This document shows, piece by piece, positions 1 through 64,000 of a stretch of DNA of 64,000 nt (position 1 is the first letter of the stretch; each line of letters starts with the position of its first letter). Source of the stretch: Xanthobacteraceae bacterium (GTDB lineage Bacteria; Pseudomonadota; Alphaproteobacteria; Rhizobiales; Xanthobacteraceae); the NCBI GenBank assembly GCA_019746355.1, contig JAIESC010000010.1, positions 69,509 through 133,508 of the forward strand. Reading direction: 5' to 3'. Position numbers and translations under genes: made by a program. Below the pieces are notes generated by a model that saw only the letters and a list, made by a program, of their open reading frames with translations, was not told where the DNA came from and did not search any database.

Positions 1-684
1 CTCGTCACCAACCGCGGATCGGCAAGCCTCGCCGTGGTCGATGCGCAGACCTTGAAGACGAAAGAGGTGTTCAAGGTCGGGCCCAAACCGAACGGCGTTG
101 CGCTCGTCGCCGCGCGACGGCTCGCGATTGCCGCCTGCATTGGCGACGACACGCACGGCCCGACGCTTGAAGTCTTGAGCCTGAATGGCGGACAACGCCA
201 CTCGTTGGCCCTGCCGGGACGGCCGCGCTGGTGCGTCACCGATGCGGCAGGCGGGAGCGTGTTCCTCGCGATCCGCGAGCCGTCGATGGTGCTTTGCGCT
301 CGCCTGCCGGATTTGCAGGACGTCCAGCATTGGCGGGTGCCGTCCGGCGGCGCGCATGGTCTCGATATCGATCACCGGCGCGGACGCCTCTATGTGGCGT
401 GCGACGACGAAGCCCTGGTGGAGGTGGACAGCAGTTCGGGAAAGGTCACCAACCAGTGGCCGATCGCCGGCGCGCCGGACGTGACCTTCGTCAACCCCGC
501 GACGGACCTGGTGCATGTGGCGATCGGCGAGCCTGGGCTTGTGCAATCGATCGATCCGCGCACCGGCGGCACGGTGCGGCTCGACACCGCGCCAGGCGCG
601 CATACCACCGCGCTCGTCCCACCGGACCGGCTCTATGTGTTCTCGCCGTCGGATGGCGCGGCGCTGGTGCTCGCGGACGTTTGA
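1..684 (+). CDS. YVTN/beta-propeller repeat protein, 5' end outside window
   Basis: The open frame runs in from the left edge without a start, so the N-terminus is missing; TGA ends it at 684. About 227 residues are visible. They show blade-like repeats typical of YVTN/NHL propellers: LVTNRGSASLAVVDAQT, then GLDIDHRRGRLYVACDDE, then NPATDLVHVAIGEPG followed by a VQSIDPRTGG turn. Such proteins are usually periplasmic and serve as binding or scaffold modules. The gene heads a co-directional series (DUF1259 protein, small secreted protein, ABC ATPase, ABC permease, secreted protein), so it is probably the extracytoplasmic partner of that exporter. Substrate unknown. Confidence 0.75.
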   Translation, partial: LVTNRGSASLAVVDAQTLKTKEVFKVGPKPNGVALVAARRLAIAACIGDDTHGPTLEVLSLNGGQRHSLALPGRPRWCVTDAAGGSVFLAIREPSMVLCARLPDLQDVQHWRVPSGGAHGLDIDHRRGRLYVACDDEALVEVDSSSGKVTNQWPIAGAPDVTFVNPATDLVHVAIGEPGLVQSIDPRTGGTVRLDTAPGAHTTALVPPDRLYVFSPSDGAALVLADV

Positions 685-783
685 TCAGGGCAAATGACCA
701 TGCTCGACGACGGAACCGGCATGCCGATGGGCCGTTCGAGGCTTAAGCAGGCAAGAGGGGGCGTACTGGAAGAGGAGAAGACC

Positions 784-1704
784 ATGCGACGCACTCTCGG
801 AATTCTCACAACGGCGATCCTTCTGGCATCGCTCGCCGCGGGCGCTCACGCCCAGCAGCAAGCGCAGCAGATCGACTGGGACAAGGTCGATGCCGCCTTC
901 GGCCGCAAGGCCGCGGCTGTGGCCGGCGACGTGCACCGCTACGGCTTCCCGCGCACCGACCTGAGCGTGGCCGTCGATGGCGTGACCATCAGACCCGCCT
1001 TTGCGCTGGGCGGCTGGATTGCGCTGAAGCCGGCTCATGGCGGCGTCATGGCGATGGGCGACCTCGTGCTGCTCGAAACCGAGATCAATCCGGTGCTGAC
1101 CAGGCTGATCGAGGGCGGGCTCGAGATCACCGCCATCCACAATCACGTGCTGCGCGGCAATCCCGCCACGTTCTACATGCATGTCGGCGGCCGCGGCGAT
1201 CCGGTGAGGGTTGCGACCGCGATCCGCAATGCGCTTGCGGAGAGCAAGACGCCGCTTGCGCCTGCCACCACCGGCGCGGCTCCGGCCGCAGCGCCGCCGG
1301 CGATCGATCTCGACACCGCGCAGCTTGACCAGATCATCGGCGTGAAGGGCCAGTCGAACGGCGGCGTCTATCAGTTCGGCGTGCCGCGCCGCGACCCCGT
1401 CACGGAGCATGATGTGGAGATCGCGCCTGCCGGCCCGATGGGCGTCGCGACCGCGATCAACTTCCAGCCCACCGGGGGAGGGAAGGCCGCGATCACCGGT
1501 GACTTTGTGCTCACAGGCGAGGAAGTGAACCCGGTGATCAAGGCGCTGCGCGCCGGCGGCATCGAGGTCACCGCGATCCACAGCCACATGCTGACCGAGC
1601 AGCCGCGGCTCATCTTCATGCACTTCTGGGCGAATGACGACGCGCTGAAGCTGGCGCGCGGCTTGCGCGCCGCCATCGACAGGACCGCGAGCAGGACGAA
1701 CTGA
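784..1704 (+). CDS. secreted DUF1259 (LppY/LpqO family) protein
   Basis: The 306-residue protein starts at the ATG preceded by gaagaggagaag; the frame is open further up to 694 but lacks a good ribosome site there. The N-terminus is a classic signal peptide (MRRTLGILTTAILLASLAAGAHAQ). Two tandem copies of the DUF1259 unit follow, at roughly residues 25-155 and 178-300. Each has a gDLVLLETEINPV or gDFVLTGEEVNPV strand and a ITAIHNH or VTAIHSH histidine motif. An Ala/Pro-rich linker separates them. The family is exported in actinobacteria and proteobacteria; its biochemical role is not established. The paired histidines suggest metal binding (inference). Confidence 0.8.
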   Translation: MRRTLGILTTAILLASLAAGAHAQQQAQQIDWDKVDAAFGRKAAAVAGDVHRYGFPRTDLSVAVDGVTIRPAFALGGWIALKPAHGGVMAMGDLVLLETEINPVLTRLIEGGLEITAIHNHVLRGNPATFYMHVGGRGDPVRVATAIRNALAESKTPLAPATTGAAPAAAPPAIDLDTAQLDQIIGVKGQSNGGVYQFGVPRRDPVTEHDVEIAPAGPMGVATAINFQPTGGGKAAITGDFVLTGEEVNPVIKALRAGGIEVTAIHSHMLTEQPRLIFMHFWANDDALKLARGLRAAIDRTASRTN

Positions 1705-1708
1705 AACT

Positions 1709-2104
1709 ATGGCTCGACGTTTCCGTTCCATCGTCGCCGCCGCGTTCGCGGTGACGCTCGCAGCCCAAGGTCTCGCCGCCGAAAAATTTCGGCGGCTGAC
1801 CGGGGCGCAGATTCAAGCGCGCTTTGCCGGCATGGAATTGAGCGACGGCGTGCACTGGCGCGATCGGTACGCACGGGACGGAACGCTGACGAGCCAATCC
1901 ATGGGCAGGCCCCGGTCCGGAAAGTGGCATGTCGACAACGATCAGCTCTGCCTCGATCTCGGGGCGGATTCCGGCGGCTGCTACGAGGTCTGGCTTGCCG
2001 GCAGCAAAGTCGAATTCAGGCGGGAGGGCATCGACGGCGCCATGCTGGAGGGAAATCTCGCCAGGCCCGCCTCGGGTCGTCAGACCACACGTGAGCCAAG
2101 ATGA
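1709..2104 (+). CDS. small secreted protein of unknown function
   Basis: A 131-residue protein begins 4 nt after the DUF1259 stop. It has a signal peptide (MARRFRSIVAAAFAVTLAAQGLAA) and a mature part of about 105 residues. The mature part contains LTGAQIQARFAGMELSDGVHW, a GKWHVDNDQLCLDLG strand and one cysteine pair (LCLD and GGCYE). Small secreted proteins with this LTG-aqI-x-x-x-f-x-G-x-x-x-x-dg-x-x-w layout occur often in Hyphomicrobiales, sometimes beside redox or heme proteins, but I cannot assign a function. Its stop overlaps the next start (ATGA at 2101-2104), implying translational coupling with the ABC ATPase. Confidence 0.65.
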   Translation: MARRFRSIVAAAFAVTLAAQGLAAEKFRRLTGAQIQARFAGMELSDGVHWRDRYARDGTLTSQSMGRPRSGKWHVDNDQLCLDLGADSGGCYEVWLAGSKVEFRREGIDGAMLEGNLARPASGRQTTREPR

Positions 2105-2889
2105 TTTTCCACGGCCGGGAGCCAGGAAATCTTCGACTGGTCGGCGCAACGGGCGAGCCGGTCGCGATGCAGACGCTGGACGACGCGCCGTTGCTGCAGG
2201 TCGCTTCGCTGGCCAAGCGCTTTGGCGACCAGGTTGCGCTGGACGATGTCTCGTTCGCGGTTCGCGAGGGCGAGGTGCTGGGCCTGATCGGACCCAACGG
2301 GGCCGGAAAAACCACGCTGCTCGAAGCGATGGCCGGGCTCATTGCCGCGGACACCGGCGCGGTTTCGTGGCGGAACACCAGGATCGCGCCAGCGCAGCGC
2401 CGCGACGTGATGTTCTACGTTCCCGACGGCATCAGGCCGTACGGCGATCAGTACGTGGCGCGGGTGCTGGCCTTCATGGCGGGGGTCTATGGCCGGACGC
2501 AGGACGACACCGCGAGCGCTGTCGCAAAGGTCGGCCTCCAGCCGGCACTCTCCCAACGCGTCGCCGCGCTGTCGAAAGGGTTCCATCGCCGCCTGATGCT
2601 GGCGCTCGGCATGCTCGCGCCGCATCCCCTGCTGCTCATGGATGAGCCCTTCGACGGCTTCGACCTCAGGCAGACCCGCGAGATGATGGCGGTGCTTCGC
2701 CGCGAGGCGGCGCAGGGCCGCACGCTGCTTCTCTCCATTCACCAGCTGACCGACGCCGAACGGATGTGCGACCGCTTCGTGCTGCTTTCGGCCGGCAAGG
2801 TGCGCGGCGCGGGAACGCTCGGCGAGCTTCGGGCGCGGGTGGGCGCGCCCGATGCCGGGCTGGAGGAGGTGTTCCTTGCGCTCGCCTGA
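2101..2889 (+). CDS. ABC exporter ATP-binding protein
   Basis: This is a 262-residue ATPase of the ABC-2 type. Walker A GPNGAGKTT lies at residues 64-72 and Walker B LLLMDEP around residue 180. The signature motif is degenerate, reading LSKGFHRRLML where LSGGQ is usual; Gld/Nod-type exporters commonly vary here. The ATG overlaps the upstream stop (ATGA). A second ATG at 2167 would give a shorter and more typical N-terminus. It should power the permease encoded immediately downstream. The signature variation suggests an export ATPase of narrow specificity rather than an importer. Confidence 0.85.
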   Translation: MIFHGREPGNLRLVGATGEPVAMQTLDDAPLLQVASLAKRFGDQVALDDVSFAVREGEVLGLIGPNGAGKTTLLEAMAGLIAADTGAVSWRNTRIAPAQRRDVMFYVPDGIRPYGDQYVARVLAFMAGVYGRTQDDTASAVAKVGLQPALSQRVAALSKGFHRRLMLALGMLAPHPLLLMDEPFDGFDLRQTREMMAVLRREAAQGRTLLLSIHQLTDAERMCDRFVLLSAGKVRGAGTLGELRARVGAPDAGLEEVFLALA

Positions 2890-4255
2890 CCGGTTGACCT
2901 TCACGCCGCTGCGACCGGCTCTCGTCAAGGAGCTGTGGGCGCTTGCGGGTGGGCGCGCGCTCTGGACGCTGCTGCTGCTCATCTGTCCGCTGGTCGGGTT
3001 CAGCTTCATTCAGGCGCTCCAGCTTTACAGCGAAGCGAGCAGCGCCGCGCAGGATTCGCCCGTCGCCGCGAGCGGGCTTTCGCCGCTGGACGGCATTCTT
3101 GTGCCGACGCTGGGCAGCTTCTATGTCGCGATCACGCTGCTGTTTCCGTTTGTCGCGATCCGCGCGCTCGGCGACGAAAAGGAAACCGGAGCACTCCGCC
3201 TCCTGGTGCAACTGCCATACCGGGTCTCGACGCTGATCGGCATCAAGCTTGCCGCAGTGGCGGCAGCCTGGCTGGTTGCGGCGGCGATCGCCGCGTCCGC
3301 GCTGGCGATCTGGTGGATGCTCGGCGGCCATGTCGGCGTTGCCGAGCTGGCCAATCTTGCCGCCGGCCATCTGCTCTACGGACTGCTGATCGGCTCGATC
3401 GCGCTGTTCGCTTCGGCGATCGCCGAATCCTCGGCCACCGCTGCGATCATCACGCTGGCTTTCACGATCGGATCCTGGGTGCTCGATTTCACGACCGCGG
3501 GAAGCTCCGGCATCGCGGGCCTCCTTTCGCACCTGTCTTTGACGCCGGCATTGCGAACGTTCGAGACCGGGCTCCTCTCCGCCGGTCTGGTGGTGGGGAT
3601 CATTGCGACGATTGGCGGATTTTGCGCCTTGGCGGCCATCTGGCTGCCGCCGGGTGTTGCGTTTCGCAGCAAGCTCCTGCGCTCGATCGTCTGCATCGCC
3701 GTGGTTGCGACCGCGCTGGGCTTTGCCTCCACGCTGCGCGCCACGTTCGACGTCACCGAAGACCAGCGCAATTCCTTCCCCTTGGCCGATCAGCAGTCGC
3801 TGTCGCAACTCAAGGCGCCGTTGCGGATCACCGTGCATCTGTCGGTGGAGGACCCGCGCTACGCCGATCTCAAGCGCAACGTGCTGGCGAAGCTCGAACG
3901 CGTCATGCCGAACGTGACGGTCCGGTTTGCGGAAGGCCTGTTCAGTCCTCGCATCAACCCGAACGATGATCGTTACGGCGAGGTGACGTATGTCTATGGC
4001 CAGCGATCGGACATGAGCCGCTCGACCAGCCACCGCGAAATTCTGCCGCTGATCTACGCGCTCGCGGGCACCGAGCCGCCGGCACCGCTTTCGGCTCCCG
4101 ACTATCCGGGCTACCCGCTCGTCGCGAAAGCGGAGTGGGCCTTGCCGTGGTTCTTCGGCGGCTTGCCGCTGCTGATCGTTCTCGGCTGGTGGTGGAGCCG
4201 CCGCCCTCCGGACATTTCACACCTCACGCAACATCGAGATGGAGGCCATCCATGA
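2876..4255 (+). CDS. ABC-2 permease with GldG-like periplasmic domain
   Basis: About 459 residues from a TTG at 2876, which sits 5-7 nt after a GGAGGAGG run; an in-frame start at 2852 with poorer spacing is also possible. The first ~280 residues have six or so hydrophobic segments and the ABC-2 feature ALGDEKETGALRLLVQLP. After a helix near residue 285, a periplasmic stretch (FDVTEDQRNSFPLADQ, then LRITVHLSVEDPRYADLK) resembles the GldG/ABC_transp_aux module. The protein ends with a helix, ALPWFFGGLPLLIVLGWWW. It therefore looks like a GldF-GldG fusion. It overlaps the ATPase end and the next gene (ATGA at 4252). Confidence 0.75.
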   Translation: MRSPDRLTFTPLRPALVKELWALAGGRALWTLLLLICPLVGFSFIQALQLYSEASSAAQDSPVAASGLSPLDGILVPTLGSFYVAITLLFPFVAIRALGDEKETGALRLLVQLPYRVSTLIGIKLAAVAAAWLVAAAIAASALAIWWMLGGHVGVAELANLAAGHLLYGLLIGSIALFASAIAESSATAAIITLAFTIGSWVLDFTTAGSSGIAGLLSHLSLTPALRTFETGLLSAGLVVGIIATIGGFCALAAIWLPPGVAFRSKLLRSIVCIAVVATALGFASTLRATFDVTEDQRNSFPLADQQSLSQLKAPLRITVHLSVEDPRYADLKRNVLAKLERVMPNVTVRFAEGLFSPRINPNDDRYGEVTYVYGQRSDMSRSTSHREILPLIYALAGTEPPAPLSAPDYPGYPLVAKAEWALPWFFGGLPLLIVLGWWWSRRPPDISHLTQHRDGGHP

Positions 4256-4971
4256 TCGCATCCAGGGCCACGATCCTCGCACTGTTGACCGGCGCGCTGG
4301 TCATCGCCGCGTTTCCGCTCGCGGCCGAACCTCTGACCGTTGATCTCTCGGCGGAGACCGTGGGCGCCGAGCCGAAATCGTTCGTCAGCGTCGTCGGGAT
4401 CTGGCGGATCGAGCAGGAAGGCGGCAAGAAGGTTGTGGCGGTCGACGGACGGCAATGGAAAGAGGGGCAGTCCTCGGCCGGTGTCGCCGACAAGGCCCGC
4501 GCGCTTTACGGCGACCGCTACGCGGAGTTTCTCGACCGGGTGCAGGCCTATGCCTATTTCCCCTATGCCGTGGCGCGAGACGTGCAGGATTTCAAGGGCG
4601 GCGAAATCAGCGTCCGCTTCGAAGGAATTTCCGGCCGCATCGACCAGGGGGCGGGCATCCTGTTCAATCTCAAGACCAACGGCGACTACCTGACGGTTCG
4701 CGCCAATCCGCTCGAGAACAATCTGGTGCTGTGGAAATTCGAAAAGGGCAAGCGTTCTTCGGTGAAGTGGATTCGCAACACGCCGACTCCCAGCCGCGTG
4801 TGGCATGAGTTGAAGGTCCGCATTGCCGGCACCAAGGTCGAAGGCTACCTCAACGGCAAGCTTTATCTCGAGCAGACGCTGGCCGAGCCGGTTTCCGGGC
4901 GCGTCGGGCTGTGGTCGAAGGCGGACAGCTACGTCTTTTTCGACCGCTATACGGCGGCGCCTTCGAACTGA
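4252..4971 (+). CDS. secreted concanavalin-like (DUF1080-type) protein
   Basis: The 239-residue protein has a signal peptide (MIASRATILALLTGALVIAA) ending near AAEP. The mature part reads as a jelly-roll domain of the DUF1080/3-keto-disaccharide hydrolase or laminin-G type: FKGGEISVRFEGISGRIDQG, AGILFNLKTNGDYLTVRANP, then WHELKVRIAGTKVEGYLNGK and SGRVGLWSKADSYVFFDRY. The start overlaps the permease stop (ATGA), so it is the last gene of the exporter operon. A carbohydrate- or polymer-binding role at the envelope is likely, but no catalytic residues could be assigned. The next 564 bp hold no convincing gene. Confidence 0.7.
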   Translation: MIASRATILALLTGALVIAAFPLAAEPLTVDLSAETVGAEPKSFVSVVGIWRIEQEGGKKVVAVDGRQWKEGQSSAGVADKARALYGDRYAEFLDRVQAYAYFPYAVARDVQDFKGGEISVRFEGISGRIDQGAGILFNLKTNGDYLTVRANPLENNLVLWKFEKGKRSSVKWIRNTPTPSRVWHELKVRIAGTKVEGYLNGKLYLEQTLAEPVSGRVGLWSKADSYVFFDRYTAAPSN

Positions 4972-5009
4972 GGCGCGTTCGTCAGCGTGCGGGGCGGGCG
5001 GCCGCGGGG

Positions 5010-5047
5010 TTGACACCGTGTTCTCTTTTTGTTCTATAGTCCCTATC
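5010..5047 (+). promoter_or_regulatory. SOS-box promoter of structured element A
   Basis: TTGACA at 5010-5015 is followed by TATAGT at 5035-5040. Inside the spacer, GTTC-N7-GTTC occupies 5020-5034, which is GAAC-N7-GAAC on the other strand. That is the LexA operator described for alphaproteobacteria (established knowledge). Bound LexA would cover the promoter. The same arrangement is found upstream of element B at 50471-50505. Confidence 0.7.
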
Positions 5048-5095
5048 CTGCTCAATCGAGGACGTCGTCGATCGCGACATTCGACGAGGGAGCAG

Positions 5096-5402
5096 GATGC
5101 GGTGCCCGACAACTGGCATCGCGTTGGAGCGCCGGGAGGCGCCGGGCCCCTCGCAAGGGCCCCGCGCCCCGGGACCCCCACCCCCCTCAAAGCCTATGGG
5201 TCCCGGAATCTTGGCGCGGGATCGGCCGATCGCAAGGCCGGTCCGGGAGCTTCGCACGCTCCCGGCGCCTCTCGGCGCTCCAACCCCTCTTTTCGAGGGG
5301 AAGGAAAAGCGGTCCCCGCGGAGGCGGGGAGGGAAACGGCGGGCCGGCCCGGGCGCCCGAATAGAAGGCCCGGGGCGATGAAGCGTGTCTGCCGGGCTGT
5401 TT
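5096..5402 (+). ncRNA. structured non-coding element A (four-arm multibranch RNA)
   Basis: A long helix (5124-5143 with 5264-5283, one G-U) closes a loop made of four contiguous hairpins. Arm 1 is 5144-5149/5157-5162. Arm 2 is 5162-5177/5198-5219, in two parts. Arm 3 is 5219-5227/5236-5244, with one U-G. Arm 4 is 5245-5250/5258-5263. A 5' helix GATGC/GCATC (5096-5100/5116-5120) precedes it. A hairpin CCCCTC/GAGGGG (5284-5289/5295-5300) and TCCCCGC/GCGGGGA (5313-5319/5324-5330) follow. A weak GCCCGG/CCGGGC stem with TGTTT at 5368-5402 may end it. Element B has the same plan with different arm sequences. Reading frames through it (ALERREAPGP...) are low-complexity, and I do not call them genes. 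Confidence 0.65.
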
Positions 5403-5473
5403 GACAGGTGAATACGTGATGCGTGCGCAGAACGGGTTGCCCGCCCAGCGGGCTTGTCCGGTCGGGCCAAGCG

Positions 5474-6555
<1,082 letters not shown>

Positions 6556-6589
6556 TCCAAGGCGGATCACCCCCCTGTCGGATCGTTCA

Positions 6590-6617
6590 ACGGGCCCGCC
6601 TTGGCGGGCCCGTTTTT
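6590..6617 (+). terminator. Rho-independent terminator of ilvC
   Basis: ACGGGCCCGCC (6590-6600) pairs with GGCGGGCCCGT (6603-6613) across a 2-nt gap, followed by a T run to 6617. It lies 35 nt after the ilvC stop. Confidence 0.9.
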
Positions 6618-6807
6618 CATGGCAAGGGCGCCGCAGTGGGCGGCAGACGGAGCCTGCGGCGGTGTAGGGAACCCTCTAACCTTGCTGACAAAACTTTAAT
6701 CTCGCGCCTGCGCGCCGCCCTTGCCTTGCCACGATTATTGCAGAATGATGACAGTCGGTTCCGCCGCCGGCCGTAATTGTGTCAGCCCCGGGCGCGGCAC
6801 CCGTAAC

Positions 6808-8526
6808 ATGCCGCCCGCACTTGCATTTTTCCGACGTCATTGGCTCGCCGTCCTGACCTTCGAGCGGCGCGGCATCGGATTTCTGGTGCTGGGCCTGCTG
6901 CATCTCGCGGCCCTCGGCATCCTGCTGCAGACCGAGGACGAACTGGTTCCCCGGATCATCTTCCTTTGCGCCTGGGTGCTGCTGAACAGCCTGTGGCTCG
7001 CGCTGCTGCGGCGGCCGGTGGTCGCCGCGTCCGCGTCGTTGATCGTGCTCGTCGTCCTGCTGCTCGCGTCGAAGTTCAAGCAGGACGTGCTCATCATGAG
7101 CGCCAACTTCCTCGACGTCCTGCTGATCGACGCCGATACCCTGTCCTTCCTCATGACGGTCTATCCCAATCTGCGCTGGTGGGTCGCGGGCTGCGCCGCC
7201 GTCGCCGTGCCGCTGATCGCGCTGTTCTGGTGGGTCGATCCGCTGCGCGTGCGGCTGCGCTGGGCGGCGCTCGGCGCGCTCGCCAGCGTGGCGGTCTTGA
7301 GTGCGCTGTCGCTCGCCAATCCGATGGAGCGCGACAAGGCCTTCGAGCCGGTGAATTTCATTTCGCAGTTCGCGCGCTCGGGCGTGCTGGCGGCGGTCGA
7401 TCTGTCCACGCGCGGCCTGCTCGACGCCGAGGCCGCCGTCCGCGACCGGCTGCCCGCGGTCGTGCCCGCGGCCTGCCCGCTGACGCAGCGCCTGCCGCAC
7501 ATCGTCATGGTGCTCGACGAGTCGAGCTTCGACATCGGCGCGGTCCCCGGCATCGAGGTCCCGGCGAACTACCACAGTCACTTCCGCTCGTTCGACGGCA
7601 AGAACCGCAGCCTGCTGGTCGAAGGCGCGGGCGGGCCCACCTGGTACACCGAATACAATGTGCTCAGCGGGCTGTCCGCGCGCTCGTTCGGCCACTTCGC
7701 CGAGTTCGTCACCCGCATCGCCGCGGGCCGCGTCACCCGCAGCCTGCCGAACGCGCTGCGCCCCTGCGGCTACACGAGCTTCAGCGTCTATCCCTGGCTC
7801 GGCGCGTTCCTCAGCGCGCGCGGGTTCCAGAAGACGCTCGGCATCGACCATTTTCTCGATGCGAAGGACCTCAACAGCAAAGAGGTCGAGACCGACGAGT
7901 TCTACTACAACTACGCCGCCGACCTGATCGCGCGCGAGAAGAAGAACGGCCCGGTGTTCGTCCTGAGCTACCTGATGGCGAACCACTTCCCGTGGAGCTA
8001 TCGCTGGCGGCCCGACCTCGCCAAGGACTGGCAGGACCTCGGCAACGGCTCGGTCAACGGCCATCGCGTCGACGAGTATCTGCGGCGGCAGGAGATCAGC
8101 GCGCGCGCCTATAAGGGCTTCGTCGAGCGGCTCAAGCGCGACTTCCCCGGCGAGCCGTTCCTGATCGTGCGCTTCGGCGATCATCAGCCGCTGTTCGCCA
8201 AGCATATCGTCGATCCCAAGCTCGACAGCGTCGCCATCGGCCGCCGCATCGACGCCGCCGACCCGCGCTATTTCACGACCTACTACGCCATCGACGCGCT
8301 GAACTTCCGTCCGGCGGACCTGTCATCGGCGGCAAGCGGTCTCGACGCGGCCTATCTGCCGCTGGTGGTGATGGAGGCTGCGGGCGTGCCGCTCGACGCC
8401 AGTTTCGCGGAACAGAAGCGCATCCTCGGCCGTTGCCACGGGCAGTTCTACCTGTGCGCGAACGGTGCCGAGGTCCGCCGCTTCAACCGGCTGCTGATCG
8501 ACGCGGGCCTGATCAAGCAGCTCTGA
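6808..8526 (+). CDS. membrane sulfatase / LTA-synthase-like transferase, copy 1
   Basis: About 572 residues from the ATG at 6808; the frame is open to 6721 and no clear ribosome site decides the start. The first ~200 residues form several membrane helices (LLHLAALGILLQTEDELV, then LIVLVVLLLASKF) with a conserved NFLDVLLIDADTLSFL segment. The extracytoplasmic alkaline-phosphatase-fold part has IVMVLDESSFD (metal site), GGPTWYTEYNVLSGLSARS carrying the probable Thr nucleophile, ANHFPW and VRFGDHQP. These are hallmarks of the LTA synthase/OpgB/EptA superfamily, which moves phosphoglycerol or phosphoethanolamine onto glycans. The acceptor is unknown. A paralogue follows after 2 nt. Confidence 0.8.
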   Translation: MPPALAFFRRHWLAVLTFERRGIGFLVLGLLHLAALGILLQTEDELVPRIIFLCAWVLLNSLWLALLRRPVVAASASLIVLVVLLLASKFKQDVLIMSANFLDVLLIDADTLSFLMTVYPNLRWWVAGCAAVAVPLIALFWWVDPLRVRLRWAALGALASVAVLSALSLANPMERDKAFEPVNFISQFARSGVLAAVDLSTRGLLDAEAAVRDRLPAVVPAACPLTQRLPHIVMVLDESSFDIGAVPGIEVPANYHSHFRSFDGKNRSLLVEGAGGPTWYTEYNVLSGLSARSFGHFAEFVTRIAAGRVTRSLPNALRPCGYTSFSVYPWLGAFLSARGFQKTLGIDHFLDAKDLNSKEVETDEFYYNYAADLIAREKKNGPVFVLSYLMANHFPWSYRWRPDLAKDWQDLGNGSVNGHRVDEYLRRQEISARAYKGFVERLKRDFPGEPFLIVRFGDHQPLFAKHIVDPKLDSVAIGRRIDAADPRYFTTYYAIDALNFRPADLSSAASGLDAAYLPLVVMEAAGVPLDASFAEQKRILGRCHGQFYLCANGAEVRRFNRLLIDAGLIKQL

Positions 8527-8528
8527 CC

Positions 8529-10244
8529 ATGTCGTTCGATCCTTCGATGCCTGGTGCCGGCCCGCTTGCGGCGGCCGAGCGTCTTGGCAGGACGCTGTGC
8601 ATCGGCGCGATCGCGGCGATGCACGCCGCGGCACTCGGCATCATGCTGTGGACCGAGCACGGCTGGTTCGCCCCGGTGGTGTTCGTGCTGTCCTGGGCAT
8701 GCGTGAATTTCCTTTTCCTGTTGCTGCTGCCGCGTCCGGCCATCGCTGCCGCGCTGTCGCTGTTGTTCGTCGGCCTCCTGATCACGCTGTCGCACTTCAA
8801 GTTCTCCGTCCTCTGGATGGTGATCAATTTTTTCGACGTGCTGATCGTCGATTCCGACACCGTCAGCTTCCTGCTGTCGATCTTTCCCGATCTCAAGACC
8901 ATCCTGCTGATCGCGGCGGTGCTGGCCGTGCCGGCGCTGATCATCCTTTGGCGGATCGACCTGTTCCGCGTGCCACGGCTGGTTTCGCTCGGCGGTGTCG
9001 CCGCATGCGGCACGGCCATCACGGTCCTGTCGCTTGCCGTGCCGGAGGAGCCCTCGGACCAGTTCCAGGGCGTCAACCACATCTCGACCTTCTTCCGCTC
9101 CGGCGTGACCACCGCTTACGAACTCGGCACCAAGGGCTGGATCGACTACGACACCGCGACGACCGACCAACTCCGCTCGACCGTGAACGCGGTCTGCCAG
9201 CCCAATGGCAAGCCGCCGAACATCATCATGGTGCTCGACGAGGCGAGCTACGACATCACCGCGTCGCCGGGGGTCAAAGTGCCGCCGGGCTACCGCAAGC
9301 ACTTCCAGTCGTTCGACGGCAAGACGCGTTCGCTGGTCGTCGAAGGCTCCGGCGGACCGACTTGGTACACCGAATACAATGTGCTGACCGGGCTCTCCGC
9401 ACGCTCCTACGGGCGGCTCAGCTACTACGTCACCCGCATCGCCGCCGGCCGCGTCGAGCGCGGGCTGCCGCAGGCGCTGCGGCGCTGCGGCTACAAGACC
9501 GTGACGCTCTATCCGGCCTATGGCGCGTTTCTCAACGCCCGCAATTTCCAGAAGACCACCGGCGTCGAGCGCTTCGTCGACTCGAAAGAGATGAAGGCGG
9601 GCGACGTCGAGCCCGACCGCTTCTTCTACGATCAGGCGCTGCGGACGATCGAGAACGAACGCGGCGAGCAGCCGCTGTTCATTTTCGTCTACACCGTGTT
9701 CAACCACTTCCCGTGGTGGAACACGCTGCGGCCGGAATTGACGCCGGGATGGAAGAGCCTCGGCAATCATCCCGAGGTCGATGAATACATCCGCCGCCAG
9801 ACGCTCAGCGCCAGGGACTATGCGGACTTCAAGGAACGGCTGCGCGCCGACTTCCCGAAGGACTCGTTCCTGCTGCTGCGCTTCGGCGACCACCAGCCGG
9901 GCCTGTCGACGACCGTCTTGGAGCCCAAGGTCAGCGCGGCGATGATGGCGCAGCGGATGCTGCACCACGATCCGCGCTACTTCACCACCTACTATGCCAT
10001 CGATACGGTCAATTACCGGCCCAGGGACGTGTCGTCGGCGTTCGACCACCTGGAGGCGGTTTACCTGCCGCTCGTGCTTCAAGAGGCCGCAGGCCTGCCG
10101 CTCGATCCCACCTTCGCCGAGCAGAAGAAGATCATGCTCCGCTGCAACGGCGCGTTTTTCGGCTGCGCCGATGGGGCCGAGGCCCGCCGCTTCAACCGGC
10201 TGCTGATCGATGCCGGGTTGATCAAGGGATTGGTGTCCCGGTAA
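8529..10244 (+). CDS. membrane sulfatase / LTA-synthase-like transferase, copy 2
   Basis: The 571-residue protein is collinear with the preceding gene, having the same membrane segments and NFFDVLIVDSDTVSFLLS. It carries the same catalytic strings: IIMVLDEASYD, GGPTWYTEYNVLTGLSARS, FNHFPWW and LRFGDHQP. It also keeps the same C-terminus, RRFNRLLIDAGLIK. It is an evident tandem duplicate that has diverged while retaining metal and nucleophile positions, so both are probably active, perhaps on different acceptors. The ATG lies just after the stop of copy 1, so translation is coupled. Confidence 0.8.
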   Translation: MSFDPSMPGAGPLAAAERLGRTLCIGAIAAMHAAALGIMLWTEHGWFAPVVFVLSWACVNFLFLLLLPRPAIAAALSLLFVGLLITLSHFKFSVLWMVINFFDVLIVDSDTVSFLLSIFPDLKTILLIAAVLAVPALIILWRIDLFRVPRLVSLGGVAACGTAITVLSLAVPEEPSDQFQGVNHISTFFRSGVTTAYELGTKGWIDYDTATTDQLRSTVNAVCQPNGKPPNIIMVLDEASYDITASPGVKVPPGYRKHFQSFDGKTRSLVVEGSGGPTWYTEYNVLTGLSARSYGRLSYYVTRIAAGRVERGLPQALRRCGYKTVTLYPAYGAFLNARNFQKTTGVERFVDSKEMKAGDVEPDRFFYDQALRTIENERGEQPLFIFVYTVFNHFPWWNTLRPELTPGWKSLGNHPEVDEYIRRQTLSARDYADFKERLRADFPKDSFLLLRFGDHQPGLSTTVLEPKVSAAMMAQRMLHHDPRYFTTYYAIDTVNYRPRDVSSAFDHLEAVYLPLVLQEAAGLPLDPTFAEQKKIMLRCNGAFFGCADGAEARRFNRLLIDAGLIKGLVSR

Positions 10245-10286
10245 GTAAGGTCCCGCGGCCGGCAGAAAACCGGCGAAGGGGGACGC

Positions 10287-11123
10287 ATGGCGAATGGCGG
10301 CAGCGGGTCGGAAGCGCAGGCGCGCACCACCGCGGTTTCGCTCGCCGACGTCACCATCACCTTCCGGCTGGCCGACGGCGGCTCCTACACCGCGGTGCAG
10401 GGCGCCTCGCTCGATGTCGCCGACGGTGAATTCGTCGCCATCGTCGGTCCCACCGGATGCGGCAAATCAACGCTGCTGAATGTCACCGCCGGGCTGTTCC
10501 CGCCGTCGGTGGGCGAGGCGCGGATCTTCGGTGCGAACCTTTCCGGGCTCAACCGGCAGTCCGGCTACCTGTTTCAGTCCGAGGCGCTGTTTCCCTGGAA
10601 GACCGCGATCGAGAATGTCGCGATCGGCCTTGAGACCGGCGGCACGCCGCGCGAGGAGGCGAGGAAGCGCGCGCAGGAATGGCTCAACCGCGTGGGGCTC
10701 GGCAGCTTCGGTCCGCGCTATCCGCACATGCTGTCCGGCGGGCAAAGAAAGCGCGTCGGCCTCGCCCAGGTGCTGATCCGCGATCCGAAGATCCTCTTGA
10801 TGGACGAACCGTTCGGCCCGCTCGATGCGCAGACGCGGCAGATCATGGGCAACCTGCTGCTGGACCTCTGGAGCGCCGACCGCAAGGCGGTGATGTTCGT
10901 CACCCACGATCTCGAAGAGGCGATCGCGCTCTCCGACCGCGTGGTGATCATGTCGGCGGGACCGGCCGCGCGCATCATCGGCAACTGGAAGGTCGAGCTG
11001 CCGCGGCCGCGCGACATCTCCGAGGTCAAGCTCGATCCGGCGTTCCACAAGCTGCACCGCGACATCTGGCAGACGCTGAAGGACGAGGTGCTCAAAGGCT
11101 ACGCGCAGACGGGGGGCGGATGA
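10287..11123 (+). CDS. ABC importer ATPase, nitrate/sulfonate/taurine type
   Basis: The 278-residue ATPase has Walker A GPTGCGKST near residue 55, Q-loop GYLFQSEALFPWKTA, signature LSGGQRKRVGLAQ and Walker B ILLMDEPFGPLD. The FPWKTA and GPLDAQTR strings are typical of the SsuB/TauB/NrtD group. A gaaggggga site precedes the ATG. It overlaps the permease start (ATGA at 11120-11123). Together with the permease and the solute-binding protein at 12116 it forms one importer. The substrate is not deducible; relatives import sulfonates, nitrate, thiamine precursors or aromatic acids. Confidence 0.9.
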   Translation: MANGGSGSEAQARTTAVSLADVTITFRLADGGSYTAVQGASLDVADGEFVAIVGPTGCGKSTLLNVTAGLFPPSVGEARIFGANLSGLNRQSGYLFQSEALFPWKTAIENVAIGLETGGTPREEARKRAQEWLNRVGLGSFGPRYPHMLSGGQRKRVGLAQVLIRDPKILLMDEPFGPLDAQTRQIMGNLLLDLWSADRKAVMFVTHDLEEAIALSDRVVIMSAGPAARIIGNWKVELPRPRDISEVKLDPAFHKLHRDIWQTLKDEVLKGYAQTGGG

Positions 11124-11914
11124 TGCCGTCGCGATCGACTTTGCTGATCCTGCAGCTCCTGGTCGCGGTGATCGCGATCGCGCTGTGGCACGTGCTGACC
11201 ACGGTGCCGATCTTCGGCACCAAGCTTCTGCCGCCGTTCTTCTTCTCGACGCCGCTCGACGTCGCGCAGCGGATCATCAAGTGGTTCGTGGAAGGCACGA
11301 TCTGGAAACATCTCTGGATCACACTGCTCGAAGCGGTGCTGGCCTTCGTCATCGGCTCGGTCGCCGGCGTTCTGATCGGCTTCTGGTTCGCGCAGAAGCC
11401 GCTGATCAACGCGGTGTTCGACCCTTATGTGAAGATGGTCAACGCGCTGCCGCGCGTGGTGCTGGCGCCGATCTTCGCGCTGTGGCTGGGGCTTGGCATC
11501 TGGTCGAAGGTCGCGCTTGGCGTCACGCTCGTGTTCTTCATCGTGTTCTTCAATGTCTATCAGGGCGTCAAGGAGGTGAGCCCGACCGTGCTCGCCAACG
11601 CCCGGATGCTCGGCATGAACGACCGCCAGCTCATGCGCCATGTCTACTGGCCGTCGGCGCTGTCGTGGATGTTCTCCTCGCTGCACACCTCGGTGGGCTT
11701 TGCCGTGGTCGGCGCGGTGGTGGGCGAGTATCTCGGCTCGGCGGCAGGCCTCGGCTACATCATCCAGCAGGCCGAAGGCACCTTCGACGTCGCCGGTGTG
11801 TTCGCCGGCATGTTCGTGCTGGCGGCCTTCGTCATCATCATCGACGCGCTGGTGACCGTGATCGAAAATCGCCTGCTGGTCTGGCGGCCGGTGGCGGCGG
11901 AGACTCGGACGTGA
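11120..11914 (+). CDS. ABC importer permease, nitrate/sulfonate/taurine type
   Basis: The 264-residue BPD_transp_1 permease has about six helices. The coupling loop contains EVSPTVLANARMLGMNDRQ, the EAA motif that contacts the ATPase. The usual FVIGSVAGVLIGFWFAQ and GAVVGEYLGSAAGLGYI segments are present. ATG at 11120 overlaps the ATPase stop; a second ATG follows at 11123. The importer's receptor gene lies downstream, separated by a dispersed palindrome (11928-12034). Confidence 0.9.
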   Translation: MMPSRSTLLILQLLVAVIAIALWHVLTTVPIFGTKLLPPFFFSTPLDVAQRIIKWFVEGTIWKHLWITLLEAVLAFVIGSVAGVLIGFWFAQKPLINAVFDPYVKMVNALPRVVLAPIFALWLGLGIWSKVALGVTLVFFIVFFNVYQGVKEVSPTVLANARMLGMNDRQLMRHVYWPSALSWMFSSLHTSVGFAVVGAVVGEYLGSAAGLGYIIQQAEGTFDVAGVFAGMFVLAAFVIIIDALVTVIENRLLVWRPVAAETRT

Positions 11915-11927
11915 GGAGCCCACCGCC

Positions 11928-12034
11928 GTCATTCCGGGGCGCGAGCGAAGCTCGCGAGCCCGGAATCCAGATACATCGGCACCGCCTGCTTGTCTGGATT
12001 CCGGGTTCGCGCCTTCGGCGCGCCCCGGAATGAC
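11928..12034. repeat. dispersed palindromic repeat, gtcattccgg family, copy 1
   Basis: Starts gtcattccgggg and ends ccccggaatgac. The inner halves cccggaatccag and ctggattccggg face each other across a short spacer, so the whole unit can fold as a long hairpin. Copies of the same plan lie at 20936-21069 and 58911-59013, with a half copy at 56049-56092. It is placed between the permease and receptor genes of one transporter. Confidence 0.85.
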
Positions 12035-12115
12035 CGCGTGACTTGCGGCTTCGCTCCGCCGCTTTATAAATGGGCCAGAAACAAGGGCTTCGTCGCGAAG
12101 CCACGGGAGGATTGC

Positions 12116-13135
12116 ATGAAATTCTTCAAGCTCGTGATGGGTGCGCTGGCGCTGTGCTGGACCTTCGCCGCACCGGCGAATGCGCAGGCGATCGAGAAGC
12201 CGACGCTGACGCTCGGCGTCGGCGGCAAGAGCCTTCTCTATTATCTGCCGCTGACCCTCGCCGAGCGGCTCGGCTACTTCAAGGAGCAGGGCCTCAACGT
12301 CACCATCAACGACTTCGCCGGCGGCGCGCAGTCGCTGCAGGCGCTGGTCGGCGGCTCGATCGACGTGGTCGCGGGCGCCTACGAGCACACCATCCGCATG
12401 CAGGCCAAGGGCCAGGACATCAAGGCGGTGATCGAGCTCGGCCGCTTCCCCGGCATCGTGCTCGCGGTGAAGAAGGACAAGGCGGCGCAGGTGAAGTCGT
12501 TCGCCGACCTCAAGGGGCTGAAGATCGGCGTCACCGCGCCGGGCTCCTCGACCAACTTCTTCGTCATGTACCTGATGGTGAAGAACGGGCTCAAGGCCGA
12601 CGACGCGTCCTATATCCGCATCGGCGCGGGCCCGACCGCGGTGGCGGCGATCAAGCGCGGCGAGATCGACGCGATCTCCAACCTCGATCCGGTGATCACC
12701 AAGCTCCAGCAGGACGGCGACATCGTCATTCTGGCCGATAGCCGCACCGAAGAGGGCAACATGAAGCTGTTTGGCGGCAACAACCCGGCCGCGGTCGTCT
12801 ACCTCAAGAGCGACTTCATCGAGAAGAACCCGGTCACCACCCAGCGCATCACCAACGCCTTCTACAAGGCGCTGAAGTGGCTCGAGAAGGCCTCGCCCGA
12901 GGACGTCGCCAAGACCGTGCCGGAGGACTACTACATCGGCGACCGCGCGCTCTACATCAGCGCGTTCAAGGCGTCGTCGCCGATGTATTCCAGGACCGGC
13001 ATCATTCCGGACAAGGGCATGCAGAACGCCAACGACATGCTGGTGCTGTTCGACAAGGAAGTGGCCGATGCCAAGGTCGACCTGAAGAAGACCTTCGACG
13101 ACCGCTTCGTGAAGAAGGCCGCGGCCGGGATGTAG
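12116..13135 (+). CDS. ABC importer solute-binding protein (NMT1/SsuA-like)
   Basis: The 339-residue receptor has a signal peptide MKFFKLVMGALALCWTFAAP ending at NAQA, with a GGGAGG site ahead of its ATG. The mature fold begins PTLTLGVGGKSLLYYLPLTL and has LGYFKEQGLNVTINDFAGGA, the hallmark first lobe of NMT1/SsuA-type proteins that bind thiamine precursors, sulfonates or aromatic acids. GVTAPGSSTNFFVMYL forms the ligand-side loop. It completes the importer whose ATPase and permease lie just upstream. A terminator follows at 13178-13206. Confidence 0.9.
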   Translation: MKFFKLVMGALALCWTFAAPANAQAIEKPTLTLGVGGKSLLYYLPLTLAERLGYFKEQGLNVTINDFAGGAQSLQALVGGSIDVVAGAYEHTIRMQAKGQDIKAVIELGRFPGIVLAVKKDKAAQVKSFADLKGLKIGVTAPGSSTNFFVMYLMVKNGLKADDASYIRIGAGPTAVAAIKRGEIDAISNLDPVITKLQQDGDIVILADSRTEEGNMKLFGGNNPAAVVYLKSDFIEKNPVTTQRITNAFYKALKWLEKASPEDVAKTVPEDYYIGDRALYISAFKASSPMYSRTGIIPDKGMQNANDMLVLFDKEVADAKVDLKKTFDDRFVKKAAAGM

Positions 13136-13177
13136 GGCTTACCGGCGGACCGGGGCCGCCGCACCTTCGACCAAGAG

Positions 13178-13206
13178 AAAGGGCCGCAGAACCCCTGCGG
13201 CCCTTT
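13178..13206 (+). terminator. Rho-independent terminator after the ABC importer
   Basis: AAAGGGCCGCAG (13178-13189), a 5-nt loop and CTGCGGCCCTTT (13195-13206) give a 12-bp perfect stem ending in T3. The symmetric A/T ends allow action in both directions. Confidence 0.85.
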
Positions 13207-13336
13207 CGCCGTTGCGAGCCGGTCGGCCGATGCCGCCGGATCAACGGCGTCGATGCGCCGCGTCAACCGAATTCATTTGTCGTAAGCTTCCGGCCAAGGT
13301 AGCGGTCTTCCTCCGCTCCGTTTGGGCGCGCCGGTC

Positions 13337-14185
13337 ATGAACATCCTCTCGATCCAGTCGCATGTGGCCTATGGGCATGTCGGCAACTCCGCCGCGGTGT
13401 TTGCCCTGCAGCGGCTCGGCATCGAGGTCTGGCCGGTCCACACCGTGCAGTTCTCCAATCATCCGGGCTATGGCGGCTTTCGCGGCCACGCCTTTGACGG
13501 CGCCCTGATCGGCGACGTGGTGCAGGGCATCGAGGAGCGCGGCGCGCTCAAGTCCTGCAACGGCGTGCTGTCGGGCTATGTCGGCTCCGCCGAGATCGGG
13601 CCTTCGATCGTCGATGCCGTCGCCCGCGTCAAGCGCGCCAACCCGCAGGCGCTCTATTGCTGCGACCCGGTGATCGGCGACGTCGGCCGCGGCGTCTATG
13701 TCCAGCTGGGCGTCGCCGAGTTCATCCGGGCGCGCATGGTGCCGGCGGCCGATGTTGCGACGCCGAACCTGTTCGAGCTCGGCCATCTCACCGGCCGCAG
13801 CACGCGCAACATGGGCGAGGTGCTGCAGGCGGCGCAGGCGCTGCGCGCGCTGGGACCCCGCACCGTGCTGGTCACCTCGATCGACAACGGCGAGACGCCG
13901 GAGAACACCGCGGAGCTCGTGGTCTGCGACGACAGCAGCGCCTATCGCCTGCGCACGCCAAAGCTGCCGATTGCCGCCAACGGCACCGGCGATGTAATCG
14001 CTGCATTGTTCCTCGCGCATCTTCTGCGCACCGGCTCCGCCGCCGATGCGCTGTCGCACGCGGCGTCCTCGGTGTTCGGCATCCTCAAGCGGACCGCGGC
14101 GGCGGGCTCGCGCGAAATCCTGCTGATCGAGGCGCAGGACGAGCTGGTGAAGCCAAGCGCCACGTTCCGCGCCGAGCAGTTGTGA
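13337..14185 (+). CDS. pdxY: pyridoxal kinase (PdxY-type)
   Basis: The 282-residue ribokinase-superfamily enzyme phosphorylates pyridoxal to PLP. It begins MNILSIQSHVAYGHVGNSA, the substrate-side loop characteristic of PdxK/PdxY. It then has QFSNHPGYGGFRG, DPVIGDVGRGVYV, TPNLFELGHLTGR and the anion-hole/catalytic-base motif NGTGDVIAALFLAH near residue 220. The length is normal. ATG at 13337 is preferred over an in-frame TTG 15 nt upstream because it matches the family N-terminus. A PhzF-family gene follows after 8 nt. Confidence 0.93.
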   Translation: MNILSIQSHVAYGHVGNSAAVFALQRLGIEVWPVHTVQFSNHPGYGGFRGHAFDGALIGDVVQGIEERGALKSCNGVLSGYVGSAEIGPSIVDAVARVKRANPQALYCCDPVIGDVGRGVYVQLGVAEFIRARMVPAADVATPNLFELGHLTGRSTRNMGEVLQAAQALRALGPRTVLVTSIDNGETPENTAELVVCDDSSAYRLRTPKLPIAANGTGDVIAALFLAHLLRTGSAADALSHAASSVFGILKRTAAAGSREILLIEAQDELVKPSATFRAEQL

Positions 14186-14193
14186 GGCCTCCG

Positions 14194-15087
14194 ATGCGAC
14201 GCCGCTATTTCACGCTCGACGTTTTCACCACGGAGCGCTTCGCCGGCAATCCGCTCGCAGTGGTGCTTGAGAGCGACGGCCTGGAAACGGCAGCGATGCA
14301 GGCCGTCGCCCGCGAGTTCAACCTGCCGGAAACGGTGTTCGTCTATCCGCCGGACGATCCGAAGCATCGCGCCCGCGTCCGCATCTTTACGCCGGGCCGT
14401 GAACTGCCGTTTGCCGGCCATCCCACGGTCGGCACCGCGGTGCTGCTCGCGCATCTCGACGGTGGCGAGGCCGCGCGCGGGATCGTGCTTGCGGAGCAGG
14501 TCGGCCCGGTGGCGTGCAAGGTCGCACCCGGCCGCGGCGGCGGACACGCGAGCTTCGACATTCCGAAATTGCCCGAACGTCTCGGCCCGGTGCCGGATGT
14601 GGGCAAGCTTGCCGCGGCGCTGAGCCTTGCGCCCGGTGACATCAGCGGCGACGGTTTTGTCCCCGAGCGCTGGAACGCCGGCAACGGCTTCAGCTTCGTG
14701 CCGGTGCAGGGCCTCGACGCCATCGCCCGCGCGCGGCCCGACATGGGCCGCTGGGCCGAGGCGATCGGCCCGAACGACCCGCAGGGTGTGTTCCTGTTCT
14801 GCCGCGAGGTCACGGAGAAGGGTCATTCGTTCCATGCGCGGATGTTCGCGCCCGGGCTTGGCGTCATCGAGGATCCAGCAACCGGCTCCGCGGCCGCGGC
14901 CTTTGCCGGACCGCTCGCCGCCGCGAAGCCCGGCGATGGACAGCACGCCTATGCCATCGAGCAAGGCTACGAGATGGGCCGCCCGAGCCTCATCAACCTC
15001 ACGCTGACCATCCGTGGCGGGGCATTGACCGGCGCAACGGTGGGCGGCGACGCCGTGTTGGTGGGCGAGGGTTCGATCGAAGCTTGA
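14194..15087 (+). CDS. PhzF family isomerase/epimerase
   Basis: The 297-residue protein begins MRRRYFTLDVFTTERFAGNP and has NLPETVFVYPP, whose Glu is the family's catalytic acid/base. It also has the second-lobe signature GRELPFAGHPTVGTAV and DPATGSAAAAFAGPL. PhzF relatives isomerise small hydroxyaryl or amino acids; most bacterial copies have no known substrate. Only 8 nt separate it from the pyridoxal kinase, suggesting co-transcription. Confidence 0.9.
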   Translation: MRRRYFTLDVFTTERFAGNPLAVVLESDGLETAAMQAVAREFNLPETVFVYPPDDPKHRARVRIFTPGRELPFAGHPTVGTAVLLAHLDGGEAARGIVLAEQVGPVACKVAPGRGGGHASFDIPKLPERLGPVPDVGKLAAALSLAPGDISGDGFVPERWNAGNGFSFVPVQGLDAIARARPDMGRWAEAIGPNDPQGVFLFCREVTEKGHSFHARMFAPGLGVIEDPATGSAAAAFAGPLAAAKPGDGQHAYAIEQGYEMGRPSLINLTLTIRGGALTGATVGGDAVLVGEGSIEA

Positions 15088-15118
15088 CGCTGGTTTCGTC
15101 CTGCGGTCCATCTGGCGA

Positions 15119-15826
15119 ATGAGCGGGACGCAGGTGATTCCCATCGAGCGGCTCGAGCTGCGCTTTGCGCCGCGCCCCTGGCCGTTCGCCGGGCGCCGCC
15201 GTGCCGAGATCGATGCGCATTTCGCCGCGCGGCAGCGGCAGAAGCCTATGCTGTTCAACGGCACGGTGCTGGTGCTCGGCGAGCACGCCATCGACGGCGC
15301 GGTGTTTCGTGGCGCCTGCCTGCCGACCGACTATGCGAGCTTTCTCGCCTGGAACGACTGGGGCCGGCCCGAGGAAGGCGTGCGCGACTGCTTCGCCCAG
15401 GGCGCGTTGCGATCCGCCGACGGTGCCTTCCTGATCGGCGTCATGGGACCGCACACCGCCAATGCCGGCAGGATCTACTTTCCCTCCGGCACGCCGGACC
15501 TGAGCGACGTGAACGGCGACATGGTCGATCTCAACGCCAGTGTCTGGCGCGAGGTGGCCGAGGAGACCGGCCTTACGCGCGCCGATCTGACCGCTGACAC
15601 CGGCTGGCACACCGTGGTGGCCGGCCCGCAGATCGCGCACGTCAAGATCATGCAGTCGCGCGAGGACGCGCAAACGTTGCGTGCGCGGATCAAGGCGTTC
15701 CTGGCGCGGCAGAGCCCGCCTGAACTCAGCGACGTCCGCATCGTCCGCGGTCCCGCCGACGTCGACATGATGATGCCGGCCTTCGTCACCGCGTTCCTCA
15801 AGACCATGTGGCCGGCGCGGCGCTGA
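15119..15826 (+). CDS. Nudix hydrolase family protein
   Basis: The 235-residue protein contains a Nudix helix core, LNASVWREVAEETGLTRADL, at about residues 138-157, corresponding to REVxEETG. The upstream glycine of the consensus appears as NGDM. The N-terminal 120 residues (LELRFAPRPWPFAGRRRAEI, NGTVLVLG) match the longer Nudix proteins of Hyphomicrobiales rather than MutT. The product is expected to hydrolyse a nucleoside-diphosphate-linked substrate; which one cannot be told. It follows the PhzF gene by 31 nt. Confidence 0.75.
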   Translation: MSGTQVIPIERLELRFAPRPWPFAGRRRAEIDAHFAARQRQKPMLFNGTVLVLGEHAIDGAVFRGACLPTDYASFLAWNDWGRPEEGVRDCFAQGALRSADGAFLIGVMGPHTANAGRIYFPSGTPDLSDVNGDMVDLNASVWREVAEETGLTRADLTADTGWHTVVAGPQIAHVKIMQSREDAQTLRARIKAFLARQSPPELSDVRIVRGPADVDMMMPAFVTAFLKTMWPARR

Positions 15827-15898
15827 CCTACTCCGACGCCCGTTGTGACCCGCGCGGCGGCCACGCTACGCTCCGGTGCTGGGGCGCGGGAGGAAAAT

Positions 15899-16960
15899 AT
15901 GGGCAAGAAAATCGCGTTTGTCGGGGCAGGGGCGGTCGGCGGCTATGCCGGCGCCCACATGGTGCAGGCCGGCGAGGATGTGACCTTCATCGATCCCTGG
16001 CCCGCCCACGTTGAACACATGCGAACGCACGGACTTCGCGTGACGCACGCGATGAAGGAGCCGGAGTTCACCGTGCCGGTGCGCGCGCTGCACGTCACCG
16101 ACGCGCAGCAGCTCGCCAAGGAGAAACCGATCGACATCGCCTTCATCTGCATGAAGTCCTACGACACCGCCTGGGCGACCATGCTGATCAGCCAATACTT
16201 GGCGCCGGGCGGCTACGTGGTCTCGCTGCAGAACTGCATGAACGAGGAGACGATCGCCGGCGTCGTCGGCTGGGGCAAGACGCTCGGCTGCATCGCCAGC
16301 TCCATCACCGTGAACCTGCCGGAGCCCGGCCTGGTCCACCGCGGCGCGGCCAAGCACCGCGACGCGCACACCGTGTTCCGCGCCGGCGAGGTGCACGGCC
16401 GCATCACCGAACGCGCCGAGGAGGTCTGCCGGCTGGTCGCCTATGCCGACAGCGCCAAGGTGACCAACAACCTCTGGGGCGAGCGCTGGTCGAAGCTCGT
16501 CGCCAATTCAATGCAGAACGGGCTGTCCGCCTGCACCGGCTTGGGCGGCGGCGACATGCTGAAGAGCGACCCGATCCGCCATTTCTCGACCCGGCTCGGC
16601 AGCGAGGCCATCCGCGTCGGCCAGGCGCTCGGCTATCAGCTCGAGGAGATCCTGCATCTTGAGCCGGAGACCATCGCGCGCGCCGGCGAGGGCGATGCCG
16701 CGGCGATGCAGGCCTGCGACGCGCAGCGCTTCAAGGACGCAGGCCACACCGCCGCTGGCCAGCGCCCCTCGATGGGCCAGGACATGCAGAAGGGCCGCCG
16801 CACCGAGATCGAGTTCCTCAACGGACTCGTGGCGCGCGAGGGCGAGCGGCTCGGCGTCCCCTGCCGTGCCAACGCGGTGCTGACCGACATCGTCAAGCGC
16901 GTCGAGCACGGCGAGCTGAAGCCCGACCCGAAGCACGTCACCGAGCTGCGGCTGAACTGA
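15899..16960 (+). CDS. ketopantoate reductase-like (PanE/ApbA) protein
   Basis: The 353-residue protein begins MGKKIAFVGAGAVGGYAGAH, an NADP-binding Rossmann loop, after a GGGAGGA ribosome site. ICMKSYDT and LAPGGYVVSLQN follow, then NNLWGERWSKLVANSMQNGL, which contains the catalytic-Lys region of the family. The C-terminal part has GRRTEIEFLNGLV, the substrate-side helix of PanE. At 353 residues it is longer than E. coli PanE (about 300) and resembles the paralogues found in catabolic clusters, so true pantoate synthesis is uncertain. Confidence 0.85.
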   Translation: MGKKIAFVGAGAVGGYAGAHMVQAGEDVTFIDPWPAHVEHMRTHGLRVTHAMKEPEFTVPVRALHVTDAQQLAKEKPIDIAFICMKSYDTAWATMLISQYLAPGGYVVSLQNCMNEETIAGVVGWGKTLGCIASSITVNLPEPGLVHRGAAKHRDAHTVFRAGEVHGRITERAEEVCRLVAYADSAKVTNNLWGERWSKLVANSMQNGLSACTGLGGGDMLKSDPIRHFSTRLGSEAIRVGQALGYQLEEILHLEPETIARAGEGDAAAMQACDAQRFKDAGHTAAGQRPSMGQDMQKGRRTEIEFLNGLVAREGERLGVPCRANAVLTDIVKRVEHGELKPDPKHVTELRLN

Positions 16961-16965
16961 CCTGC

Positions 16966-17346
16966 TCAGCCCCGCGGGTTGTCCTGTCTTTCGGACCCGG
17001 CATCGGCGTCCGGCGGCGCCAGCGATGGCGCCTGCGTCCACGGCAGCGCCATGGCGCGCGTGGCCGCGAGCCAGGGCCGCCATGCGAGCTCAACGCCCCG
17101 CATCCAGAGCGCGAAAGGATTGGCGGCCTCGAACGCATGGGCGAACGCCGCGAACGACGGCACCGCCTTGAGGTTTATGGCAATGTGCTCGGCATCGCCC
17201 TCGACCGCGTGCCGGTGCGTGATCTCGATATCAAGGCCCGGCAGGTGCGCGGTCGCGCGGGTGGCGCCCGTTCCGGCATCCGCCGCGTCCTCGTGTTGTC
17301 CCGCTTCCTTGAACTCCGGCAACCACCAGCTCCAGGTTTCTTGCAC
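16966..17346 (-). CDS. hypothetical protein
   Basis: The 126-residue frame starts at a GTG (17346) with GGAGA about 7 nt upstream; an ATG at 17382 is the alternative. The composition is protein-like: ETWSWWLPEFKEAGQ, HAVEGDAEHIAINLKAVPSF, AHAFEAANPFALWMRGVELA, WRPWLAATRAMALPW. The NPF-x-LW-x-R and WxPWL strings look conserved, but I do not recognise a characterised family. The acidic, polar C-terminus is probably disordered. It lies tail to tail with the ketopantoate-reductase-like gene. Confidence 0.55.
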   Translation of the reverse strand: MQETWSWWLPEFKEAGQHEDAADAGTGATRATAHLPGLDIEITHRHAVEGDAEHIAINLKAVPSFAAFAHAFEAANPFALWMRGVELAWRPWLAATRAMALPWTQAPSLAPPDADAGSERQDNPRG

Positions 17347-17480
17347 GCACCGTCTCCATGTCCGTGTCCGACGCCCGATCATCGCAACGACCGGCCGAGA
17401 TCGAATCGAATGCCGCCCACGAAATCGATCGCTGGGCACAGCGCGTGGGCGTCGAAAGCAGGCTTGGCCGGGGGGAGCAG

Positions 17481-17720
17481 CTACGTTTTCGGCGAGACGC
17501 GGGTGGCGACGTTGCACTTGCTGACCTTGATCACGCTGCCGGCATAAGGCTCCGGCGGCGTTGTGATCGCCAGGTTCTCGGGCCACGCCGTCATCTTCCG
17601 CAACTCGCCGACGGTTTTGGCGGATACGGCGATGTCCGGGTCGACCTCGACCCGCATCTTGTCGGGCAGGCTGCCGAGCAGCGTCTGCAGCGCGGCCGTG
17701 CTTTTTGCTTTGTATCGCAT
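17481..17720 (-). CDS. small hypothetical protein
   Basis: A 79-residue protein begins MRYKAKSTAALQTLLGSLPD, with a clear gggaggag Shine-Dalgarno 5-6 nt ahead of the ATG at 17720. SAKTVGELRKMTAWPENLAI and a lysine-rich end (VIKVSKCNVATRV) follow. No known domain is recognised. A 134-bp gap separates it from the hypothetical gene at 16966-17346 on the same strand. It is divergent from the DUF2778 gene, and the promoters of both must lie in 17721-17968. Confidence 0.6.
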   Translation of the reverse strand: MRYKAKSTAALQTLLGSLPDKMRVEVDPDIAVSAKTVGELRKMTAWPENLAITTPPEPYAGSVIKVSKCNVATRVSPKT

Positions 17721-17968
17721 GGAACTCCTCCCTTCCGGCCGGGTGGCAGCTGGCGGCGGAATTAAGCCAGCCTTGCTGTCGTATCCCCGCTTCCCCGGAC
17801 CCACCGCGGCGGAAGTGTCGGTCCAACGCGGCTTCGCGTTCGAGGTTTCAGGCCAGGCCGGGAATTTTCCGAAAGCCCGCGTCGAGCCGTGTTTCAAGGG
17901 CACACACGGCCGGTTTACGCGTGTTTAACCATATTCTCCCCATGGTCGCAGGAGGTGTCCCGTATTGA

Positions 17969-18988
17969 GTGGCGCGTTCGATGACGCTTGCGGCCTCTCC
18001 GTCCTCCCGCGCTCCGAAATTGAGGCCGCGCACCTCCCGATCCCATGGCTGGCAGCGCACCCTCACGGTTTCGGCGGTCGGCCTCTCCGTCGTTGTGTCC
18101 GGATGCGTTGTGAGCACCGCCGCAATGGTGGGGCTCGGATGGCTGGCTGCCGTCTCGTCCGAGGCCAGAGCCGGGTTCCATCCGGTCGCCCGGATGACGC
18201 CGCCTGACCATCCGGCCTGGGCGCCGTCACCCGGCGGGGAACCAGCGCAACGATCGGCGGGCTCCGACGGCCTGTCGATCCGTCAGACGACGTTCCGCTT
18301 CAGCATGCCGGTGCGCGATCCGCTCGGTGCCCTGGCGCTGATCATTCCGGAGCCGCCCGAGGCCGCCGACGAGCGCATCGTCACGGCGTCGATCGCTCCG
18401 GATGTGCCGCGGCGCGTTGCGCTGGAGGTCATCACGCGACGCCCGGATGCGGCCGAGCCCGCGCCGCAGCCATTGCCCCGGCCCAGGCCGAAGCTGGCGT
18501 CGCTCGGGCCGGTCGATGGCATCAAGCTCAAGCCTGACGATGACGACGCCCTGAGGCCCCGCACGGCGATCTACGACATCACCGCCAAGACCGTGTACCT
18601 GCCCAACGGCGAGCGGCTGGAAGCGCATTCCGGTCTGGGCGAAATGATGGACGATCCGCGATACAGGCACGTCAAGATGCGCGGCGTGACGCCGCCGAAC
18701 ACCTACAACCTGACGCTCCGGGAATCGCTGTTCCATGGCGTGCAGGCCATCCGCCTCAATCCGGTGGATGAGAAGGCGATGTTCGGCCGTGCCGGCATGC
18801 TCGCGCACTCCTACCTGCTCGGGCCGAACGGCCAGTCGAACGGATGCATCTCGTTCCGCGACTACCCGCGGTTTCTGCACGCGTTCCTGCGCGGCGAGAT
18901 CGATCGGATCGTCGTGGTCGTCCGGCTCGACAAGCCGCCTGTGTTCGTCGATCGCGCCAAGGTCCGAAGCGCGGCCACCGCGCTTTGA
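17969..18988 (+). CDS. Tlde1/DUF2778 L,D-transpeptidase-like protein, membrane-anchored
   Basis: About 339 residues from a GTG with GGAGG 13 nt upstream; an ATG 12 nt later is equally possible. One hydrophobic segment (TVSAVGLSVVVSGCVVSTAA, about residues 33-55) anchors it. A Pro-rich linker of ~140 residues follows. The C-terminal ~130 residues form a DUF2778 domain with RYRHVKMRGVTPPNTYNLTL, AHSYLLGPNGQSNGCISFRD (catalytic His and SNGC Cys) and a final beta strand. Tlde1 enzymes are type VI effectors that cut or exchange stem peptides. No T6SS or immunity gene is nearby, so a housekeeping wall role is possible. Confidence 0.75.
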   Translation: MARSMTLAASPSSRAPKLRPRTSRSHGWQRTLTVSAVGLSVVVSGCVVSTAAMVGLGWLAAVSSEARAGFHPVARMTPPDHPAWAPSPGGEPAQRSAGSDGLSIRQTTFRFSMPVRDPLGALALIIPEPPEAADERIVTASIAPDVPRRVALEVITRRPDAAEPAPQPLPRPRPKLASLGPVDGIKLKPDDDDALRPRTAIYDITAKTVYLPNGERLEAHSGLGEMMDDPRYRHVKMRGVTPPNTYNLTLRESLFHGVQAIRLNPVDEKAMFGRAGMLAHSYLLGPNGQSNGCISFRDYPRFLHAFLRGEIDRIVVVVRLDKPPVFVDRAKVRSAATAL

Positions 18989-19048
18989 GGCGTGCCGGTT
19001 CAGGCGGGTGGCGGCGCACTTGCGGCCGGGCCGCCCCATCCGCTAAAT

Positions 19049-19066
19049 AAGCCCCCATCGGGCTTT
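19049..19066 (+). terminator. possible terminator
   Basis: AAGCCC (19049-19054) pairs with GGGCTT (19060-19065), ending in TTT. The short stem lies 60 nt after the DUF2778 gene. Confidence 0.4.
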
Positions 19067-19132
19067 CTGAGGTTAACGCGGGGTTAACCCGTTTCCGCCA
19101 CCTTGGACGGCCGAACGAGGGTTGTTTTCGCA

Positions 19133-19234
19133 ATGCAGACGCGCCGTTCCATTCGCGCGATTGCTCCGGGGGCCGTTCAGGCCCGGCCGGCTGCCGCCCT
19201 CATTCTCGGGCTCCTGCTTCTTAGCCGCCCCTGA
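19133..19234 (+). CDS. leuL: leuA leader peptide (33 residues)
   Basis: A 34-codon frame opens at ATG 19133 and stops at TGA 19232-19234, about 100 nt before leuA. The sequence starts MQTRRSIRAIAP and ends ALILGLLLLSRP. Six of the last twelve residues are leucine, including four consecutive Leu codons (ctc ctg ctt ctt) placed 9-20 nt before the stop. This is the arrangement expected of a transcription-attenuation leader, in which leucyl-tRNA shortage stalls the ribosome. It is too short for standard gene callers. Supporting structures are listed separately. Confidence 0.75.
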   Translation: MQTRRSIRAIAPGAVQARPAAALILGLLLLSRP

Positions 19235-19333
19235 GGGCCGGACGGGCGCGTGCGCCTGGGCACTCAGGGGGCGTCACACCAGGAACCCCGAGGGCCCCAT
19301 AAGATGGGCGCAAAGCGAGAAGGACCTTTTTCC
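19229..19333 (+). promoter_or_regulatory. leuA attenuator region
   Basis: Between the leader stop and leuA, CCTGAG (19230-19235) can pair with CTCAGG (19263-19268) around a gcgcgtgcgc hairpin. GGGGCCCTCGGGG-type segments downstream offer competing pairings, and a T5 run lies at 19327-19331 just before the leuA ATG. These are components of an attenuator; the exact terminator/antiterminator pairing is not resolved by eye. Confidence 0.5.
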
Positions 19334-20917
19334 ATGACCACGCCAGCGAAGTCCGAGAAGGACCGCGTCGTCATCTTTGACACCACCTTGCGCGACGGCG
19401 AGCAGTGCCCGGGCGCCACCATGACCCATGAGGAGAAGCTCGAGGTCGCCGAGCTCCTGGACGACATGGGCGTCGACATCATCGAGGCCGGCTTCCCGAT
19501 CGCCTCGGAGGGCGATTTCGCCGCCGTGCAGGAGATCGCGACGCGCGCCAAGAACGCGGTGATCTGCGGGCTGTCGCGTGCCGCGCCCAAGGACATCGAC
19601 CGCTGCGCCGAGGCGATCAAGCCGGCGCGGCGCAACCGCATCCACACCTTCCTGTCCACCTCGCCGGTGCACATGAAATACAAGCTCCAGAAGGAGCCGC
19701 ACGAGGTCTACGAGATGGTGATCGCGCAGGTGACGCGTGCGCGCAGCCACACCGACGACGTCGAATGGTCGGCCGAGGACGCCACCCGCACCGAGTTCGA
19801 TTTCCTCTGCCGCTGCGTCGAGGGGGCGATCAAGGCCGGTGCCACCACGATCAACATCCCGGACACGGTGGGCTACACCACGCCGACCGAATATCTCGAG
19901 TTGATGACGCGGCTGCGCGAGGCGGTGCCGAACGCGGACCAGGCGCGCTTCTCGGTGCATTGCCACAACGATCTCGGCATGGCGGTGGCGAACTCGCTGT
20001 CGGGCGTCAACGGCGGCGCGCGGCAGATCGAGTGCACCATCAACGGCATCGGCGAGCGCGCGGGCAACGCCGCGCTCGAAGAGGTGGTGATGGCGATCGC
20101 GACCCGCAACGACGCGTTCCCGTACTGGACCAGGATCGACACGACGATGCTGACGCGTGCCAGCAAGCTCGTGTCGGCGGCGACCTCGTTCCCGGTGCAG
20201 TACAACAAGGCGATCGTCGGGCGGAACGCATTCGCGCACGAGAGCGGCATCCACCAGGACGGCATGCTCAAGCACACCCAGACCTACGAGATCATGACGC
20301 CGGAGAGCGTCGGCGTGAAGCAGACCTCGCTGGTGATGGGCAAGCATTCCGGCCGCCACGCCTTCCAGCACAAGCTGGAGGAGCTCGGCTACAAGCTCGG
20401 CGGCAACCAGCTCGACGACGCGTTCGTGCGCTTCAAGGCGCTGGCCGACCGCAAGAAGCAGATCTACGACGAGGACATCGAGGCCCTCGTCGACGAGGAG
20501 ATCGCGCACGCGCAGGACCGCGTGAAGCTCGTCTCGCTCTCGGTCATCGCCGGCACCCGCGGCCCGCAGCGCGCCACCATGAAGCTCGACATCGATGGTC
20601 GCGGTGTGATCGAGGAGTGCGAGGGCAACGGCCCGGTCGATGCGATCTTCAACTGCATCAAGGCGCTGGTGCCGCACGAGGCGGTGCTCGAGCTCTATCA
20701 GGTGCATGCCGTGACCGAAGGCACCGACGCGCAGGCGGAGGTGTCGGTGCGGCTCGCCGAGAAGGGCCGTTCGGTCACCGCGCGCGGCGCCGATCCCGAC
20801 ACCCTTGTGGCATCGGCGAAAGCCTATCTCGGTGCGCTCAACAAGCTGATGGTGCGCCGCCAGCGCGGCGGTGTCGCGGTGAGCGAGACGCGGGTGCATT
20901 CGACCGACGTCGGTTAG
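19334..20917 (+). CDS. leuA: 2-isopropylmalate synthase
   Basis: The 527-residue enzyme condenses acetyl-CoA with 2-oxoisovalerate, the first committed step of leucine synthesis. The catalytic barrel begins VVIFDTTLRDGEQCPGATMT and has HCHNDLGMAVANSL, a divalent-metal site. ECTINGIGERAGNAALEEVV and a FAHESGIHQDGMLK segment follow. The C-terminal ~130 residues are the LeuA dimer regulatory domain for leucine feedback inhibition. ATG 19334 with an AAGGA site is chosen; an in-frame ATG at 19304 would overlap the attenuator region. It is preceded by a Leu-rich leader. Confidence 0.97.
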   Translation: MTTPAKSEKDRVVIFDTTLRDGEQCPGATMTHEEKLEVAELLDDMGVDIIEAGFPIASEGDFAAVQEIATRAKNAVICGLSRAAPKDIDRCAEAIKPARRNRIHTFLSTSPVHMKYKLQKEPHEVYEMVIAQVTRARSHTDDVEWSAEDATRTEFDFLCRCVEGAIKAGATTINIPDTVGYTTPTEYLELMTRLREAVPNADQARFSVHCHNDLGMAVANSLSGVNGGARQIECTINGIGERAGNAALEEVVMAIATRNDAFPYWTRIDTTMLTRASKLVSAATSFPVQYNKAIVGRNAFAHESGIHQDGMLKHTQTYEIMTPESVGVKQTSLVMGKHSGRHAFQHKLEELGYKLGGNQLDDAFVRFKALADRKKQIYDEDIEALVDEEIAHAQDRVKLVSLSVIAGTRGPQRATMKLDIDGRGVIEECEGNGPVDAIFNCIKALVPHEAVLELYQVHAVTEGTDAQAEVSVRLAEKGRSVTARGADPDTLVASAKAYLGALNKLMVRRQRGGVAVSETRVHSTDVG

Positions 20918-20935
20918 GCACCGCATTTTCCGCGA

Positions 20936-21069
20936 GTCATTCCGGGACAGCGCGCAAGCGCCGGGCCCGGAATCCAGTACCGAGCACTGAGTCTGCGTCT
21001 GGATTCCGGGCTCGCCATAGCGCGTCGAAGACGCGCGTGAACGCGCTGGTGCGCGCGCCCCGGAATGAC
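20936..21069. repeat. dispersed palindromic repeat, gtcattccgg family, copy 2
   Basis: Begins gtcattccggg and ends ccccggaatgac, with inner cccggaatccag and ctggattccggg. The right half is expanded by an extra cgcgtcgaagacgcg hairpin relative to copy 1. It fills most of the 308-bp gap between leuA and the LTXXQ gene; the rest of that gap (21070-21225) is the latter's upstream region, with no further gene seen. Confidence 0.85.
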
Positions 21070-21225
21070 TGCGGACACAATCGCGCCACGTCGATAAACG
21101 CGCATTCAGCTTCGCGCGTCTTGGCGCGCATTACCGCAATGTCATGACCAAAGCTTAACTTGCGAATAGGACGAAATGAATCATCATCAGCGTCATCGAA
21201 TAGACGCGCCATCAAGGAGGTGGCC

Positions 21226-21747
21226 ATGATGAAGAAAACGATTGCTGCCGGAACGATTGCTCTCATGCTCGCGGGCGCGGGTGCCGCGCTCGCGCAATCC
21301 GCGCCGCCGCGCGAAGGCATGCGCATGCGGCCGAGCGCCGAGGATGTCGCGGCCTTCACCGACGCGCGCATCGCCGCGCTGAAGGCCGGGCTGAAGCTCA
21401 CCGCCGAGCAGGAGAAGAACTGGCCGGCGGTCGAGGCCGCGCTGCGCGATATCGCCAAGCAGCGCGCCGAGCGCGCCAATGCGATGACCCAGCGCGGTGA
21501 GGCGCGCCGCGGCAGCGACAGTGCCGCGCAGCCCGCGCCCGACGCGATCGCCCGCATGCGCGAGGGCGCCGATGGGCTGACCCGGCGCGCCGACAACCTG
21601 AAGAAGCTCGCCGATGCGTCGGAGCCGCTCTACAAGAGCCTCGACGACGCGCAGAAGCGCCGCTTCGATGCGCTGATCCGCGCGGGCGGCCGGCCGATGA
21701 TGGGCCACCACCGCATGATGCATCGCCAAGGCGCTCAAGGGCGCTGA
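21226..21747 (+). CDS. periplasmic LTXXQ (Spy/CpxP-like) protein
   Basis: A 173-residue protein is preceded by AAGGAGG and has a signal peptide MMKKTIAAGTIALMLAGAGA ending at ALAQ. The mature part is helical and carries LKLTAEQEKNWPAVEAAL, the LTxxQ motif of the Spy/CpxP/CnrX superfamily, plus a second helical pair (ADNLKKLADASEPLYKSLDD). The His/Met-rich tail (MMGHHRMMHRQ) could bind metal ions. Relatives are envelope-stress chaperones or metal-sensing periplasmic proteins. No cognate two-component or ECF gene is adjacent. Confidence 0.8.
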   Translation: MMKKTIAAGTIALMLAGAGAALAQSAPPREGMRMRPSAEDVAAFTDARIAALKAGLKLTAEQEKNWPAVEAALRDIAKQRAERANAMTQRGEARRGSDSAAQPAPDAIARMREGADGLTRRADNLKKLADASEPLYKSLDDAQKRRFDALIRAGGRPMMGHHRMMHRQGAQGR

Positions 21748-21805
21748 AGCACTCCGACGGCGGCGCGGGTCGAAGTTCAGCCCCCCGACGATCCGCGTTG
21801 CCAGG

Positions 21806-21833
21806 AAGCCGCCGGGTTCGCCCGGCGGCTTTA
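21806..21833 (+). terminator. Rho-independent terminator with TTCG loop
   Basis: AAGCCGCCGGG (21806-21816), TTCG loop, CCCGGCGGCTT (21821-21831), then T. The 11-bp perfect stem ends the LTXXQ gene. Confidence 0.85.
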
Positions 21834-21942
21834 TCCTGTCGGGGCTTTGTTTTGTCCCGACTTTTCGGCGGCCTTGCTGGACAGCCGGGCCTCACTTTGT
21901 TACACGACGCCCTCTCGCGGGGCACCCCGCGAACGGCGACCC

Positions 21943-22018
<76 letters not shown>

Positions 22019-22066
22019 ATCTTTTCAAAGGGTTGGTGGTGGTCGGCCGGAACAAAGCGCGGCCGT

Positions 22067-22222
22067 GTCATAGACGGTTTGCCCCTTTTAGTCGGGTTTC
22101 GAGCTGCACCACGGCCAGTTCGGCAAGCTTCGCATCCCGTTCGAGGGGGCCGGTATCGAGGATCGTCTCGACACCCTTCAGATTGTGGCCAGCAACGGTC
22201 ACGGGTCTGAGGCACCGTGGCA
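22067..22222 (-). pseudogene. gene 3'-end remnant, family unclear
   Basis: On the minus strand a frame beginning MPRCLRPVTVAGHNLKGVET continues through LDTGPLERDAKLAELAV to a stop near 22067. The segment is protein-like (amphipathic helices, no repeats) but looks like a C-terminus without a body. I could not identify the family. It is one of three apparent gene ends packed between the tRNA and 22581. Confidence 0.35.
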
Positions 22223-22315
22223 TCGCCCGAACCCAGCCGCACCACGGCCGGCCGCGGTCATGGAACGTCAGTACGCGGATGCCAGCCCCGCTTGCCGGTC
22301 TTGCCCCCGGCTTCT

Positions 22316-22405
22316 CTATTGCCCGAAGGTCAGCGTGTAGCCGTCCGGCTCGGCTTTCACGACCCGCAAGGTGTCAATTGTGCCTCCTGCGCCGTCAGGC
22401 CGGCG
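22316..22405 (-). pseudogene. fragment of a tripartite tricarboxylate (Bug/TctC) receptor
   Basis: Read on the minus strand, the stretch gives GAGGTIDTLRVVKAEPDGYT followed by LTFGQ and a stop. The Bug/TctC family has a near-identical first-lobe motif (GAGGTIGT...VAKAxPDGYTLTFG) about 70 residues from its N-terminus. Here it ends in a premature stop and has no surrounding gene, so it is a relic. Confidence 0.65.
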
Positions 22406-22459
22406 CCCGGGGTTTCGGAGCCGCAGCGGGAGCAACCGGCAGCTTCCTCCTGAACCCGG

Positions 22460-22581
22460 GGACGAGCGCCGAGCGCAAGCTCCCACCCGCAGCCAACGAC
22501 CTGTTGTTGCGGTCCGGAGACCTTCTGAGCGTGCTGACCCCGGGCGGCGGCGGATTTGGTGGACCGGGCGCGTCTGGCTAA
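22460..22581 (+). pseudogene. C-terminal remnant of a hydantoinase B/oxoprolinase subunit
   Basis: On the plus strand the frame reads SAERKLPPAANDLLLRSGD followed by LLSVLTPGGGGFGGPGASG and a stop. GDxxxVxTPGGGGxG is the C-terminal signature of HyuB/N-methylhydantoinase B. The rest of the ~550-residue subunit is absent, so this is a 3'-end relic. Confidence 0.6.
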
Positions 22582-22642
22582 GGCAGGGCTTTGCGCTAGT
22601 GTTGCAAGGCTGCCTACGTCCTCAACCGATCAGGAGCCGCCC

Positions 22643-23044
22643 ATGCCGCAAATCCAGTTTCTCAATCCCGATAGCCTCGGCAAGCCGCTTGGGCAGTATT
22701 CGCAGATCACGCGCGTCAAGGCGTCTGAGTTTCTGTTTGTCGCGGGCCAGGTCGGTGTCGCCAGGGACGGCACGACTCCGGCCGACTTCGACGCGCAATG
22801 CGCCCAGACCTTCGCCAACATCGGTGCCGCCCTGCAATCGCAAGGGGCAGGCTTTGCGAACATCGTCGAGTTTACGACCTATCTGGTGCATTCGCAGGAC
22901 GTCCCAAAGTTCATGCAATACCGGACGCGCGAATTCCCGCGGCTGTTTCCGGGTAACGCCTACCCGCCGAACACGCTGCTGATGATCGACCGGCTGGTGC
23001 GTGAGGAATTTCTGATCGAGGTGAGCGCGGTGGCCGCGCTGTAA
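22643..23044 (+). CDS. RidA (YjgF/YER057c) family protein
   Basis: The 133-residue protein begins MPQIQFLNPDSLGKPLGQYS and has EFLFVAGQVGVARDGTTPAD, TFANIGAALQSQGAGFANIV and a C-terminal NTLLMIDRLVREEFLIEVSA. The Arg in MIDRLVREEF corresponds to the conserved RidA arginine that holds the 2-iminoacid carboxylate. RidA proteins hydrolyse reactive imines released by PLP or flavin enzymes, and subgroups serve nucleobase catabolism. It faces the amidohydrolase gene tail to tail, at the edge of the nucleobase region. Confidence 0.85.
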   Translation: MPQIQFLNPDSLGKPLGQYSQITRVKASEFLFVAGQVGVARDGTTPADFDAQCAQTFANIGAALQSQGAGFANIVEFTTYLVHSQDVPKFMQYRTREFPRLFPGNAYPPNTLLMIDRLVREEFLIEVSAVAAL

Positions 23045-23080
23045 CGGGGCGCGACGCATCCGCGGCCAGTTTCGCCCGCT

Positions 23081-24316
23081 CTATTCGTCAGGCGGCAGGT
23101 GCAGCGTGGGGGCGGCGCGCGTGAAGCTGCGGCGTCCCCGCTTGATGCCGATGAGCGGTTGGGCGATCTCGGCCACGGCCATCTCGGGGCCGGCACAATC
23201 GAGCACGATGAGATCGGCCGGGTGGCCGACCGCAATGCCATAGTCCTTGAGGTTCATCAGCCGCGCCGGCTGTGCGGTGACGAGATCGAAGCAGGCGGCA
23301 AGCGCGCGCTGTCCGCCGGCCTGCGCCACGTTGGCGTAGAGATTGGCCATCCGCACCAGCGAGCAGTCGCCGAACGGCGTGAACGGGTTGAGCACGTTGT
23401 TGGTGGCGACCGAGCAGGTGACGCCGTGCTCGGCGAGCGTGTGAGCCGGCGTCACGCCGCGCGGAACGTTGTGGTCGCAGGCCCGGCCCATCAGGAACAG
23501 ATCGGTCGCAGGCAGCACCGTGACGGCAACGCCCGCGTCGGCGAGCCGCCGGGCCGCAGCCTTAAGCTGCTCCGGCGGCATTGCCGACAGCTTGGTGACG
23601 TGGCCGACCGCGACGCGGCCGCCGTAGCCGTGCGCTTGCGTCTGCCGGCAGACCTCGTCGAGGTCCGTGCGCGATGGGGCGAGATCGAAGTCGAGATGGA
23701 AATCGATGTCGAGATCGAAGTCGCGGGCGATACCGAAGATGCGCGCGATCTGGCCGTGCGGATCGCTGTCGGTGTAGGGGCAACCGCCGATCAAGTCGGC
23801 GCCCGATTGGCAAGCCTCGATCAGCAATTCCTCGGTGCCGGGGTCGTTGAGCAGGCCTTCCTGCGGGAACACGCAGATTTCGAGATCGATCGCCCAGGCA
23901 TAGTCGCGCTTGAGGCGGCGGATGGCGGCAAAGCTCTTGAGCCCGATGCGCGGATCGACCTCCACATGGGTCCGCATCCGCGTCGTGCCGTGCAGAATGG
24001 CTTTCTCCAGGGTGCGGCGGCCGCGCGCGTAGACGTCGTCCTCGGTGAAGCCGCGCTTGGCGGCCGCGACCTCCGCGATCGCTTCCTGCAGGGTGCCTTC
24101 GTGCGAGCGGCAGCGGTCGAGAATGCAGGACTTGTCGAGATGGATGTGGGTGTCGACAAAGCCCGGCGTCACCAGCCGTCCGCCGGCGTCCTCCGCCGGT
24201 GCGTCCGAGAGAATTGATGAGGCGATCGCGGTGATGCATCCGTCCGTGACGCCGATGTCGAACGTCGCGCCGTCGCGTCCGGCCATGCGCGCATTGCGAA
24301 GCACGAAATCGAGCAT
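23081..24316 (-). CDS. amidohydrolase, cytosine-deaminase-like
   Basis: The 411-residue metal-dependent hydrolase begins MLDFVLRNARMAGRDGATFD. Its HxH metal motif is GFVDTHIHLDKSCILDRC. Further ligands lie in HVEVDPRIGLKS, DIDFHLDFDLAPSRTDLDE, VAVGHVTKLSAMPPEQLKA and the catalytic-Asp region NPFTPFGDCSLVRMANLYA. Order and spacing match cytosine deaminase (CodA) and AtzC-type enzymes that remove amine from pyrimidine or triazine rings. It is 2 nt from the downstream end of the LivMGF fusion gene on the same strand, so it is the last gene of that importer operon. The substrate is not proven. Confidence 0.8.
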   Translation of the reverse strand: MLDFVLRNARMAGRDGATFDIGVTDGCITAIASSILSDAPAEDAGGRLVTPGFVDTHIHLDKSCILDRCRSHEGTLQEAIAEVAAAKRGFTEDDVYARGRRTLEKAILHGTTRMRTHVEVDPRIGLKSFAAIRRLKRDYAWAIDLEICVFPQEGLLNDPGTEELLIEACQSGADLIGGCPYTDSDPHGQIARIFGIARDFDLDIDFHLDFDLAPSRTDLDEVCRQTQAHGYGGRVAVGHVTKLSAMPPEQLKAAARRLADAGVAVTVLPATDLFLMGRACDHNVPRGVTPAHTLAEHGVTCSVATNNVLNPFTPFGDCSLVRMANLYANVAQAGGQRALAACFDLVTAQPARLMNLKDYGIAVGHPADLIVLDCAGPEMAVAEIAQPLIGIKRGRRSFTRAAPTLHLPPDE

Positions 24317-24318
24317 GG

Positions 24319-26826
24319 CTATTGCGCAGCTTCCGTGTGCCCGAGATAGGCGGCCTCCAGCGCCGGATCGTGCGCCAGCGCCGCCGCGGTGTCGCTTCGC
24401 ACCACGCGGCCGGACTCCAGCACGTAGCCGCGGTCGGCGACCGTGAGCGCCAGCGCCGCCATCTGGTCGACCAGCAGGATGGTAACGCCGTCGTCGCGCA
24501 ACTCGGCCAGCACGTCGAACAGCTCGTTGATCATCGCGGGCGCGAGCCCCAGCGACGGCTCGTCGAGCAGCAGGATGCGCGGCCTTGCCATCAGGCCGCG
24601 GGCAATCGCCAGCATCTGCTGCTCGCCGCCGGACAGGAGGCCGGCGCGGCCCGACAGCCGGTCGCGCAGCCGCGGGAAGCGCTTGAGCAGCGCCTCGACG
24701 TCCTTCTCGCGGTCGGCGTCCTTGCGGGTGTGCGCGCCGAGCATGATGTTGTCGAGCACGCTCAGCTCGGGGAACACCTGCCGTCCCTCCGGCACCAGCG
24801 CCACGCCGCTCGCCGCGATCCGGTGCGCGGCCATGTGCTCCACCCGTTCGTCGTCGAGCACGATCGTGCCGGTGACGGGACGAAGGAGGCCCGTCACCGC
24901 GCGCATCGCCGTGGACTTTCCCGCGCCGTTCGCGCCGAGCAGCGCCACCATCTCGCCGGGCTTGACCTCGAACGACACCTCGTCGAGCACCGGCGCCGCG
25001 CCGTATCCGGCGCTGAGCCTGAGGCACGACAGGATCGCATCCTGCGAGCCGTGCCAAGGCTTGTCGTGCGAAGTCTTGGCGCGCGGCCGCCCGCGCATCT
25101 CGCCGTCGCCGAGATAGGCGCGCAGCACGCGCGGATCGCGGCGCACCTCGCCGGGCAGACCCGCGGCAATCACCGTGCCGGCATCGAGCACCACGATGTG
25201 GTCCGAGATGCCCATCACCAGCGCCATGTCGTGCTCGACCAGGATCACCGCCACGCCAAGGTCGGCGATGCGGCGGATCAGCTTGCTGAGCGCCGCCTTG
25301 TCGGCGCGCATCAGGCCGGCGGCCGGCTCGTCGAGCAGCAGCACGCGCGGCCGCGTCGCCAGCGCCCGGGCGATCTCGACGAGCCTCCTGTCCACATGCG
25401 GCAGGCCATTGGCAGGTGCGGCGAGCGCGCCGTGATAGCCGACGAAGGCGAGCAGCGCCCCGGCGGCGCGCCGGTCATGGGCCGTGGCGACCTTGCGCAT
25501 CGGATTGCCGAGCCGGCCGCGGCGCAGCGCGACCAGCACGTTGTCGAGCACGCTCATCTCGCCGAACAACTGCGTGGTCTGGTAGGTCCGCGCCACGCCC
25601 TCGCGGGCGATGCGCCAGGCCGGCGCGCCGGCGAGCTCCGTGCCGCCGAGCGTCACGCTGCCGGAATCGGGGCGGTAGAAGCCGCCGATCATGTTGAGCA
25701 CGGTGGTCTTGCCGGCGCCGTTCGGGCCGATCACGCTGGTGATGCGCCCGGGCTCGGCGCTGAAGCTCACATCGGTGGCGGCCTTGATGCCGCCGAAGCT
25801 GATGCCGATGCCGCGGACGGCGAGGGCAGAGCGCACGTTGCCGCCGGACAGAAACGCGGCGAGATCGAAATCTTTGCCGTCGGCCCCGGCCGGATCGATG
25901 CGCCGGAGATACCGCGCCAGCGTGCCGATCACCCCCTCGGGCGCGATCCACAGGACCACCAGCAGCAGTGCCCCGACGAACAGCAGCCGGTATTCGGCGA
26001 GGCCCGACAGGAGTTCCGGCAGCATCACCGTGACGGCCGCGCCGACCACCGGTCCCAGCACCCAGCCGGAGCCGCCGACGATCACCGCGAGCAGGAACAG
26101 GATCGATTGCGAGAATGGAAACGAGTCGGGGGCGACGAACATCATCAGCGGCGCGAAGATCGCGCCGGCGAGCCCCGCGAACACCGCGGAGACCGCGAAG
26201 GCCGCGGTCTTGATCGCCACCGGATTGAGCCCGACCGAGCGCGCCGCGGTCTCGCTGTCGCGCACCGCGACCATGGCCTTGCCCCAGGCGCTCGCGGCGA
26301 GCCGGTGGAAGGCATAGAGCGACAGCCCGGCGAGCATGGTCGCGAACATCGCCATCTCGCGTTCGGCGAACGCGTGCCCGCCGAGCGACGGCGCGACGAG
26401 TCCCATCAGGCCGTTCTGGCCGCCGGTGAGGTCCTTCCACTCGACCGTGCCGTGGTGGACGATGAAGGCAAAGGCGATGGTGACCATCGCGAGGTATGGC
26501 CCGGTGACGCGCAGCGCCGGCAGCGCCAGCAGCGCGCCGATCGCGCCTGCGACCACGCCGGCTGCCGGGAACGCGAGCCAGAAGCTCACGCCGTTCACGG
26601 TCAGGATCGCCGCCGTGTAGGCACCGATCGCATAGAACCCGACGTGCCCGAGCGACACCTGCCCGGCGAGGCCGAGCAGGACATTGAGGCCGACACCGAC
26701 CACCGCGGTCAGCGCCACCAGTGCGAGGATAAAGTGGGTGTAGCCTTCCGAGGCGAACACCAATCCCAAGCCCGCGGCGGTCAGCGCGGCGATTGCGAGC
26801 GTCATGACCGAAGGCATGCGGGCCAT
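24319..26826 (-). CDS. fused LivM-LivG-LivF ABC importer (permease + two ATPases)
   Basis: A single 835-residue frame starts MARMPSVMTLAIAALTAAGL at 26826. Residues ~1-325 are a LivM permease with about ten helices (GLAGQVSLGHVGFYAIGAY, GGQNGLMGL). Residues ~335-580 are a LivG ATPase, with Walker A GPNGAGKTT near 365 and LLLDEPAAGL. Residues ~600-835 are a LivF ATPase, with Walker A GANGAGKST near 629, LLSGGEQQMLAIARGLM and LLLDEPSLGLAPA. The linkers (FDLAAFLSGGNVRS; MRGRPRAKTSHDKPWHG) are short and contain no stop. LivM-LivG fusions are known; a three-domain fusion is less usual. The open frame upstream to 27747 is a shadow of LivH. Confidence 0.92.
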   Translation of the reverse strand: MARMPSVMTLAIAALTAAGLGLVFASEGYTHFILALVALTAVVGVGLNVLLGLAGQVSLGHVGFYAIGAYTAAILTVNGVSFWLAFPAAGVVAGAIGALLALPALRVTGPYLAMVTIAFAFIVHHGTVEWKDLTGGQNGLMGLVAPSLGGHAFAEREMAMFATMLAGLSLYAFHRLAASAWGKAMVAVRDSETAARSVGLNPVAIKTAAFAVSAVFAGLAGAIFAPLMMFVAPDSFPFSQSILFLLAVIVGGSGWVLGPVVGAAVTVMLPELLSGLAEYRLLFVGALLLVVLWIAPEGVIGTLARYLRRIDPAGADGKDFDLAAFLSGGNVRSALAVRGIGISFGGIKAATDVSFSAEPGRITSVIGPNGAGKTTVLNMIGGFYRPDSGSVTLGGTELAGAPAWRIAREGVARTYQTTQLFGEMSVLDNVLVALRRGRLGNPMRKVATAHDRRAAGALLAFVGYHGALAAPANGLPHVDRRLVEIARALATRPRVLLLDEPAAGLMRADKAALSKLIRRIADLGVAVILVEHDMALVMGISDHIVVLDAGTVIAAGLPGEVRRDPRVLRAYLGDGEMRGRPRAKTSHDKPWHGSQDAILSCLRLSAGYGAAPVLDEVSFEVKPGEMVALLGANGAGKSTAMRAVTGLLRPVTGTIVLDDERVEHMAAHRIAASGVALVPEGRQVFPELSVLDNIMLGAHTRKDADREKDVEALLKRFPRLRDRLSGRAGLLSGGEQQMLAIARGLMARPRILLLDEPSLGLAPAMINELFDVLAELRDDGVTILLVDQMAALALTVADRGYVLESGRVVRSDTAAALAHDPALEAAYLGHTEAAQ

Positions 26827-26828
26827 CG

Positions 26829-27701
26829 CTACACCTTCTTGATCGCGCTGCGGCCGAGAAGCCCGTTGGGCATCGCGGCCAGTGCCAGGATCACGACGGT
26901 GAAGGCGACGATCTGGGTGTAGGTCGAGCCGGCAAACGCGGTGACCATCGCCTCGATCAGCCCGTAGAGCAGGCCAGCGAGCATCACGCCGGAGGCCGAG
27001 GTGATGCCGCCGAGGATCGCCACGGCAAAGGCCTTGATGCCGAACAACGTTCCCATGTCGGAATGAACGCTGAACAGCGGCGCGATCAGCAGTCCTGCAA
27101 GGCCGGCGAGCGCGGTCGACAGCGCGAACGAAAACGCGATGGCGAGCCGCACGTTGATGCCCATCAGCCGCGCCGCATCCTTGTTCTGCACCACGGCGAG
27201 CAGCGCCTTGCCGAGCCGCGTGTAATGGAATGCGAGCTGGAGTGCGCCCGCGATGCCGAGGCCGACCAGCGGAATGACCAGCTGCAGCGGATAGACGCCG
27301 GTGCCGAACAGCTCGATCGGCTTCTGCGCCAAGAGCGACGGAAACGCGCGCGGCTCCTTGCCGAAGGTGAACAGCACGATGTTGTCGAGCACGATGCCGC
27401 CGGCGACCGTCGCCATCAGCCAGCCGTTCGAGCCGCGCTCGGCGAACGGCCGCACCAGCGTGCGCTCGATCACGAGCCCGAACAGTGCGCAGAGCAGAAG
27501 CGCCATCGCGGCGGCGAGCGGCAGCGGCCAGCCGAGCGTGATCGCGAAGGTGTAGCCCAGCACGGCTCCGAGCATCATCGAGGAGCCTTGCGAGAAATTG
27601 ACGGTGTTGGAGACCACGTAGGTGACGTGGAAGCCGAGCGCGATCAGCCCGTACATGCTGCCGACCGCAAGTCCCGTGACGATCGCCGATATCAGCAGCA
27701 T
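26829..27701 (-). CDS. livH: branched-chain-type ABC importer permease LivH
   Basis: The 290-residue permease begins MLLISAIVTGLAVGSMYGLI and contains SNTVNFSQGSSMMLGAVLGY and the LivH loop ALLAVVQNKDAARLMGINVR that contacts the ATPases. About eight helices are present. The fusion gene follows after 2 nt. With the receptor at 27791-28975 and the fusion it forms a complete importer. The neighbouring ring-cleaving and deaminating hydrolases suggest import of a nucleobase or cyclic amide rather than leucine (inference). Confidence 0.92.
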   Translation of the reverse strand: MLLISAIVTGLAVGSMYGLIALGFHVTYVVSNTVNFSQGSSMMLGAVLGYTFAITLGWPLPLAAAMALLLCALFGLVIERTLVRPFAERGSNGWLMATVAGGIVLDNIVLFTFGKEPRAFPSLLAQKPIELFGTGVYPLQLVIPLVGLGIAGALQLAFHYTRLGKALLAVVQNKDAARLMGINVRLAIAFSFALSTALAGLAGLLIAPLFSVHSDMGTLFGIKAFAVAILGGITSASGVMLAGLLYGLIEAMVTAFAGSTYTQIVAFTVVILALAAMPNGLLGRSAIKKV

Positions 27702-27790
27702 GGGCCGAGCGGTCCCCCCCGGATGGAGCGGCGGGACGCAGGGGCAAACCCGCGTCCCGCCAGGCACGACGACAAGGCGTGACGAGAACT

Positions 27791-28975
27791 CTAGTTGGTC
27801 AGCGGAAGGATTTCGCCGTCCTTGAAGTAGGTGAAGATGTAGTCCTCCGACGTCAGCGCGTCGTGGTTCGTGGGCGTGAACGGCTTGTCGTAGGTCTTGA
27901 TCAGGCCCTGGTACTTGTCGAGGTCATAGAGCGCCGCGCGGATCTTCGGGCCTTCGGTCGAGCCGGCCTTGGCGATGGCGAGCGTCATCAGGTTCATCGC
28001 GTCATAGGCATTGGCGATGCCGACCGCGGGCGTCACGTCCGCCAGCGACTTGATTGCGGGATACTTCGCCTTCAGCGCCGCCAGCACGCCTTCGGCCTTG
28101 GGCGAAAGCTTGCCGGAGAAGCTGAAGGTCTGGATGAAGTGCACGCGCTGGCCGCTCGGGCCGGCAAGCTCGCTGAAGCGGCCGCCGGCCGGGCCCCAGT
28201 GCGAGACGATCGGCACGTTCCAGCCCATGCGGTCGAGCGACTTCACCACCTGCGAAGAGGGCGCGACGTTCGCCACCATGAACAGCACGTCGGCGCCGGC
28301 GTTCTTCAGCCGCGTGAGCTGCGGCACCACGTCGACGTCGGCATCCTGGAACTTCTCGATGCCGGCATAGGGCATGCCCTTTTCGGCGAGGGCAGCCTTC
28401 AGCCCCGCCTCGTTGGACTCGCCCCAGGGGTTGTTGATCAGGATCATCCCCGGCTTCTTCGTGCTGTATTTCTTGATCGCGTAGTCGACCAGCGCCTTGT
28501 CGACCAGCACGTCCACCGCGGAGACGCGGAACACGTAGTTCTCCGGCGCGCCGTTGCGGGTGATCGGCGTGCCCGCCGCCCACACGCCCATGAACGGCAC
28601 CTTGGCCTGGTTGGCGAACGGCACGATGGCGATCGACACCGGCGTGTCGAGGCCGCCGAACAGCGCCGCGACCTTCTCGCGCTGCACCAATTCGCGCGCC
28701 GCGACCACGCCCTTGGCCGGGTTGCTTTCGTCGTCACGGACCACCAGCTCGACCTTCCTGCCGAGCACGCCGCCCTTGGCGTTGATCTCGTCGATCGCGA
28801 CCGACAGGCCGCGGACGATCGCCTCGCCCGACTTGGCCGACTGGCCGGACATCGCGGCGACGAGGCCGAGCTTCAGCGCGTCCTGTGCCGGCGCCGGCAC
28901 CGAAACGGCCGTGGCTGCCGCGGCGGCAAGCAGCAGGCGTCGTGAAATTTGCAAGATGCGGGATGGAACGGGCAT
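27791..28975 (-). CDS. branched-chain-type ABC solute-binding protein (LivK/amide-binding)
   Basis: The 394-residue periplasmic receptor begins MPVPSRILQISRRLLLAAAA, a signal peptide ending at PAPAQ. The Peripla_BP_6 fold starts LKLGLVAAMSGQSAKSGEAI and has INAKGGVLGRKVELVVRDDE, LFGGLDTPVSIAIVPFANQ and ATGVAIAD-like helices. An AGAGG site lies 7 nt before the ATG. It heads the minus-strand operon (receptor, LivH, LivMGF, amidohydrolase). Its promoter lies in 28976-29260, where a perfect TGTATACA palindrome is found. Confidence 0.92.
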   Translation of the reverse strand: MPVPSRILQISRRLLLAAAAATAVSVPAPAQDALKLGLVAAMSGQSAKSGEAIVRGLSVAIDEINAKGGVLGRKVELVVRDDESNPAKGVVAARELVQREKVAALFGGLDTPVSIAIVPFANQAKVPFMGVWAAGTPITRNGAPENYVFRVSAVDVLVDKALVDYAIKKYSTKKPGMILINNPWGESNEAGLKAALAEKGMPYAGIEKFQDADVDVVPQLTRLKNAGADVLFMVANVAPSSQVVKSLDRMGWNVPIVSHWGPAGGRFSELAGPSGQRVHFIQTFSFSGKLSPKAEGVLAALKAKYPAIKSLADVTPAVGIANAYDAMNLMTLAIAKAGSTEGPKIRAALYDLDKYQGLIKTYDKPFTPTNHDALTSEDYIFTYFKDGEILPLTN

Positions 28976-29110
28976 TGCGGACCTCTCCGGAGGGTGAAAC
29001 TGCACGTTTCGTTCGCAAGCGGCATGCCAACGCGGCGCGGCTGAAAACTCCCGGGAATTCCGGATTTTCGCGTCCGTCCGCCGCCCAAGCCGGAGGCAAA
29101 TGCCGACGTC

Positions 29111-29148
29111 TTGGGCAAATCGTATGCAGAAGTGTATACAATTTATAG
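29111..29148. promoter_or_regulatory. divergent control region with TGTATACA operator
   Basis: TGTATACA at 29133-29140 is a perfect palindrome in an AT-rich island, next to a related cgtatgca at 29121-29128. On the plus strand TTGGGC (29111-29116) and GTATAC (29134-29139) have 17-nt spacing, so the palindrome would overlap that -10. FCD-type GntR repressors often use T-G-T-n-n-A-C-A sites, and one is encoded at 30880-31623. Control of both divergent units is an inference. Confidence 0.5.
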
Positions 29149-29260
29149 CCGCGTTCCAGTACAATCCGCTTGGCCGGAAAAATGCTTGGGTTGAACCCGG
29201 AACGCCGGGCCGCCCGGACCGGCCGCCAAGCCGACCCCATGAAGCCGAAGGAGACTGCCC

Positions 29261-29704
29261 ATGTCCCCCGCCTCATCCGCCGCCAAAGCCGCCGTGATCG
29301 CCCCCTCCGACGAGACCGCCGCGGCCGCGGAGATCGTCGAGAAATTCCTGGTCGCCTCGATGGTGCCGGACCCGGAGACGGCCGCGCGCTACATCGCCGA
29401 GCCGCTGAAGCTCACCTTCACCGGCGGCCGCAAGTTCAGCCATCCACGCGAGAGCACGGCGTTCAACGCCAAGCGCTACAAGTGGGTGAAGAAAGCCATG
29501 GAGCGCTCCGACGTGGTGCCGGGGCACGGCGAGACCATCGTCTACAACATCGGCACGCTCTACGGCGAATGGCCGGACGGCACGCCGTTCGAAGGCAACC
29601 GCTATGTCGACCGCTTCGTCGTCCGTGGCGGCAAGATCGTGCAGATGGACGTGTGGAACGACAGCGCGGAGAGATTGCTCACGCGCAATGGGATCGAAGC
29701 GTAG
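29261..29704 (+). CDS. SnoaL/NTF2-like protein
   Basis: The 147-residue protein follows a GAAGGAG site. After a ~15-residue flexible N-terminus it shows the NTF2-like alpha+beta cone fold: AAAAEIVEKFLVASMVPDPE, AARYIAEPLKLTFTGGRKF, KWVKKAMERSDVVPGHGETI and FEGNRYVDRFVVRGGKIVQM. The closing DVWNDSAERLL is typical of polyketide-cyclase-like or ketosteroid-isomerase-like members. The substrate is unknown. It is the first gene of the rightward arm of the nucleobase region, opposite the importer operon. Confidence 0.75.
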   Translation: MSPASSAAKAAVIAPSDETAAAAEIVEKFLVASMVPDPETAARYIAEPLKLTFTGGRKFSHPRESTAFNAKRYKWVKKAMERSDVVPGHGETIVYNIGTLYGEWPDGTPFEGNRYVDRFVVRGGKIVQMDVWNDSAERLLTRNGIEA

Positions 29705-29784
29705 CAAGCTTCGAACCAACGCGGCCGCGGCGTTTATCCTGCGAAAAATCGGCTAATATCGGCTCCGAAATCGGAGTCCCACAC

Positions 29785-30807
29785 ATGCCGTCACGCTCCG
29801 ACCTGCTGATCAGCCAGTTGCCGAAGTGCGAGCTGCATATCCACATCGAAGGCAGCCTCGAGCCAGAGATGATGTTCGCACTGGCCGCGCGCAACAATAT
29901 CCGCCTGCCCTATGAATCGGTCGATGCGCTGCGCCAGGCCTATCAATTCACGGAGCTGCAGGACTTCCTGAACATCTACTACCGGGGCATGTCGGTGCTG
30001 GTCACCGAGCGGGATTTCTTTGACCTCGCCTGGGCCTATCTCGAGCGCGCATGTGCCGACAACGTGCGGCATGTGGAGATGTTCTTCGACCCGCAGGGCC
30101 ATACCAGCCGCGGCGTCGCCTTTGAAACGGTCGTGAATGGACTGCATCGCGCCTGCTGCGAAGCGGGCGACAAGCTCGGCATCAGCGCCAGCCTGATCAT
30201 GTGCTTTCTGCGCCATCTCGACGAAGCCGATGCCGAGCGTACCCTTGATGCGGCGCTCACGCACAAGACGAAGATCATCGGCGTCGGGCTCGATTCGTCG
30301 GAATGCGGCCATCCTCCCGGCAAGTTCAAGCGCGTGTTCAATCGTGCGCGCGACGCCGGATTTCACTGCTTCGCCCACGCGGGTGAGGAAGGGCCGCCAT
30401 CCTATGTTTGGGAAGCGCTCGACCTGCTGGGCGTGAAGCGCGTCGACCACGGCAACCGGGCGCTGGAAGACGCGGCCTTGGTCGGCCGCCTCGCGCGCGA
30501 AAAAATCCCGCTCACCGTCTGCCCGCTGTCGAACCTGAAGCTCCGCGTGGTCGACGACCTCAAGCACCATCCTCTGCGCGACATGACGCAGAAGGATCTG
30601 CTGGTGACGCTCAATTCGGACGATCCCGCCTACTTCGGCGGCTACGTGAACGACAACTATCGCGCGCTCGCAAGGTCGATTTCGCTCACGCCGGAAGAGA
30701 TTGTCGCGGTCGCACGCAACGGTTTTTCCGCGGCAATGATGTCAGAGGACAACCGCAAGGCGGCCTTGAGTCATTTCGACGCGGTCTTGGCGCAGCTGCA
30801 GCGATGA
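29785..30807 (+). CDS. adenine deaminase-like (adenosine deaminase superfamily) enzyme
   Basis: The 340-residue hydrolase begins MPSRSDLLISQLPKCELHIH. The zinc motif is HIHIEGSLEPEMM, followed by AHAGEEGPPSYVWEALDLLG (His and catalytic Glu) and VDHGNRALED. SDDPAYFGGYVNDNYRAL supplies the final Asp pair. The DDPAYFGGY string and lack of ribose-side residues are characteristic of type 2 adenine deaminases (adenine to hypoxanthine) rather than adenosine deaminase. That assignment rests on motif recall. The ATG lacks a strong Shine-Dalgarno but is fixed by the family N-terminus. Confidence 0.85.
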   Translation: MPSRSDLLISQLPKCELHIHIEGSLEPEMMFALAARNNIRLPYESVDALRQAYQFTELQDFLNIYYRGMSVLVTERDFFDLAWAYLERACADNVRHVEMFFDPQGHTSRGVAFETVVNGLHRACCEAGDKLGISASLIMCFLRHLDEADAERTLDAALTHKTKIIGVGLDSSECGHPPGKFKRVFNRARDAGFHCFAHAGEEGPPSYVWEALDLLGVKRVDHGNRALEDAALVGRLAREKIPLTVCPLSNLKLRVVDDLKHHPLRDMTQKDLLVTLNSDDPAYFGGYVNDNYRALARSISLTPEEIVAVARNGFSAAMMSEDNRKAALSHFDAVLAQLQR

Positions 30808-30879
30808 CGTCCCGCCGTAGAAGGCACGGCGGCTTGTGCCACGCAGAAAATTTCCGCTCGGCCCGACCGAGGCTCCCAC

Positions 30880-31623
30880 CTAGCGCCTGGCCCGCTTGCT
30901 CGGCCGGGTGACGGCCGATCTCGGTTCGTCGGCGTAGGACGCCAAAATATCCTTCAGCTCTCGGTTCTTCGGCGGCCGGGCCACGATCAGCGCGCGGTTC
31001 GCCACGCCCTCGAGATGCTCGTCCATCAGCGTCGAGGCGCGGTTCGCGTCGCCGGCGGCGAGCGCCGCGATCAGCGCGCGATGCTCATTGACCGCGCATT
31101 CCGAGGAATGCGGGCGGCTGTAGAGCGCGAGGATCAGCCCGCAGCGCAACGAGACCTCGCTGATGTAGCGGGCCAGCACCGGGCTGCCGGTCATTTCCGC
31201 GAGCAGAATATGAAATTCGGTGGCAAGCCGAATCGACAGCGGCTCGTTGTTGCCGCGCGCCTTCTCCTCCTCGTCGACATGGGCTTGCAGCGTCCTGATC
31301 TGCTCGCGCGTCAGCCGGCCGGCCAGTCGCGCCATCACCAGGCGTTCGAGCCCGAGCCGCACGTCGAACGTGTCGCGCGCCTCCTCCCAGGCGGGCGTGG
31401 CGACGGCCGCGCCGCGGTTGCGGCGCAACTCGACCAGTCCTTCGGCCGCAAGCTGGCTCAAGGCGCTGCGGACAATGGTGCGGCTTGCACCGAAGCGCTC
31501 GCCGATCGCGTCTTCCGGCAGCTTGGCGCCGGGCTCCAGCGCCTGCTCGATGATCGCATGCCGCAGCGCACGGTAGATCTGGCCCGCGCGATCGGTGCCA
31601 GGTTTCGTGCTCCGCTTGGCCAT
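30880..31623 (-). CDS. GntR family regulator, FCD subfamily
   Basis: The 247-residue regulator has a winged-helix part (GQIYRALRHAIIEQALEPGA, IGERFGASRTIVRSALSQLA) at about residues 14-75. An all-helical FCD ligand domain follows (DVRLGLERLVMARLAGRLTR, EFHILLAEMTGSPVLARYI, HRALIAALAAGDANRASTLM); its His and Asp residues usually bind a metal that touches the carboxylate effector. It lies between the adenine-deaminase-like gene and the amidohydrolase pair, and is the likely controller of the region. On its own strand TTGACC and GCCATA with 17-nt spacing lie just upstream. Confidence 0.9.
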   Translation of the reverse strand: MAKRSTKPGTDRAGQIYRALRHAIIEQALEPGAKLPEDAIGERFGASRTIVRSALSQLAAEGLVELRRNRGAAVATPAWEEARDTFDVRLGLERLVMARLAGRLTREQIRTLQAHVDEEEKARGNNEPLSIRLATEFHILLAEMTGSPVLARYISEVSLRCGLILALYSRPHSSECAVNEHRALIAALAAGDANRASTLMDEHLEGVANRALIVARPPKNRELKDILASYADEPRSAVTRPSKRARR

Positions 31624-32002
31624 GCTGCATCGCTCCAGCGCTTCGGTCTTATGGCCATGAAACGGGCCGTGCGGTCAATTGCCGTCCCATAAGCTATCGC
31701 CCGCCCGCCGCCACGCGTTGCTCGCGCATCTCCTCCAGCGCCCGCGCAAGCCGCTCGGCAAAGATCGCCGCGGGGATCGGCAGGGTGCGCGCCCGCAACC
31801 TGCCGGCCAAGGCCGATCGGATGCCGGCGATTCTGTCCAATTGACCGAAACGGAAGAGCCCGCAATCATCTCGTTGGTGCAATTCGGGCGGTGCGCTCCC
31901 CTGAAAGGGAGAGGGGCGGGGTGGGGGTCCGTTTGTGCACATGATCGGCTCTGCCCGGCTCACCATAGCCGTGGAACGACTGGATCATATCCTGGCGGGA
32001 CA
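31624..32002. other. intergenic region without a supported gene
   Basis: The 379 bp contain the GntR promoter side and a short minus-strand frame ending EERLARALEEMREQRVAAGG-like that may be a gene-end relic but has no recognisable family. Between 31907 and 31930 lies a ccctgaaagggagaggggcgggg tract of the kind dispersed in many proteobacterial genomes. The plus-strand amidohydrolase promoter should lie here but no clear -35/-10 pair was seen. Confidence 0.5.
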
Positions 32003-33451
32003 ATGCCGATGCGTGAACTGACGTGCACTCATATCCAACCGAACGCCGAGCTACCTGCGGCGGGCGCGCACGTCATCAGGGTCGACGGCGACCGCATTGT
32101 CGCGGTCGAGCCGGGGAAGCCCGGCGCCCGGCGGTTCCTGGCGCTTCCGGCGCTGATCAACGCCCATGACCACGCCCGCGTCACCTCGACCACGGCCTAC
32201 GGCGGCGCCGGCAAACCGCTGGAAACCTGGGCTGCATATCTCGCGCTGCTGCCGTCGATCGATCCCTATCTCGCGGGCGCCGTGTCGCTGTCGCGTAGCG
32301 CGCTCGGCGGCGCGGCCGCGATCATGGTGCACTACACCCGCGTTCAGGGCCTCACGGATCTGCCGACCGAGGTGGCCGAGGTGGCGCGCGCGGCGCGGGA
32401 CGTCGGCGTGCGCGTGGGCTTTGCTGTGACGATGCGAAACCGCAATCCGCTGGTCTATGGGCCGTCGGAGCCGATCCTTGCCGCGCTGTCGCCGCAGGCC
32501 CGCGTCGAGGTCGAGAAGCGATATCTCAAACCGCCGCTTTCGGTCGAGCAGCAGATCGCACTGGTTGACGCCGTCGCGAGCGCCGCAGCCAACCCGATGT
32601 TCGACGTGCAATACGGCCCGCAGGCGATGCAGTGGTGCACGGACGAATTGCTGGAAGCGATCGCCGATGCCTCGAAGCGCACCGGCCGCCGCATCCACAT
32701 GCATCTTCTGGAGACCAGCACCCAGCGCACCTGGCTCGACGCCAATTATCCGGACGGCATCCTGAAATTCCTCGATCGCATCGGCTTCCTCAGCCCGCGG
32801 CTGACGCTCGCCCATTGCACCTGGGCGCGGCCCGACGAGCTCGAGCTGATCGCCGCGCGCGGTGCGACCATCGCCGTCAACACCAGCTCGAACCTGCACC
32901 TGCGTTCCGGCATCGCGCCGGTCAAGGAGATGGTGAAGCGCGGCTGCCGCGTCGCGCTTGGCCTCGACGGCTCGACCTTCGACGAGGACGACGACGCGCT
33001 CCGCGAAATGCGGCTGGCGCATTTTCTGCATCAGGGCTGGGCCTTCACCACCGATGTCGATCGTCCGGCGATGCTGCGCATGGCGTTCCAGAACGGCCGG
33101 CTTTCGGTGACCAACAAGGACGATGGCGGCGCGTTGGCGCCGGGCATGCCGGCCGACATCCTCGTGCTTGACTGGGATGCGGTCGACCACGAGCGGGTGC
33201 GGCCGGACCTCGATCCGCAGGACATGCTATTCGCCCGCAGCACCATGCGCCACATCCATGAGCTGATCGTCGCCGGGCGCCCGGTGGTGCGCGACGGACA
33301 GCTGCTCAACATCGACTATCCGGCCATGCGCGACGAGATGCTTCAGCGGCTGCGCGCCGACATGCGGCAGAACGCGAACCTTGTGTCCGCCATCGGCGAG
33401 CTCGAGCGCGCGGTCGCCGCACACTACAAGTCCCAGCCTCCCTGCTGCTGA
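32003..33451 (+). CDS. amidohydrolase family protein (chlorohydrolase/deaminase-like)
   Basis: About 482 residues from ATG 32003, or 480 from ATG 32009. The metal motif is LPALINAHDHARVTSTTAYG. A substrate-domain histidine lies in HMHLLETSTQRTWLDANYP, then LTLAHCTWARPDELELIAA and the catalytic Asp in VALGLDGSTFDEDDDALRE. The order matches COG0402 enzymes (AtzA/TrzN, guanine and cytosine deaminases). It sits 9 nt upstream of the ring-opening amidohydrolase gene, so the two very likely act in sequence: this enzyme would generate the cyclic imide that the next one opens. The substrate is inferred only. Confidence 0.82.
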   Translation: MPMRELTCTHIQPNAELPAAGAHVIRVDGDRIVAVEPGKPGARRFLALPALINAHDHARVTSTTAYGGAGKPLETWAAYLALLPSIDPYLAGAVSLSRSALGGAAAIMVHYTRVQGLTDLPTEVAEVARAARDVGVRVGFAVTMRNRNPLVYGPSEPILAALSPQARVEVEKRYLKPPLSVEQQIALVDAVASAAANPMFDVQYGPQAMQWCTDELLEAIADASKRTGRRIHMHLLETSTQRTWLDANYPDGILKFLDRIGFLSPRLTLAHCTWARPDELELIAARGATIAVNTSSNLHLRSGIAPVKEMVKRGCRVALGLDGSTFDEDDDALREMRLAHFLHQGWAFTTDVDRPAMLRMAFQNGRLSVTNKDDGGALAPGMPADILVLDWDAVDHERVRPDLDPQDMLFARSTMRHIHELIVAGRPVVRDGQLLNIDYPAMRDEMLQRLRADMRQNANLVSAIGELERAVAAHYKSQPPCC

Positions 33452-33460
33452 AAGCCGCCG

Positions 33461-34567
33461 ATGCCGATCGCCAAGGTTCACCGCATTTCCGCCGCTGCCC
33501 CCGACGATGTGAGCGGCATCGAAGCCGCCATCGCCGCAGGCCGCATCGATCCCAAGGGCGTCGTCGCCGTGCTCGGCAAGACCGAGGGCAACGGCCTGGT
33601 CAACGACTACGCGCGCGGCTACGCGGCGTTCGCGCTCAACCTGATGTTCCAGCGGCATCTTCCCGCGGATGACGCGGCAAGGATCTGCCTCGTGATGTCC
33701 GGCGGCACCGAGGGCGGCATGGCGCCGCACTGGACCGTGTTCGAGCGCGCGGAAGGCGACGGCGCCAAGGGTCCCGCGCTGGCGCTCGGGCGTGCTCACA
33801 CCGCGGCGCTGCCGGGCGAGCACCTCGGCCGGCTCGCGCAGGTCGACATGGTGGCCGAAGCCGTGCGCGCGGCGATGCAAGAGGCCGCGATCGCCGACCC
33901 CGCCGCGGTGCACTTCGTGCAGGTGAAGTGCCCCTTGCTCACGGTCGCGCGCGCCGCCGAGGCCGAGGCGCGCGGCGCCAGCGTTTCCACCAAGGACACG
34001 CTCAAGTCGATGGGACTGTCGCGCGCCGCGAGCGCCCTCGGTGTCGCGGTCGCGCTCGGTGAGACCGACCGTGCGCGCCTGAGCGACGCTCAGATCGGCA
34101 ACGACTGGAGCCTCTATTCCGGCCGCGCGAGCTGCTCGGCCGGCGTCGAGCTTCTCGGCCACGAGGTCGTGGTGATGGGCATGTCGCCGGCCTGGAGCGG
34201 GCCGCTCGCGGTGGACCACGCGGTCATGGCCGACGCGATCGACGTCGAGCCGGTCCGTGCCGCGCTGGAACGCCTCGGCTTTCCGTCCAATGGACAGCTT
34301 GCCGCCGCGCAGCGCGGGCGTCTCGCCGCGGTGCTGGCCAAGGCCGAGGCGAGCCACGACGGCCGGCTGCGCGGCTTTCGCCACACCATGCTGGACGACT
34401 CCGACATTTCATCGACACGCCACGCCCGCGCCTTTGTTTGCGGCGCACTGGCCGGTCTGGTCGGTCACGCGGAAATCTATGTCTCCGGAGGCGCCGAGCA
34501 TCAGGGCCCTGACGGCGGCGGGCCTGTTGCGGTGATTGTCGATCGCAGCGTTGGCGTTGCTGATTGA
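33461..34567 (+). CDS. cyanuric acid amidohydrolase / barbiturase family ring-opening enzyme
   Basis: The 368-residue protein belongs to the small AtzD/TrzD/barbiturase family, which hydrolyses cyanuric acid or barbiturate rings. It is built from three similar ~110-residue repeats, each expected to supply a Ser-Lys pair. Visible elements are GKTEGNGLVNDYARGYAAFA (Lys near 40), LVMSGGTEGGMAPHWTVFE (Ser near 80), HFVQVKCPLLTVARAAEAEA (Lys near 155), GRASCSAGVELLGHEVVVMG (Ser near 225) and ISSTRHARAFVCGALAG. The end is YVSGGAEHQGPDGGGPVAVI (Ser near 343). Whether it prefers cyanuric acid, barbiturate or another imide cannot be told from these motifs. Confidence 0.92.
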   Translation: MPIAKVHRISAAAPDDVSGIEAAIAAGRIDPKGVVAVLGKTEGNGLVNDYARGYAAFALNLMFQRHLPADDAARICLVMSGGTEGGMAPHWTVFERAEGDGAKGPALALGRAHTAALPGEHLGRLAQVDMVAEAVRAAMQEAAIADPAAVHFVQVKCPLLTVARAAEAEARGASVSTKDTLKSMGLSRAASALGVAVALGETDRARLSDAQIGNDWSLYSGRASCSAGVELLGHEVVVMGMSPAWSGPLAVDHAVMADAIDVEPVRAALERLGFPSNGQLAAAQRGRLAAVLAKAEASHDGRLRGFRHTMLDDSDISSTRHARAFVCGALAGLVGHAEIYVSGGAEHQGPDGGGPVAVIVDRSVGVAD

Positions 34568-34637
34568 GCCAGGGTCTGCGCCGCGCCGGCTTCGTTGATA
34601 CCCGCCTGTACCCCCATCAAACCTGCGCGAGCGCAAG

Positions 34638-35174
34638 TTAACTTCGCAACTGATAGAGCGGATCATCGAGGCTGTGCTTCTGCACGGTGAACTCGGCTGG
34701 AAATACAGCAGGCTCCGTCATGGGCTCGCCGACGAGGTCGCCAAAGACGAGCGTGCGATGCACAACGCGCCATTCATCAGTGCGCTTCTCGAAGCGATCG
34801 AGGTACCGCGCGGACGCAATGTTGCGCAATCCAGCCATGCCCGGCGGCACATTGGGTGCACCGGCGCGATATCGCTGCAGCACAAGCACATAGGTCTCGA
34901 CCAACGCACGCTCGCGCGACGTGAACTCGATCAGCACATTGGTGTTGAAATGCATCGAGTGGTCCTGATGCGCATGCAGCTTTTCGATATGCGCCAAAAA
35001 CTCATCCGGCGGCCCCTTGAAGAAGCCGTGATCGTCAAACGCGTCGTCGTGGTACAACTCGCGAGCCGCCTTCCAGTCCTGCCGGTCCACGGCGCGTGCG
35101 AAGCGTTTCAGGCAGTCCTCGATCGCCGTCCTGGCTTGCAACTCGTCGAGGAAATTCGCGAAGACGCTTGCCAT
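34638..35174 (-). CDS. SnoaL-like / NTF2 superfamily protein
   Basis: The 178-residue protein (ATG at 35174) has the SnoaL_4 layout: ARTAIEDCLKRFARAVDRQD, WKAARELYHDDAFDDHGFF, HSMHFNTNVLIEFTSRERAL, ETYVLVLQRYRAG and RYLDRFEKRTDEWRVVHRTL. This subfamily accompanies aromatic or steroid degradation genes and resembles the small subunit of ring-hydroxylating dioxygenases in fold. Members are usually isomerases, dehydratases or binding proteins. The adjacent TetR gene and shared promoter motif (35243-35261) tie it to the catabolic cluster at 36499-39529. Confidence 0.8.
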   Translation of the reverse strand: MASVFANFLDELQARTAIEDCLKRFARAVDRQDWKAARELYHDDAFDDHGFFKGPPDEFLAHIEKLHAHQDHSMHFNTNVLIEFTSRERALVETYVLVLQRYRAGAPNVPPGMAGLRNIASARYLDRFEKRTDEWRVVHRTLVFGDLVGEPMTEPAVFPAEFTVQKHSLDDPLYQLRS

Positions 35175-35242
35175 GACACGGCGGCCCTGAGTTGTTTTCT
35201 TCGCCAACAGCAGCGCCGGCGGCTGCTCTTGCAGCGGCAAAT

Positions 35243-35261
35243 CTATATCATGCTCTAATTG
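35243..35261 (-). promoter_or_regulatory. GAGCATG-N-TATA promoter/operator motif, copy 1
   Basis: On the minus strand, TTAGAGCATGATATAGAT points toward the SnoaL-like gene. The arrangement GAGCATG-N-TATA matches the one at 36291-36302 on the plus strand ahead of the catabolic genes. A common regulator, most simply the TetR protein between them, is inferred. Confidence 0.5.
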
Positions 35262-35317
35262 TTAGAAACGTTGCGTTTTTCTGTCAATCGCGTCGCCGCG
35301 AGAGGTCCGCTGAAACG

Positions 35318-36055
35318 TCAGGCCTTGGGACTCGGACCGAGGCCGTTGACGACGGTGAGGAACGCCCGCCTCAATTTTTTGAACCCGATCTCAGCGCTGG
35401 GCGACTTGGTGGAAAGCCAGGACTGAACGTTGCACCAATGAACCCAAAAAAGCAGCTGTGCAATCGCGTGTCCGGGTTCGGGCGTCGACAGGCGGCCTGC
35501 CTTCTTTGAACGGTCAATGATCTCCGCAAGGGCGCGGCTGATCCTTTCGCGCCGCTCCACGACACGCTTGGCCTCCGGTCCCAGCATCTCCGGCTGCTCG
35601 GCTTGCAGCAGGAACATCTCATGGACGCCGTAACGCCCGATCGTGGCATGACGCTCGAAGTACTTGTACACCGGGCGGAAGACGCCCAGCAGCTGATCGA
35701 TCACCGGCTCCTGCGGCGTGGTTTCCCGGATCGCGGTATCGACCATCACATCCAAATCGTCGTTGAAAATCAGGTATAGCAGGTCTCGCTTTTCCGTGGC
35801 GTAAGCGAAAAGCGTCCCAATCGCCAGCTCGGCGCGGGCGGCAATCTCGCGGGTCGTCGCTCCCTCATACCCCCGCTCGAGGAAGACCTGACGGGCGGCC
35901 TCGCGAAGTCGTTGACGCCGCTCGCGCTTGCCGCGCGCTCGCAATCCTAGTCCGAAAAGCGCGCTGTCGGTCTCGTTGCTCTTTTGGCGAGGCATCGAAG
36001 TTGCTGTTGTCGCAGAAACCGGGACCGCGGACTTAGAATCGGAGCCGAGAGGCAT
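35318..36055 (-). CDS. TetR family transcriptional regulator
   Basis: Up to 245 residues from ATG 36055; an ATG at 35995 would remove a low-complexity N-terminus. The DNA-binding part is ERRQRLREAARQVFLERGYE followed by TTREIAARAELAIGTLFAYA, then TEKRDLLYLIF. The ligand domain continues with helices (VIDQLLGVFRPVYKYFERHA; AQLLFWVHWCNVQSWLS). It lies between the SnoaL-like gene (same strand) and the divergent catabolic operon, the usual place for a local repressor. Confidence 0.9.
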   Translation of the reverse strand: MPLGSDSKSAVPVSATTATSMPRQKSNETDSALFGLGLRARGKRERRQRLREAARQVFLERGYEGATTREIAARAELAIGTLFAYATEKRDLLYLIFNDDLDVMVDTAIRETTPQEPVIDQLLGVFRPVYKYFERHATIGRYGVHEMFLLQAEQPEMLGPEAKRVVERRERISRALAEIIDRSKKAGRLSTPEPGHAIAQLLFWVHWCNVQSWLSTKSPSAEIGFKKLRRAFLTVVNGLGPSPKA

Positions 36056-36290
36056 GAAACATGGCGCGGCTGTCCCTGTAAAGCATTACCCGATCGTACG
36101 GAACCGCTTGATGAGGCTCGCTTGTCCGGCCGACATCGCGCGCACATCTGGACCGCAGCACCGCGTTTCGGTGCCGCGCCGGTTCTGCCGGGCGCACACG
36201 CGGACGTGATGGCCGAGGCCAAACCCACACCGGCACTGCAGCTCCACCGCGCTTGACTCTTCAACAAATGGAAGTCACAACGATGAAAAT

Positions 36291-36317
36291 GAGCATGCTA
36301 TAAAAACGACCATGCTC
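36291..36317 (+). promoter_or_regulatory. inverted repeat over a TATAAA box, catabolic operon
   Basis: GAGCATG (36291-36297) and CATGCTC (36311-36317) are exact inverted copies 13 nt apart. They flank TATAAA (36299-36304), a likely -10. The left half reproduces the GAGCATG-N-TATA motif upstream of the SnoaL-like gene. Probable TetR operator (inference). The rest of the 443-bp gap (36056-36498) contains only the short frame described next. Confidence 0.55.
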
Positions 36318-36334
36318 TAGATTGGGAGGCTGCA

Positions 36335-36499
36335 ATGTCCGAAGGACGGTGCCACAGTGCGTCCTTTCCCGCCCCGGTATCGCCCGGCCGTGCCGATGGA
36401 CTGCCGAGTTTGCAGGGAGGCTCGCGACAGCCCGTGCGCCGCGGCGGGCTCTGCCGGCACAGGGCTCAATCGAAGCGGCCTGTGGTGAGAGTGCAGTGA
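36335..36499 (+). CDS. small upstream frame coupled to the dehydrogenase gene (54 residues)
   Basis: An ATG at 36335 has an excellent GGGAGG site 5 nt upstream. It opens a 54-codon frame (starting MSEGRCHSASFPAPVSPGRA) whose TGA overlaps the next ATG as TGATG at 36497-36501. The downstream dehydrogenase lacks its own good ribosome site, so this frame may be translated mainly to deliver ribosomes. The peptide is Arg/Pro-rich and resembles nothing known; it may equally be a chance frame. Confidence 0.4.
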   Translation: MSEGRCHSASFPAPVSPGRADGLPSLQGGSRQPVRRGGLCRHRAQSKRPVVRVQ

Positions 36500-37479
36500 T
36501 GCAAACCATCGGCTTTGTCGGGCTGGGGAAGATCGGAACCGAAATAGCCAGGCATCTTCTTGCGGCCGGCTATGGGGTTCTCGGCTATCGACGCAGCTCG
36601 CTGGCGGAGTTCGAAAAGATCGGTGGCATGGCGGCGGATTCGCCGGCCGCGATCGCCGAACGAGCAGACATTGTATTGTCCTGCCTGCCGGGTGGCGAAG
36701 GCGCCCTCGACGAGGTCGTCAATGGGCCGCGTGGACTGGTACAGGCCGCGAGGGCAGGTCAAATTGTTGTGGAGCTGGGCTCGCATCCATTGGCGGTGAA
36801 GGAGCGGCAGATCGCGCGCCTCGCCGCGAAAGGTGCGATATTTCTCGACGGTGAGGTCAGCGGCACACCGGGAATGGTGGCGCAACGCAAGGGCCCGATC
36901 TATCTCGCCGGAGACGCGGATGCGTGCCGGAAGATTGAGCCGATCGTCAAAACATTCGCCGAGCTGTGTCTCTACCTGGGGCCATTTGGCGCCGCCAGCA
37001 AGATCAAGTTCATCAACAACCTTCTGGTGACGGTCAACACCGCGGCCATCGGTGAAGCCGTGGCGCTGGCGCTGAAAGCGGGCGTCGAACCCGGGATGAT
37101 GGTCAAGGCGATCAGCAACGGCAGCGGCGGATCGGTTCTGTTTCCGATCCGTGTGCCGCGGATGGTGAAAAAGGACTATCTGCCGCCGCAGGGCACCTTC
37201 GAAGGTCTGTCCCATTATTTCGACTACATCGACGATCTCGCAAAGCGGGCGGAAGTCGCGACGCCGTTGTTTTCCTTGGCGGCCGACCTGTTCAGGCGTG
37301 GCATCGATTGTGGCCTCGCCCAGCACGATGTCGCGGCAATCATCGAGGTCGTGCGCGACCTCTCATCGGAGGAGAAGGAAAACCGAAAGGCCAACCTTCG
37401 GGCCGATACGGGGAAGCTTCCTGCCCGATCCGTCGCCGGAATGAAGGCGCCCGTGGTTCGGTCAGGGGGAGAGCCCTGA
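36499..37479 (+). CDS. 3-hydroxyisobutyrate dehydrogenase-like NAD(P)-dependent reductase
   Basis: The 326-residue beta-hydroxyacid dehydrogenase begins MQTIGFVGLGKIGTEIARHL with the dinucleotide loop GLGKIG. An arginine pair after the second strand (LGYRRSS) favours NADP. VDGEVSGT-type substrate binding appears as FLDGEVSGTPGMVAQRKGPI. The catalytic lysine lies in AASKIKFINNLLVTVNTAAI. The family oxidises or reduces short hydroxy acids. It is followed by a VOC dioxygenase and a Bug receptor, so it probably handles a ring-cleavage product or side-chain acid. Confidence 0.87.
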   Translation: MQTIGFVGLGKIGTEIARHLLAAGYGVLGYRRSSLAEFEKIGGMAADSPAAIAERADIVLSCLPGGEGALDEVVNGPRGLVQAARAGQIVVELGSHPLAVKERQIARLAAKGAIFLDGEVSGTPGMVAQRKGPIYLAGDADACRKIEPIVKTFAELCLYLGPFGAASKIKFINNLLVTVNTAAIGEAVALALKAGVEPGMMVKAISNGSGGSVLFPIRVPRMVKKDYLPPQGTFEGLSHYFDYIDDLAKRAEVATPLFSLAADLFRRGIDCGLAQHDVAAIIEVVRDLSSEEKENRKANLRADTGKLPARSVAGMKAPVVRSGGEP

Positions 37480-37532
37480 TACGCGGGCGCACCTTCGGCA
37501 CCAGCCATCAGCGATCAAGAAGGCAGACAGAC

Positions 37533-38489
37533 ATGACAGCAACACAACCGGCCAGTTCGCCTGCGCTCTATTTCGGCCCCTTCAACGCCGCGCAGTCGCT
37601 CGGAATCGATCGAGGCAACTACATTGCAATTCAGTCCGACAACCCGGCGGCAGCGGCGCAATACGCCGTGGAAAATATGGGCTTCTATCTGGTTCACACG
37701 GACGGCGAAGGGCGCCACTACCTCGCGGCCCATGGCCTCGATCCATACTCGCTGGTCTACACGCCGGGAGAGCAGGGCAAGGTCGATCATCTTTCCTATG
37801 TGGTGCGTAACGCCGCCGACCTGCTCGCGGCCGAAAAAAGGCTCGCTGAGCTCGGCGTGAAAAGCGAGCGGATCGAGCGCTCGCCATTGTGGCGGCACGG
37901 TTCAGCCCTGCGGTTTGTCAATCCCGGCGGGCAGACGATTGAACTCACGCCGGGCGTGCTGGTCGATGTGCCCATGGCCGCGCTGGTTGCCGAACCGCAG
38001 TCAACGCCGGCCCCCGTCGCGTTCGATCACGCGATCGTCCGGGCAGCCGACGTCGGTGCGGCTTTCGAGTTTGCTTCACGCGCAATGGGGTTGAAGGAGT
38101 CGGCCCGCATCGTCGCCCCCGATGGCATTCCAATCCTGGGCTTCTTCCGTTGCCACACCTTGTTTCATTGCTATGGCGCGGCTCGCTCGCAGTACAACGG
38201 GCTCCACCACATGCAATTTACTTTGAAAAATCCGCTCGCGATACATCGTGCATTCGAGCACATGAGGGAACGCGGAAAGGTCGAGCTGATCTGGGGGCCG
38301 CTGCGCCACGGGGCCGGGCACAACGTCGTGTTCTATTTCCGCGACTACACCGGAAACATTGTCGAATATTCGGCGGAGGAAGAAATCATCCTCAACGATG
38401 CGACCTACGTGCCTCGCGCTTGGCCGATCAGCGACCCCCTCGCGGCCGATGAATGGTATCGATCGCACGTTCCCGAAGCCATGATGTGA
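37533..38489 (+). CDS. VOC superfamily protein, extradiol-dioxygenase-like
   Basis: The 318-residue protein has two glyoxalase-like modules at about residues 28-145 and 160-290. Probable metal ligands are His in KVDHLSYVVRNAADL or FDHAIVRAADVGAAF, His in NGLHHMQFTLKNPLA and Glu in RDYTGNIVEYSAEEE. Overall layout and length are those of type I extradiol dioxygenases such as BphC/CatE and of unassigned members of that group. Ring cleavage of a catechol-like compound is plausible, not shown. It follows the dehydrogenase gene by 53 nt. Confidence 0.8.
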   Translation: MTATQPASSPALYFGPFNAAQSLGIDRGNYIAIQSDNPAAAAQYAVENMGFYLVHTDGEGRHYLAAHGLDPYSLVYTPGEQGKVDHLSYVVRNAADLLAAEKRLAELGVKSERIERSPLWRHGSALRFVNPGGQTIELTPGVLVDVPMAALVAEPQSTPAPVAFDHAIVRAADVGAAFEFASRAMGLKESARIVAPDGIPILGFFRCHTLFHCYGAARSQYNGLHHMQFTLKNPLAIHRAFEHMRERGKVELIWGPLRHGAGHNVVFYFRDYTGNIVEYSAEEEIILNDATYVPRAWPISDPLAADEWYRSHVPEAMM

Positions 38490-38515
38490 AGTCGTTGCCG
38501 CTGCAAGGGCTCACA

Positions 38516-39529
38516 ATGACAAAGAACTGGACGCCATTCTCGCAGGCTCTGGCGCGTCGAAGATTCATCCAATGGAGCGCCGGTGCTCTCGCAATTCCCG
38601 TCGTCTCTCCCAAGACGTGGGCCCAAGGAGGCCAAGCCTACCCGACACGGCCGATCAACCTCGTCGTCTTCACGCCCGCAGGTAACTTGCCCGATATCAT
38701 GGGCCGCTTGATTGCTGACGTGCTCTCGCAACGCATGGGTCAACCGGTCATCGTCGAAAACCGGCCGGGCGCGGGCGGCAATCTGGCATTGCAGGCGGTC
38801 GCCCGGGCGCCGGCTGATGGTCACACGCTGCTGCTCGCTTCATCCGTGCACACCGTCGGCGTGTCGCTCTATCCAAGCGTGCCCGCCAACGTCACCCGCG
38901 ACATCGCTCCGGTCGCAACCCTCAACCGCGATGCGTTCATCCTGCTGGTCGGTCTGTCGTCCCCGGCCAAATCGGTCGCCGAGTTCGTCGCGCACGCCAC
39001 GGCCAATCCGGGCAAGATCAATCTCGCCTCCAACGGCACCGGCACCATTCCACACCTCGCCGGCGAACTGTTTCGAATGACCGCGGGCATCGACACGCAG
39101 CACATCCCTTATCGCGGCTCGCCCGCGGCACTGGCGGCACTGATGGCCGGCGACGTCCATGCGCTGTTTGACAGCGCGGGGGCGTCGTTGCCGCTGGTCC
39201 GGTCAGGCAAGCTGCGAGCGCTGGGGGTGACATCTGCGGAGCGCCTGCGCAGCTTGCCGGACGTTCCGGCGATTGCCGAATCGCTCCCGGGTTACGAGGT
39301 GATCGGATGGCTTGGCATCGGCGCGCCTCGAGGAATCCCAGCCGAAGTTGTTCAGCGCCTCAATGGGGAGATCAACGCTGCACTTGGCGATCCGGCGATC
39401 AAGGCCCGCATGAACGATCTCGAGAGCAATCAGTTCGTGAGTTCCCCGGGCGAATTCGGCAAGTTCCTCGCGGAGGATGCCGAGAAGTGGAGGAAAGTGG
39501 TAGAAGCCTCCGGCCTGAAGGTGGAATGA
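38516..39529 (+). CDS. tripartite tricarboxylate transporter (Bug/TctC) solute receptor
   Basis: The 337-residue protein has a twin-arginine signal (ARRRFIQWSAGALAIPVV). The mature Bug fold has RPINLVVFTPAGNLPDIMGR, QPVIVENRPGAGGNLALQAV, APADGHTLLLASSVHTVGVS, HIPYRGSPAALAALMAGDVH and a C-terminal GAPRGIPAEVVQRLNGEINA. No TctA/TctB membrane genes are nearby, as is common for orphan Bug receptors. It probably captures the acid metabolised by the preceding genes. Confidence 0.92.
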   Translation: MTKNWTPFSQALARRRFIQWSAGALAIPVVSPKTWAQGGQAYPTRPINLVVFTPAGNLPDIMGRLIADVLSQRMGQPVIVENRPGAGGNLALQAVARAPADGHTLLLASSVHTVGVSLYPSVPANVTRDIAPVATLNRDAFILLVGLSSPAKSVAEFVAHATANPGKINLASNGTGTIPHLAGELFRMTAGIDTQHIPYRGSPAALAALMAGDVHALFDSAGASLPLVRSGKLRALGVTSAERLRSLPDVPAIAESLPGYEVIGWLGIGAPRGIPAEVVQRLNGEINAALGDPAIKARMNDLESNQFVSSPGEFGKFLAEDAEKWRKVVEASGLKVE

Positions 39530-39542
39530 AGGGCGACCGATC

Positions 39543-40160
39543 ATGGCCGATGCGGATCGTAAGCCCGTGGTTGGCATCGATCCGCAATATTTGCTGACCG
39601 CTCAGGTCGTGGAGCGGCCGCCCGCCGAGCGGCCGAAGCACGAAACCATCGATACGATCCTTGACTGGCTCGCTGACCCGGCGCGGCAGATGCCGTTGCT
39701 GGTGAGCGGATTGCGGCCGGCTTTCCGCTTCTGCGACGACCCTCCTTGTTCGCACGCTGCACCCGCAATACCTCGGCGCCAGCCATCATTGGGTGGCGCA
39801 CCACCGGTCAAACCGTGGCCGCACTCGTTGCCCATGAGGTTGAGCAATTGTTGCGCCATGCGACCAGCCCGGTGTGGAGGTCATCATGGGCGTGAAACGC
39901 TGCGGCGGGCATCGATGTCCCTGGAAGCGAGCTCGATTTCCCGATCCTTCATGACCTCAAGGCAGAGGACCTACCGACTACTTTGCGTTGCCGGTCAACG
40001 TTCGTTCGGCACGAACCGCATGGTGACCTATGTCGCCGACCGCGGCGGCGGACTCACGCCGCAGGAAATTTCAAATCTGACCCGCGTGTCGCAGCGACTG
40101 CCGTTGCTCGTTGATGCCTATCTGCAGCGCCGCCTCGGCCCGCGTATAGTGTTCAACGCC
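39543..40160 (+). pseudogene. eroded class III adenylate/guanylate cyclase N-terminal region
   Basis: The sequence carries pieces of one protein spread over different frames. GIGWRTTGQTVAALVAHEVE with QLLRHATSP is in one frame, and SELDFPILHDLKAED-like text is in another. VTYVADRGGGLTPQEISNLT with RVSQRLPLLVDAYLQRRLG is in a third. In rhizobial adenylate cyclases these occur in this order upstream of the catalytic domain. Here frameshifts break the frame and the catalytic domain is missing. The only long frame (39543-40223) mixes real and out-of-frame text. Family identification rests on recall. Confidence 0.6.
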
Positions 40161-40307
40161 GATAGAGCACGCCGACCATGTCCTCTGTTGCTGTGTTCGG
40201 CTCGGTTTTGCCCCCAAGCATGAAATCGCTCGGCTCGAACAGCAGAAATATTGACGTCAATCCATCGCCTTCCTGCTAATTTCAGCATCAACAGCAATCC
40301 GAAACGC

Positions 40308-41957
40308 ATGGAGTCTGATCACGACATGCCGAGCCTTGCCACAGTGCTTCTGCAAGCCCTCAAGGATCACGGCGCGCGCGAGATCTTCGGCATTCCGGGC
40401 GACTTCGTGCTGCCGCTGTTCAAGGTCATCGAAGAGAGCAGGATCCTTCCGCACTTCACGCTGAGCCACGAGCCGGCCGTTGGCTTCGCGGCGGACGCCG
40501 CGGCGCGATATCATCTCGGGCTCGGCGTTGCCGTGGTCACTTACGGCGCGGGCGCCTTCAACCTCGTCAATGCCGTCGCCGGCGCCTATGCCGAGCGCTC
40601 GCCGGTCGTCGTGATCGCCGGAGCGCCGGGCGCGCGCGATCGCGCCGCGGGCTTCATGCTGCACCATCAGGCGCGCACCATTGACACGCAGCTTGCGGTG
40701 TTCCGCGAGGTGACCTGCGACCAGGCGGTCCTGAACGATCCCGCGAGCGCGCCGGCGGAGATCGCGCGCGTGCTGCGGTCGGCGCGCGAGCGTGCGCTGC
40801 CGGTCTACATCGAATTTCCGCGCGACATGGTCGCGGCGCAGGTCGAGCCGGTGCCGGTGCTGCCGCGCCGAGGTGCCGACCCGGACGCGCTGGCCGAATG
40901 CGCCGACGAGATCGTGGCGCGCCTCGCCGCCGCGAAATCGCCTGTGATCATGGTCGACGTGGAGATCCGCCGCTACGGCATCGAGGACCGCGTCGCCGAA
41001 TTGGCGCGCCGGCTCGCCTTGCCGGTGGTGACGACCTTCATGGGCCGCGGCCTGCTGCAAGGCTGCGATGCCCTGCTCGGCACCTATGTCGGGTCCGCGG
41101 GCGCCGCCGACGTCAGCGCCGTCGTCGACCAGGCCGATCTTGCCCTGCTGCTCGGGGTGATCCTGTGCGACACCAATTTCGCGCTTTCGCAGCAGCTGGT
41201 CGCGCCGCGCCAGAGCGTGCTGGCGACCGATCGCACGGTGCGGATCGGGCATCACGTTTATCCGGATGTGCCGCTCGACGACCTGGTGGAAGCCCTGATC
41301 AAACGGGCCAAGGCGCACCGGTCCGCGAAGCGGCGCGTGAAGCCGGCAAGCTATCAGCGGGGCCTGGCGGCGGACGGGGAGGTGATCCTGCCGTCCGATA
41401 TCGCGACCGCGGTCAACGACCTGTTCGACCGCCACGGCGTGATGCCGATGACATCCGACGTCGGCGATTGCCTGTTCACCGCGATGGAGATCGAAAACAC
41501 CGCACTCGCCGCGCCCGGATACTATGCCGGCATGGGCTTCGGCGTGCCGGCGGGGATCGGCGTCGCGGCCGCCACCGGCCGCCGCCCGCTGATCCTCGTG
41601 GGCGACGGCGCCTTTGAGATGACCGGCTGGGAGCTCGGCAATTGCCGCCGCTACGGCCTCGATCCGATCGTGATCCTGTTCAACAACAAAAGCTGGGAGA
41701 TGTTGCGCGTGTTCCAGCCGGAAAGCGCGTTCAACGATCTCGACGATTGGCACTTTGCCGATATCGCGGCCTCGATCGGCGGCCATGGCGTGCGCGTCTC
41801 GACCCGCCGCGAGCTCGCCTTGGCGCTCGATGCGGCCGTCGAGCGCAAAGGCATGTTCTCGCTGATCGAGGTGATGCTGCCGCGCGGCGTCACGTCGAAG
41901 ACGCTCGAGCGCTTCGTGGCCGGCTTCAAGGCGGCGCGGGAGCGGCCGTCCAAATAA
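40308..41957 (+). CDS. thiamine-diphosphate decarboxylase (indolepyruvate/phenylpyruvate decarboxylase-like)
   Basis: The 549-residue enzyme begins near MPSLATVLLQALKDHGAREI; ATG 40308 or 40326 could be used. The ThDP-activating Glu lies in LSHEPAVGFAADAAARYHLG, followed by VTYGAGAFNLVNAVAGAYAE. The cofactor-binding GDG-NN motif is LVGDGAFEMTGWELGNCRRY followed by VILFNN. The closest theme is PDC/IpdC/phenylpyruvate decarboxylase, which converts 2-oxo acids to aldehydes; benzoylformate decarboxylase-type activity is an alternative. It stands alone between a pseudogene and a dispersed repeat. Confidence 0.87.
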   Translation: MESDHDMPSLATVLLQALKDHGAREIFGIPGDFVLPLFKVIEESRILPHFTLSHEPAVGFAADAAARYHLGLGVAVVTYGAGAFNLVNAVAGAYAERSPVVVIAGAPGARDRAAGFMLHHQARTIDTQLAVFREVTCDQAVLNDPASAPAEIARVLRSARERALPVYIEFPRDMVAAQVEPVPVLPRRGADPDALAECADEIVARLAAAKSPVIMVDVEIRRYGIEDRVAELARRLALPVVTTFMGRGLLQGCDALLGTYVGSAGAADVSAVVDQADLALLLGVILCDTNFALSQQLVAPRQSVLATDRTVRIGHHVYPDVPLDDLVEALIKRAKAHRSAKRRVKPASYQRGLAADGEVILPSDIATAVNDLFDRHGVMPMTSDVGDCLFTAMEIENTALAAPGYYAGMGFGVPAGIGVAAATGRRPLILVGDGAFEMTGWELGNCRRYGLDPIVILFNNKSWEMLRVFQPESAFNDLDDWHFADIAASIGGHGVRVSTRRELALALDAAVERKGMFSLIEVMLPRGVTSKTLERFVAGFKAARERPSK

Positions 41958-42016
41958 GGATGCGTGGCTCGCTCGGTGTCCTGGAGCACCTTCCACCAGA
42001 TGTGGTTCACTCCGGC

Positions 42017-42140
42017 GTCATGGCCGGGCTTGTCCCGGCCATCTCGCTTAGGCGGGCACCGTGCTCTCCTGATCGAGATGCCCGGCACCATAGGCGAGCG
42101 AAGCGACGCCGTCCTTCGGACGGCTAAGGCCGGGCATGAC
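42017..42140. repeat. dispersed palindromic repeat, second family
   Basis: Begins gtcatggccgggcttgtccc and ends ggccgggcatgac. The left side contains ggccgggcttgtcccggcc, a 7-bp hairpin, and the outer ends are inverted copies. It differs from the gtcattccgg family but has the same size and intergenic placement. Confidence 0.7.
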
Positions 42141-42175
42141 GTGGAGAGGCTGCTGCAAGCCAACTGGGAAATGCT

Positions 42176-42499
42176 TTAGCCGCGGTCTTTAATCTCGATC
42201 AGCACATTGCGGTATTGCCAATCGCTGATGTTCAGAAGCTCGTGCGGCGGTCCCGCCTCGCGCCAGAGCACATGGCCGGGCGTTTCGTTGGTCTCTTTCT
42301 CGCGCCCGTCCTCGAAGTACATGACGTTCTTGCCTTCCGTCATCGGCACGATGAGATAGGGCAGGTGGTGCTGGTGCCAGGCCTGCCGCTCGCCCGGATC
42401 GAGCTTGACGCTCCAGACCCGCACGCGGTCGTTCTCGAACAGAATCTCATCGCCGATCGGGCCGAGCTCCGCTCCCCGCTTGGACGGGCCTTGCATCAT
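42176..42499 (-). CDS. small cupin protein
   Basis: The 107-residue single cupin barrel has ENDRVRVWSVKLDPGERQAW followed by HQHHLPYLIVPMTEGKNV, which supplies His ligands. The second motif is GHVLWREAGPPHELLNISDW. Such stand-alone cupins act as metal-dependent isomerases, dioxygenases or sensors. It is the last gene of the minus-strand catabolic operon (42176-49151) and lies 20 nt after the flavin monooxygenase gene. Confidence 0.85.
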   Translation of the reverse strand: MMQGPSKRGAELGPIGDEILFENDRVRVWSVKLDPGERQAWHQHHLPYLIVPMTEGKNVMYFEDGREKETNETPGHVLWREAGPPHELLNISDWQYRNVLIEIKDRG

Positions 42500-42519
42500 T
42501 GCGTCTCCCTAATTCGTGA

Positions 42520-44073
42520 TCAGGACCGCTGGCCCGTGATCTTGCCGTAGATGTCTTCGACCACGCCCTGGCGCATCGGCACGATCGCCGCGATATGATC
42601 GTCGGGCCGCACCAGGATGATGGTGTCGGTGTCGCATCCGGCGCGCTGGCGGAAGCGGTCGCCGATATCGAACAGCGAGCGCTCGCGCAGCCCGGAGTCG
42701 AGCGGGGCATCGCGCCGCGACACGATCAGATGCTTCAGGCCGGGCCGGTCGGCGGGCAAAATCGGACGGCGCCGGACGTCGGTGAAGTAGAGCGCGACGA
42801 AGCTGTCGTCGATCAGGTCATGCAGGCGCACGGGCCGGCCTTGCGGTCCGTGCAATTCCACGTCCGGAATGCGCTCGCCGACCCGCAGCGGCGCCTTGTC
42901 GGTGCGCACCATCGACCAGTCGCCCGACTGATCGACATCGAGCCGCACCCCGAGCATGGTGCGGGTCAGTGCATTGGCCCAGGCTTCGCCGGACATCGCC
43001 TTCACCGCATCCTTCTGTCCGAGCATGTAGCGCCGCGCGGCCTCCGCCATTTCGCCGGAGCCTTTGGCCGCGACCGGCTGCTGCTCGCGCGCATAGCCGT
43101 CGAGCAACGCCTGGCCGGCCCAGCCGCGCGCCACCCAGGCGAGCCGCCACGGCAGGTTGATGGCGTCGAGAATGCCGGTGTTGAGCCCCAGCGCCCACAT
43201 CGGCGTGATCAGGTGCGCCGCGTCGCCCATCAGGAACACGCGGTCCCGCCGCCATTCCGAGGCAATGCGATGATGGATGCGGTAGACGATGGTGTTGAGG
43301 ATTTCGAGGTTGCTCACCGGGCCGATGAAGCGCAGCACCTTCGCCTTGAATTCCTCCCGCGTCGGCTCGGGCAGGCCGGGTGCGAGCGGATAGAGGAAGC
43401 GCCAGCAATGCGGTTGGCGCACCAGGATCATCCACTCCTGCGGGTCGGCGAAATAGGCGAGATACGGATAGTCGCGCGGGTTTTCGATGTCGAGATCGAC
43501 CTTGACGTCGACCAGCAGCGTCAGCGCGTCCAGCGTCTCGCCTTCGACGGCGATCCCGAGCTGTTCGCGCACCGTGCTGCGTCCGCCGTCGCAGGCGAGG
43601 AGGTACGAGCCTTCGAATTCGCGCACCCCGTCCGGCGTCTCGAAGCGCGCGGCGACGCCGTCACCGGTGCTTCGGAACCCGGTCAGCCGGTGTTGCAGAT
43701 GCGCCGCGCCCGGCCGCCGCTCTTCCAGAGCGCGATGCAGGATCGGCTCGAGATGATGCTGCGGCATGTTGATCACGAACGGATAGCGGGTGTCCTCGCT
43801 CAGGAGCTCGGTGCGCACCGAGGGCCGCGCCGTGTTGGTTGAGCGTTCGACGTCGCCGATCTCGTCGATGCGCAACGCCTTGGCCAGCACGCGGTCGGCG
43901 ACGTCGTAGCGGCGGAATGCCTCGAGCGTGCGTGTCAGCACGGTGCCGGCCTTGGTGTCGCTGGACAGGCCTGCGTCTTCCTCGAACAGCTTGAACGGCA
44001 AACCGTAGAAATGCAGCGCCAGCGCCGTCGTCAGTCCGACCGGGCCCGCGCCCACGATCAGGATAGGCTTCAT
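42520..44073 (-). CDS. FAD-dependent aromatic monooxygenase (PheA/MhpA type)
   Basis: The 517-residue flavoprotein begins MKPILIVGAGPVGLTTALAL (GxGxxG for FAD). The DG motif region SYLLACDGGRSTVREQLGIA and the GD motif VFLMGDAAHLITPMWALGLN, then GILDAINLPWRLAWV, mark a class A hydroxylase. The C-terminal ~140 residues are the thioredoxin-like dimerisation domain of the phenol hydroxylase/MhpA group. It should hydroxylate an aromatic or heteroaromatic ring with NAD(P)H. Upstream, an SDR gene on the same strand is 22 nt away. Confidence 0.9.
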   Translation of the reverse strand: MKPILIVGAGPVGLTTALALHFYGLPFKLFEEDAGLSSDTKAGTVLTRTLEAFRRYDVADRVLAKALRIDEIGDVERSTNTARPSVRTELLSEDTRYPFVINMPQHHLEPILHRALEERRPGAAHLQHRLTGFRSTGDGVAARFETPDGVREFEGSYLLACDGGRSTVREQLGIAVEGETLDALTLLVDVKVDLDIENPRDYPYLAYFADPQEWMILVRQPHCWRFLYPLAPGLPEPTREEFKAKVLRFIGPVSNLEILNTIVYRIHHRIASEWRRDRVFLMGDAAHLITPMWALGLNTGILDAINLPWRLAWVARGWAGQALLDGYAREQQPVAAKGSGEMAEAARRYMLGQKDAVKAMSGEAWANALTRTMLGVRLDVDQSGDWSMVRTDKAPLRVGERIPDVELHGPQGRPVRLHDLIDDSFVALYFTDVRRRPILPADRPGLKHLIVSRRDAPLDSGLRERSLFDIGDRFRQRAGCDTDTIILVRPDDHIAAIVPMRQGVVEDIYGKITGQRS

Positions 44074-44095
44074 CGCGCCGGTGCTGGGGTGGCCG

Positions 44096-44836
44096 TCAGG
44101 CATCGTGCAGCGGATAGGCAAAGTCGCGGCTGAGCAGCGATGCGGTCATGGACGCGGCGTCGGACAGGAGAAACAGCAGCGGGCCGACCACGTCCTCGGG
44201 GGCGCCAACGCCCGTCGAGGCGCGCCAGCGCTCGTGGTCGGCACCGGCATTGGCGGCGCGGTATTGCGGGGTGTCGATCACGCCCGGTGCGATCAGGTTG
44301 AACTTCACGCGATGCTGCGCCACCTCCTTGGCGGCGCTTTTGACGAAGGCGATCAGCGCGCCCTTGGTCGCGGCATAGGCCGAGGCCTGCGGCCAGCCCT
44401 GATGCGCAAGCCCGGACGAGAACGCCACGATGCTGCCGCGCCGACGCTTGATCATGCCGCCGATCGCGGCCTGATAGCACCAGACCACGCCGTCGAGATT
44501 GGTGCGGATCACCCGCTGCCACTCCTCGGCGGGCATCTCGTGCACGGCGCTGCGCGGCTGGATCGCCGCGCCGCAGACCAGGCCGTCGATGCGGCCGTGC
44601 TCGCGCTCGATGCCGGCAAACGCTTTCATCACCGCGTCGCGGTCGCTGACGTCGAGCCGCTGCGCCGAGATGCCCGGATGCTCTGCCGTTACGGATGCCA
44701 GTGCGGCGTCGTTGACGTCGCAGACGACGATGCGTGCGCCGGCCTTGGCCGCGCCGAGCGCCAGCGCGCGGCCGATCCCGCTGCCGCCGCCGGTGACGAC
44801 GATCACATCTCCATCGGCCTCGAAACGCGCTTTCAT
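44096..44836 (-). CDS. short-chain dehydrogenase/reductase
   Basis: The 246-residue classical SDR has the cofactor motif TGGGSGIGRALALGAAKAGA, an acidic residue in VVCDVND favouring NAD, and GLVCGAAIQ in the NNAG position. The Ser/Tyr-xxx-Lys catalytic triad is SIVAFSSGLAHQGWPQASAY followed by AATKGA. A C-terminal PGVIDTPQYR loop follows. It lies between the monooxygenase and RidA genes and probably oxidises a hydroxylated intermediate. Confidence 0.92.
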   Translation of the reverse strand: MKARFEADGDVIVVTGGGSGIGRALALGAAKAGARIVVCDVNDAALASVTAEHPGISAQRLDVSDRDAVMKAFAGIEREHGRIDGLVCGAAIQPRSAVHEMPAEEWQRVIRTNLDGVVWCYQAAIGGMIKRRRGSIVAFSSGLAHQGWPQASAYAATKGALIAFVKSAAKEVAQHRVKFNLIAPGVIDTPQYRAANAGADHERWRASTGVGAPEDVVGPLLFLLSDAASMTASLLSRDFAYPLHDA

Positions 44837-44850
44837 GGCATGACCCCGCT

Positions 44851-45249
44851 TCAGCCGTTCGGCAGGACGGCGATGGCGTTGATCTCGATCAGGTAGTCCG
44901 GCGACGTGAACTTGTTCACCTCCACCATGGTCGAGGCCGGCGGAGAGCCGGTGAAATACTCGCGCCGGACCTTATGGATGCGCTCGAAATGCTCCATGTT
45001 GCGGACATAGACATCGACGCGGCAGATGTCGTCGAGCGTCCCGCCGGCTGCTTCGACGGCCGCCTTCAGGTTCTCGCAAACCTGGCGCGTCTGTGCCTCG
45101 ACGTCGCCCGGGCCGGTGATGCTGCCGTCGGGATGGCGCGCGGTCATGCCGGAGATGAAGACGAGCCTGCCTTTCGCCTCGACCGCGGTCGCATGCGAGA
45201 AATGGCCGTTGGGCTGGCGGAGATTCTTCGATGTGATCTGCTGTTTCAT
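44851..45249 (-). CDS. RidA family protein
   Basis: The 132-residue protein begins MKQQITSKNLRQPNGHFSHA and contains GRLVFISGMTARHPDGSITG, VCENLKAAVEAAGGTLDDIC, RVDVYVRN and PASTMVEVNKFTSPDYLIEI. The usual RidA arginine is replaced by asparagine/lysine in VEVNKF. That places it among the Rid subgroups (Rid4-7-like) whose activity is not imine hydrolysis and which often serve catabolic operons of aminophenols or heterocycles. It is sandwiched between SDR and Ldh-type genes. Confidence 0.87.
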   Translation of the reverse strand: MKQQITSKNLRQPNGHFSHATAVEAKGRLVFISGMTARHPDGSITGPGDVEAQTRQVCENLKAAVEAAGGTLDDICRVDVYVRNMEHFERIHKVRREYFTGSPPASTMVEVNKFTSPDYLIEINAIAVLPNG

Positions 45250-45258
45250 CAGAGCGCC

Positions 45259-46341
45259 TCACGTGAAAAGAGAATTCGTGTTTCGGATGCCGGCCTTCGC
45301 GGCGGCGGTAACAAGGCTGTCGACCGTCTGCCGGCTCAGCGTGCAGGTTTCGCCATTGGCTGCCCGCGTGGCATGCGCGAGCTCGCCGGGCGCGTAGATG
45401 CGGTCCACGCCGGGCGCGCGCTTGGAGGCGCTCACGCGTGCGGCCTTGTCCTGCACGCGGGCGGCGAAGCCGTCGGCCGCCGGAAAATGGCCCGCGTTGA
45501 TCGCAAGAAAAAGCTGGCTGCACCGGTAGGGCAGGGCGGGATCGCCGTAGAGCGGACGGACCTCGGCGCCGATCGCGCCGTCCGACAGCCCGCCGCAGAG
45601 CAGATCGATCACGAAAGCAAGCCCGAAGCCTTTCGGCCCGGCGGCCGGCAGCAGCATGCCCTTGATCGCCTCGGCCGGATCTGTGGTCGGCGCACCTTGC
45701 GCATCGACCGCCCAGCCGTTCGGGATGCTTTGGCCTTCGCTCGCCGCAAGCCGGATCTTGCCCATCGCCGTGGCGCTCAGCGCCATGTCGACCTCGACCG
45801 GGTGCGAGCCCGCGCTCGGCAGCGCAATGGCCAGCGGATTGTTGCCGGTGATCGCCTCGGCGCCGCCGGGAGCCGGCATCAGGGGGCGCGTGTTCGACAT
45901 CGCGATGCCGACGCAGCCTTGTTCTGCGATCAGGCGGGCGTAGCGCCCGGCGGTGCCGAAGTGAAAGGCGTTGCGGACGCCGACGATGCCCGCGCCGATT
46001 TCTCTGGCGCGTGACACCGCAAGCCCGGCCGCCTGGCGCGCGGTCAGTTGACCGAGCGTATGGCCGGCATCGATGACGATGGCAGCGTCGCGATCGCTGA
46101 CGATCTTGCCGTGGCTTGCCTTCGACACCGAGCCCTGCAGCAGGCGATCGACATACATCGGCACCAGCATCACCCCGTGCGAGCCGATCCCTTCGAGGTC
46201 GGCGGCGACGAGGTCCTCGGCGACGGTTTGTGCGTCGTTCTGCGCCAGCCCGAGCGCGGCAAAGATATCGGTGACCGCCGCGATCAGGCGCGGCGCCTCG
46301 ATCGGCACTGTGTCAACCGTGACGGATCGCGCGGCCTGCAT
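45259..46341 (-). CDS. Ldh family (malate/L-lactate/ureidoglycolate-type) dehydrogenase
   Basis: The 360-residue enzyme belongs to the non-Rossmann LDH2/MDH2 family. It has VAADLEGIGSHGVMLVPMYV (catalytic His), GVRNAFHFGTAGRYARLIAE, GNNPLAIALPSAG, ADPAEAIKG-like TTDPAEAIKGMLLPAAGPKG and a C-terminal LINAGHF-like strand LFLAINAGHFPAADGF. Family members reduce or oxidise 2-oxo/2-hydroxy acids such as malate, sulfolactate, ureidoglycolate or delta-1-pyrroline-2-carboxylate. Its stop overlaps the start of the RidA region by only 9 nt spacing, so both are co-transcribed. Confidence 0.9.
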   Translation of the reverse strand: MQAARSVTVDTVPIEAPRLIAAVTDIFAALGLAQNDAQTVAEDLVAADLEGIGSHGVMLVPMYVDRLLQGSVSKASHGKIVSDRDAAIVIDAGHTLGQLTARQAAGLAVSRAREIGAGIVGVRNAFHFGTAGRYARLIAEQGCVGIAMSNTRPLMPAPGGAEAITGNNPLAIALPSAGSHPVEVDMALSATAMGKIRLAASEGQSIPNGWAVDAQGAPTTDPAEAIKGMLLPAAGPKGFGLAFVIDLLCGGLSDGAIGAEVRPLYGDPALPYRCSQLFLAINAGHFPAADGFAARVQDKAARVSASKRAPGVDRIYAPGELAHATRAANGETCTLSRQTVDSLVTAAAKAGIRNTNSLFT

Positions 46342-46772
46342 CAGCGCGCGTCCTCCTCGTTGGCGTACCAGGACGGCTTGATGGCGTAATGCGGCCCGTC
46401 ATAGATCTCGACCACCACGGTTTCCTCGTGGGCGACCGCGGGGCCGTGCACGTTGCCCTTCGGATTCCAGTAGAAGCAGCCTGCGGTCAGCGTCACGCCG
46501 GTCTTGGTGTATTCGTATTTGCCCTCGAGGCAGAGCATGAACTGGTTGGCGTCATGGCTGTGCGGTTGCGGAATGCCCGCGCCCTTCTCGAAGCGGATGA
46601 GGGCGATCGAGGCGCCGGTTTGCTCGTTGCGCCACAGCATCTTCTCATGCACGCCCTTCAGCGACTTGGCGCGCCACGGCAGCTCCTTGCTCTGCAGCAG
46701 CACCTCATCGAGGCTCGGCATGCCTTCGCCCACTTTGGGGATGCCGGAATAGGCTGTGTTCGTTGTGCTCAT
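46341..46772 (-). CDS. cupin domain protein
   Basis: The 143-residue cupin has IALIRFEKGAGIPQPHSHDA with NQFMLCLEGKYEYTKTGVTL (first motif with HxH and downstream Gly) and CFYWNPKGNVHGPAVAHEET (second motif His). The stop abuts the Ldh-type gene (TGA/ATG sharing at 46341). Its companions suggest a metal-dependent dioxygenase or a tautomerase step, but no catalytic residues beyond the metal site can be named. Confidence 0.85.
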   Translation of the reverse strand: MSTTNTAYSGIPKVGEGMPSLDEVLLQSKELPWRAKSLKGVHEKMLWRNEQTGASIALIRFEKGAGIPQPHSHDANQFMLCLEGKYEYTKTGVTLTAGCFYWNPKGNVHGPAVAHEETVVVEIYDGPHYAIKPSWYANEEDAR

Positions 46773-46815
46773 TGGGGCCTCACGATCTTGTTTGCATCTT
46801 CTTGATGACGGGTCT

Positions 46816-47574
46816 TCAGCGGCGCGGCAGGATGCCCCGCTGCGTGGCGTTCTGCGCCTTCAACAGGCGTTGGCGCAGGTTTTCGACGTGCTCGCGCACG
46901 GCTTTCGCCGCCCCGTCGCCGTCGCGGTTGGCGATCATCTCGGCAATGGCCGTGTGCTGGCGGATCGTCGCCTTGGTGTCCATGGTCTGCCACAGATGCA
47001 GATACCAGTAGCGGATCGAGCGCTCGTGCAGCGTGCGGGCAAAATCGCTGAGCACCGGGTTGCCGGCCATCTCGGCAAATTTTGCGTGGAATGAACGGTC
47101 GGCGATCGTGAAGGCATCGACGTCGGTGGGCTTGCCGTTGCCGTAGCCCTGGCGCGCCAGCGTCTTCAGCTCCTCGGCATCCTCGGGCGTGGCGCGCTCG
47201 GCGGCATTGCGCGCGAGCTCCATTTCCACGGTCACGCGCGAGTCGAGGATCTTCACGACTTCCGACATGCTGTCGGGCTGCACGATCACGCCCTTGCGCG
47301 GCATGATCTCGACCAGGCCCTCGAGCTCCAGCCGCTGCAGCGCCTGGTGCACCGGCGTGCGGCCGGCACCGAGCATGGCGCAGAGCGCGCCTTCGTTGAG
47401 ATACTGGCCCGGCAGGAAATGCAACGTGAGAATCTTCTCCTTGATTTGCTCGTAGGCCTGCGCCGTGAGCGAGCCGCCCTTGCCGGCCGGCTTGCGCTTT
47501 GGTTCGCGTTTCGGCTTCGACGCGGCCTTCGCCGGAGCCTTTGTTCGCCGCGCCTTGGCTTTGGACTTGGCCAT
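46816..47574 (-). CDS. GntR family regulator, FCD subfamily, with basic N-terminal tail
   Basis: The 252-residue regulator has a ~33-residue N-terminal tail made almost only of Lys, Ala, Pro and Arg (AKSKAKARRTKAPAKAASKP, then KREPKRKPAGKG). A winged helix follows (AYEQIKEKILTLHFLPGQYL, ALCAMLGAGRTPVHQALQRL), then an FCD domain (RVTVEMELARNAAERATPED, SFHAKFAEMAGNPVLSDFAR, TAIAEMIANRDGDGAAKAVR). The tail resembles histone-H1-like nonspecific DNA-binding tails and is not part of the standard fold. It sits inside the operon it probably controls, and a palindrome at 49264-49287 is the likely operator. Confidence 0.9.
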   Translation of the reverse strand: MAKSKAKARRTKAPAKAASKPKREPKRKPAGKGGSLTAQAYEQIKEKILTLHFLPGQYLNEGALCAMLGAGRTPVHQALQRLELEGLVEIMPRKGVIVQPDSMSEVVKILDSRVTVEMELARNAAERATPEDAEELKTLARQGYGNGKPTDVDAFTIADRSFHAKFAEMAGNPVLSDFARTLHERSIRYWYLHLWQTMDTKATIRQHTAIAEMIANRDGDGAAKAVREHVENLRQRLLKAQNATQRGILPRR

Positions 47575-47577
47575 CGG

Positions 47578-48345
47578 TCAGTGCCTTTGCGATGACGGCG
47601 GCAGCCAGGGCGCCGCAAGGCGCTCGGCGAGCTCCACCATCAGATAGACGGCGACGCCCATGACCGAAAGCGCGAACAGGGCGGCGAAGGCGAGCGGCGT
47701 GTCGAGCTGGGAGGTGGCGCTGAGCAGAAGATAGCCAAGCCCTTCGCTTGATCCGACGAATTCGCCGATCACCGCGCCGATCACGGCGAGCGTGATGGCG
47801 ACCTTGGCGCCGGTGATCACGAACGGCAGCGCCGCGGGGAACTGCACCTTGAGGAAGATCTGCATCGGCGTGGCGCGCAGGCTGTGCGCGAGTTCCAGCA
47901 GCTCACGCGGCGTCGAGCGCAGGCCCGCGGTGGTGTCGACGATGATCGGGAAGAACGCGACCAGCCAGACGATGGCGAGCTTGGATTCGATGCCGGTGCC
48001 GAGCCAGACCAGGATGATCGGCGCCACCGCAACCTTCGGCACCGACTGCAAGGCAATCAGCAGCGGATAGAACATCAGGTTGAGGGCGCGCGAGTTGGCG
48101 ACCGCGACCGCCAGTGGAATTCCGATCACCACGGCCAGGATGAAACCGTAGAGCGTCTCTTTCAGCGTCACCCAGCCTTCGCTCATCAGGAGATCGAAGC
48201 GCTTGATGAAGGCGTCGAGCACCTTGTCGGGGGTCGGCAGCACCACGGTCGGCAGATTGCCCAGCCGGCACGCGAGCTCCCAGGCGACGATGATCAGGAC
48301 CAGGCCGATCAGCGGATAGCCGACTTGTGTTGCGAAGCGCCGCAT
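47578..48345 (-). CDS. ABC importer permease, nitrate/sulfonate/taurine type
   Basis: The 255-residue permease begins MRRFATQVGYPLIGLVLIIV and has VAVAPIILVWLGTGIESKLA, STPRELLELAHSLRATPMQI (EAA loop) and AVIGAVIGEFVGSSEGLGYL. ATG at 48345 shares its A with the ATPase stop (TGATG). The long open frame to 49233 is only the shadow of the ATPase gene. The GntR gene follows after 3 nt. Confidence 0.92.
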   Translation of the reverse strand: MRRFATQVGYPLIGLVLIIVAWELACRLGNLPTVVLPTPDKVLDAFIKRFDLLMSEGWVTLKETLYGFILAVVIGIPLAVAVANSRALNLMFYPLLIALQSVPKVAVAPIILVWLGTGIESKLAIVWLVAFFPIIVDTTAGLRSTPRELLELAHSLRATPMQIFLKVQFPAALPFVITGAKVAITLAVIGAVIGEFVGSSEGLGYLLLSATSQLDTPLAFAALFALSVMGVAVYLMVELAERLAAPWLPPSSQRH

Positions 48346-49151
48346 CAGTGGACCTTGGCCTCGCTCTCGGAGTTGGCCGGCAGCACGCCAAGCGCAACGC
48401 TCGCGGTGCGCTCGGCGTGGGTGAAGGAGGGCGTGAACCGGGTCTGTTGCGAGCGCGGATAGGGAAGGTCGATCGGGATCTCCAGGGCGACACGCGCCGG
48501 CCTGCGGCTGAACACGATCACCTTGTCGGAGAGATAGACCGCTTCCGAGATCGAATGGGTCACGAACAGCACCGAGGCGCCGGTCTCGCGCCGGATGCGC
48601 AGCAGGAGGTCGTTCATCTCGAGCCGCGTCAGTTCGTCGAGCGCGCCGAACGGCTCGTCCATCAGCAGCAGCTTGGGCTGGTGGACCAGCGCCCGGCAGA
48701 GCGCCACCCGCTGCTGCATGCCGCCGGACAGCTGGTGCGGGCGGGCATGCAGAAAGCCGGAAAGGCCGACCAGCTCCAGCAGATCGAGCGCGTGCTGGCG
48801 CGCGCTTCTGCTGTTGCGTTTGAGAATTTCCATCGGGAACAGCACGTTGTCGATCACCGAGCGCCACGGCATCAGGCTTGGGCTCTGGAACACGAAGCCG
48901 TAGTCGCCGAGCGGCTCGACCACCTCCCGGCCACCGATCACGACGGAGCCTGACGTCTTCGGGATCAGGCCTGCGACGATGCGCAGCAGCGTGGTTTTTC
49001 CGCAGCCGCTCGGGCCGAGCAGCGCGACGAGCTGTCCCTGCTCGAATTCGAAATTGGCATCGTCCAGCGCCACCACCGGCTCGCGGCTGCGCGAGAGGAG
49101 TTCGCCCGCGGAAAACACCTTGCGGACGTTTTTGATTGTGCCGAACGCCAT
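48345..49151 (-). CDS. ABC importer ATPase, nitrate/sulfonate/taurine type
   Basis: The 268-residue ATPase begins MAFGTIKNVRKVFSAGELLS, with Walker A GPSGCGKTTLL near residue 50, Q-loop FVFQSPSLMPWRSV, signature LSGGMQQRVALCRAL and Walker B LLLMDEPFGALDELT. It is the first gene of the leftward operon. The cognate receptor is the divergent gene at 49366. The intergenic operator therefore faces both. Confidence 0.92.
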   Translation of the reverse strand: MAFGTIKNVRKVFSAGELLSRSREPVVALDDANFEFEQGQLVALLGPSGCGKTTLLRIVAGLIPKTSGSVVIGGREVVEPLGDYGFVFQSPSLMPWRSVIDNVLFPMEILKRNSRSARQHALDLLELVGLSGFLHARPHQLSGGMQQRVALCRALVHQPKLLLMDEPFGALDELTRLEMNDLLLRIRRETGASVLFVTHSISEAVYLSDKVIVFSRRPARVALEIPIDLPYPRSQQTRFTPSFTHAERTASVALGVLPANSESEAKVH

Positions 49152-49263
49152 GCGCCGTTTCGCCGTCAGGGCCTGCCGCGTGATCCGATGAAAGCCGAGG
49201 GCCGAATTCCCGTGGTGCCCGCGAACGCAGCAATCATGCCGCTTCGGCCCTTGTCCGTGTCAC

Positions 49264-49287
49264 GTGAAATATCTTATGATATCTCAC
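49264..49287. promoter_or_regulatory. 24-bp operator-like palindrome between divergent ABC genes
   Basis: The half sites GTGAAATATC (49264-49273) and GATATCTCAC (49278-49287) are inverted copies, with one mismatch, around TTAT. It is the only AT-rich block between the ATPase and receptor starts. A binding site for the operon's FCD-type GntR protein is the simplest reading. Confidence 0.65.
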
Positions 49288-49365
49288 CTGTCAAACCCGA
49301 GGCCCGATGTGCCCGGAGCGGGGCGGGACTTGAAAGTGCCGGTGGTTGCTCAACAGGAGGGACTT

Positions 49366-50364
49366 ATGCTGAAGCGACTTGCTGCCGCCGCGTTGGCCGC
49401 GGCGTGTGTCATGTCCACGGCCGCGCAGGCCCAACAACAGGACGTCAAATTCATCCTCGACTTCATCAGCCTCGGCCGCCACGCGCCGTGGTACGTCGCG
49501 CTCGGCAAGGGTTATTTCAAAGAGGAGGGATTGAACGTCACGATCCTGCCGTCCAAGGGCACGGCGGACGCAATCCGTTCAGTCGCGACAGGCACGACCG
49601 AGCTCGGCTTCATCGACGTTCCAAGCCTCGTCGCCGCGGGCAACGCCGCATCGGCGGTGAAGATCGTCGCCGCGAACTATCAGAAGCCGCCCTACTGCAT
49701 CTTCAGCCTCAATCCCGGCGCCAACATCGACACCGCGAAGAAGCTCACCAATCTCGAGCTCGGCTCCAGCAGCGCGTCGTTCGTGCCGAAGATCTGGGCC
49801 GCGATCATGGAAATGAACGGCGTCGACAGCAAGACCATGAAGATCGTCAACATCGATCCTGCGGCACGCGTGCCGATGCTGGCGACACGTAAGGTCGCCT
49901 CGATCGACCTGTTCATCATGAGCGAGCCGGCGATCCGCCGCGCCGTCCCCGACAGCAAGCCGGTCTGCCTGTTCGCCGGCGATCTCGGGCTTGAGATCTA
50001 CGCCAACTCGATCGGCGTCAACGAAGAGTTCCTGAAAAAGAATCCCGAAGCCGTCAAAAAGTTCGTGCGCGCCGCGCTGCGCGGCTGGAAGGACACCTTC
50101 GCCAATCCACAGGAGGCGGCGCAGATCCAGCTGCAGCACGTCAAGGCGCTCGATCCGCAGATCATCGTCGAGGAGATCGAGATCCTGCGCCGCGTCGCGC
50201 TGACGCCGGAGGTGCAGAAGGGCGGCCTTGGGCTTATCACCAGGGAGCGGATGAAGAACACTGTCGACTTCATCAACAAGAACATCGAGGTGCCCGGCGA
50301 GAAGCTGACCGCCGAGCAAATTTACGTTCCGGGCTTCCTGCCGGAGAAGCCGGTTCTGCCGTAG
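49366..50364 (+). CDS. ABC importer solute-binding protein (NMT1/SsuA-like)
   Basis: The 332-residue receptor (ATG after AGGAGGG) has a signal peptide MLKRLAAAALAAACVMSTAA ending AQA. The mature part begins QDVKFILDFISLGRHAPWYV, then ALGKGYFKEEGLNVTILPSK and TADAIRSVATGTTELGFIDV, the NMT1 first lobe. A later segment reads LEIYANSIGVNEEFLKKNPE. The HAPWYVALGKGYF motif recalls receptors for aromatic or pyrimidine-like ligands. It is transcribed away from its ATPase and permease and shares their operator region. Confidence 0.9.
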   Translation: MLKRLAAAALAAACVMSTAAQAQQQDVKFILDFISLGRHAPWYVALGKGYFKEEGLNVTILPSKGTADAIRSVATGTTELGFIDVPSLVAAGNAASAVKIVAANYQKPPYCIFSLNPGANIDTAKKLTNLELGSSSASFVPKIWAAIMEMNGVDSKTMKIVNIDPAARVPMLATRKVASIDLFIMSEPAIRRAVPDSKPVCLFAGDLGLEIYANSIGVNEEFLKKNPEAVKKFVRAALRGWKDTFANPQEAAQIQLQHVKALDPQIIVEEIEILRRVALTPEVQKGGLGLITRERMKNTVDFINKNIEVPGEKLTAEQIYVPGFLPEKPVLP

Positions 50365-50470
50365 GCAGCAAATCCGTCAGCCCGCCGTGCCCGCCGATGG
50401 CATGCGGCGGGCACGGCGGCGCAACGAAGGATGTCGTTGCCGCGACAGGCAGCCGGCCGCGGCGCACGGG

Positions 50471-50510
50471 TTGACAGCTTTCCTGATATAGAACATAACA
50501 AGAACAATCT
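50471..50510 (+). promoter_or_regulatory. SOS-box promoter of structured element B
   Basis: TTGACA at 50471-50476, then GAAC-N7-GAAC at 50491-50505, a consensus alphaproteobacterial LexA operator. With 17-nt spacing the -10 (CATAAC, 50494-50499) lies inside the box. A TATA string lies at 50487-50490. The order TTGACA then SOS box repeats that of element A at 5010-5040. Confidence 0.7.
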
Positions 50511-50545
50511 TCTTGCCGGATTTCAGGTCCGGTGAGGAAACGAGG

Positions 50546-50819
50546 GATGCGCGAGCGCGGGAGACCATGGCCCCGCTCGCCGCATCTCTGGTGGAGCGCC
50601 GGGAGGCGCCGCACCCCTGCGTCATTGGGGTGCAGCGCGCCTCCGCACAAGGCGCGCGGCGGACCCGGTGGTCCGCAGGGCCCTACGTCACTGGGCCCGG
50701 CGTCTCCCGGCGCTCCATTCCCTCGTTCCGAGGGAGACGGAAAAAGGGGAAAGGGCGAGCCCGGCAGCCCGAAAAAGTGAAGCGGCCGGGCGGCATAGCA
50801 TTGGCTATGCTGCTGTTTT
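50546..50819 (+). ncRNA. structured non-coding element B (four-arm multibranch RNA)
   Basis: A 5' helix GATGC-GCGAGCG/CGCTCGC-GCATC (50546-50557/50574-50586) is followed by a long closing helix, 50593-50610 with 50699-50716, one G-U. It encloses exactly four hairpins: 50611-50617/50627-50633, 50635-50642/50650-50657, 50659-50665/50670-50676 and 50678-50683/50693-50698. A TCCCTCG/CGAGGGA hairpin (50719-50725/50729-50735) comes next. A possible terminator GCATAGC/GCTATGC with TGCTGTTTT ends at 50819. The plan is that of element A, with different arm sequences. The remainder of the 541-bp gap (50365-50470 and 50820-50861) shows no gene. Confidence 0.65.
50793..50819 (+). terminator. possible terminator of element B
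   Basis: GCATAGC (50793-50799), ATTG loop region, GCTATGC (50804-50810), then TGCTGTTTT. The moderate stem with T4 would release a transcript of about 310 nt. Confidence 0.5.
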
Positions 50820-50861
50820 GGAAGTGAAATCCGATGTCGCTTGACGAATCCACGCGCTCAT

Positions 50862-50881
50862 GAGAATGAACGTTCATTCTC
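50862..50881. promoter_or_regulatory. perfect 20-bp palindrome, TetR operator
   Basis: GAGAATGAAC followed directly by its exact inverse GTTCATTCTC, 25 nt before the TetR ATG. TetR repressors of RND pumps typically bind such AATGAAC-centred palindromes, so autoregulation of the regulator-pump operon is expected. Confidence 0.8.
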
Positions 50882-50905
50882 TTTCATTGTGCGACGCACC
50901 AATCC

Positions 50906-51553
50906 ATGAACGCCACGGCCGTTTCAAGCCCGGTCCGCGCGCAGCGGCAATCCGACCGCCGCGCGGAAATCCTCGAGGCGGCGCAGCGCTGCTTTGTGCG
51001 CGCGGGCTTCCACCAGACCTCGATGCAGGAGATATGCGCCGAGGCCGGCATGAGCGCGGGCAACCTCTACCGCTACTTCCCCTCCAAGGAGGCGCTGATC
51101 GCCGGCATCGCCGAGCGCGACCGCGCCGAGGTGGCGCAGGACTTTGCCCGGGCCGATCTGTCCCAGGGCTTGTTCAACGTGCTGGAGGGCATGGCGCATT
51201 ACCACTTTGCGGTGCGGCCGATCGAGCAGGTGAGGCTTTGCACCGAGGTGATGTCGGAGGCGCGCCGCCACCCGAAGATCGCGCGGATTTCCGCGGCCTT
51301 CGACGCCGATGTCCGCAAATGGCTGATCGACATGTTCAACACCGCGGCCGAGCGCGGCGATATCCCGAAGGATGCCGACATCGAAGGCGCGGTCGACATG
51401 CTGATGATCCTGGCCGACGGCGTCTGGTGGCGTCGCGCGCTCGATCCGAACTTCAAGGCCGGTGCGCTCATCCCGGTGTTCATGGATGTCGCGCGGCATC
51501 TGCTGCGTAGCCGCTCGCAAGATCAGCGTGCGGAGGGGGAGAAGTCGTCATGA
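50906..51553 (+). CDS. TetR family repressor of the RND operon
   Basis: The 215-residue regulator has a helix-turn-helix at about residues 18-65 (RAEILEAAQRCFVRAGFHQT, MQEICAEAGMSAGNLYRYFP, SKEALIAGIAERD). The C-terminal helical ligand domain (EQVRLCTEVMSEARRHPKIA, then VDMLMILADGVWWRRAL) belongs to the TetR_C group seen with efflux pumps. Its TGA overlaps the ATG of the adaptor gene (ATGA at 51550-51553). A perfect palindrome precedes it. Confidence 0.93.
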   Translation: MNATAVSSPVRAQRQSDRRAEILEAAQRCFVRAGFHQTSMQEICAEAGMSAGNLYRYFPSKEALIAGIAERDRAEVAQDFARADLSQGLFNVLEGMAHYHFAVRPIEQVRLCTEVMSEARRHPKIARISAAFDADVRKWLIDMFNTAAERGDIPKDADIEGAVDMLMILADGVWWRRALDPNFKAGALIPVFMDVARHLLRSRSQDQRAEGEKSS

Positions 51554-52656
51554 AAGGCGCGCTGAAGGGCAGCCGCATCACCGCCGTGGGCCTCGTCGCC
51601 GCGGCCGCGCTGTGGATCGTGTCGGGTCATCTGTTTCCGCACGAGACCGCGCACAGCAACGCCGCGCCGCGCCCGAGCGAGGCCGAGGCGCAGAAGAAGT
51701 TTCGCGTCAGCGTGGTCGCTGCCGCCGTGCAGCCGCACAGCCGCAAGCTCGTGCTTTCGGGCCGCACCGAGGCCGACAAGAAGGTCGTCATCTTCGCGCG
51801 CACCCAAGGCATTCTCGAAGATCTCAAAGTCCGCCGTGGCTCGCGCGTCAAAAAGGGTGAGGTGCTTGCCGTTCTGGCGGACGAGGCCCGCGAGGCGCAG
51901 GTGATGCAGGCGAAGGCGCTGCTGGAGCAGAAGCGCGTCGAGCTTGCCGCCAAGCGGCGGCTGCTTTTGTCCAACGCGGTGCCGAAGCTCGAACTCGACA
52001 GTCTCGAGGCGCAGTTCAAGGTTGCCGAGGCGGTGGTCGCGACCAACGAGGCCGAGCGCGACCGCGCCATCATCGTCGCGCCGTGGGACGGCATTGTCAC
52101 CGAAGTTTCGGAGGTCGGCACCGCGGCTTTCTCCTTTACCGGCAAGGAAATCGTCAAGATGGTCGGCCTCGACCCGCTGCTCGCACTGGTCGAGGTGTCG
52201 GAGCGCAACGCCGCGCGGGTGAAGGTCGGCACCATGGCCGATGTCCGCCTCGCCAACGGCCTGACCCGGAAGGGGCGTATCCGTTATGTCTCGCCGTCGG
52301 CGAGCGAGGGCACGCGCACTTATCGCGTCGAGGTGCAGATGGACAATCCGGATTACCTGATCCCGGACGGCATCACCGCCGAGGCGACGATTCCGCTTGA
52401 GCCCACGCCTGCGGCGCGCGTGCCGCGATCGGCGCTGGTCTTCTCGTCATCGGGCGAGCTTGGCGTTCGCACCGTCGAGGATGGCGGCAAGGTCGGCTTC
52501 ATGCCGGTGTCGATCGTCGAGGACGAGCAGAGCTTCATGTGGCTTGCCGGCGTGCCGGACGGCACGCGGGTGATCGTGCAGGGCCAGGACTTCGTGCGCG
52601 AGGGCAACGTAGTCGAGGCCGTGTCCGCGACCGCGGCGCAATCGGCGCAGCGCTAG
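51550..52656 (+). CDS. RND efflux periplasmic adaptor (membrane fusion protein)
   Basis: The 368-residue adaptor has an N-terminal anchor (ITAVGLVAAAALWIVSGHLF). The lipoyl half-motifs are KVVIFARTQGILEDLKVRRG with SRVKKGEVLAVLADEAREAQ, and IIVAPWDGIVTEVSEVGTAA. The alpha-hairpin is EAQVMQAKALLEQKRVELAA with VVATNEAERDRA. The beta-barrel and membrane-proximal domains follow. It connects the inner-membrane pump to an outer-membrane channel; no outer-membrane factor gene is present here. Confidence 0.92.
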   Translation: MKGALKGSRITAVGLVAAAALWIVSGHLFPHETAHSNAAPRPSEAEAQKKFRVSVVAAAVQPHSRKLVLSGRTEADKKVVIFARTQGILEDLKVRRGSRVKKGEVLAVLADEAREAQVMQAKALLEQKRVELAAKRRLLLSNAVPKLELDSLEAQFKVAEAVVATNEAERDRAIIVAPWDGIVTEVSEVGTAAFSFTGKEIVKMVGLDPLLALVEVSERNAARVKVGTMADVRLANGLTRKGRIRYVSPSASEGTRTYRVEVQMDNPDYLIPDGITAEATIPLEPTPAARVPRSALVFSSSGELGVRTVEDGGKVGFMPVSIVEDEQSFMWLAGVPDGTRVIVQGQDFVREGNVVEAVSATAAQSAQR

Positions 52657-52690
52657 AGCGATTCAAATGCGCAGTGTCGATGTTGAAGCA

Positions 52691-52867
52691 CTGGGTCCCC
52701 GCTTGCCGCGCCGCCGAGTGGCGCAAAGCGACACGAGGAGCCGGCGCGGTCACTCTAAGAGTGCTCGCGCTGGCTGCTCGCTTTGCTCGCCAGCGCGAGC
52801 GGGGGACGAACGGTTGCTGGTTCGGCGAGCTCTCTCCCCGTTCGTCCCCGCGCAAGCGGGGACCCAG
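52691..52867. repeat. long nested inverted repeat between adaptor and pump genes
   Basis: CTGGGTCCCCGC (52691-52702) is the exact inverse of GCGGGGACCCAG (52856-52867). Nested inside are GGGGGACGAACGG/CCGTTCGTCCCC and ctcgcgctggc/gccagcgcgag hairpins. The 267-bp gap holds no gene. A third type of dispersed palindrome, it splits an otherwise tight efflux operon. Confidence 0.75.
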
Positions 52868-52923
52868 GGCCACGAGCACCGAAGCTCGTTTGAGCGGGTT
52901 GGAATCTAGGCGGGGGCCGCGTC

Positions 52924-55900
52924 ATGTTTGCGCTCATCGACTACGCCATTAGCCATGCGCGGCTGACCATCGTCACGCTGGCGTTCCTGCTGCTTGCGGG
53001 ATTTGTCGCCTATGTGACGATCCCGAAGGAGGCCGAGCCCGATATCAAGATCCCGATCATCTACACGCAGCTCACCCAGCGCGGCATCAGCCCGGAGGAT
53101 TCCGAGCGGCTGCTGCTGCGCCCGGTCGAGACCCAGCTCAAGTCGGTCAGCAACGTCAAGGAGATGCGCTCCACCGCCTACGAGGGCGGCGGCTACGTGC
53201 TGCTCGAGTTCGAGGCGGGCTTCGATGCCAAGGCGGCTCTCGCCGACGTGCGCGCCAAGGTCGATCAGGCCAAGCGCGACCTGCCGCGGGACGCCGACGA
53301 GCCGACCGTGCAGGAGGTCAACCTTTCGCTCTATCCGGTGCTGGTCGTGGCGCTGTCCGGCGACGTGCCGGAGCGGACCATGCTGCAGATCGCCCGCAAC
53401 GCCAAGAACGCCATCGAGCAGGTGCCGGGCGTGCTCTCCGCCGAACTGCGCGGCGCGCGCGACGAGGCGGTGGAGATCATCGCCGAGCCGATGCTGCTCC
53501 GGAGCTACGGCGTCTCGCTCGATCAGTTGATCACCGGTTTCAATGCCTCGAACAGCCTGATTGCCGCGGGCGCGCTCGAAGGCGCAACCGGCCGCTTTGC
53601 GGTCAAGGTGCCGAGCCTGATCGAGCGGCCGCAGGACGTGCTGAACATTCCGATGGCCGCGTCGAGCGGCGCGGCCGTGACGGTCGGCGACGTGGTGCGG
53701 ATCAAGCCGACGTTCAAGGACGCCACGTCAGTGACCCGCGTCAACGGCCTGCCGGCCATGACCATCGAGGTGTCCAAGCGCACCGGTGCGAACCTGATTG
53801 AGACGGTCGACGGCGTGAAGAAGACCGTCGAGATCCTGAAAAAGACCTGGCCTGCCGCGGTGCAGGTGACGTTCACCCAGGACAAGTCGAAGGTCATCCG
53901 CCAGATGCTGGCCGACCTGCAGAACTCGGTCGCGACCGGCGTTCTGCTGGTTGCGGTGATCATCCTGTTTGCGCTCGGCTTCCGCGCCTCGCTGTTCATC
54001 GGCATCGCCATCCCGGCCTCGTTCCTCGCCGGCGTCCTCGGCCTCCAGCTTGCGGGCCTCACCGTCAACATCGTTGTGCTGTTCTCGCTCATTCTCGCGG
54101 TCGGCATGCTGGTCGATGACGCGATCATCGTCTCGGAATTCGCCGAGCGCCGCATGGCCGAGGGCATGCCGCCGAAGGAGGCCTATGCGCTGGCCGCCAA
54201 GCGCATGTCCGGCCCGGTGATTGCCGCCACGGCGACCCGCGTCGCCGCGTTCTCGCCGCTGCTGTTCTGGCCGGGCGTGGTCGGCGAGTTCATGAAATAT
54301 CTGCCGATCACGCTGATTGCGACGCTGTCGGCGTCGCTTGCGGTGGCGCTGTTCTTCACGCCCACGCTGGGCGCGCTGCTCGGCCGCGCCTCGCCACATC
54401 CCCATGACGAACGCTCCAAGGAGGACGGGCTCTACATGCGGACCGTCCGGCTGGCGTTGCGCCGTCCAGGCGCCACGCTCGCGCTCACCGCGCTGCTGCT
54501 CGTCGTCGTGCAGGTCGGTTACGGAAAATTCGGCCGCGGCGTCGAGTTCTTCCCCAACGTCGAGCCCGACTTTGGCCTGGTGATCGTGCACGCGCGCGGC
54601 AACCTCGCGCTCGACGAGAAGAACCGCGTGCTGGCCGAGGTCGAGAAGCGCGTGCTGGCCACCAACGGCCTGCAGACCGTTTACACCCGTGTCGGCGATC
54701 AGCCGCGCGGCTCGCAGGAGATGACCGAGGACACCATCGGCGTCATCCAGTTCGAATTTGTCGACTGGCGCAAGCGCGCGCCCGGGCATGAGATCATGGA
54801 CGGCATCCGCGCCGCCACCGCCGACATCCCGGGCGTTCTGGTGGAGGTCACCGCGCCGCGCGCCGGCCCGCCGACCGGCAAGCCGATCCAGGTGCAGCTT
54901 GGCGGGCTCGACCCCGAGGCGCTCCCCGCCGTCGCCAAGAAGGTCGCCGGCATCCTCGCCAAGCATCCCGAGATCCAGGACCTCGACGACGGCCTGCCGC
55001 TGCCCGGCATCGACTGGAAGATCTACGTCAACAAGGCCGAGGCCGCCAAGTTCGGTGCCAGCCCGGCGATCGTCGGCACCGCGGTGCAGCTCGTCACCAA
55101 CGGCGTGAAGGCGACCGAATTCCGTCCCTCGCACACCGACAAGGAGGTGGAAATCCTGGTGCGTTTTCCCGAGGATCGCCGAAGTCTCGACGAGATCGAC
55201 GAGCTTCGCGTGCAGACGCCGTCGGGTTCCGTGCCGATCGGCAATTTCATCGAGCGCAAGGCCGCCCCACGGGTGGGCTACATCAACCGCGTCGCCGGCA
55301 ACCGCGTGATGACGGTGTCCGCCAACGTCGTGCAAGGCGTGCAGACCGCGAAGGTGCAGCAGGCGATCGCCCAGGAGCTCGCCCAGACCGATCTCGGCGC
55401 GGGCATCACGTGGAAACTCAAAGGCGAGGATGAGGAGCGCGAGAAGGCCGGCGCGTTCCTGATGAAGGCGTTCGGCACCGCGATCTTCCTGATCTTTGCG
55501 ATCCTCCTGGCGCAGTTCAACCGGCTGACCTCGGTGGCGCTGGTTCTCTCCGCCGTGGTGCTGTCCACCATCGGCGTGCTGCTCGGCCTGCTCGTGATGG
55601 GGCAGGCGTTCGGCGTGGTGATGACCGGCATCGGCGTGATCGCCAACGCCGGCGTCATCGTCAACAACAACATCGTGCTGATCGACACCTACGACCGGCT
55701 GCGCAAGGAAGGCTGGGAGGCCTACGACGCGATCATCGAGACCTGCCGCGAGCGCGCCCGCCCGGTGGTGCTGACGGCGGTCACCGCGATCCTGGGCGTC
55801 CTGCCGATCGCGTTCGGCGTCAACATCGAGTTCCTGACGCGCGAGATCTCGGTCGGCGCGCCTGCGACGCAATGGTGGATCAGCCTCTCGACCGCGATCG

Positions 55901-56040
55901 TGTTCGGCCTGGGCTTTGCGACGGTCCTGACGCTAATCGTGACGCCCGCGACGCTGATGGCGATCGAGCACGGGAAGCAGTGGCGATTGCGGTGGACCAA
56001 ATCGATTTCTGCGCGCTTCGCACGTTCGCAAGCCGCATAG
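52924..56040 (+). CDS. RND efflux transporter permease
   Basis: The 1038-residue inner-membrane proton-driven pump has twelve expected helices and two large periplasmic loops. The first helix, LTIVTLAFLLLAGFVAYVTI, is followed by PKEAEPDIKIPIIYTQLTQR. The proton relay appears as LILAVGMLVDDAIIVSEFAE (paired Asp in TM4), and GVIANAGVIVNNNIVLIDTY marks TM10-11. Sequence style (RGISPEDSERLLLRPVETQL) is the HAE-like subgroup found widely in Hyphomicrobiales. Drug substrates are unknown. It follows the adaptor gene after the repeat above. Confidence 0.95.
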   Translation: MFALIDYAISHARLTIVTLAFLLLAGFVAYVTIPKEAEPDIKIPIIYTQLTQRGISPEDSERLLLRPVETQLKSVSNVKEMRSTAYEGGGYVLLEFEAGFDAKAALADVRAKVDQAKRDLPRDADEPTVQEVNLSLYPVLVVALSGDVPERTMLQIARNAKNAIEQVPGVLSAELRGARDEAVEIIAEPMLLRSYGVSLDQLITGFNASNSLIAAGALEGATGRFAVKVPSLIERPQDVLNIPMAASSGAAVTVGDVVRIKPTFKDATSVTRVNGLPAMTIEVSKRTGANLIETVDGVKKTVEILKKTWPAAVQVTFTQDKSKVIRQMLADLQNSVATGVLLVAVIILFALGFRASLFIGIAIPASFLAGVLGLQLAGLTVNIVVLFSLILAVGMLVDDAIIVSEFAERRMAEGMPPKEAYALAAKRMSGPVIAATATRVAAFSPLLFWPGVVGEFMKYLPITLIATLSASLAVALFFTPTLGALLGRASPHPHDERSKEDGLYMRTVRLALRRPGATLALTALLLVVVQVGYGKFGRGVEFFPNVEPDFGLVIVHARGNLALDEKNRVLAEVEKRVLATNGLQTVYTRVGDQPRGSQEMTEDTIGVIQFEFVDWRKRAPGHEIMDGIRAATADIPGVLVEVTAPRAGPPTGKPIQVQLGGLDPEALPAVAKKVAGILAKHPEIQDLDDGLPLPGIDWKIYVNKAEAAKFGASPAIVGTAVQLVTNGVKATEFRPSHTDKEVEILVRFPEDRRSLDEIDELRVQTPSGSVPIGNFIERKAAPRVGYINRVAGNRVMTVSANVVQGVQTAKVQQAIAQELAQTDLGAGITWKLKGEDEEREKAGAFLMKAFGTAIFLIFAILLAQFNRLTSVALVLSAVVLSTIGVLLGLLVMGQAFGVVMTGIGVIANAGVIVNNNIVLIDTYDRLRKEGWEAYDAIIETCRERARPVVLTAVTAILGVLPIAFGVNIEFLTREISVGAPATQWWISLSTAIVFGLGFATVLTLIVTPATLMAIEHGKQWRLRWTKSISARFARSQAA

Positions 56041-56048
56041 CCACCGCC

Positions 56049-56092
56049 GTCATTCCGGGGCGCGGGCGCAAGCCCGCGAGCCCGGAATCCAG
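56049..56092. repeat. half copy of the gtcattccgg palindrome
   Basis: gtcattccgggg through cccggaatccag, i.e. only the left half-unit with its internal gcgggcgcaagcccgc hairpin. The right half seen in full copies is missing. Confidence 0.8.
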
Positions 56093-56112
56093 AGCCACAG
56101 GGGATGGTTGAG

Positions 56113-57429
56113 CTACTTCTTCCTCAAATCCCGCACGCGCACGGCCTTGCCCTGCGAGCGCGGCAATTCGCCCGGCGATTTCAGCGCGATGGCGCAGCTC
56201 ACGCCGAGCCGCGCTTTGATCCGCCCGACAATGTCGCCGGCAACTCTGCCGTGGAACGCCTCGTCCTGCACAGCTCCCGGCGCAAGCTCGATTTCCACCG
56301 TCATCGCATCGAGCGCGCCCTCGCGCGTCAGCACGATCTGGTAGTGCGGCGCGACGTCCGGCATGCCGACCAGCACCGCCTCGACCTGCGACGGGTACAC
56401 GTTCACGCCGCGGATGATCATCATGTCGTCGTCGCGGCCGGTCACGCGCAGAATGCGCCGGTGCGTGCGCCCGCAGGCGCACGGCTCGTCGGTGAGCCGC
56501 GTGATGTCGCGCGAGCGGTAGCGGATCATCGGCAGCGCTTCCTTGGTCAGCGTGGTGATCACGAGCTCGCCCGCGTCACCCGGCTTCACCGGTTCGAGCG
56601 TCTTGGGGTCGATCACCTCCAGCAGGAAATGGTCCTCCCAGCCGTGCAGCCCGTTGCGCGCCTGATGGCATTCGATGGCGACGCCGGGTCCGATGATCTC
56701 CGAGAGGCCATAAAGATCGACCGCGATGATGCCGAGCCGCGCTTCGAGGTCGCGGCGCATCGCCTCGCTCCACGGCTCCGCGCCGAAGATGCCGATCGCG
56801 ACCGGCAGCTTTCGCATATCGACGCCCATCCCTTCCGCGACCTCGGCAATGTTGAGCGCATAGGACGGCGTGGCGCAGAGAACGCGCGCGCCGAAGTCCT
56901 GCAGCAGCGTCACCTGCCGCTCGGTCATGCCGCCGGACACCGGCACGACCGTGCAGCCGAGCCGCTCCGCGCCGTAGTGCACGCCGAGCCCGCCGGTGAA
57001 CAGCCCGTAGCCATAGGCGTTGTGCAGGATGTCGCCCGGCCGCGCGCCGGCGCAGGCGAGGCAACGCGCCATCAGGTTGGTCCAGAGGTCGATGTCGGCC
57101 TGCGTGTAGCCCACGACCGTGGCCTTGCCGGTGGTGCCGGAGGAGGCGTGCAACCGCACGGTCTCTTCACGGGGCACCGCGAACAGCCCGAACGGATAGG
57201 TGTCGCGCATGTCGACCTTGGTGGTGAAGGGAAGGCGCGTCACGTCGGCGAGCGACCTGAGGCTTTCCGGCCTGACGCCCGCGCCGTCGAGCTTGGCGCG
57301 CACATGCGGCACTTTGGCGTAGGCGCGCTCGACGGTCTGCTTGAGCCGTGCAAGCTGCAGCGCTTCGAGGTCCGCGCGCGGCATGGTCTCGGCGGCAGGA
57401 TCGAACATTGGGGCGTCTGATCGGTTCAT
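56113..57429 (-). CDS. paaK: phenylacetate-CoA ligase (AMP-forming)
   Basis: About 438 residues from ATG 57429. The AMP-binding P-loop is LHASSGTTGKATVVGYTQAD, then NAYGYGLFTGGLGVHYGAER, DLYGLSEIIGPGVAIECHQA and the C-terminal-domain hinge GRDDDMMIIRGVNVYPSQVE. A cysteine pair CACGRT near the hinge and the length match PaaK rather than other CoA ligases. It activates phenylacetate or a substituted arylacetate to the CoA thioester. No paaABCDE epoxidase genes are nearby; instead a DpgC-like gene is divergent, so a different route is likely. Confidence 0.92.
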   Translation of the reverse strand: MNRSDAPMFDPAAETMPRADLEALQLARLKQTVERAYAKVPHVRAKLDGAGVRPESLRSLADVTRLPFTTKVDMRDTYPFGLFAVPREETVRLHASSGTTGKATVVGYTQADIDLWTNLMARCLACAGARPGDILHNAYGYGLFTGGLGVHYGAERLGCTVVPVSGGMTERQVTLLQDFGARVLCATPSYALNIAEVAEGMGVDMRKLPVAIGIFGAEPWSEAMRRDLEARLGIIAVDLYGLSEIIGPGVAIECHQARNGLHGWEDHFLLEVIDPKTLEPVKPGDAGELVITTLTKEALPMIRYRSRDITRLTDEPCACGRTHRRILRVTGRDDDMMIIRGVNVYPSQVEAVLVGMPDVAPHYQIVLTREGALDAMTVEIELAPGAVQDEAFHGRVAGDIVGRIKARLGVSCAIALKSPGELPRSQGKAVRVRDLRKK

Positions 57430-57514
57430 GTGAGGTCGCACCCGGAAACGGCCGGGGCTATAGTATCAACCGCCAAGAGCACGGCAATGAGAGCGCAGCA
57501 ATGACGGTGCAGCA

Positions 57515-58900
57515 ATGACCGATACCCTTTCACACGGCGCCGTGACGCCCGCCGACATCGACCAATGGCTGAAATCCGAGCCTGCGGTGTCGGGCGATTT
57601 CTCAGCCGATGCCGCGTCGTTTGCGAAATTCTGGAGCGGCGCGTCGCAGCTCATCGGCCGCTTGCCGCGGCCTGCGCAACGCCAGGACGGCGATCGCAAG
57701 ACCGCACGGTCAATCCTGGAGGGAGCCCGGAAATCGCGGGTGAATTTCCTGCGTCGGCACGTCGACGCGATCTATGACGACTTGACGGCCAGACGCACCC
57801 ATTTCGTGAAGATCAACGAGCTGGTCGATGCGGCGGCGCAAAAATATCCCGGCCTCGTGCCGTCGGCCGAGGACATCGCCGCGGAGGAGGGGCTGCGCCA
57901 GAGCCAGAAGGCGGGGCTCGAGATCGACCAGGGGCTGTTCATCTCGGCGGTGCTGCGCAGCGAGCGCGCGGGGCGGCATTTCTGCCACGCCATGCTGTTG
58001 CCGCGCGAGGCGGCGCGGCGGCTGCTGCCGAAGTTCGTCAAGGACGGCCACATCGAGCTGCCTGGCGCCTCGATCGATCGCCACGGCAAGGGCGCGATCG
58101 TCACCTTCCGCAACCCGCGTTTCCTCAATGCCGAGGACCAGACCACGGTCGCCGGCATGGAGACCTGCGTCGATCTCGCTCTGCTCGACGAGGCGGTCGA
58201 GGTCGCGGTGCTGCGCGGCATGCCGGTCGAGCACCCGAAATACAAGGACCGGCACGTGTTCGGCGCGGGCATCAACCTCACGCACCTCTATCACGGCCGC
58301 ATCCCATTCCTCTGGTACCTCGAGCGCGATCTCGGCTACGTCAACAAGCTCTATCGCGGGCTCGCGCTGCCCGACGATGCCGCGCCGGACGAGTTCGGCG
58401 GCCAGACCATCGAGAAGCCGTGGATCGCCGCGGTCGAGGCCTTCGCGATCGGCGGCCACTGCCAGATCCTGCTGGCCGTGGACTACGTGCTCGCCGAGAA
58501 GACCGCCTATCTCACGCTGCCGGCGCGCAAGGAGGGGATCATTCCCGGCGCGGCCAACATGCGGCTGCCGCGCGCGGTCGGCGACCGCATCGCGCGCCAG
58601 GCGATCCAGTACGAGAAGCGGCTCGAATGCGACAGCCCGGAAGGGCGGCTCATTTGCGACGAGATCGTCGAGCCGGGCCAGATGGACGCAGCGATCGACC
58701 GTGTCATCAAGGGACTCACCAGCTCCGGCGTGGTGAGCGCGGCCTCGAACCGTCGCGCCTTCCGCATCACCCAGGAGCCGCTCGACATGTTCCGCGAATA
58801 TTTCGCGATCTATGCGCGCGAGCAGGCCTACTGCCACTTCAGCCCGGCGCTGATCGGCAATCTCGAGCGCTACTGGGACGCGGCGAACCGGAAACCCTGA
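57515..58900 (+). CDS. DpgC-like arylacetyl-CoA dioxygenase, enoyl-CoA hydratase superfamily
   Basis: The 461-residue protein has a ~200-residue helical N-terminal part (RKSRVNFLRRHVDAIYDDLT, RRTHFVKINELVDAAAQKYP) followed by a crotonase fold. The fold has GMETCVDLALLDEAVEVAVL, GAGINLTHLYHGRIPFLWYL, AVEAFAIGGHCQILLAVDYV and ARKEGIIPGAANMRLPRAVG. This layout and length are those of DpgC, the cofactor-free dioxygenase that turns 3,5-dihydroxyphenylacetyl-CoA into the glyoxylate in vancomycin-type pathways. Its neighbours here are a CoA ligase for arylacetates and a thioesterase, supporting an arylacetyl-CoA substrate. The exact ring pattern is unknown. Confidence 0.82.
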   Translation: MTDTLSHGAVTPADIDQWLKSEPAVSGDFSADAASFAKFWSGASQLIGRLPRPAQRQDGDRKTARSILEGARKSRVNFLRRHVDAIYDDLTARRTHFVKINELVDAAAQKYPGLVPSAEDIAAEEGLRQSQKAGLEIDQGLFISAVLRSERAGRHFCHAMLLPREAARRLLPKFVKDGHIELPGASIDRHGKGAIVTFRNPRFLNAEDQTTVAGMETCVDLALLDEAVEVAVLRGMPVEHPKYKDRHVFGAGINLTHLYHGRIPFLWYLERDLGYVNKLYRGLALPDDAAPDEFGGQTIEKPWIAAVEAFAIGGHCQILLAVDYVLAEKTAYLTLPARKEGIIPGAANMRLPRAVGDRIARQAIQYEKRLECDSPEGRLICDEIVEPGQMDAAIDRVIKGLTSSGVVSAASNRRAFRITQEPLDMFREYFAIYAREQAYCHFSPALIGNLERYWDAANRKP

Positions 58901-58910
58901 GACCTTCAGC

Positions 58911-59013
58911 GTCATTCCGGCGCGGCCCGAAGGGCCGAACCCGGAATCCAGTTCCGGATACAGCGTGCGTCTGGTTTCTGGGTTCGCTCGCTTCGCGAGC
59001 GCTCCGGAATGAC
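58911..59013. repeat. dispersed palindromic repeat, gtcattccgg family, copy 3
   Basis: Begins gtcattccggcgcg and ends ctccggaatgac; inner cccggaatccag faces ctggtttctggg. Both halves carry internal hairpins (ggcccgaagggcc; cgctcgcttcgcgagcg). It lies between convergent genes. Confidence 0.85.
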
Positions 59014-59025
59014 TGTTGTGAAGCG

Positions 59026-59439
59026 TTACTTTTTCAGTGCGTCCCGCTTCGTGGCCTTCGCCTTGAGCCGCTCGACGGTCTTGCCGACATCGACGACGAA
59101 GCGCGAATGCGTGCCGGCGCTGACCGCATCGAGCTCGTCCTTCGCCGCGACTTCGAACGTCACCTTGCGCCCCTCGACGCTTGCGACCCTTACCGTGATC
59201 TCGACATTCATTCCCGGCAGCGTCGCCGCGAGATGCTTCACCGACACCTCGATGCCCACCGAGTCCTCGCCCGCGTCCGCGTGCCCCATGATCAGGTCGC
59301 GGCAGGTCTGCTCGATGTCCATGATCATCGATGGCGTAGCATAGACCCTCGCGTCCTCGCCCATGAAGCTGATGGTGCGACCGCGGTCGACGGCGACGCG
59401 ACGCGTCATCGACACGCCGGGTTGCAGACTCGGTTTCAT
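59026..59439 (-). CDS. hotdog-fold acyl-CoA thioesterase (FlK-like)
   Basis: The 137-residue protein begins MKPSLQPGVSMTRRVAVDRG and has VYATPSMIMDIEQTCRDLIM, with the Thr and Glu of FlK-type thioesterases, and VGIEVSVKHLAATLPGMNVE, with the catalytic His. The closing strands are EGRKVTFEVAAKDELDAVSA and GTHSRFVVDVGK. It should hydrolyse a small or aryl acyl-CoA. Positioned between the DpgC-like gene and the TRAP transporter genes, it may recycle CoA from dead-end thioesters. Confidence 0.87.
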   Translation of the reverse strand: MKPSLQPGVSMTRRVAVDRGRTISFMGEDARVYATPSMIMDIEQTCRDLIMGHADAGEDSVGIEVSVKHLAATLPGMNVEITVRVASVEGRKVTFEVAAKDELDAVSAGTHSRFVVDVGKTVERLKAKATKRDALKK

Positions 59440-59460
59440 GGATTTGGCACTCCTGTAACG

Positions 59461-60741
59461 CTAGCGGGTGATCTTCAGGATCGCGGTTGAAATCTGCGGA
59501 ATATAGGTGATCAGCGCCAGGACGATGATGTTGGTGGCGATGAACGGCCAGACGCCGGCAATCACCGCCTCGACTGGCCGCCGCAGCGTCGACGATGCGA
59601 CAAACAGGTCCAGTCCGAACGGCGGTGTGATCATGCCGATGCTGATATTCAGGCACACGATCAGCCCGAAATGCACCGGGTCGATGCCGAGCGCGACAGC
59701 GACCGGATAGAAGGTCGGAATGAGCACCAGCAGGATCGAGTTCGGGTCGATGAACATGCCGGCGATCAGCAGGATCACGTTGACAATGAGCAGGAATACG
59801 ATCCAGTTGACCTTCCAATCGGCGAACAGTTGCGTGAAAAAGGCCGGAACCTGCGCCAGCGTGATGAAGAACGAGAGCGCCGAGCCCATCGCCAGCAGGA
59901 TGAAGATGACCACCACGGTGACGGCCGAGCTTTCCGACACCTGGATCAGGTCGCGAAAGCCGAACGAACGGTAGATCACAACTTCGACGACCAGCGCATA
60001 GACCACGGCGACGGCCGCGGCTTCGGTGGCGGTGAAAACTCCGCCATAGATGCCGCCGAGAATGATCACAGGCATTCCGAGCGCCACGAGCCCTTCGCGC
60101 AGGGCGAGAAGCCGTTCGCGCCGCGAAGCGCGCGCGGACGCGCCTGCGCCCGTGCGCCAGGTGACGATCTGGACTTGGATCATGAACGCGATGCCCAGCA
60201 CGATGCCAACGACAAGGCCCGCGGCAAACAGATCGGCGATCGACGTCCCGGTCAGCCATCCATAGATGATCAGCGTGATGCTCGGCGGGATCAGCAGTGC
60301 GCATTCGGCGCTCGAGGCGATGAGGCCGAGCGAGAATTTTTCGCTGTAGCGCGCCCGGATCAGCTCCGGGTGGAGAAGCCGTCCGAGCGCTGCCACGGTA
60401 GCGGGCGCCGACCCGCAGATCGAGCCGAAGCACATGCAGGAGATCACGGTGGTATGGCCGAGCCCGCCGGACAGATGCGCGACGTTCGCCTTAACCAGGT
60501 CGGTCAGGCGTTTGGCGATGGTGCCGCGTGCCATGATATCGGCGGCGAACACGAAAAACGGGATCGCCAGCAGCGTCGATGTGTTCACGCCGCCGATCAG
60601 CTTCTGCGCCACCGCGATCGACGGGATGTTGGGAAAGAAGATCTGCCAGGCGAGCAGGGTCGGGATGCCCATGACGAGGAACATCTCGAAGCCGAGCACC
60701 AGCAGGACAGCGGCGAGGACGCAGAGCGCGATCACCAGCAT
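59461..60741 (-). CDS. TRAP transporter large permease (DctM/DedA-type)
   Basis: The 426-residue protein has about twelve helices: LAVLLVLGFEMFLVMGIPTL, ARGTIAKRLTDLVKANVAHL, CMCFGSICGSAPATVAALGR and SPSITLIIYGWLTGTSIADL-like IPPSITLIIYGWLTGTSIAD. VFTATEAAAVAVVYALVVEV and NISIGMITPPFGLDLFVASS follow, the latter being the ending signature of DctM. It carries out sodium-coupled uptake together with the DctQ and DctP proteins upstream on the same strand. Confidence 0.95.
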   Translation of the reverse strand: MLVIALCVLAAVLLVLGFEMFLVMGIPTLLAWQIFFPNIPSIAVAQKLIGGVNTSTLLAIPFFVFAADIMARGTIAKRLTDLVKANVAHLSGGLGHTTVISCMCFGSICGSAPATVAALGRLLHPELIRARYSEKFSLGLIASSAECALLIPPSITLIIYGWLTGTSIADLFAAGLVVGIVLGIAFMIQVQIVTWRTGAGASARASRRERLLALREGLVALGMPVIILGGIYGGVFTATEAAAVAVVYALVVEVVIYRSFGFRDLIQVSESSAVTVVVIFILLAMGSALSFFITLAQVPAFFTQLFADWKVNWIVFLLIVNVILLIAGMFIDPNSILLVLIPTFYPVAVALGIDPVHFGLIVCLNISIGMITPPFGLDLFVASSTLRRPVEAVIAGVWPFIATNIIVLALITYIPQISTAILKITR

Positions 60742-60771
60742 GGTCGTTTTCCGCGCGCGATGCCGGTCATA

Positions 60772-61281
60772 TCAGTGGTCCGTAATCACGTCCTTGATGG
60801 TGAATCGGTCCTGCACGCCGCAGAATTCGAGGAGATAGCGCAACGTCAGCAGCGCGAACCCGATCGGCAGCGGCAGGTAAAGCACGGCGATCGAAAACCC
60901 GAGCGTGGGGCTGATCTGGCCGCTGCGCCAGGCGAAGGCGACAAAGTCGTAGCCGAACTTGGTCAGCAGGGCGCAGAACACGATGCCGCTGAAATTGATC
61001 ACCTTGTGCAGGATATGGGCGGTCCGCGCCGGCAGCGTGTCGGAGTAGGCGGTCATCGCGATGTGGCGGCGCTGCTCCAGAACAAGCCCCATGCCGACGA
61101 ACACCGTCCAGGCCAGCGCGAACAGCGTTGCTTCCTCGACCCAGGCGAGCTCCACGGCGAGCTTCGGGAACAGCTCGCGCGCCATCACGTTGAGAAAGAA
61201 CAGCACCGACATGCCGATCATCAGCCCCGCAAGCAGGGCGCGCTCGGCAATCCGGATCCCGGACAAGAGCTTCACGAGCAT
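60772..61281 (-). CDS. TRAP transporter small permease (DctQ)
   Basis: The 169-residue protein has four helices (ERALLAGLMIGMSVLFFLNV, AWVEEATLFALAWTVFVGMG, VINFSGIVFCALLTKFGYDF, FSIAVLYLPLPIGFALLTLR). The MARELF and ELAWVEE segments are typical of DctQ. It lies 30 nt before DctM and 20 nt after DctP. Confidence 0.93.
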   Translation of the reverse strand: MLVKLLSGIRIAERALLAGLMIGMSVLFFLNVMARELFPKLAVELAWVEEATLFALAWTVFVGMGLVLEQRRHIAMTAYSDTLPARTAHILHKVINFSGIVFCALLTKFGYDFVAFAWRSGQISPTLGFSIAVLYLPLPIGFALLTLRYLLEFCGVQDRFTIKDVITDH

Positions 61282-61301
61282 CGCGCGTTACTTCGGGAGC
61301 G

Positions 61302-62330
61302 CTAGAGGGCCAGCCGCTTGCGCTCGCCTTCGTAGAGATCGACGGCCTTCTTGCCCTCGGCTCCGGCGCGCTGGAGAAACGCTTCCTGCGCCTTGGGCGC
61401 CATGGCCGCGCGAAGCGCCTTGCGCTCGACCTCGTCCATGGTCCGGATCTCGGTCTTGCCCGCGGCCTTGATCACCTCGAGCGCCTTGTCCTGCGCCTCG
61501 TTCTTCATCTTTTCGACCTCGGGCCGGACCTCGATGAAGGTGTCGGCGATGATCTTGCGATGGCCTGCGGGCAGGGTCTGCCACCAGGCCGGGTTGAACA
61601 GCACCAGGTCTTCCATCGCGCCGTGGTTCGACACCACGAGATATTTCTGAACCTCGTGGAATTTCATCGTCGAGATGGTGTCGAGCGGATTTTCCTCGCC
61701 GTCCACGACGCCGGTCTGCAGCGCCGTGTAGAGTTCGCCGAAGGCGATGGCGATGGCGTTGGCGCCGACCGCGCTGAACTGCTCGATCAGGATGCGCGAG
61801 TCCATCACGCGGAACTTCTGCCCCTTGAACGCGTCGATCGAGTTCAACGGCTTGTTCGAGGTGAGGCTCTTGCGGCCGTTCGGCCAGAGCGCGATGGCGG
61901 TGAGACCGCGCGAGGAGAACGTGTCGAGGATGTATTGCCCGAACGCGCCGGTCCGCAGCTCGTTGGACTTGCCCGGATCGTCCGGCAGCAGAAACGGGAT
62001 GTCGAAGATCGACACGATCGGATTGAAGCCGCCGAGGAAGGCCGCGGGCATCACGTTGCACTCGATCGAGCCGAATTGCGTGCCCTCAACCATCTGGCGG
62101 GCGTTGCCAAGCTGCGAGGCCGGGAACAGCTTGAACTCAACCTCGCCTTTGGTCCGCTCCTTCACCAGCGCGGACACTTTCTCAAGCCCGCGGTGTCGCG
62201 GCTGCAGCGGGGATTCGAGGTGGGCGATCTTGGCGGTGTATTTCGGGGCCGCGGCCTGCGCCCAGCTCCGGCCCGTGCCTGCGGCAAGGCCTGCACCCGT
62301 AAGAACCAGAAAATCGCGACGTGACGGCAT
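61302..62330 (-). CDS. TRAP transporter solute-binding protein (DctP)
   Basis: The 342-residue protein has a twin-arginine signal (MPSRRDFLVLTGAGLAAGTG) ending WAQ. The mature fold starts KYTAKIAHLESPLQPRHRGL and contains ALVKERTKGEVEFKLFPASQ, LGNARQMVEGTQFGSIECNV, FRVMDSRILIEQFSAVGANA (the arginine that binds ligand carboxylate) and FGELYTALQTGVVDGEENPL. It binds an organic acid. Gene context suggests an arylacetate or related aromatic acid (inference). Confidence 0.94.
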   Translation of the reverse strand: MPSRRDFLVLTGAGLAAGTGRSWAQAAAPKYTAKIAHLESPLQPRHRGLEKVSALVKERTKGEVEFKLFPASQLGNARQMVEGTQFGSIECNVMPAAFLGGFNPIVSIFDIPFLLPDDPGKSNELRTGAFGQYILDTFSSRGLTAIALWPNGRKSLTSNKPLNSIDAFKGQKFRVMDSRILIEQFSAVGANAIAIAFGELYTALQTGVVDGEENPLDTISTMKFHEVQKYLVVSNHGAMEDLVLFNPAWWQTLPAGHRKIIADTFIEVRPEVEKMKNEAQDKALEVIKAAGKTEIRTMDEVERKALRAAMAPKAQEAFLQRAGAEGKKAVDLYEGERKRLAL

Positions 62331-62470
62331 GGTCCGGCCTCCTGTAGCAGCGCTTTGGCGTGTTGTTGTGGTCAATTCTGGCCTTCCGCTTCGCGCTTGT
62401 CACGGCTCCGGACCCGGATGCCACCGCTATTCTTGCGGAGAGGCTGGCGATCGCGGCAGGAAGCGGCGGC

Positions 62471-63100
62471 CTATTCGGTGCCGTAGGCACGGTTGCCGGC
62501 GTCGCCCAAGCCCGGAATGATGTAGGCGTCCTCGTCAAGGTGCTCGTCGATCGCCGCGGTCCAGAGCCTGACGTCGGGATGGATGCCGATCAGCCGCTCG
62601 GTGCCCTCGGGCGAGGCAATGAGGCAAGCCGCGCGGATGGTTTTCGCGCCGCGTTCCTTAAGCCGGTCGATCGCAGCCACCATCGTATTTGCGGTCGCGA
62701 CCACCGGTGCCACGACGATGACATCGCGGGTGGCGAGGTCGGCCGGCGTCTTCAGGTAGTACTCGACGGCGACCTTGGTGTCGGTGTCGCGATAAAGCCC
62801 GATATGCGCGACGCGCGCCGCGGGCACCAGATCGAGCATGCCGTCGACCAGCGCCAGTCCGGCGCGCAGGATCGGCGCGAACACGAGCTTCTTGCCGGCG
62901 ATCACCGGCGCCTTCATTTTCGTCATCGGCGTCTCGATCTCGACCCAGTCGAGCGGCAGGTCGCGGGTGATCTCGTAGCAAAGGAGAATGCCGAGCTCGC
63001 GGGCCAGCTCGCGGAACGATTTCGTCGAGCGGTCTTTCTCGCGGATCAGCGTCAGCTTGTGCTGCACCAGCGGATGGTCGACCACAATTACGCCCTTCAT
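62471..63100 (-). CDS. upp: uracil phosphoribosyltransferase, divergent form
   Basis: The 209-residue protein begins [20 protein letters not shown] and has [40 protein letters not shown] and the C-terminal uracil-binding signature [17 protein letters not shown], so it is a UPRT. The PRPP-binding loop is unusual: [20 protein letters not shown], where classical UPRT has DPMLATGGSA. The leading Asp is replaced by Ala. It is followed on the same strand, 12 nt away, by URC4. In URC-type uracil catabolism, Upp makes UMP from uracil as the entry step. Confidence 0.9.
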
Positions 63101-63112
63101 CGTCTCCCCCGT

Positions 63113-64000
63113 TCAGAAAACCGTTCCGTCGCTGACGATCTTCAGCGGCGGCCCGCCGTCCGCGCGCAGCTTCTTTGCGACATTGCGCCCGGCGGTCCAT
63201 GTGCCGCCCTGCAGGATGCGGGCGAGCGGCAGCGACTGGCGGTCCATGTTGAGTTTTGTGCGAATGGTGTCGGCGAGCCGATCGAGCAGCGCCACGGTCA
63301 GCGAACGCCATTCCACCACCAGCTCGGAATCGACGGTGTGCTCGCGCTGGGCCGCGCCTGCGTCACGGAGCTTCAGCACGCCGGTGTCGATGAACAGGCC
63401 GCCGTTGCGGTACTCGGCAAGTCCGGTCAGCCCGTCGATGTCAGTGACCTCGATGCCGGCCCATTGCAGCGGCTCGATCAGCGAGTAGGACAGCCATTGC
63501 GACAGCTTGTGCAGCGGCACGAGGCCGCTGGTGGCATCGTCCGTTTTCAGCGCGGAGTGCTTCCAGCAGTCGCCGAGCGGCATGCCGCCGAGCGTGAGCC
63601 GCGACGGCCAGATCGGCCCGAGATGCGTCAGCACCTCCCGCAGGATCTCCGGCGCGGCGATCCGGTTGTTCTCCGCCAGCGCCGCCAGATGATCAAACAG
63701 GCCGCCGGGACGCGGCGTGTCGTTCCGGCCAAAGACCTCGGGCTTGGCCGCGATCGTCCGGCCAAGCCGACGCAGCAGATCGGCGCGCCCGGCCACGCCC
63801 TGCAGCGGATTGTCCTTCCGCACCTGAAAGCCTTCGGCGAGCTTTTCCTCGGTGATCGCCTCCAGCATTTCCACGTCGACCCGCAGCGGATAGCTCGGCC
63901 ACTTCGAGAATTCGCAATTTCGAAACATCACCAGGCTTGCGAGCGCGAGCCCTTCGGAGCGGGTGACATATTCGCCGCTCACCGGATAGAGGAATTTCCA
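63113..64000 (-). CDS. URC4/Urg3 family (DUF1688) protein, 5' end outside window
   Basis: The frame runs off the right edge; WKFLYPVSGEYVTRSEGLA is readable upstream of the last apparent start, so the true N-terminus is beyond 64000. About 296 C-terminal residues are visible. They include MFRNCEFSKWPSYPLRVDVE, NDTPRPGGLFDHLAALAENN, LGGMPLGDCWKHSALKTDDA and YRNGGLFIDTGVLKLRDAGA, strongly characteristic of DUF1688/URC4. In yeasts and bacteria this protein is required for the URC uracil degradation pathway, though its reaction is not settled. Pairing with upp supports the pathway assignment. Confidence 0.9.
   Translation of the reverse strand, partial: WKFLYPVSGEYVTRSEGLALASLVMFRNCEFSKWPSYPLRVDVEMLEAITEEKLAEGFQVRKDNPLQGVAGRADLLRRLGRTIAAKPEVFGRNDTPRPGGLFDHLAALAENNRIAAPEILREVLTHLGPIWPSRLTLGGMPLGDCWKHSALKTDDATSGLVPLHKLSQWLSYSLIEPLQWAGIEVTDIDGLTGLAEYRNGGLFIDTGVLKLRDAGAAQREHTVDSELVVEWRSLTVALLDRLADTIRTKLNMDRQSLPLARILQGGTWTAGRNVAKKLRADGGPPLKIVSDGTVF

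What the first reader, a model, noticed from the sequence alone, without database searches (positions are those of the whole stretch)
5010..5402. SOS-box-controlled multibranch RNA element A
A promoter overlapped by a consensus alphaproteobacterial LexA box leads straight into a ~300-nt region that has no credible gene but folds, by direct reading, into one long closing helix enclosing four back-to-back hairpins with no unpaired bases to spare between arms. Accessory hairpins flank it. This is not a terminator, attenuator or REP-like palindrome. I cannot match it to an RNA class I know.
Basis: partly seen in the sequence, partly recalled or inferred. Interest (0 to 1): 0.88.

Follow-up and report, generated by a model that had tools for sequence, protein, structure and literature searches.

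The report
Damage-switched multicopy structured RNA family
The spot holds a member of a scattered family of intricately folded RNA genes, found in no RNA catalogue searched here, that carries what looks like the DNA-damage switch on its promoter and ends in a signal otherwise known from ribosomal RNA genes; its role is unknown, which makes it worth testing.

Summary
Element A (5010-5413) and a second element B (50471-50830) fold far better than shuffles (z -6.4, -7.4), and the window's only two LexA boxes sit on their promoters. They belong to a dispersed noncoding RNA family without Rfam match. A model of its 3' domain matches 71 of 244 family genomes (a lower bound) and 1 of 386 others of the class; the closed genome G005 carries about 44 copies, short (~330-370 nt) and long (~480 nt).

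LexA boxes occur in 34 of 35 short copies of the window, G001 and G005, and in 0 of 37 from 21 other genomes, including same-genus ones, where other operator-like palindromes stand. The box lies in several registers relative to -35, pointing to repeated gain. Arms covary (0 of 500 shuffles). The 3' end can be an rrn boxA: 24 nt of A equal the G005 rRNA leader; 29 of 32 boxA sites in G005 lie at such elements. Copies lie mostly after genes and differ between orthologous sites.

Best reading: a repressor-silenced, multicopy stable-RNA gene family, released together on DNA damage, its boxA loading NusB-S10. Anatomy is shown; expression, function and mobility are inferred. No target-site duplication; pseudoknot only suggestive.

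The parts
5010..5040 (+). Element A promoter: -35 TTGACA 5010-5015, LexA box 5020-5034, likely -10 TATAGT 5035-5040
   Evidence: register compared over 33 promoters
5020..5034 (+). LexA (SOS) box GTTC-N7-GTTC of element A
   Evidence: present in 34 of 35 short copies of window, G001 and G005
5045..5098 (+). H1, 5' hairpin
   Evidence: fold; this region varies among copies
5099..5122 (+). H2 hairpin, loop CGACAACT; in the long form this hairpin appears to be expanded by ~200 nt (reading by eye)
   Evidence: comparison with long copies
5125..5282 (+). Multibranch core: closing helix 5125-5142/5265-5282 and four arms (5144-5162, 5163-5218, 5219-5244, 5245-5263)
   Evidence: covariation; 56 of 60 unique cores have exactly four arms
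5284..5300 (+). H4 hairpin, followed by a GGAAAA strand
   Evidence: alignment
5340..5375 (+). Candidate H-type pseudoknot (S1 5340-5344/5355-5359; S2 5348-5353/5369-5374)
   Evidence: read by eye; statistical support only suggestive
5390..5413 (+). rrn-type boxA at the 3' end, 24 nt identical to the G005 rRNA leader
   Evidence: genome-wide specificity
50471..50505 (+). Element B promoter: -35 TTGACA 50471-50476 and LexA box 50491-50505 (GAAC-N7-GAAC)
50510..50591 (+). Element B H1 (50510-50538) and H2 (about 50540-50591)
   Evidence: fold
50592..50717 (+). Element B multibranch core, closing helix 50592-50609/50700-50717, four arms
50753..50791 (+). Element B candidate pseudoknot
   Evidence: suggestive only
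50812..50830 (+). Element B degenerate boxA-like end GCTGTTTTGGAAGTGAAAT
   Evidence: read by eye

Best explanation
Elements A and B are two loci of a dispersed, multicopy family of large structured noncoding RNA genes in GTDB Xanthobacteraceae. Each copy is its own transcription unit: a sigma-70 promoter held off by a repressor (LexA in the window's organism, G001 and G005; other operator-like sites elsewhere), an RNA of 5' hairpins, a multibranch core, a candidate pseudoknot and, at the 3' end of many copies, an rRNA-operon boxA. Shown by sequence: family, copy number, LexA boxes, covarying structure, boxA identity, presence and absence at the same sites. Inferred: DNA damage inactivates LexA and the copies fire together; the RNA accumulates as an RNP; its boxA binds NusB-S10 as the rrn leader does, so that the burst competes with rRNA synthesis for Nus factors (a brake on ribosome production during damage) and/or lets polymerase read on past the element. 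My odds: repressor-silenced ncRNA gene family 0.85; acts in trans as an RNP 0.45; Nus-factor titration in particular 0.2-0.25.
For: Fold z -6.4 and -7.4. Arms covary: 98.4% of 828 cells paired, 10 of 52 pairs with double changes, 0 of 500 shuffles on any of five measures. LexA box in 25/26 G001, 7/7 G005 and 2/2 window short copies, 0/37 in 21 other genomes, starting +10, +14/15, +18/20 or +29/30 from TTGAC (28 of 33 promoters; in five G005 copies no TTGAC was found): this points to repeated gain. The lexA loci carry this box in 10 of 10 genomes. boxA: 17 of 68 short copies against 0 antisense and 0 of 69 upstream controls; 13 of 20 long G005 copies, 470-515 nt from the operator; of 32 boxA sites in G005, 29 lie at elements, 1 in the rrn leader, 2 unassigned, reversed-pattern control 0.
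Against: No expression data. 51 of 68 short copies show no boxA at this stringency, so it cannot be needed by every copy. A 3'-terminal boxA is in the wrong place to help transcription of the RNA itself. In other genomes, even of the same genus (G002, G004, G007-G011), no copy parsed has a LexA box, so SOS control is not a family trait. The LexA motif alone is not specific (187 sites against 214 reversed in G005). H1 is beyond z -2 in only 2 of 12 copies. Copy number, presence/absence and lack of shared neighbours fit a selfish element as well.
Confidence: 0.45

Rival explanations
1. A selfish dispersal element: the unit from promoter to boxA is copied in trans by a transposase, recombinase or reverse transcriptase; the host silences it with whatever repressor sits on its promoter, and the folded RNA or folded DNA strand is what the copying machinery recognises.
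For: One to about 44 copies per genome; homology begins at the promoter and ends near boxA; sites differ between relatives (tatC-serS filled in G007 and G008, not in G005; the site before ilvC filled in window and G001, not in 7 other genomes read); several matches start about 95 nt from a contig end, as repeats do; an IS1595-like transposase gene shares the promoter type in G070.
Against: No target-site duplication in 13 long copies (mean shared word 4.77 against 4.65 permuted); no conserved ORF; terminal inverted repeats were not noticed but not formally tested; no hits in viral, phage or plasmid collections. The first 45 nt after the box are 64% alike while cores are 96% alike among 11 G001 copies and element B, unlike simple recent copying.
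Confidence: 0.3
2. An outward-reading cassette: the boxA end makes the polymerase Rho-resistant so that the SOS promoter drives, or silences by antisense, the flanking gene (ilvC at A, a TetR-type gene at B).
For: boxA lies at the 3' boundary in the direction of read-through; both window copies face a co-directional gene.
Against: The downstream gene is co-directional in only 25 of 47 copies; ilvC has its own upstream promoter-like block in relatives without the element; clustering found few neighbour genes shared among loci beyond common transporters and the tatC-serS site.
Confidence: 0.12
3. A DNA-level element (REP/MITE-like hairpin DNA, recombination or replication site) whose promoter and RNA are incidental.
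For: GC-rich 18-bp inverted repeat conserved in sequence (partly by ascertainment); intergenic, mostly after genes.
Against: LexA box at 34 of 35 copies that were found without regard to the promoter; strand-specific boxA (0 antisense); covariation with G-U pairs; recurring hairpin loops such as CUCGCAA, GAUCGCAA and GUAA.
Confidence: 0.08

Closest known systems
rRNA operon leader boxA / Nus antitermination complex
   Same: 24 nt of element A equal the G005 rrn leader around boxA. PMC5725501 (passages read): NusB/E binds boxA in nascent rRNA upstream of 16S and 23S, and boxA also acts at suhB and other genes
   Different: Here boxA is at the 3' end of the RNA rather than ahead of it, and no rRNA follows
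LexA-controlled small RNAs (such as IstR of E. coli, recalled)
   Same: LexA box on an ncRNA promoter
   Different: Here many dispersed, large, multibranch copies; no toxin partner noticed
Large ornate bacterial RNAs (GOLLD, ROOL, OLE, HEARO; recalled)
   Same: Long, multi-stem, function unclear or unusual
   Different: No Rfam match; multicopy with operator-bearing promoters
Br-REP1/Br-REP2 of Bradyrhizobium (PMC5082802; abstract and passages read)
   Same: Intergenic, palindromic, high copy, in 3'-UTR regions
   Different: Short palindromes (the printed consensus sequences are 20 and about 40 nt), against units of about 360-515 nt with a promoter here

Membership tests
LexA (SOS) regulon, alphaproteobacterial type | GTTC-N7-GTTC box at the core promoter | tested here: met
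   same box at the lexA loci of 10 of 10 genomes
LexA (SOS) regulon, alphaproteobacterial type | LexA binding and induction by DNA damage | not testable with these tools
   no expression or binding data
Any Rfam 15 RNA family | covariance-model score at or above gathering | tested here: not met
   window: only a tRNA elsewhere; permissive scans of members gave no match at gathering
Intrinsic terminator / attenuator | G+C hairpin followed by T-run | tested here: not met
   one hit, in the promoter, 0.6 expected
Transposon, IS or MITE | target-site duplication | tested here: not met
   13 long copies with both ends defined
Transposon, IS or MITE | terminal inverted repeats | not tested
   none noticed in the alignments
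Transposon, IS or MITE | dispersed copies with presence/absence at orthologous sites | tested here: met
REP / REPIN | short palindromic unit (tens of nt) | tested here: not met
   unit is about 360-515 nt with promoter
rrn boxA (NusB-S10 site) | sequence identity to an rrn boxA of the same genus | tested here: met
rrn boxA (NusB-S10 site) | NusB-S10 binding, Rho resistance | not testable with these tools
   bench assay needed
Protein-coding gene | conserved reading frame among copies | tested here: not met
   16 of 28 indel events in the core between element B and 11 copies are not multiples of three; open frames of 6-110 codons (median 81) occur in 60 unique copies, as GC-rich sequence gives
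H-type pseudoknot | loop-to-3' pairing that covaries | tested here: inconclusive
   5-mer test 43 of 2000 and 4-mer test 305 of 2000 permutations reach the observed value; loop-restricted 26 of 1000, one-per-genome draws 22-72 of 500

The most novel reading that the evidence does not exclude
A new class of bacterial genetic element whose unit is a repressor-silenced structured RNA gene: it multiplies in the genome, repeatedly captures host stress operators (LexA here), and uses an rRNA boxA so that its RNA forms a Nus-factor RNP, either as a genome-wide damage-triggered RNA burst or as an RNA-based selfish element (a bacterial counterpart of SINEs).
Probability: 0.35. Interest if true: 0.95.

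Novelty: categorically new. Interest (0 to 1): 0.86.

Why it matters
If transcribed, the SOS response of these bacteria would include dozens of loci making one kind of folded RNA at once. That would tie DNA damage to the rRNA transcription machinery through an exact copy of its boxA, would be a case of one regulatory switch acquired again and again by one RNA family, and leaves clear questions for the bench (does the RNA appear after mitomycin C, and does it bind NusB-S10?) in a family without an Rfam entry.

Tried and rejected
Plasmid and phage collections gave no match for short or long form (one query each), nor did the exact short-form pattern in viral contigs. Rfam at permissive thresholds gave only chance-level matches. 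A search for target-site duplications was negative (one search was the same test with a wrong pattern and ended in an error). A free search for pseudoknots separated real from shuffled tails poorly (of 70 each, real scores mostly 11-14 with 3 empty, shuffled mostly 10-12 with 14 empty), hence the permutation tests, which are only suggestive. The consensus fold of the 3' domain was useless, probably because the alignment shifts there; model R1 has 6 base pairs, none of a helix that I believe in, and is in effect a sequence profile.

Clustering of neighbouring proteins found no partner gene shared by many copies; the largest clusters are two transporter-like families and, with five loci, the tatC-serS site. 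I looked for the regulator behind the TTCCTA-type promoters: 12 of 12 exact sites in G145 (6 read, 6 by a closing-arm match nearby) and 14 of 15 in G070 (9 read, 5 by an R1 match) belong to the family, so no regulator gene showed itself. L207, L212, L215 and L216 were judged by eye from H1 and H2, since no closing arm was found.

The apparent invariance of the outer closing helix is partly ascertainment: most copies were fetched by that sequence, and required 16 of 18 pairs. Even so its positions 12 and 13 hold 9 and 10 non-standard cells of 94. Members found by boxA in G093 have another closing helix. The 71 of 244 tally is likewise a lower bound: G016, with no match and listed without a match, carries boxA-ended structured units. 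G001 is a draft with 9% contamination, so its copies may mix strains. Rows dropped: the parser kept 84 copies (73 unique, 72 of them with enough upstream sequence for the LexA count; 60 unique cores). Eight of the 70 loci (L052, L058, L069, L070, L081, L092, L106, L108) were not kept by its filter; six were looked at, of which L052 and L069 cannot be called members with confidence. One search fetched only 7 of the short G005 copies.

Full report
Observation. Reading 3800-6600 and 50000-51500 confirms the promoter, the LexA box and the multibranch fold at 5010-5402 and a second such element at 50471-50830. RNA folding gives z -6.41 (A, 376 nt) and -7.43 (B, 331 nt), with 0 of 100 shuffles as stable in either case. 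Exactly two GTTC-N7-GTTC sites occur in 64 kb, at 5020 and 50491; about two are expected by chance, but both fall on the element promoters. Rfam finds only a tRNA in the window. A profile of the 3' domain (R1) run over the whole window with filters off finds the two elements and, antisense, their 5' arms; the next match has E 0.24.

Family. Blastn of B against 61 related genomes matched 25, with up to 23 match pieces in one genome. A pattern with both closing arms over GTDB genome contigs gave 70 stretches in records labelled Xanthobacteraceae, Pseudorhodoplanes, Pseudolabrys, Rhodoplanes, Afipia, Rhodopseudomonas, Rhizobiales, Hyphomicrobiales or Alphaproteobacteria, and one labelled Marinimicrobia that matches a Rhodoplanes record at 100% over 6,002 and 1,340 nt. 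With R1 at E<=1e-4, 71 of 244 genomes of the family (19 of 41 genera) are positive, and of 387 genomes of the class only G001 and one weak match of 33 bits. At most 16 candidates per genome were scored (10), so copy numbers there are lower bounds. The closing-arm pattern with one mismatch matches G001 36/37 times (forward/reverse) and the closed genome G005 31/25 times, against 0-2 for the reversed pattern in 14 genomes. For G005, 12 places with the exact 3' arm (short form in the seven fetched), 25 long copies with one operator type (16 read, 9 by a closing-arm match) and 7 long copies with a LexA box (L133, L139, L239, L240, L248, L249, L250) add up to 44.

Forms. Short copies carry H1, H2, a core of about 120-185 nt with exactly four arms in 56 of 60 unique cores (3 with five, 1 with three), H4, a GGAAA strand, a candidate pseudoknot and a 3' tail. 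Long copies (seen in G005, G145, G158, G247) have a similar closing helix with two arms in 87-90 nt and an extra 5' domain of about 200 nt that looks like an expansion of H2. In G093 and G016, sites found by boxA alone uncover further kin with a different centre and a similar promoter and H1 and, in G093, the same kind of 3' part (six of nine G093 and four G016 units aligned). None of nine loci (seven of these and two from G070) given to Rfam matched.

Structure evidence. On 16 A-type cores, 98.4% of 828 cells pair, 10 of 52 pairs show changes on both sides, and all five measures exceed all 500 shuffles; sliding the partners by one base drops pairing to 46-47%. The double changes lie in arms 3 and 4; the closing helix hardly varies in this set. 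Over 94 members its positions 11 and 13 show six and four standard pair types, but the set was chosen by this helix. Hairpin loops recur: CUCGCAA 40 times, GAUCGCAA 22, GUAA 19, UACGUCACU 15. The pseudoknot rests on consistent reading in many copies but weak statistics. H1 of 12 B-type copies has z from -0.3 to -3.5 against simple shuffles, beyond -2 in two.

Control. In short copies the exact LexA box lies within 150 nt upstream of the core in 25 of 26 from G001 (the 26th has one mismatch), 7 of 7 from G005, 2 of 2 from the window, and 0 of 37 from 21 other genomes; chance for such a stretch is about 0.005. Some of the 21 are of the same genus: L007, L003, L002, L004, L005 and L006 (G004, G011, G010, G008, G002, G007) are the same loci as named records, and none of their parsed copies has the box. 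By ilvC, G001 (100%) and G005 (93%) are the window's nearest held kin. In 33 distinct LexA promoters the box starts +10 (2), +14/15 (6), +18/20 (12) or +29/30 (8) from TTGAC; in five G005 copies no TTGAC was found and the box may overlap the -35. That points to repeated gain of the same switch. Genome-wide the motif by itself says little (187 sites against 214 reversed in G005). Elsewhere the promoters carry TTGAC-N2-TATTCCTA with TAGGA, or CTTATCCCCG repeats, or in G005 long copies TTTGCATT-N2-CGCAAATCACG: all 25 G005 sites with at most one mismatch belong to the family, including one that looks truncated (L227) and one interrupted (L234). That these are operators is inferred from position and symmetry.

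boxA. The G005 rrn leader reads TGCCGGGCTGTTTGACAGGTGAAT, identical over 24 nt to window 5390-5413. Downstream of short cores a match with at most one mismatch occurs in 17 of 68 copies, in 0 antisense and in 0 of 69 upstream controls. In long G005 copies 13 of 20 tested show it, ending 470-515 nt from the operator. In the whole of G005 there are 32 sites: 29 near elements, 1 in the rrn leader, 2 unassigned (6680964, 569744), none for the reversed pattern (most assigned by coordinates, four by reading L247-L250). G093 has 18, G016 8, G034 2 and G145 0 such sites; G145 members carry a variant, CTGTTTGAAAATCGAA. Most short copies lack boxA, which counts against a single boxA-based function.

Place in the genome. 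By a heuristic gene call, of 47 copies with both neighbours called (L054 and L087 are one copy counted twice) the upstream gene is on the same strand in 38 and the downstream gene in 25: 21 tandem-sense, 17 convergent, 5 tandem-antisense, 4 divergent. Element A precedes a gene I read as ilvC (recalled from its protein). G001 has the 3' part of an element there, at a contig end; seven other genomes of the genus (G002, G004-G008, G010) have none and keep a similar block just before the gene. At tatC-serS (names recalled from the proteins) G007, G008, G070 and G083 have a copy; G005, G247, G037, G196 and G093 have only a short gap, G145 and G206 a longer one without the arm. No target duplication was found.

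Interpretation. The simplest account of promoter, LexA box, covariation and strand-specific boxA is a family of ncRNA genes silenced by a repressor. Among 11 G001 copies and element B, cores are 96% alike while the first 45 nt after the box are 64% alike, which suggests homogenised cores in otherwise old loci. Whether the family is kept for the host (for example as a damage-time decoy for NusB-S10) or for itself cannot be decided here; I lean slightly to a trans-acting RNP. Literature: searches (listings seen); outline and passages of PMC5082802 and passages of PMC5725501 read; six terms looked up in PMC8632094 did not occur. Nothing seen describes such a family. The library lacks most subscription papers, so a printed description elsewhere is possible.

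Noticed in passing
   Followed up: partly
   Followed up: partly
L054 and L087: A contig labelled Candidatus Marinimicrobia is identical over kilobases to one labelled Rhodoplanes piscinae: probably a misassigned contig.
   Followed up: no
window 5536-6136: This stretch is 100% identical to G001 over 601 nt although only 32% of the window's sampled 31-letter words are shared with that genome.
   Followed up: no
L133, L135, L136, L137, L141: These long elements are followed by similar REP-like palindromes (GTCATTGCCGGGC...).
   Followed up: no
window 5144-5263 and cores: Many arm loops are the 7-mer CUCGCAA, which has the form of a tRNA anticodon loop (C-U-NNN-A-A; recalled); several copies show it in two arms.
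   Followed up: partly
L040, L041: LexA-type promoters of G001 that still read TTGACAATATTCCT, the start of the other promoter type, as if a LexA box arose inside it.
   Followed up: no
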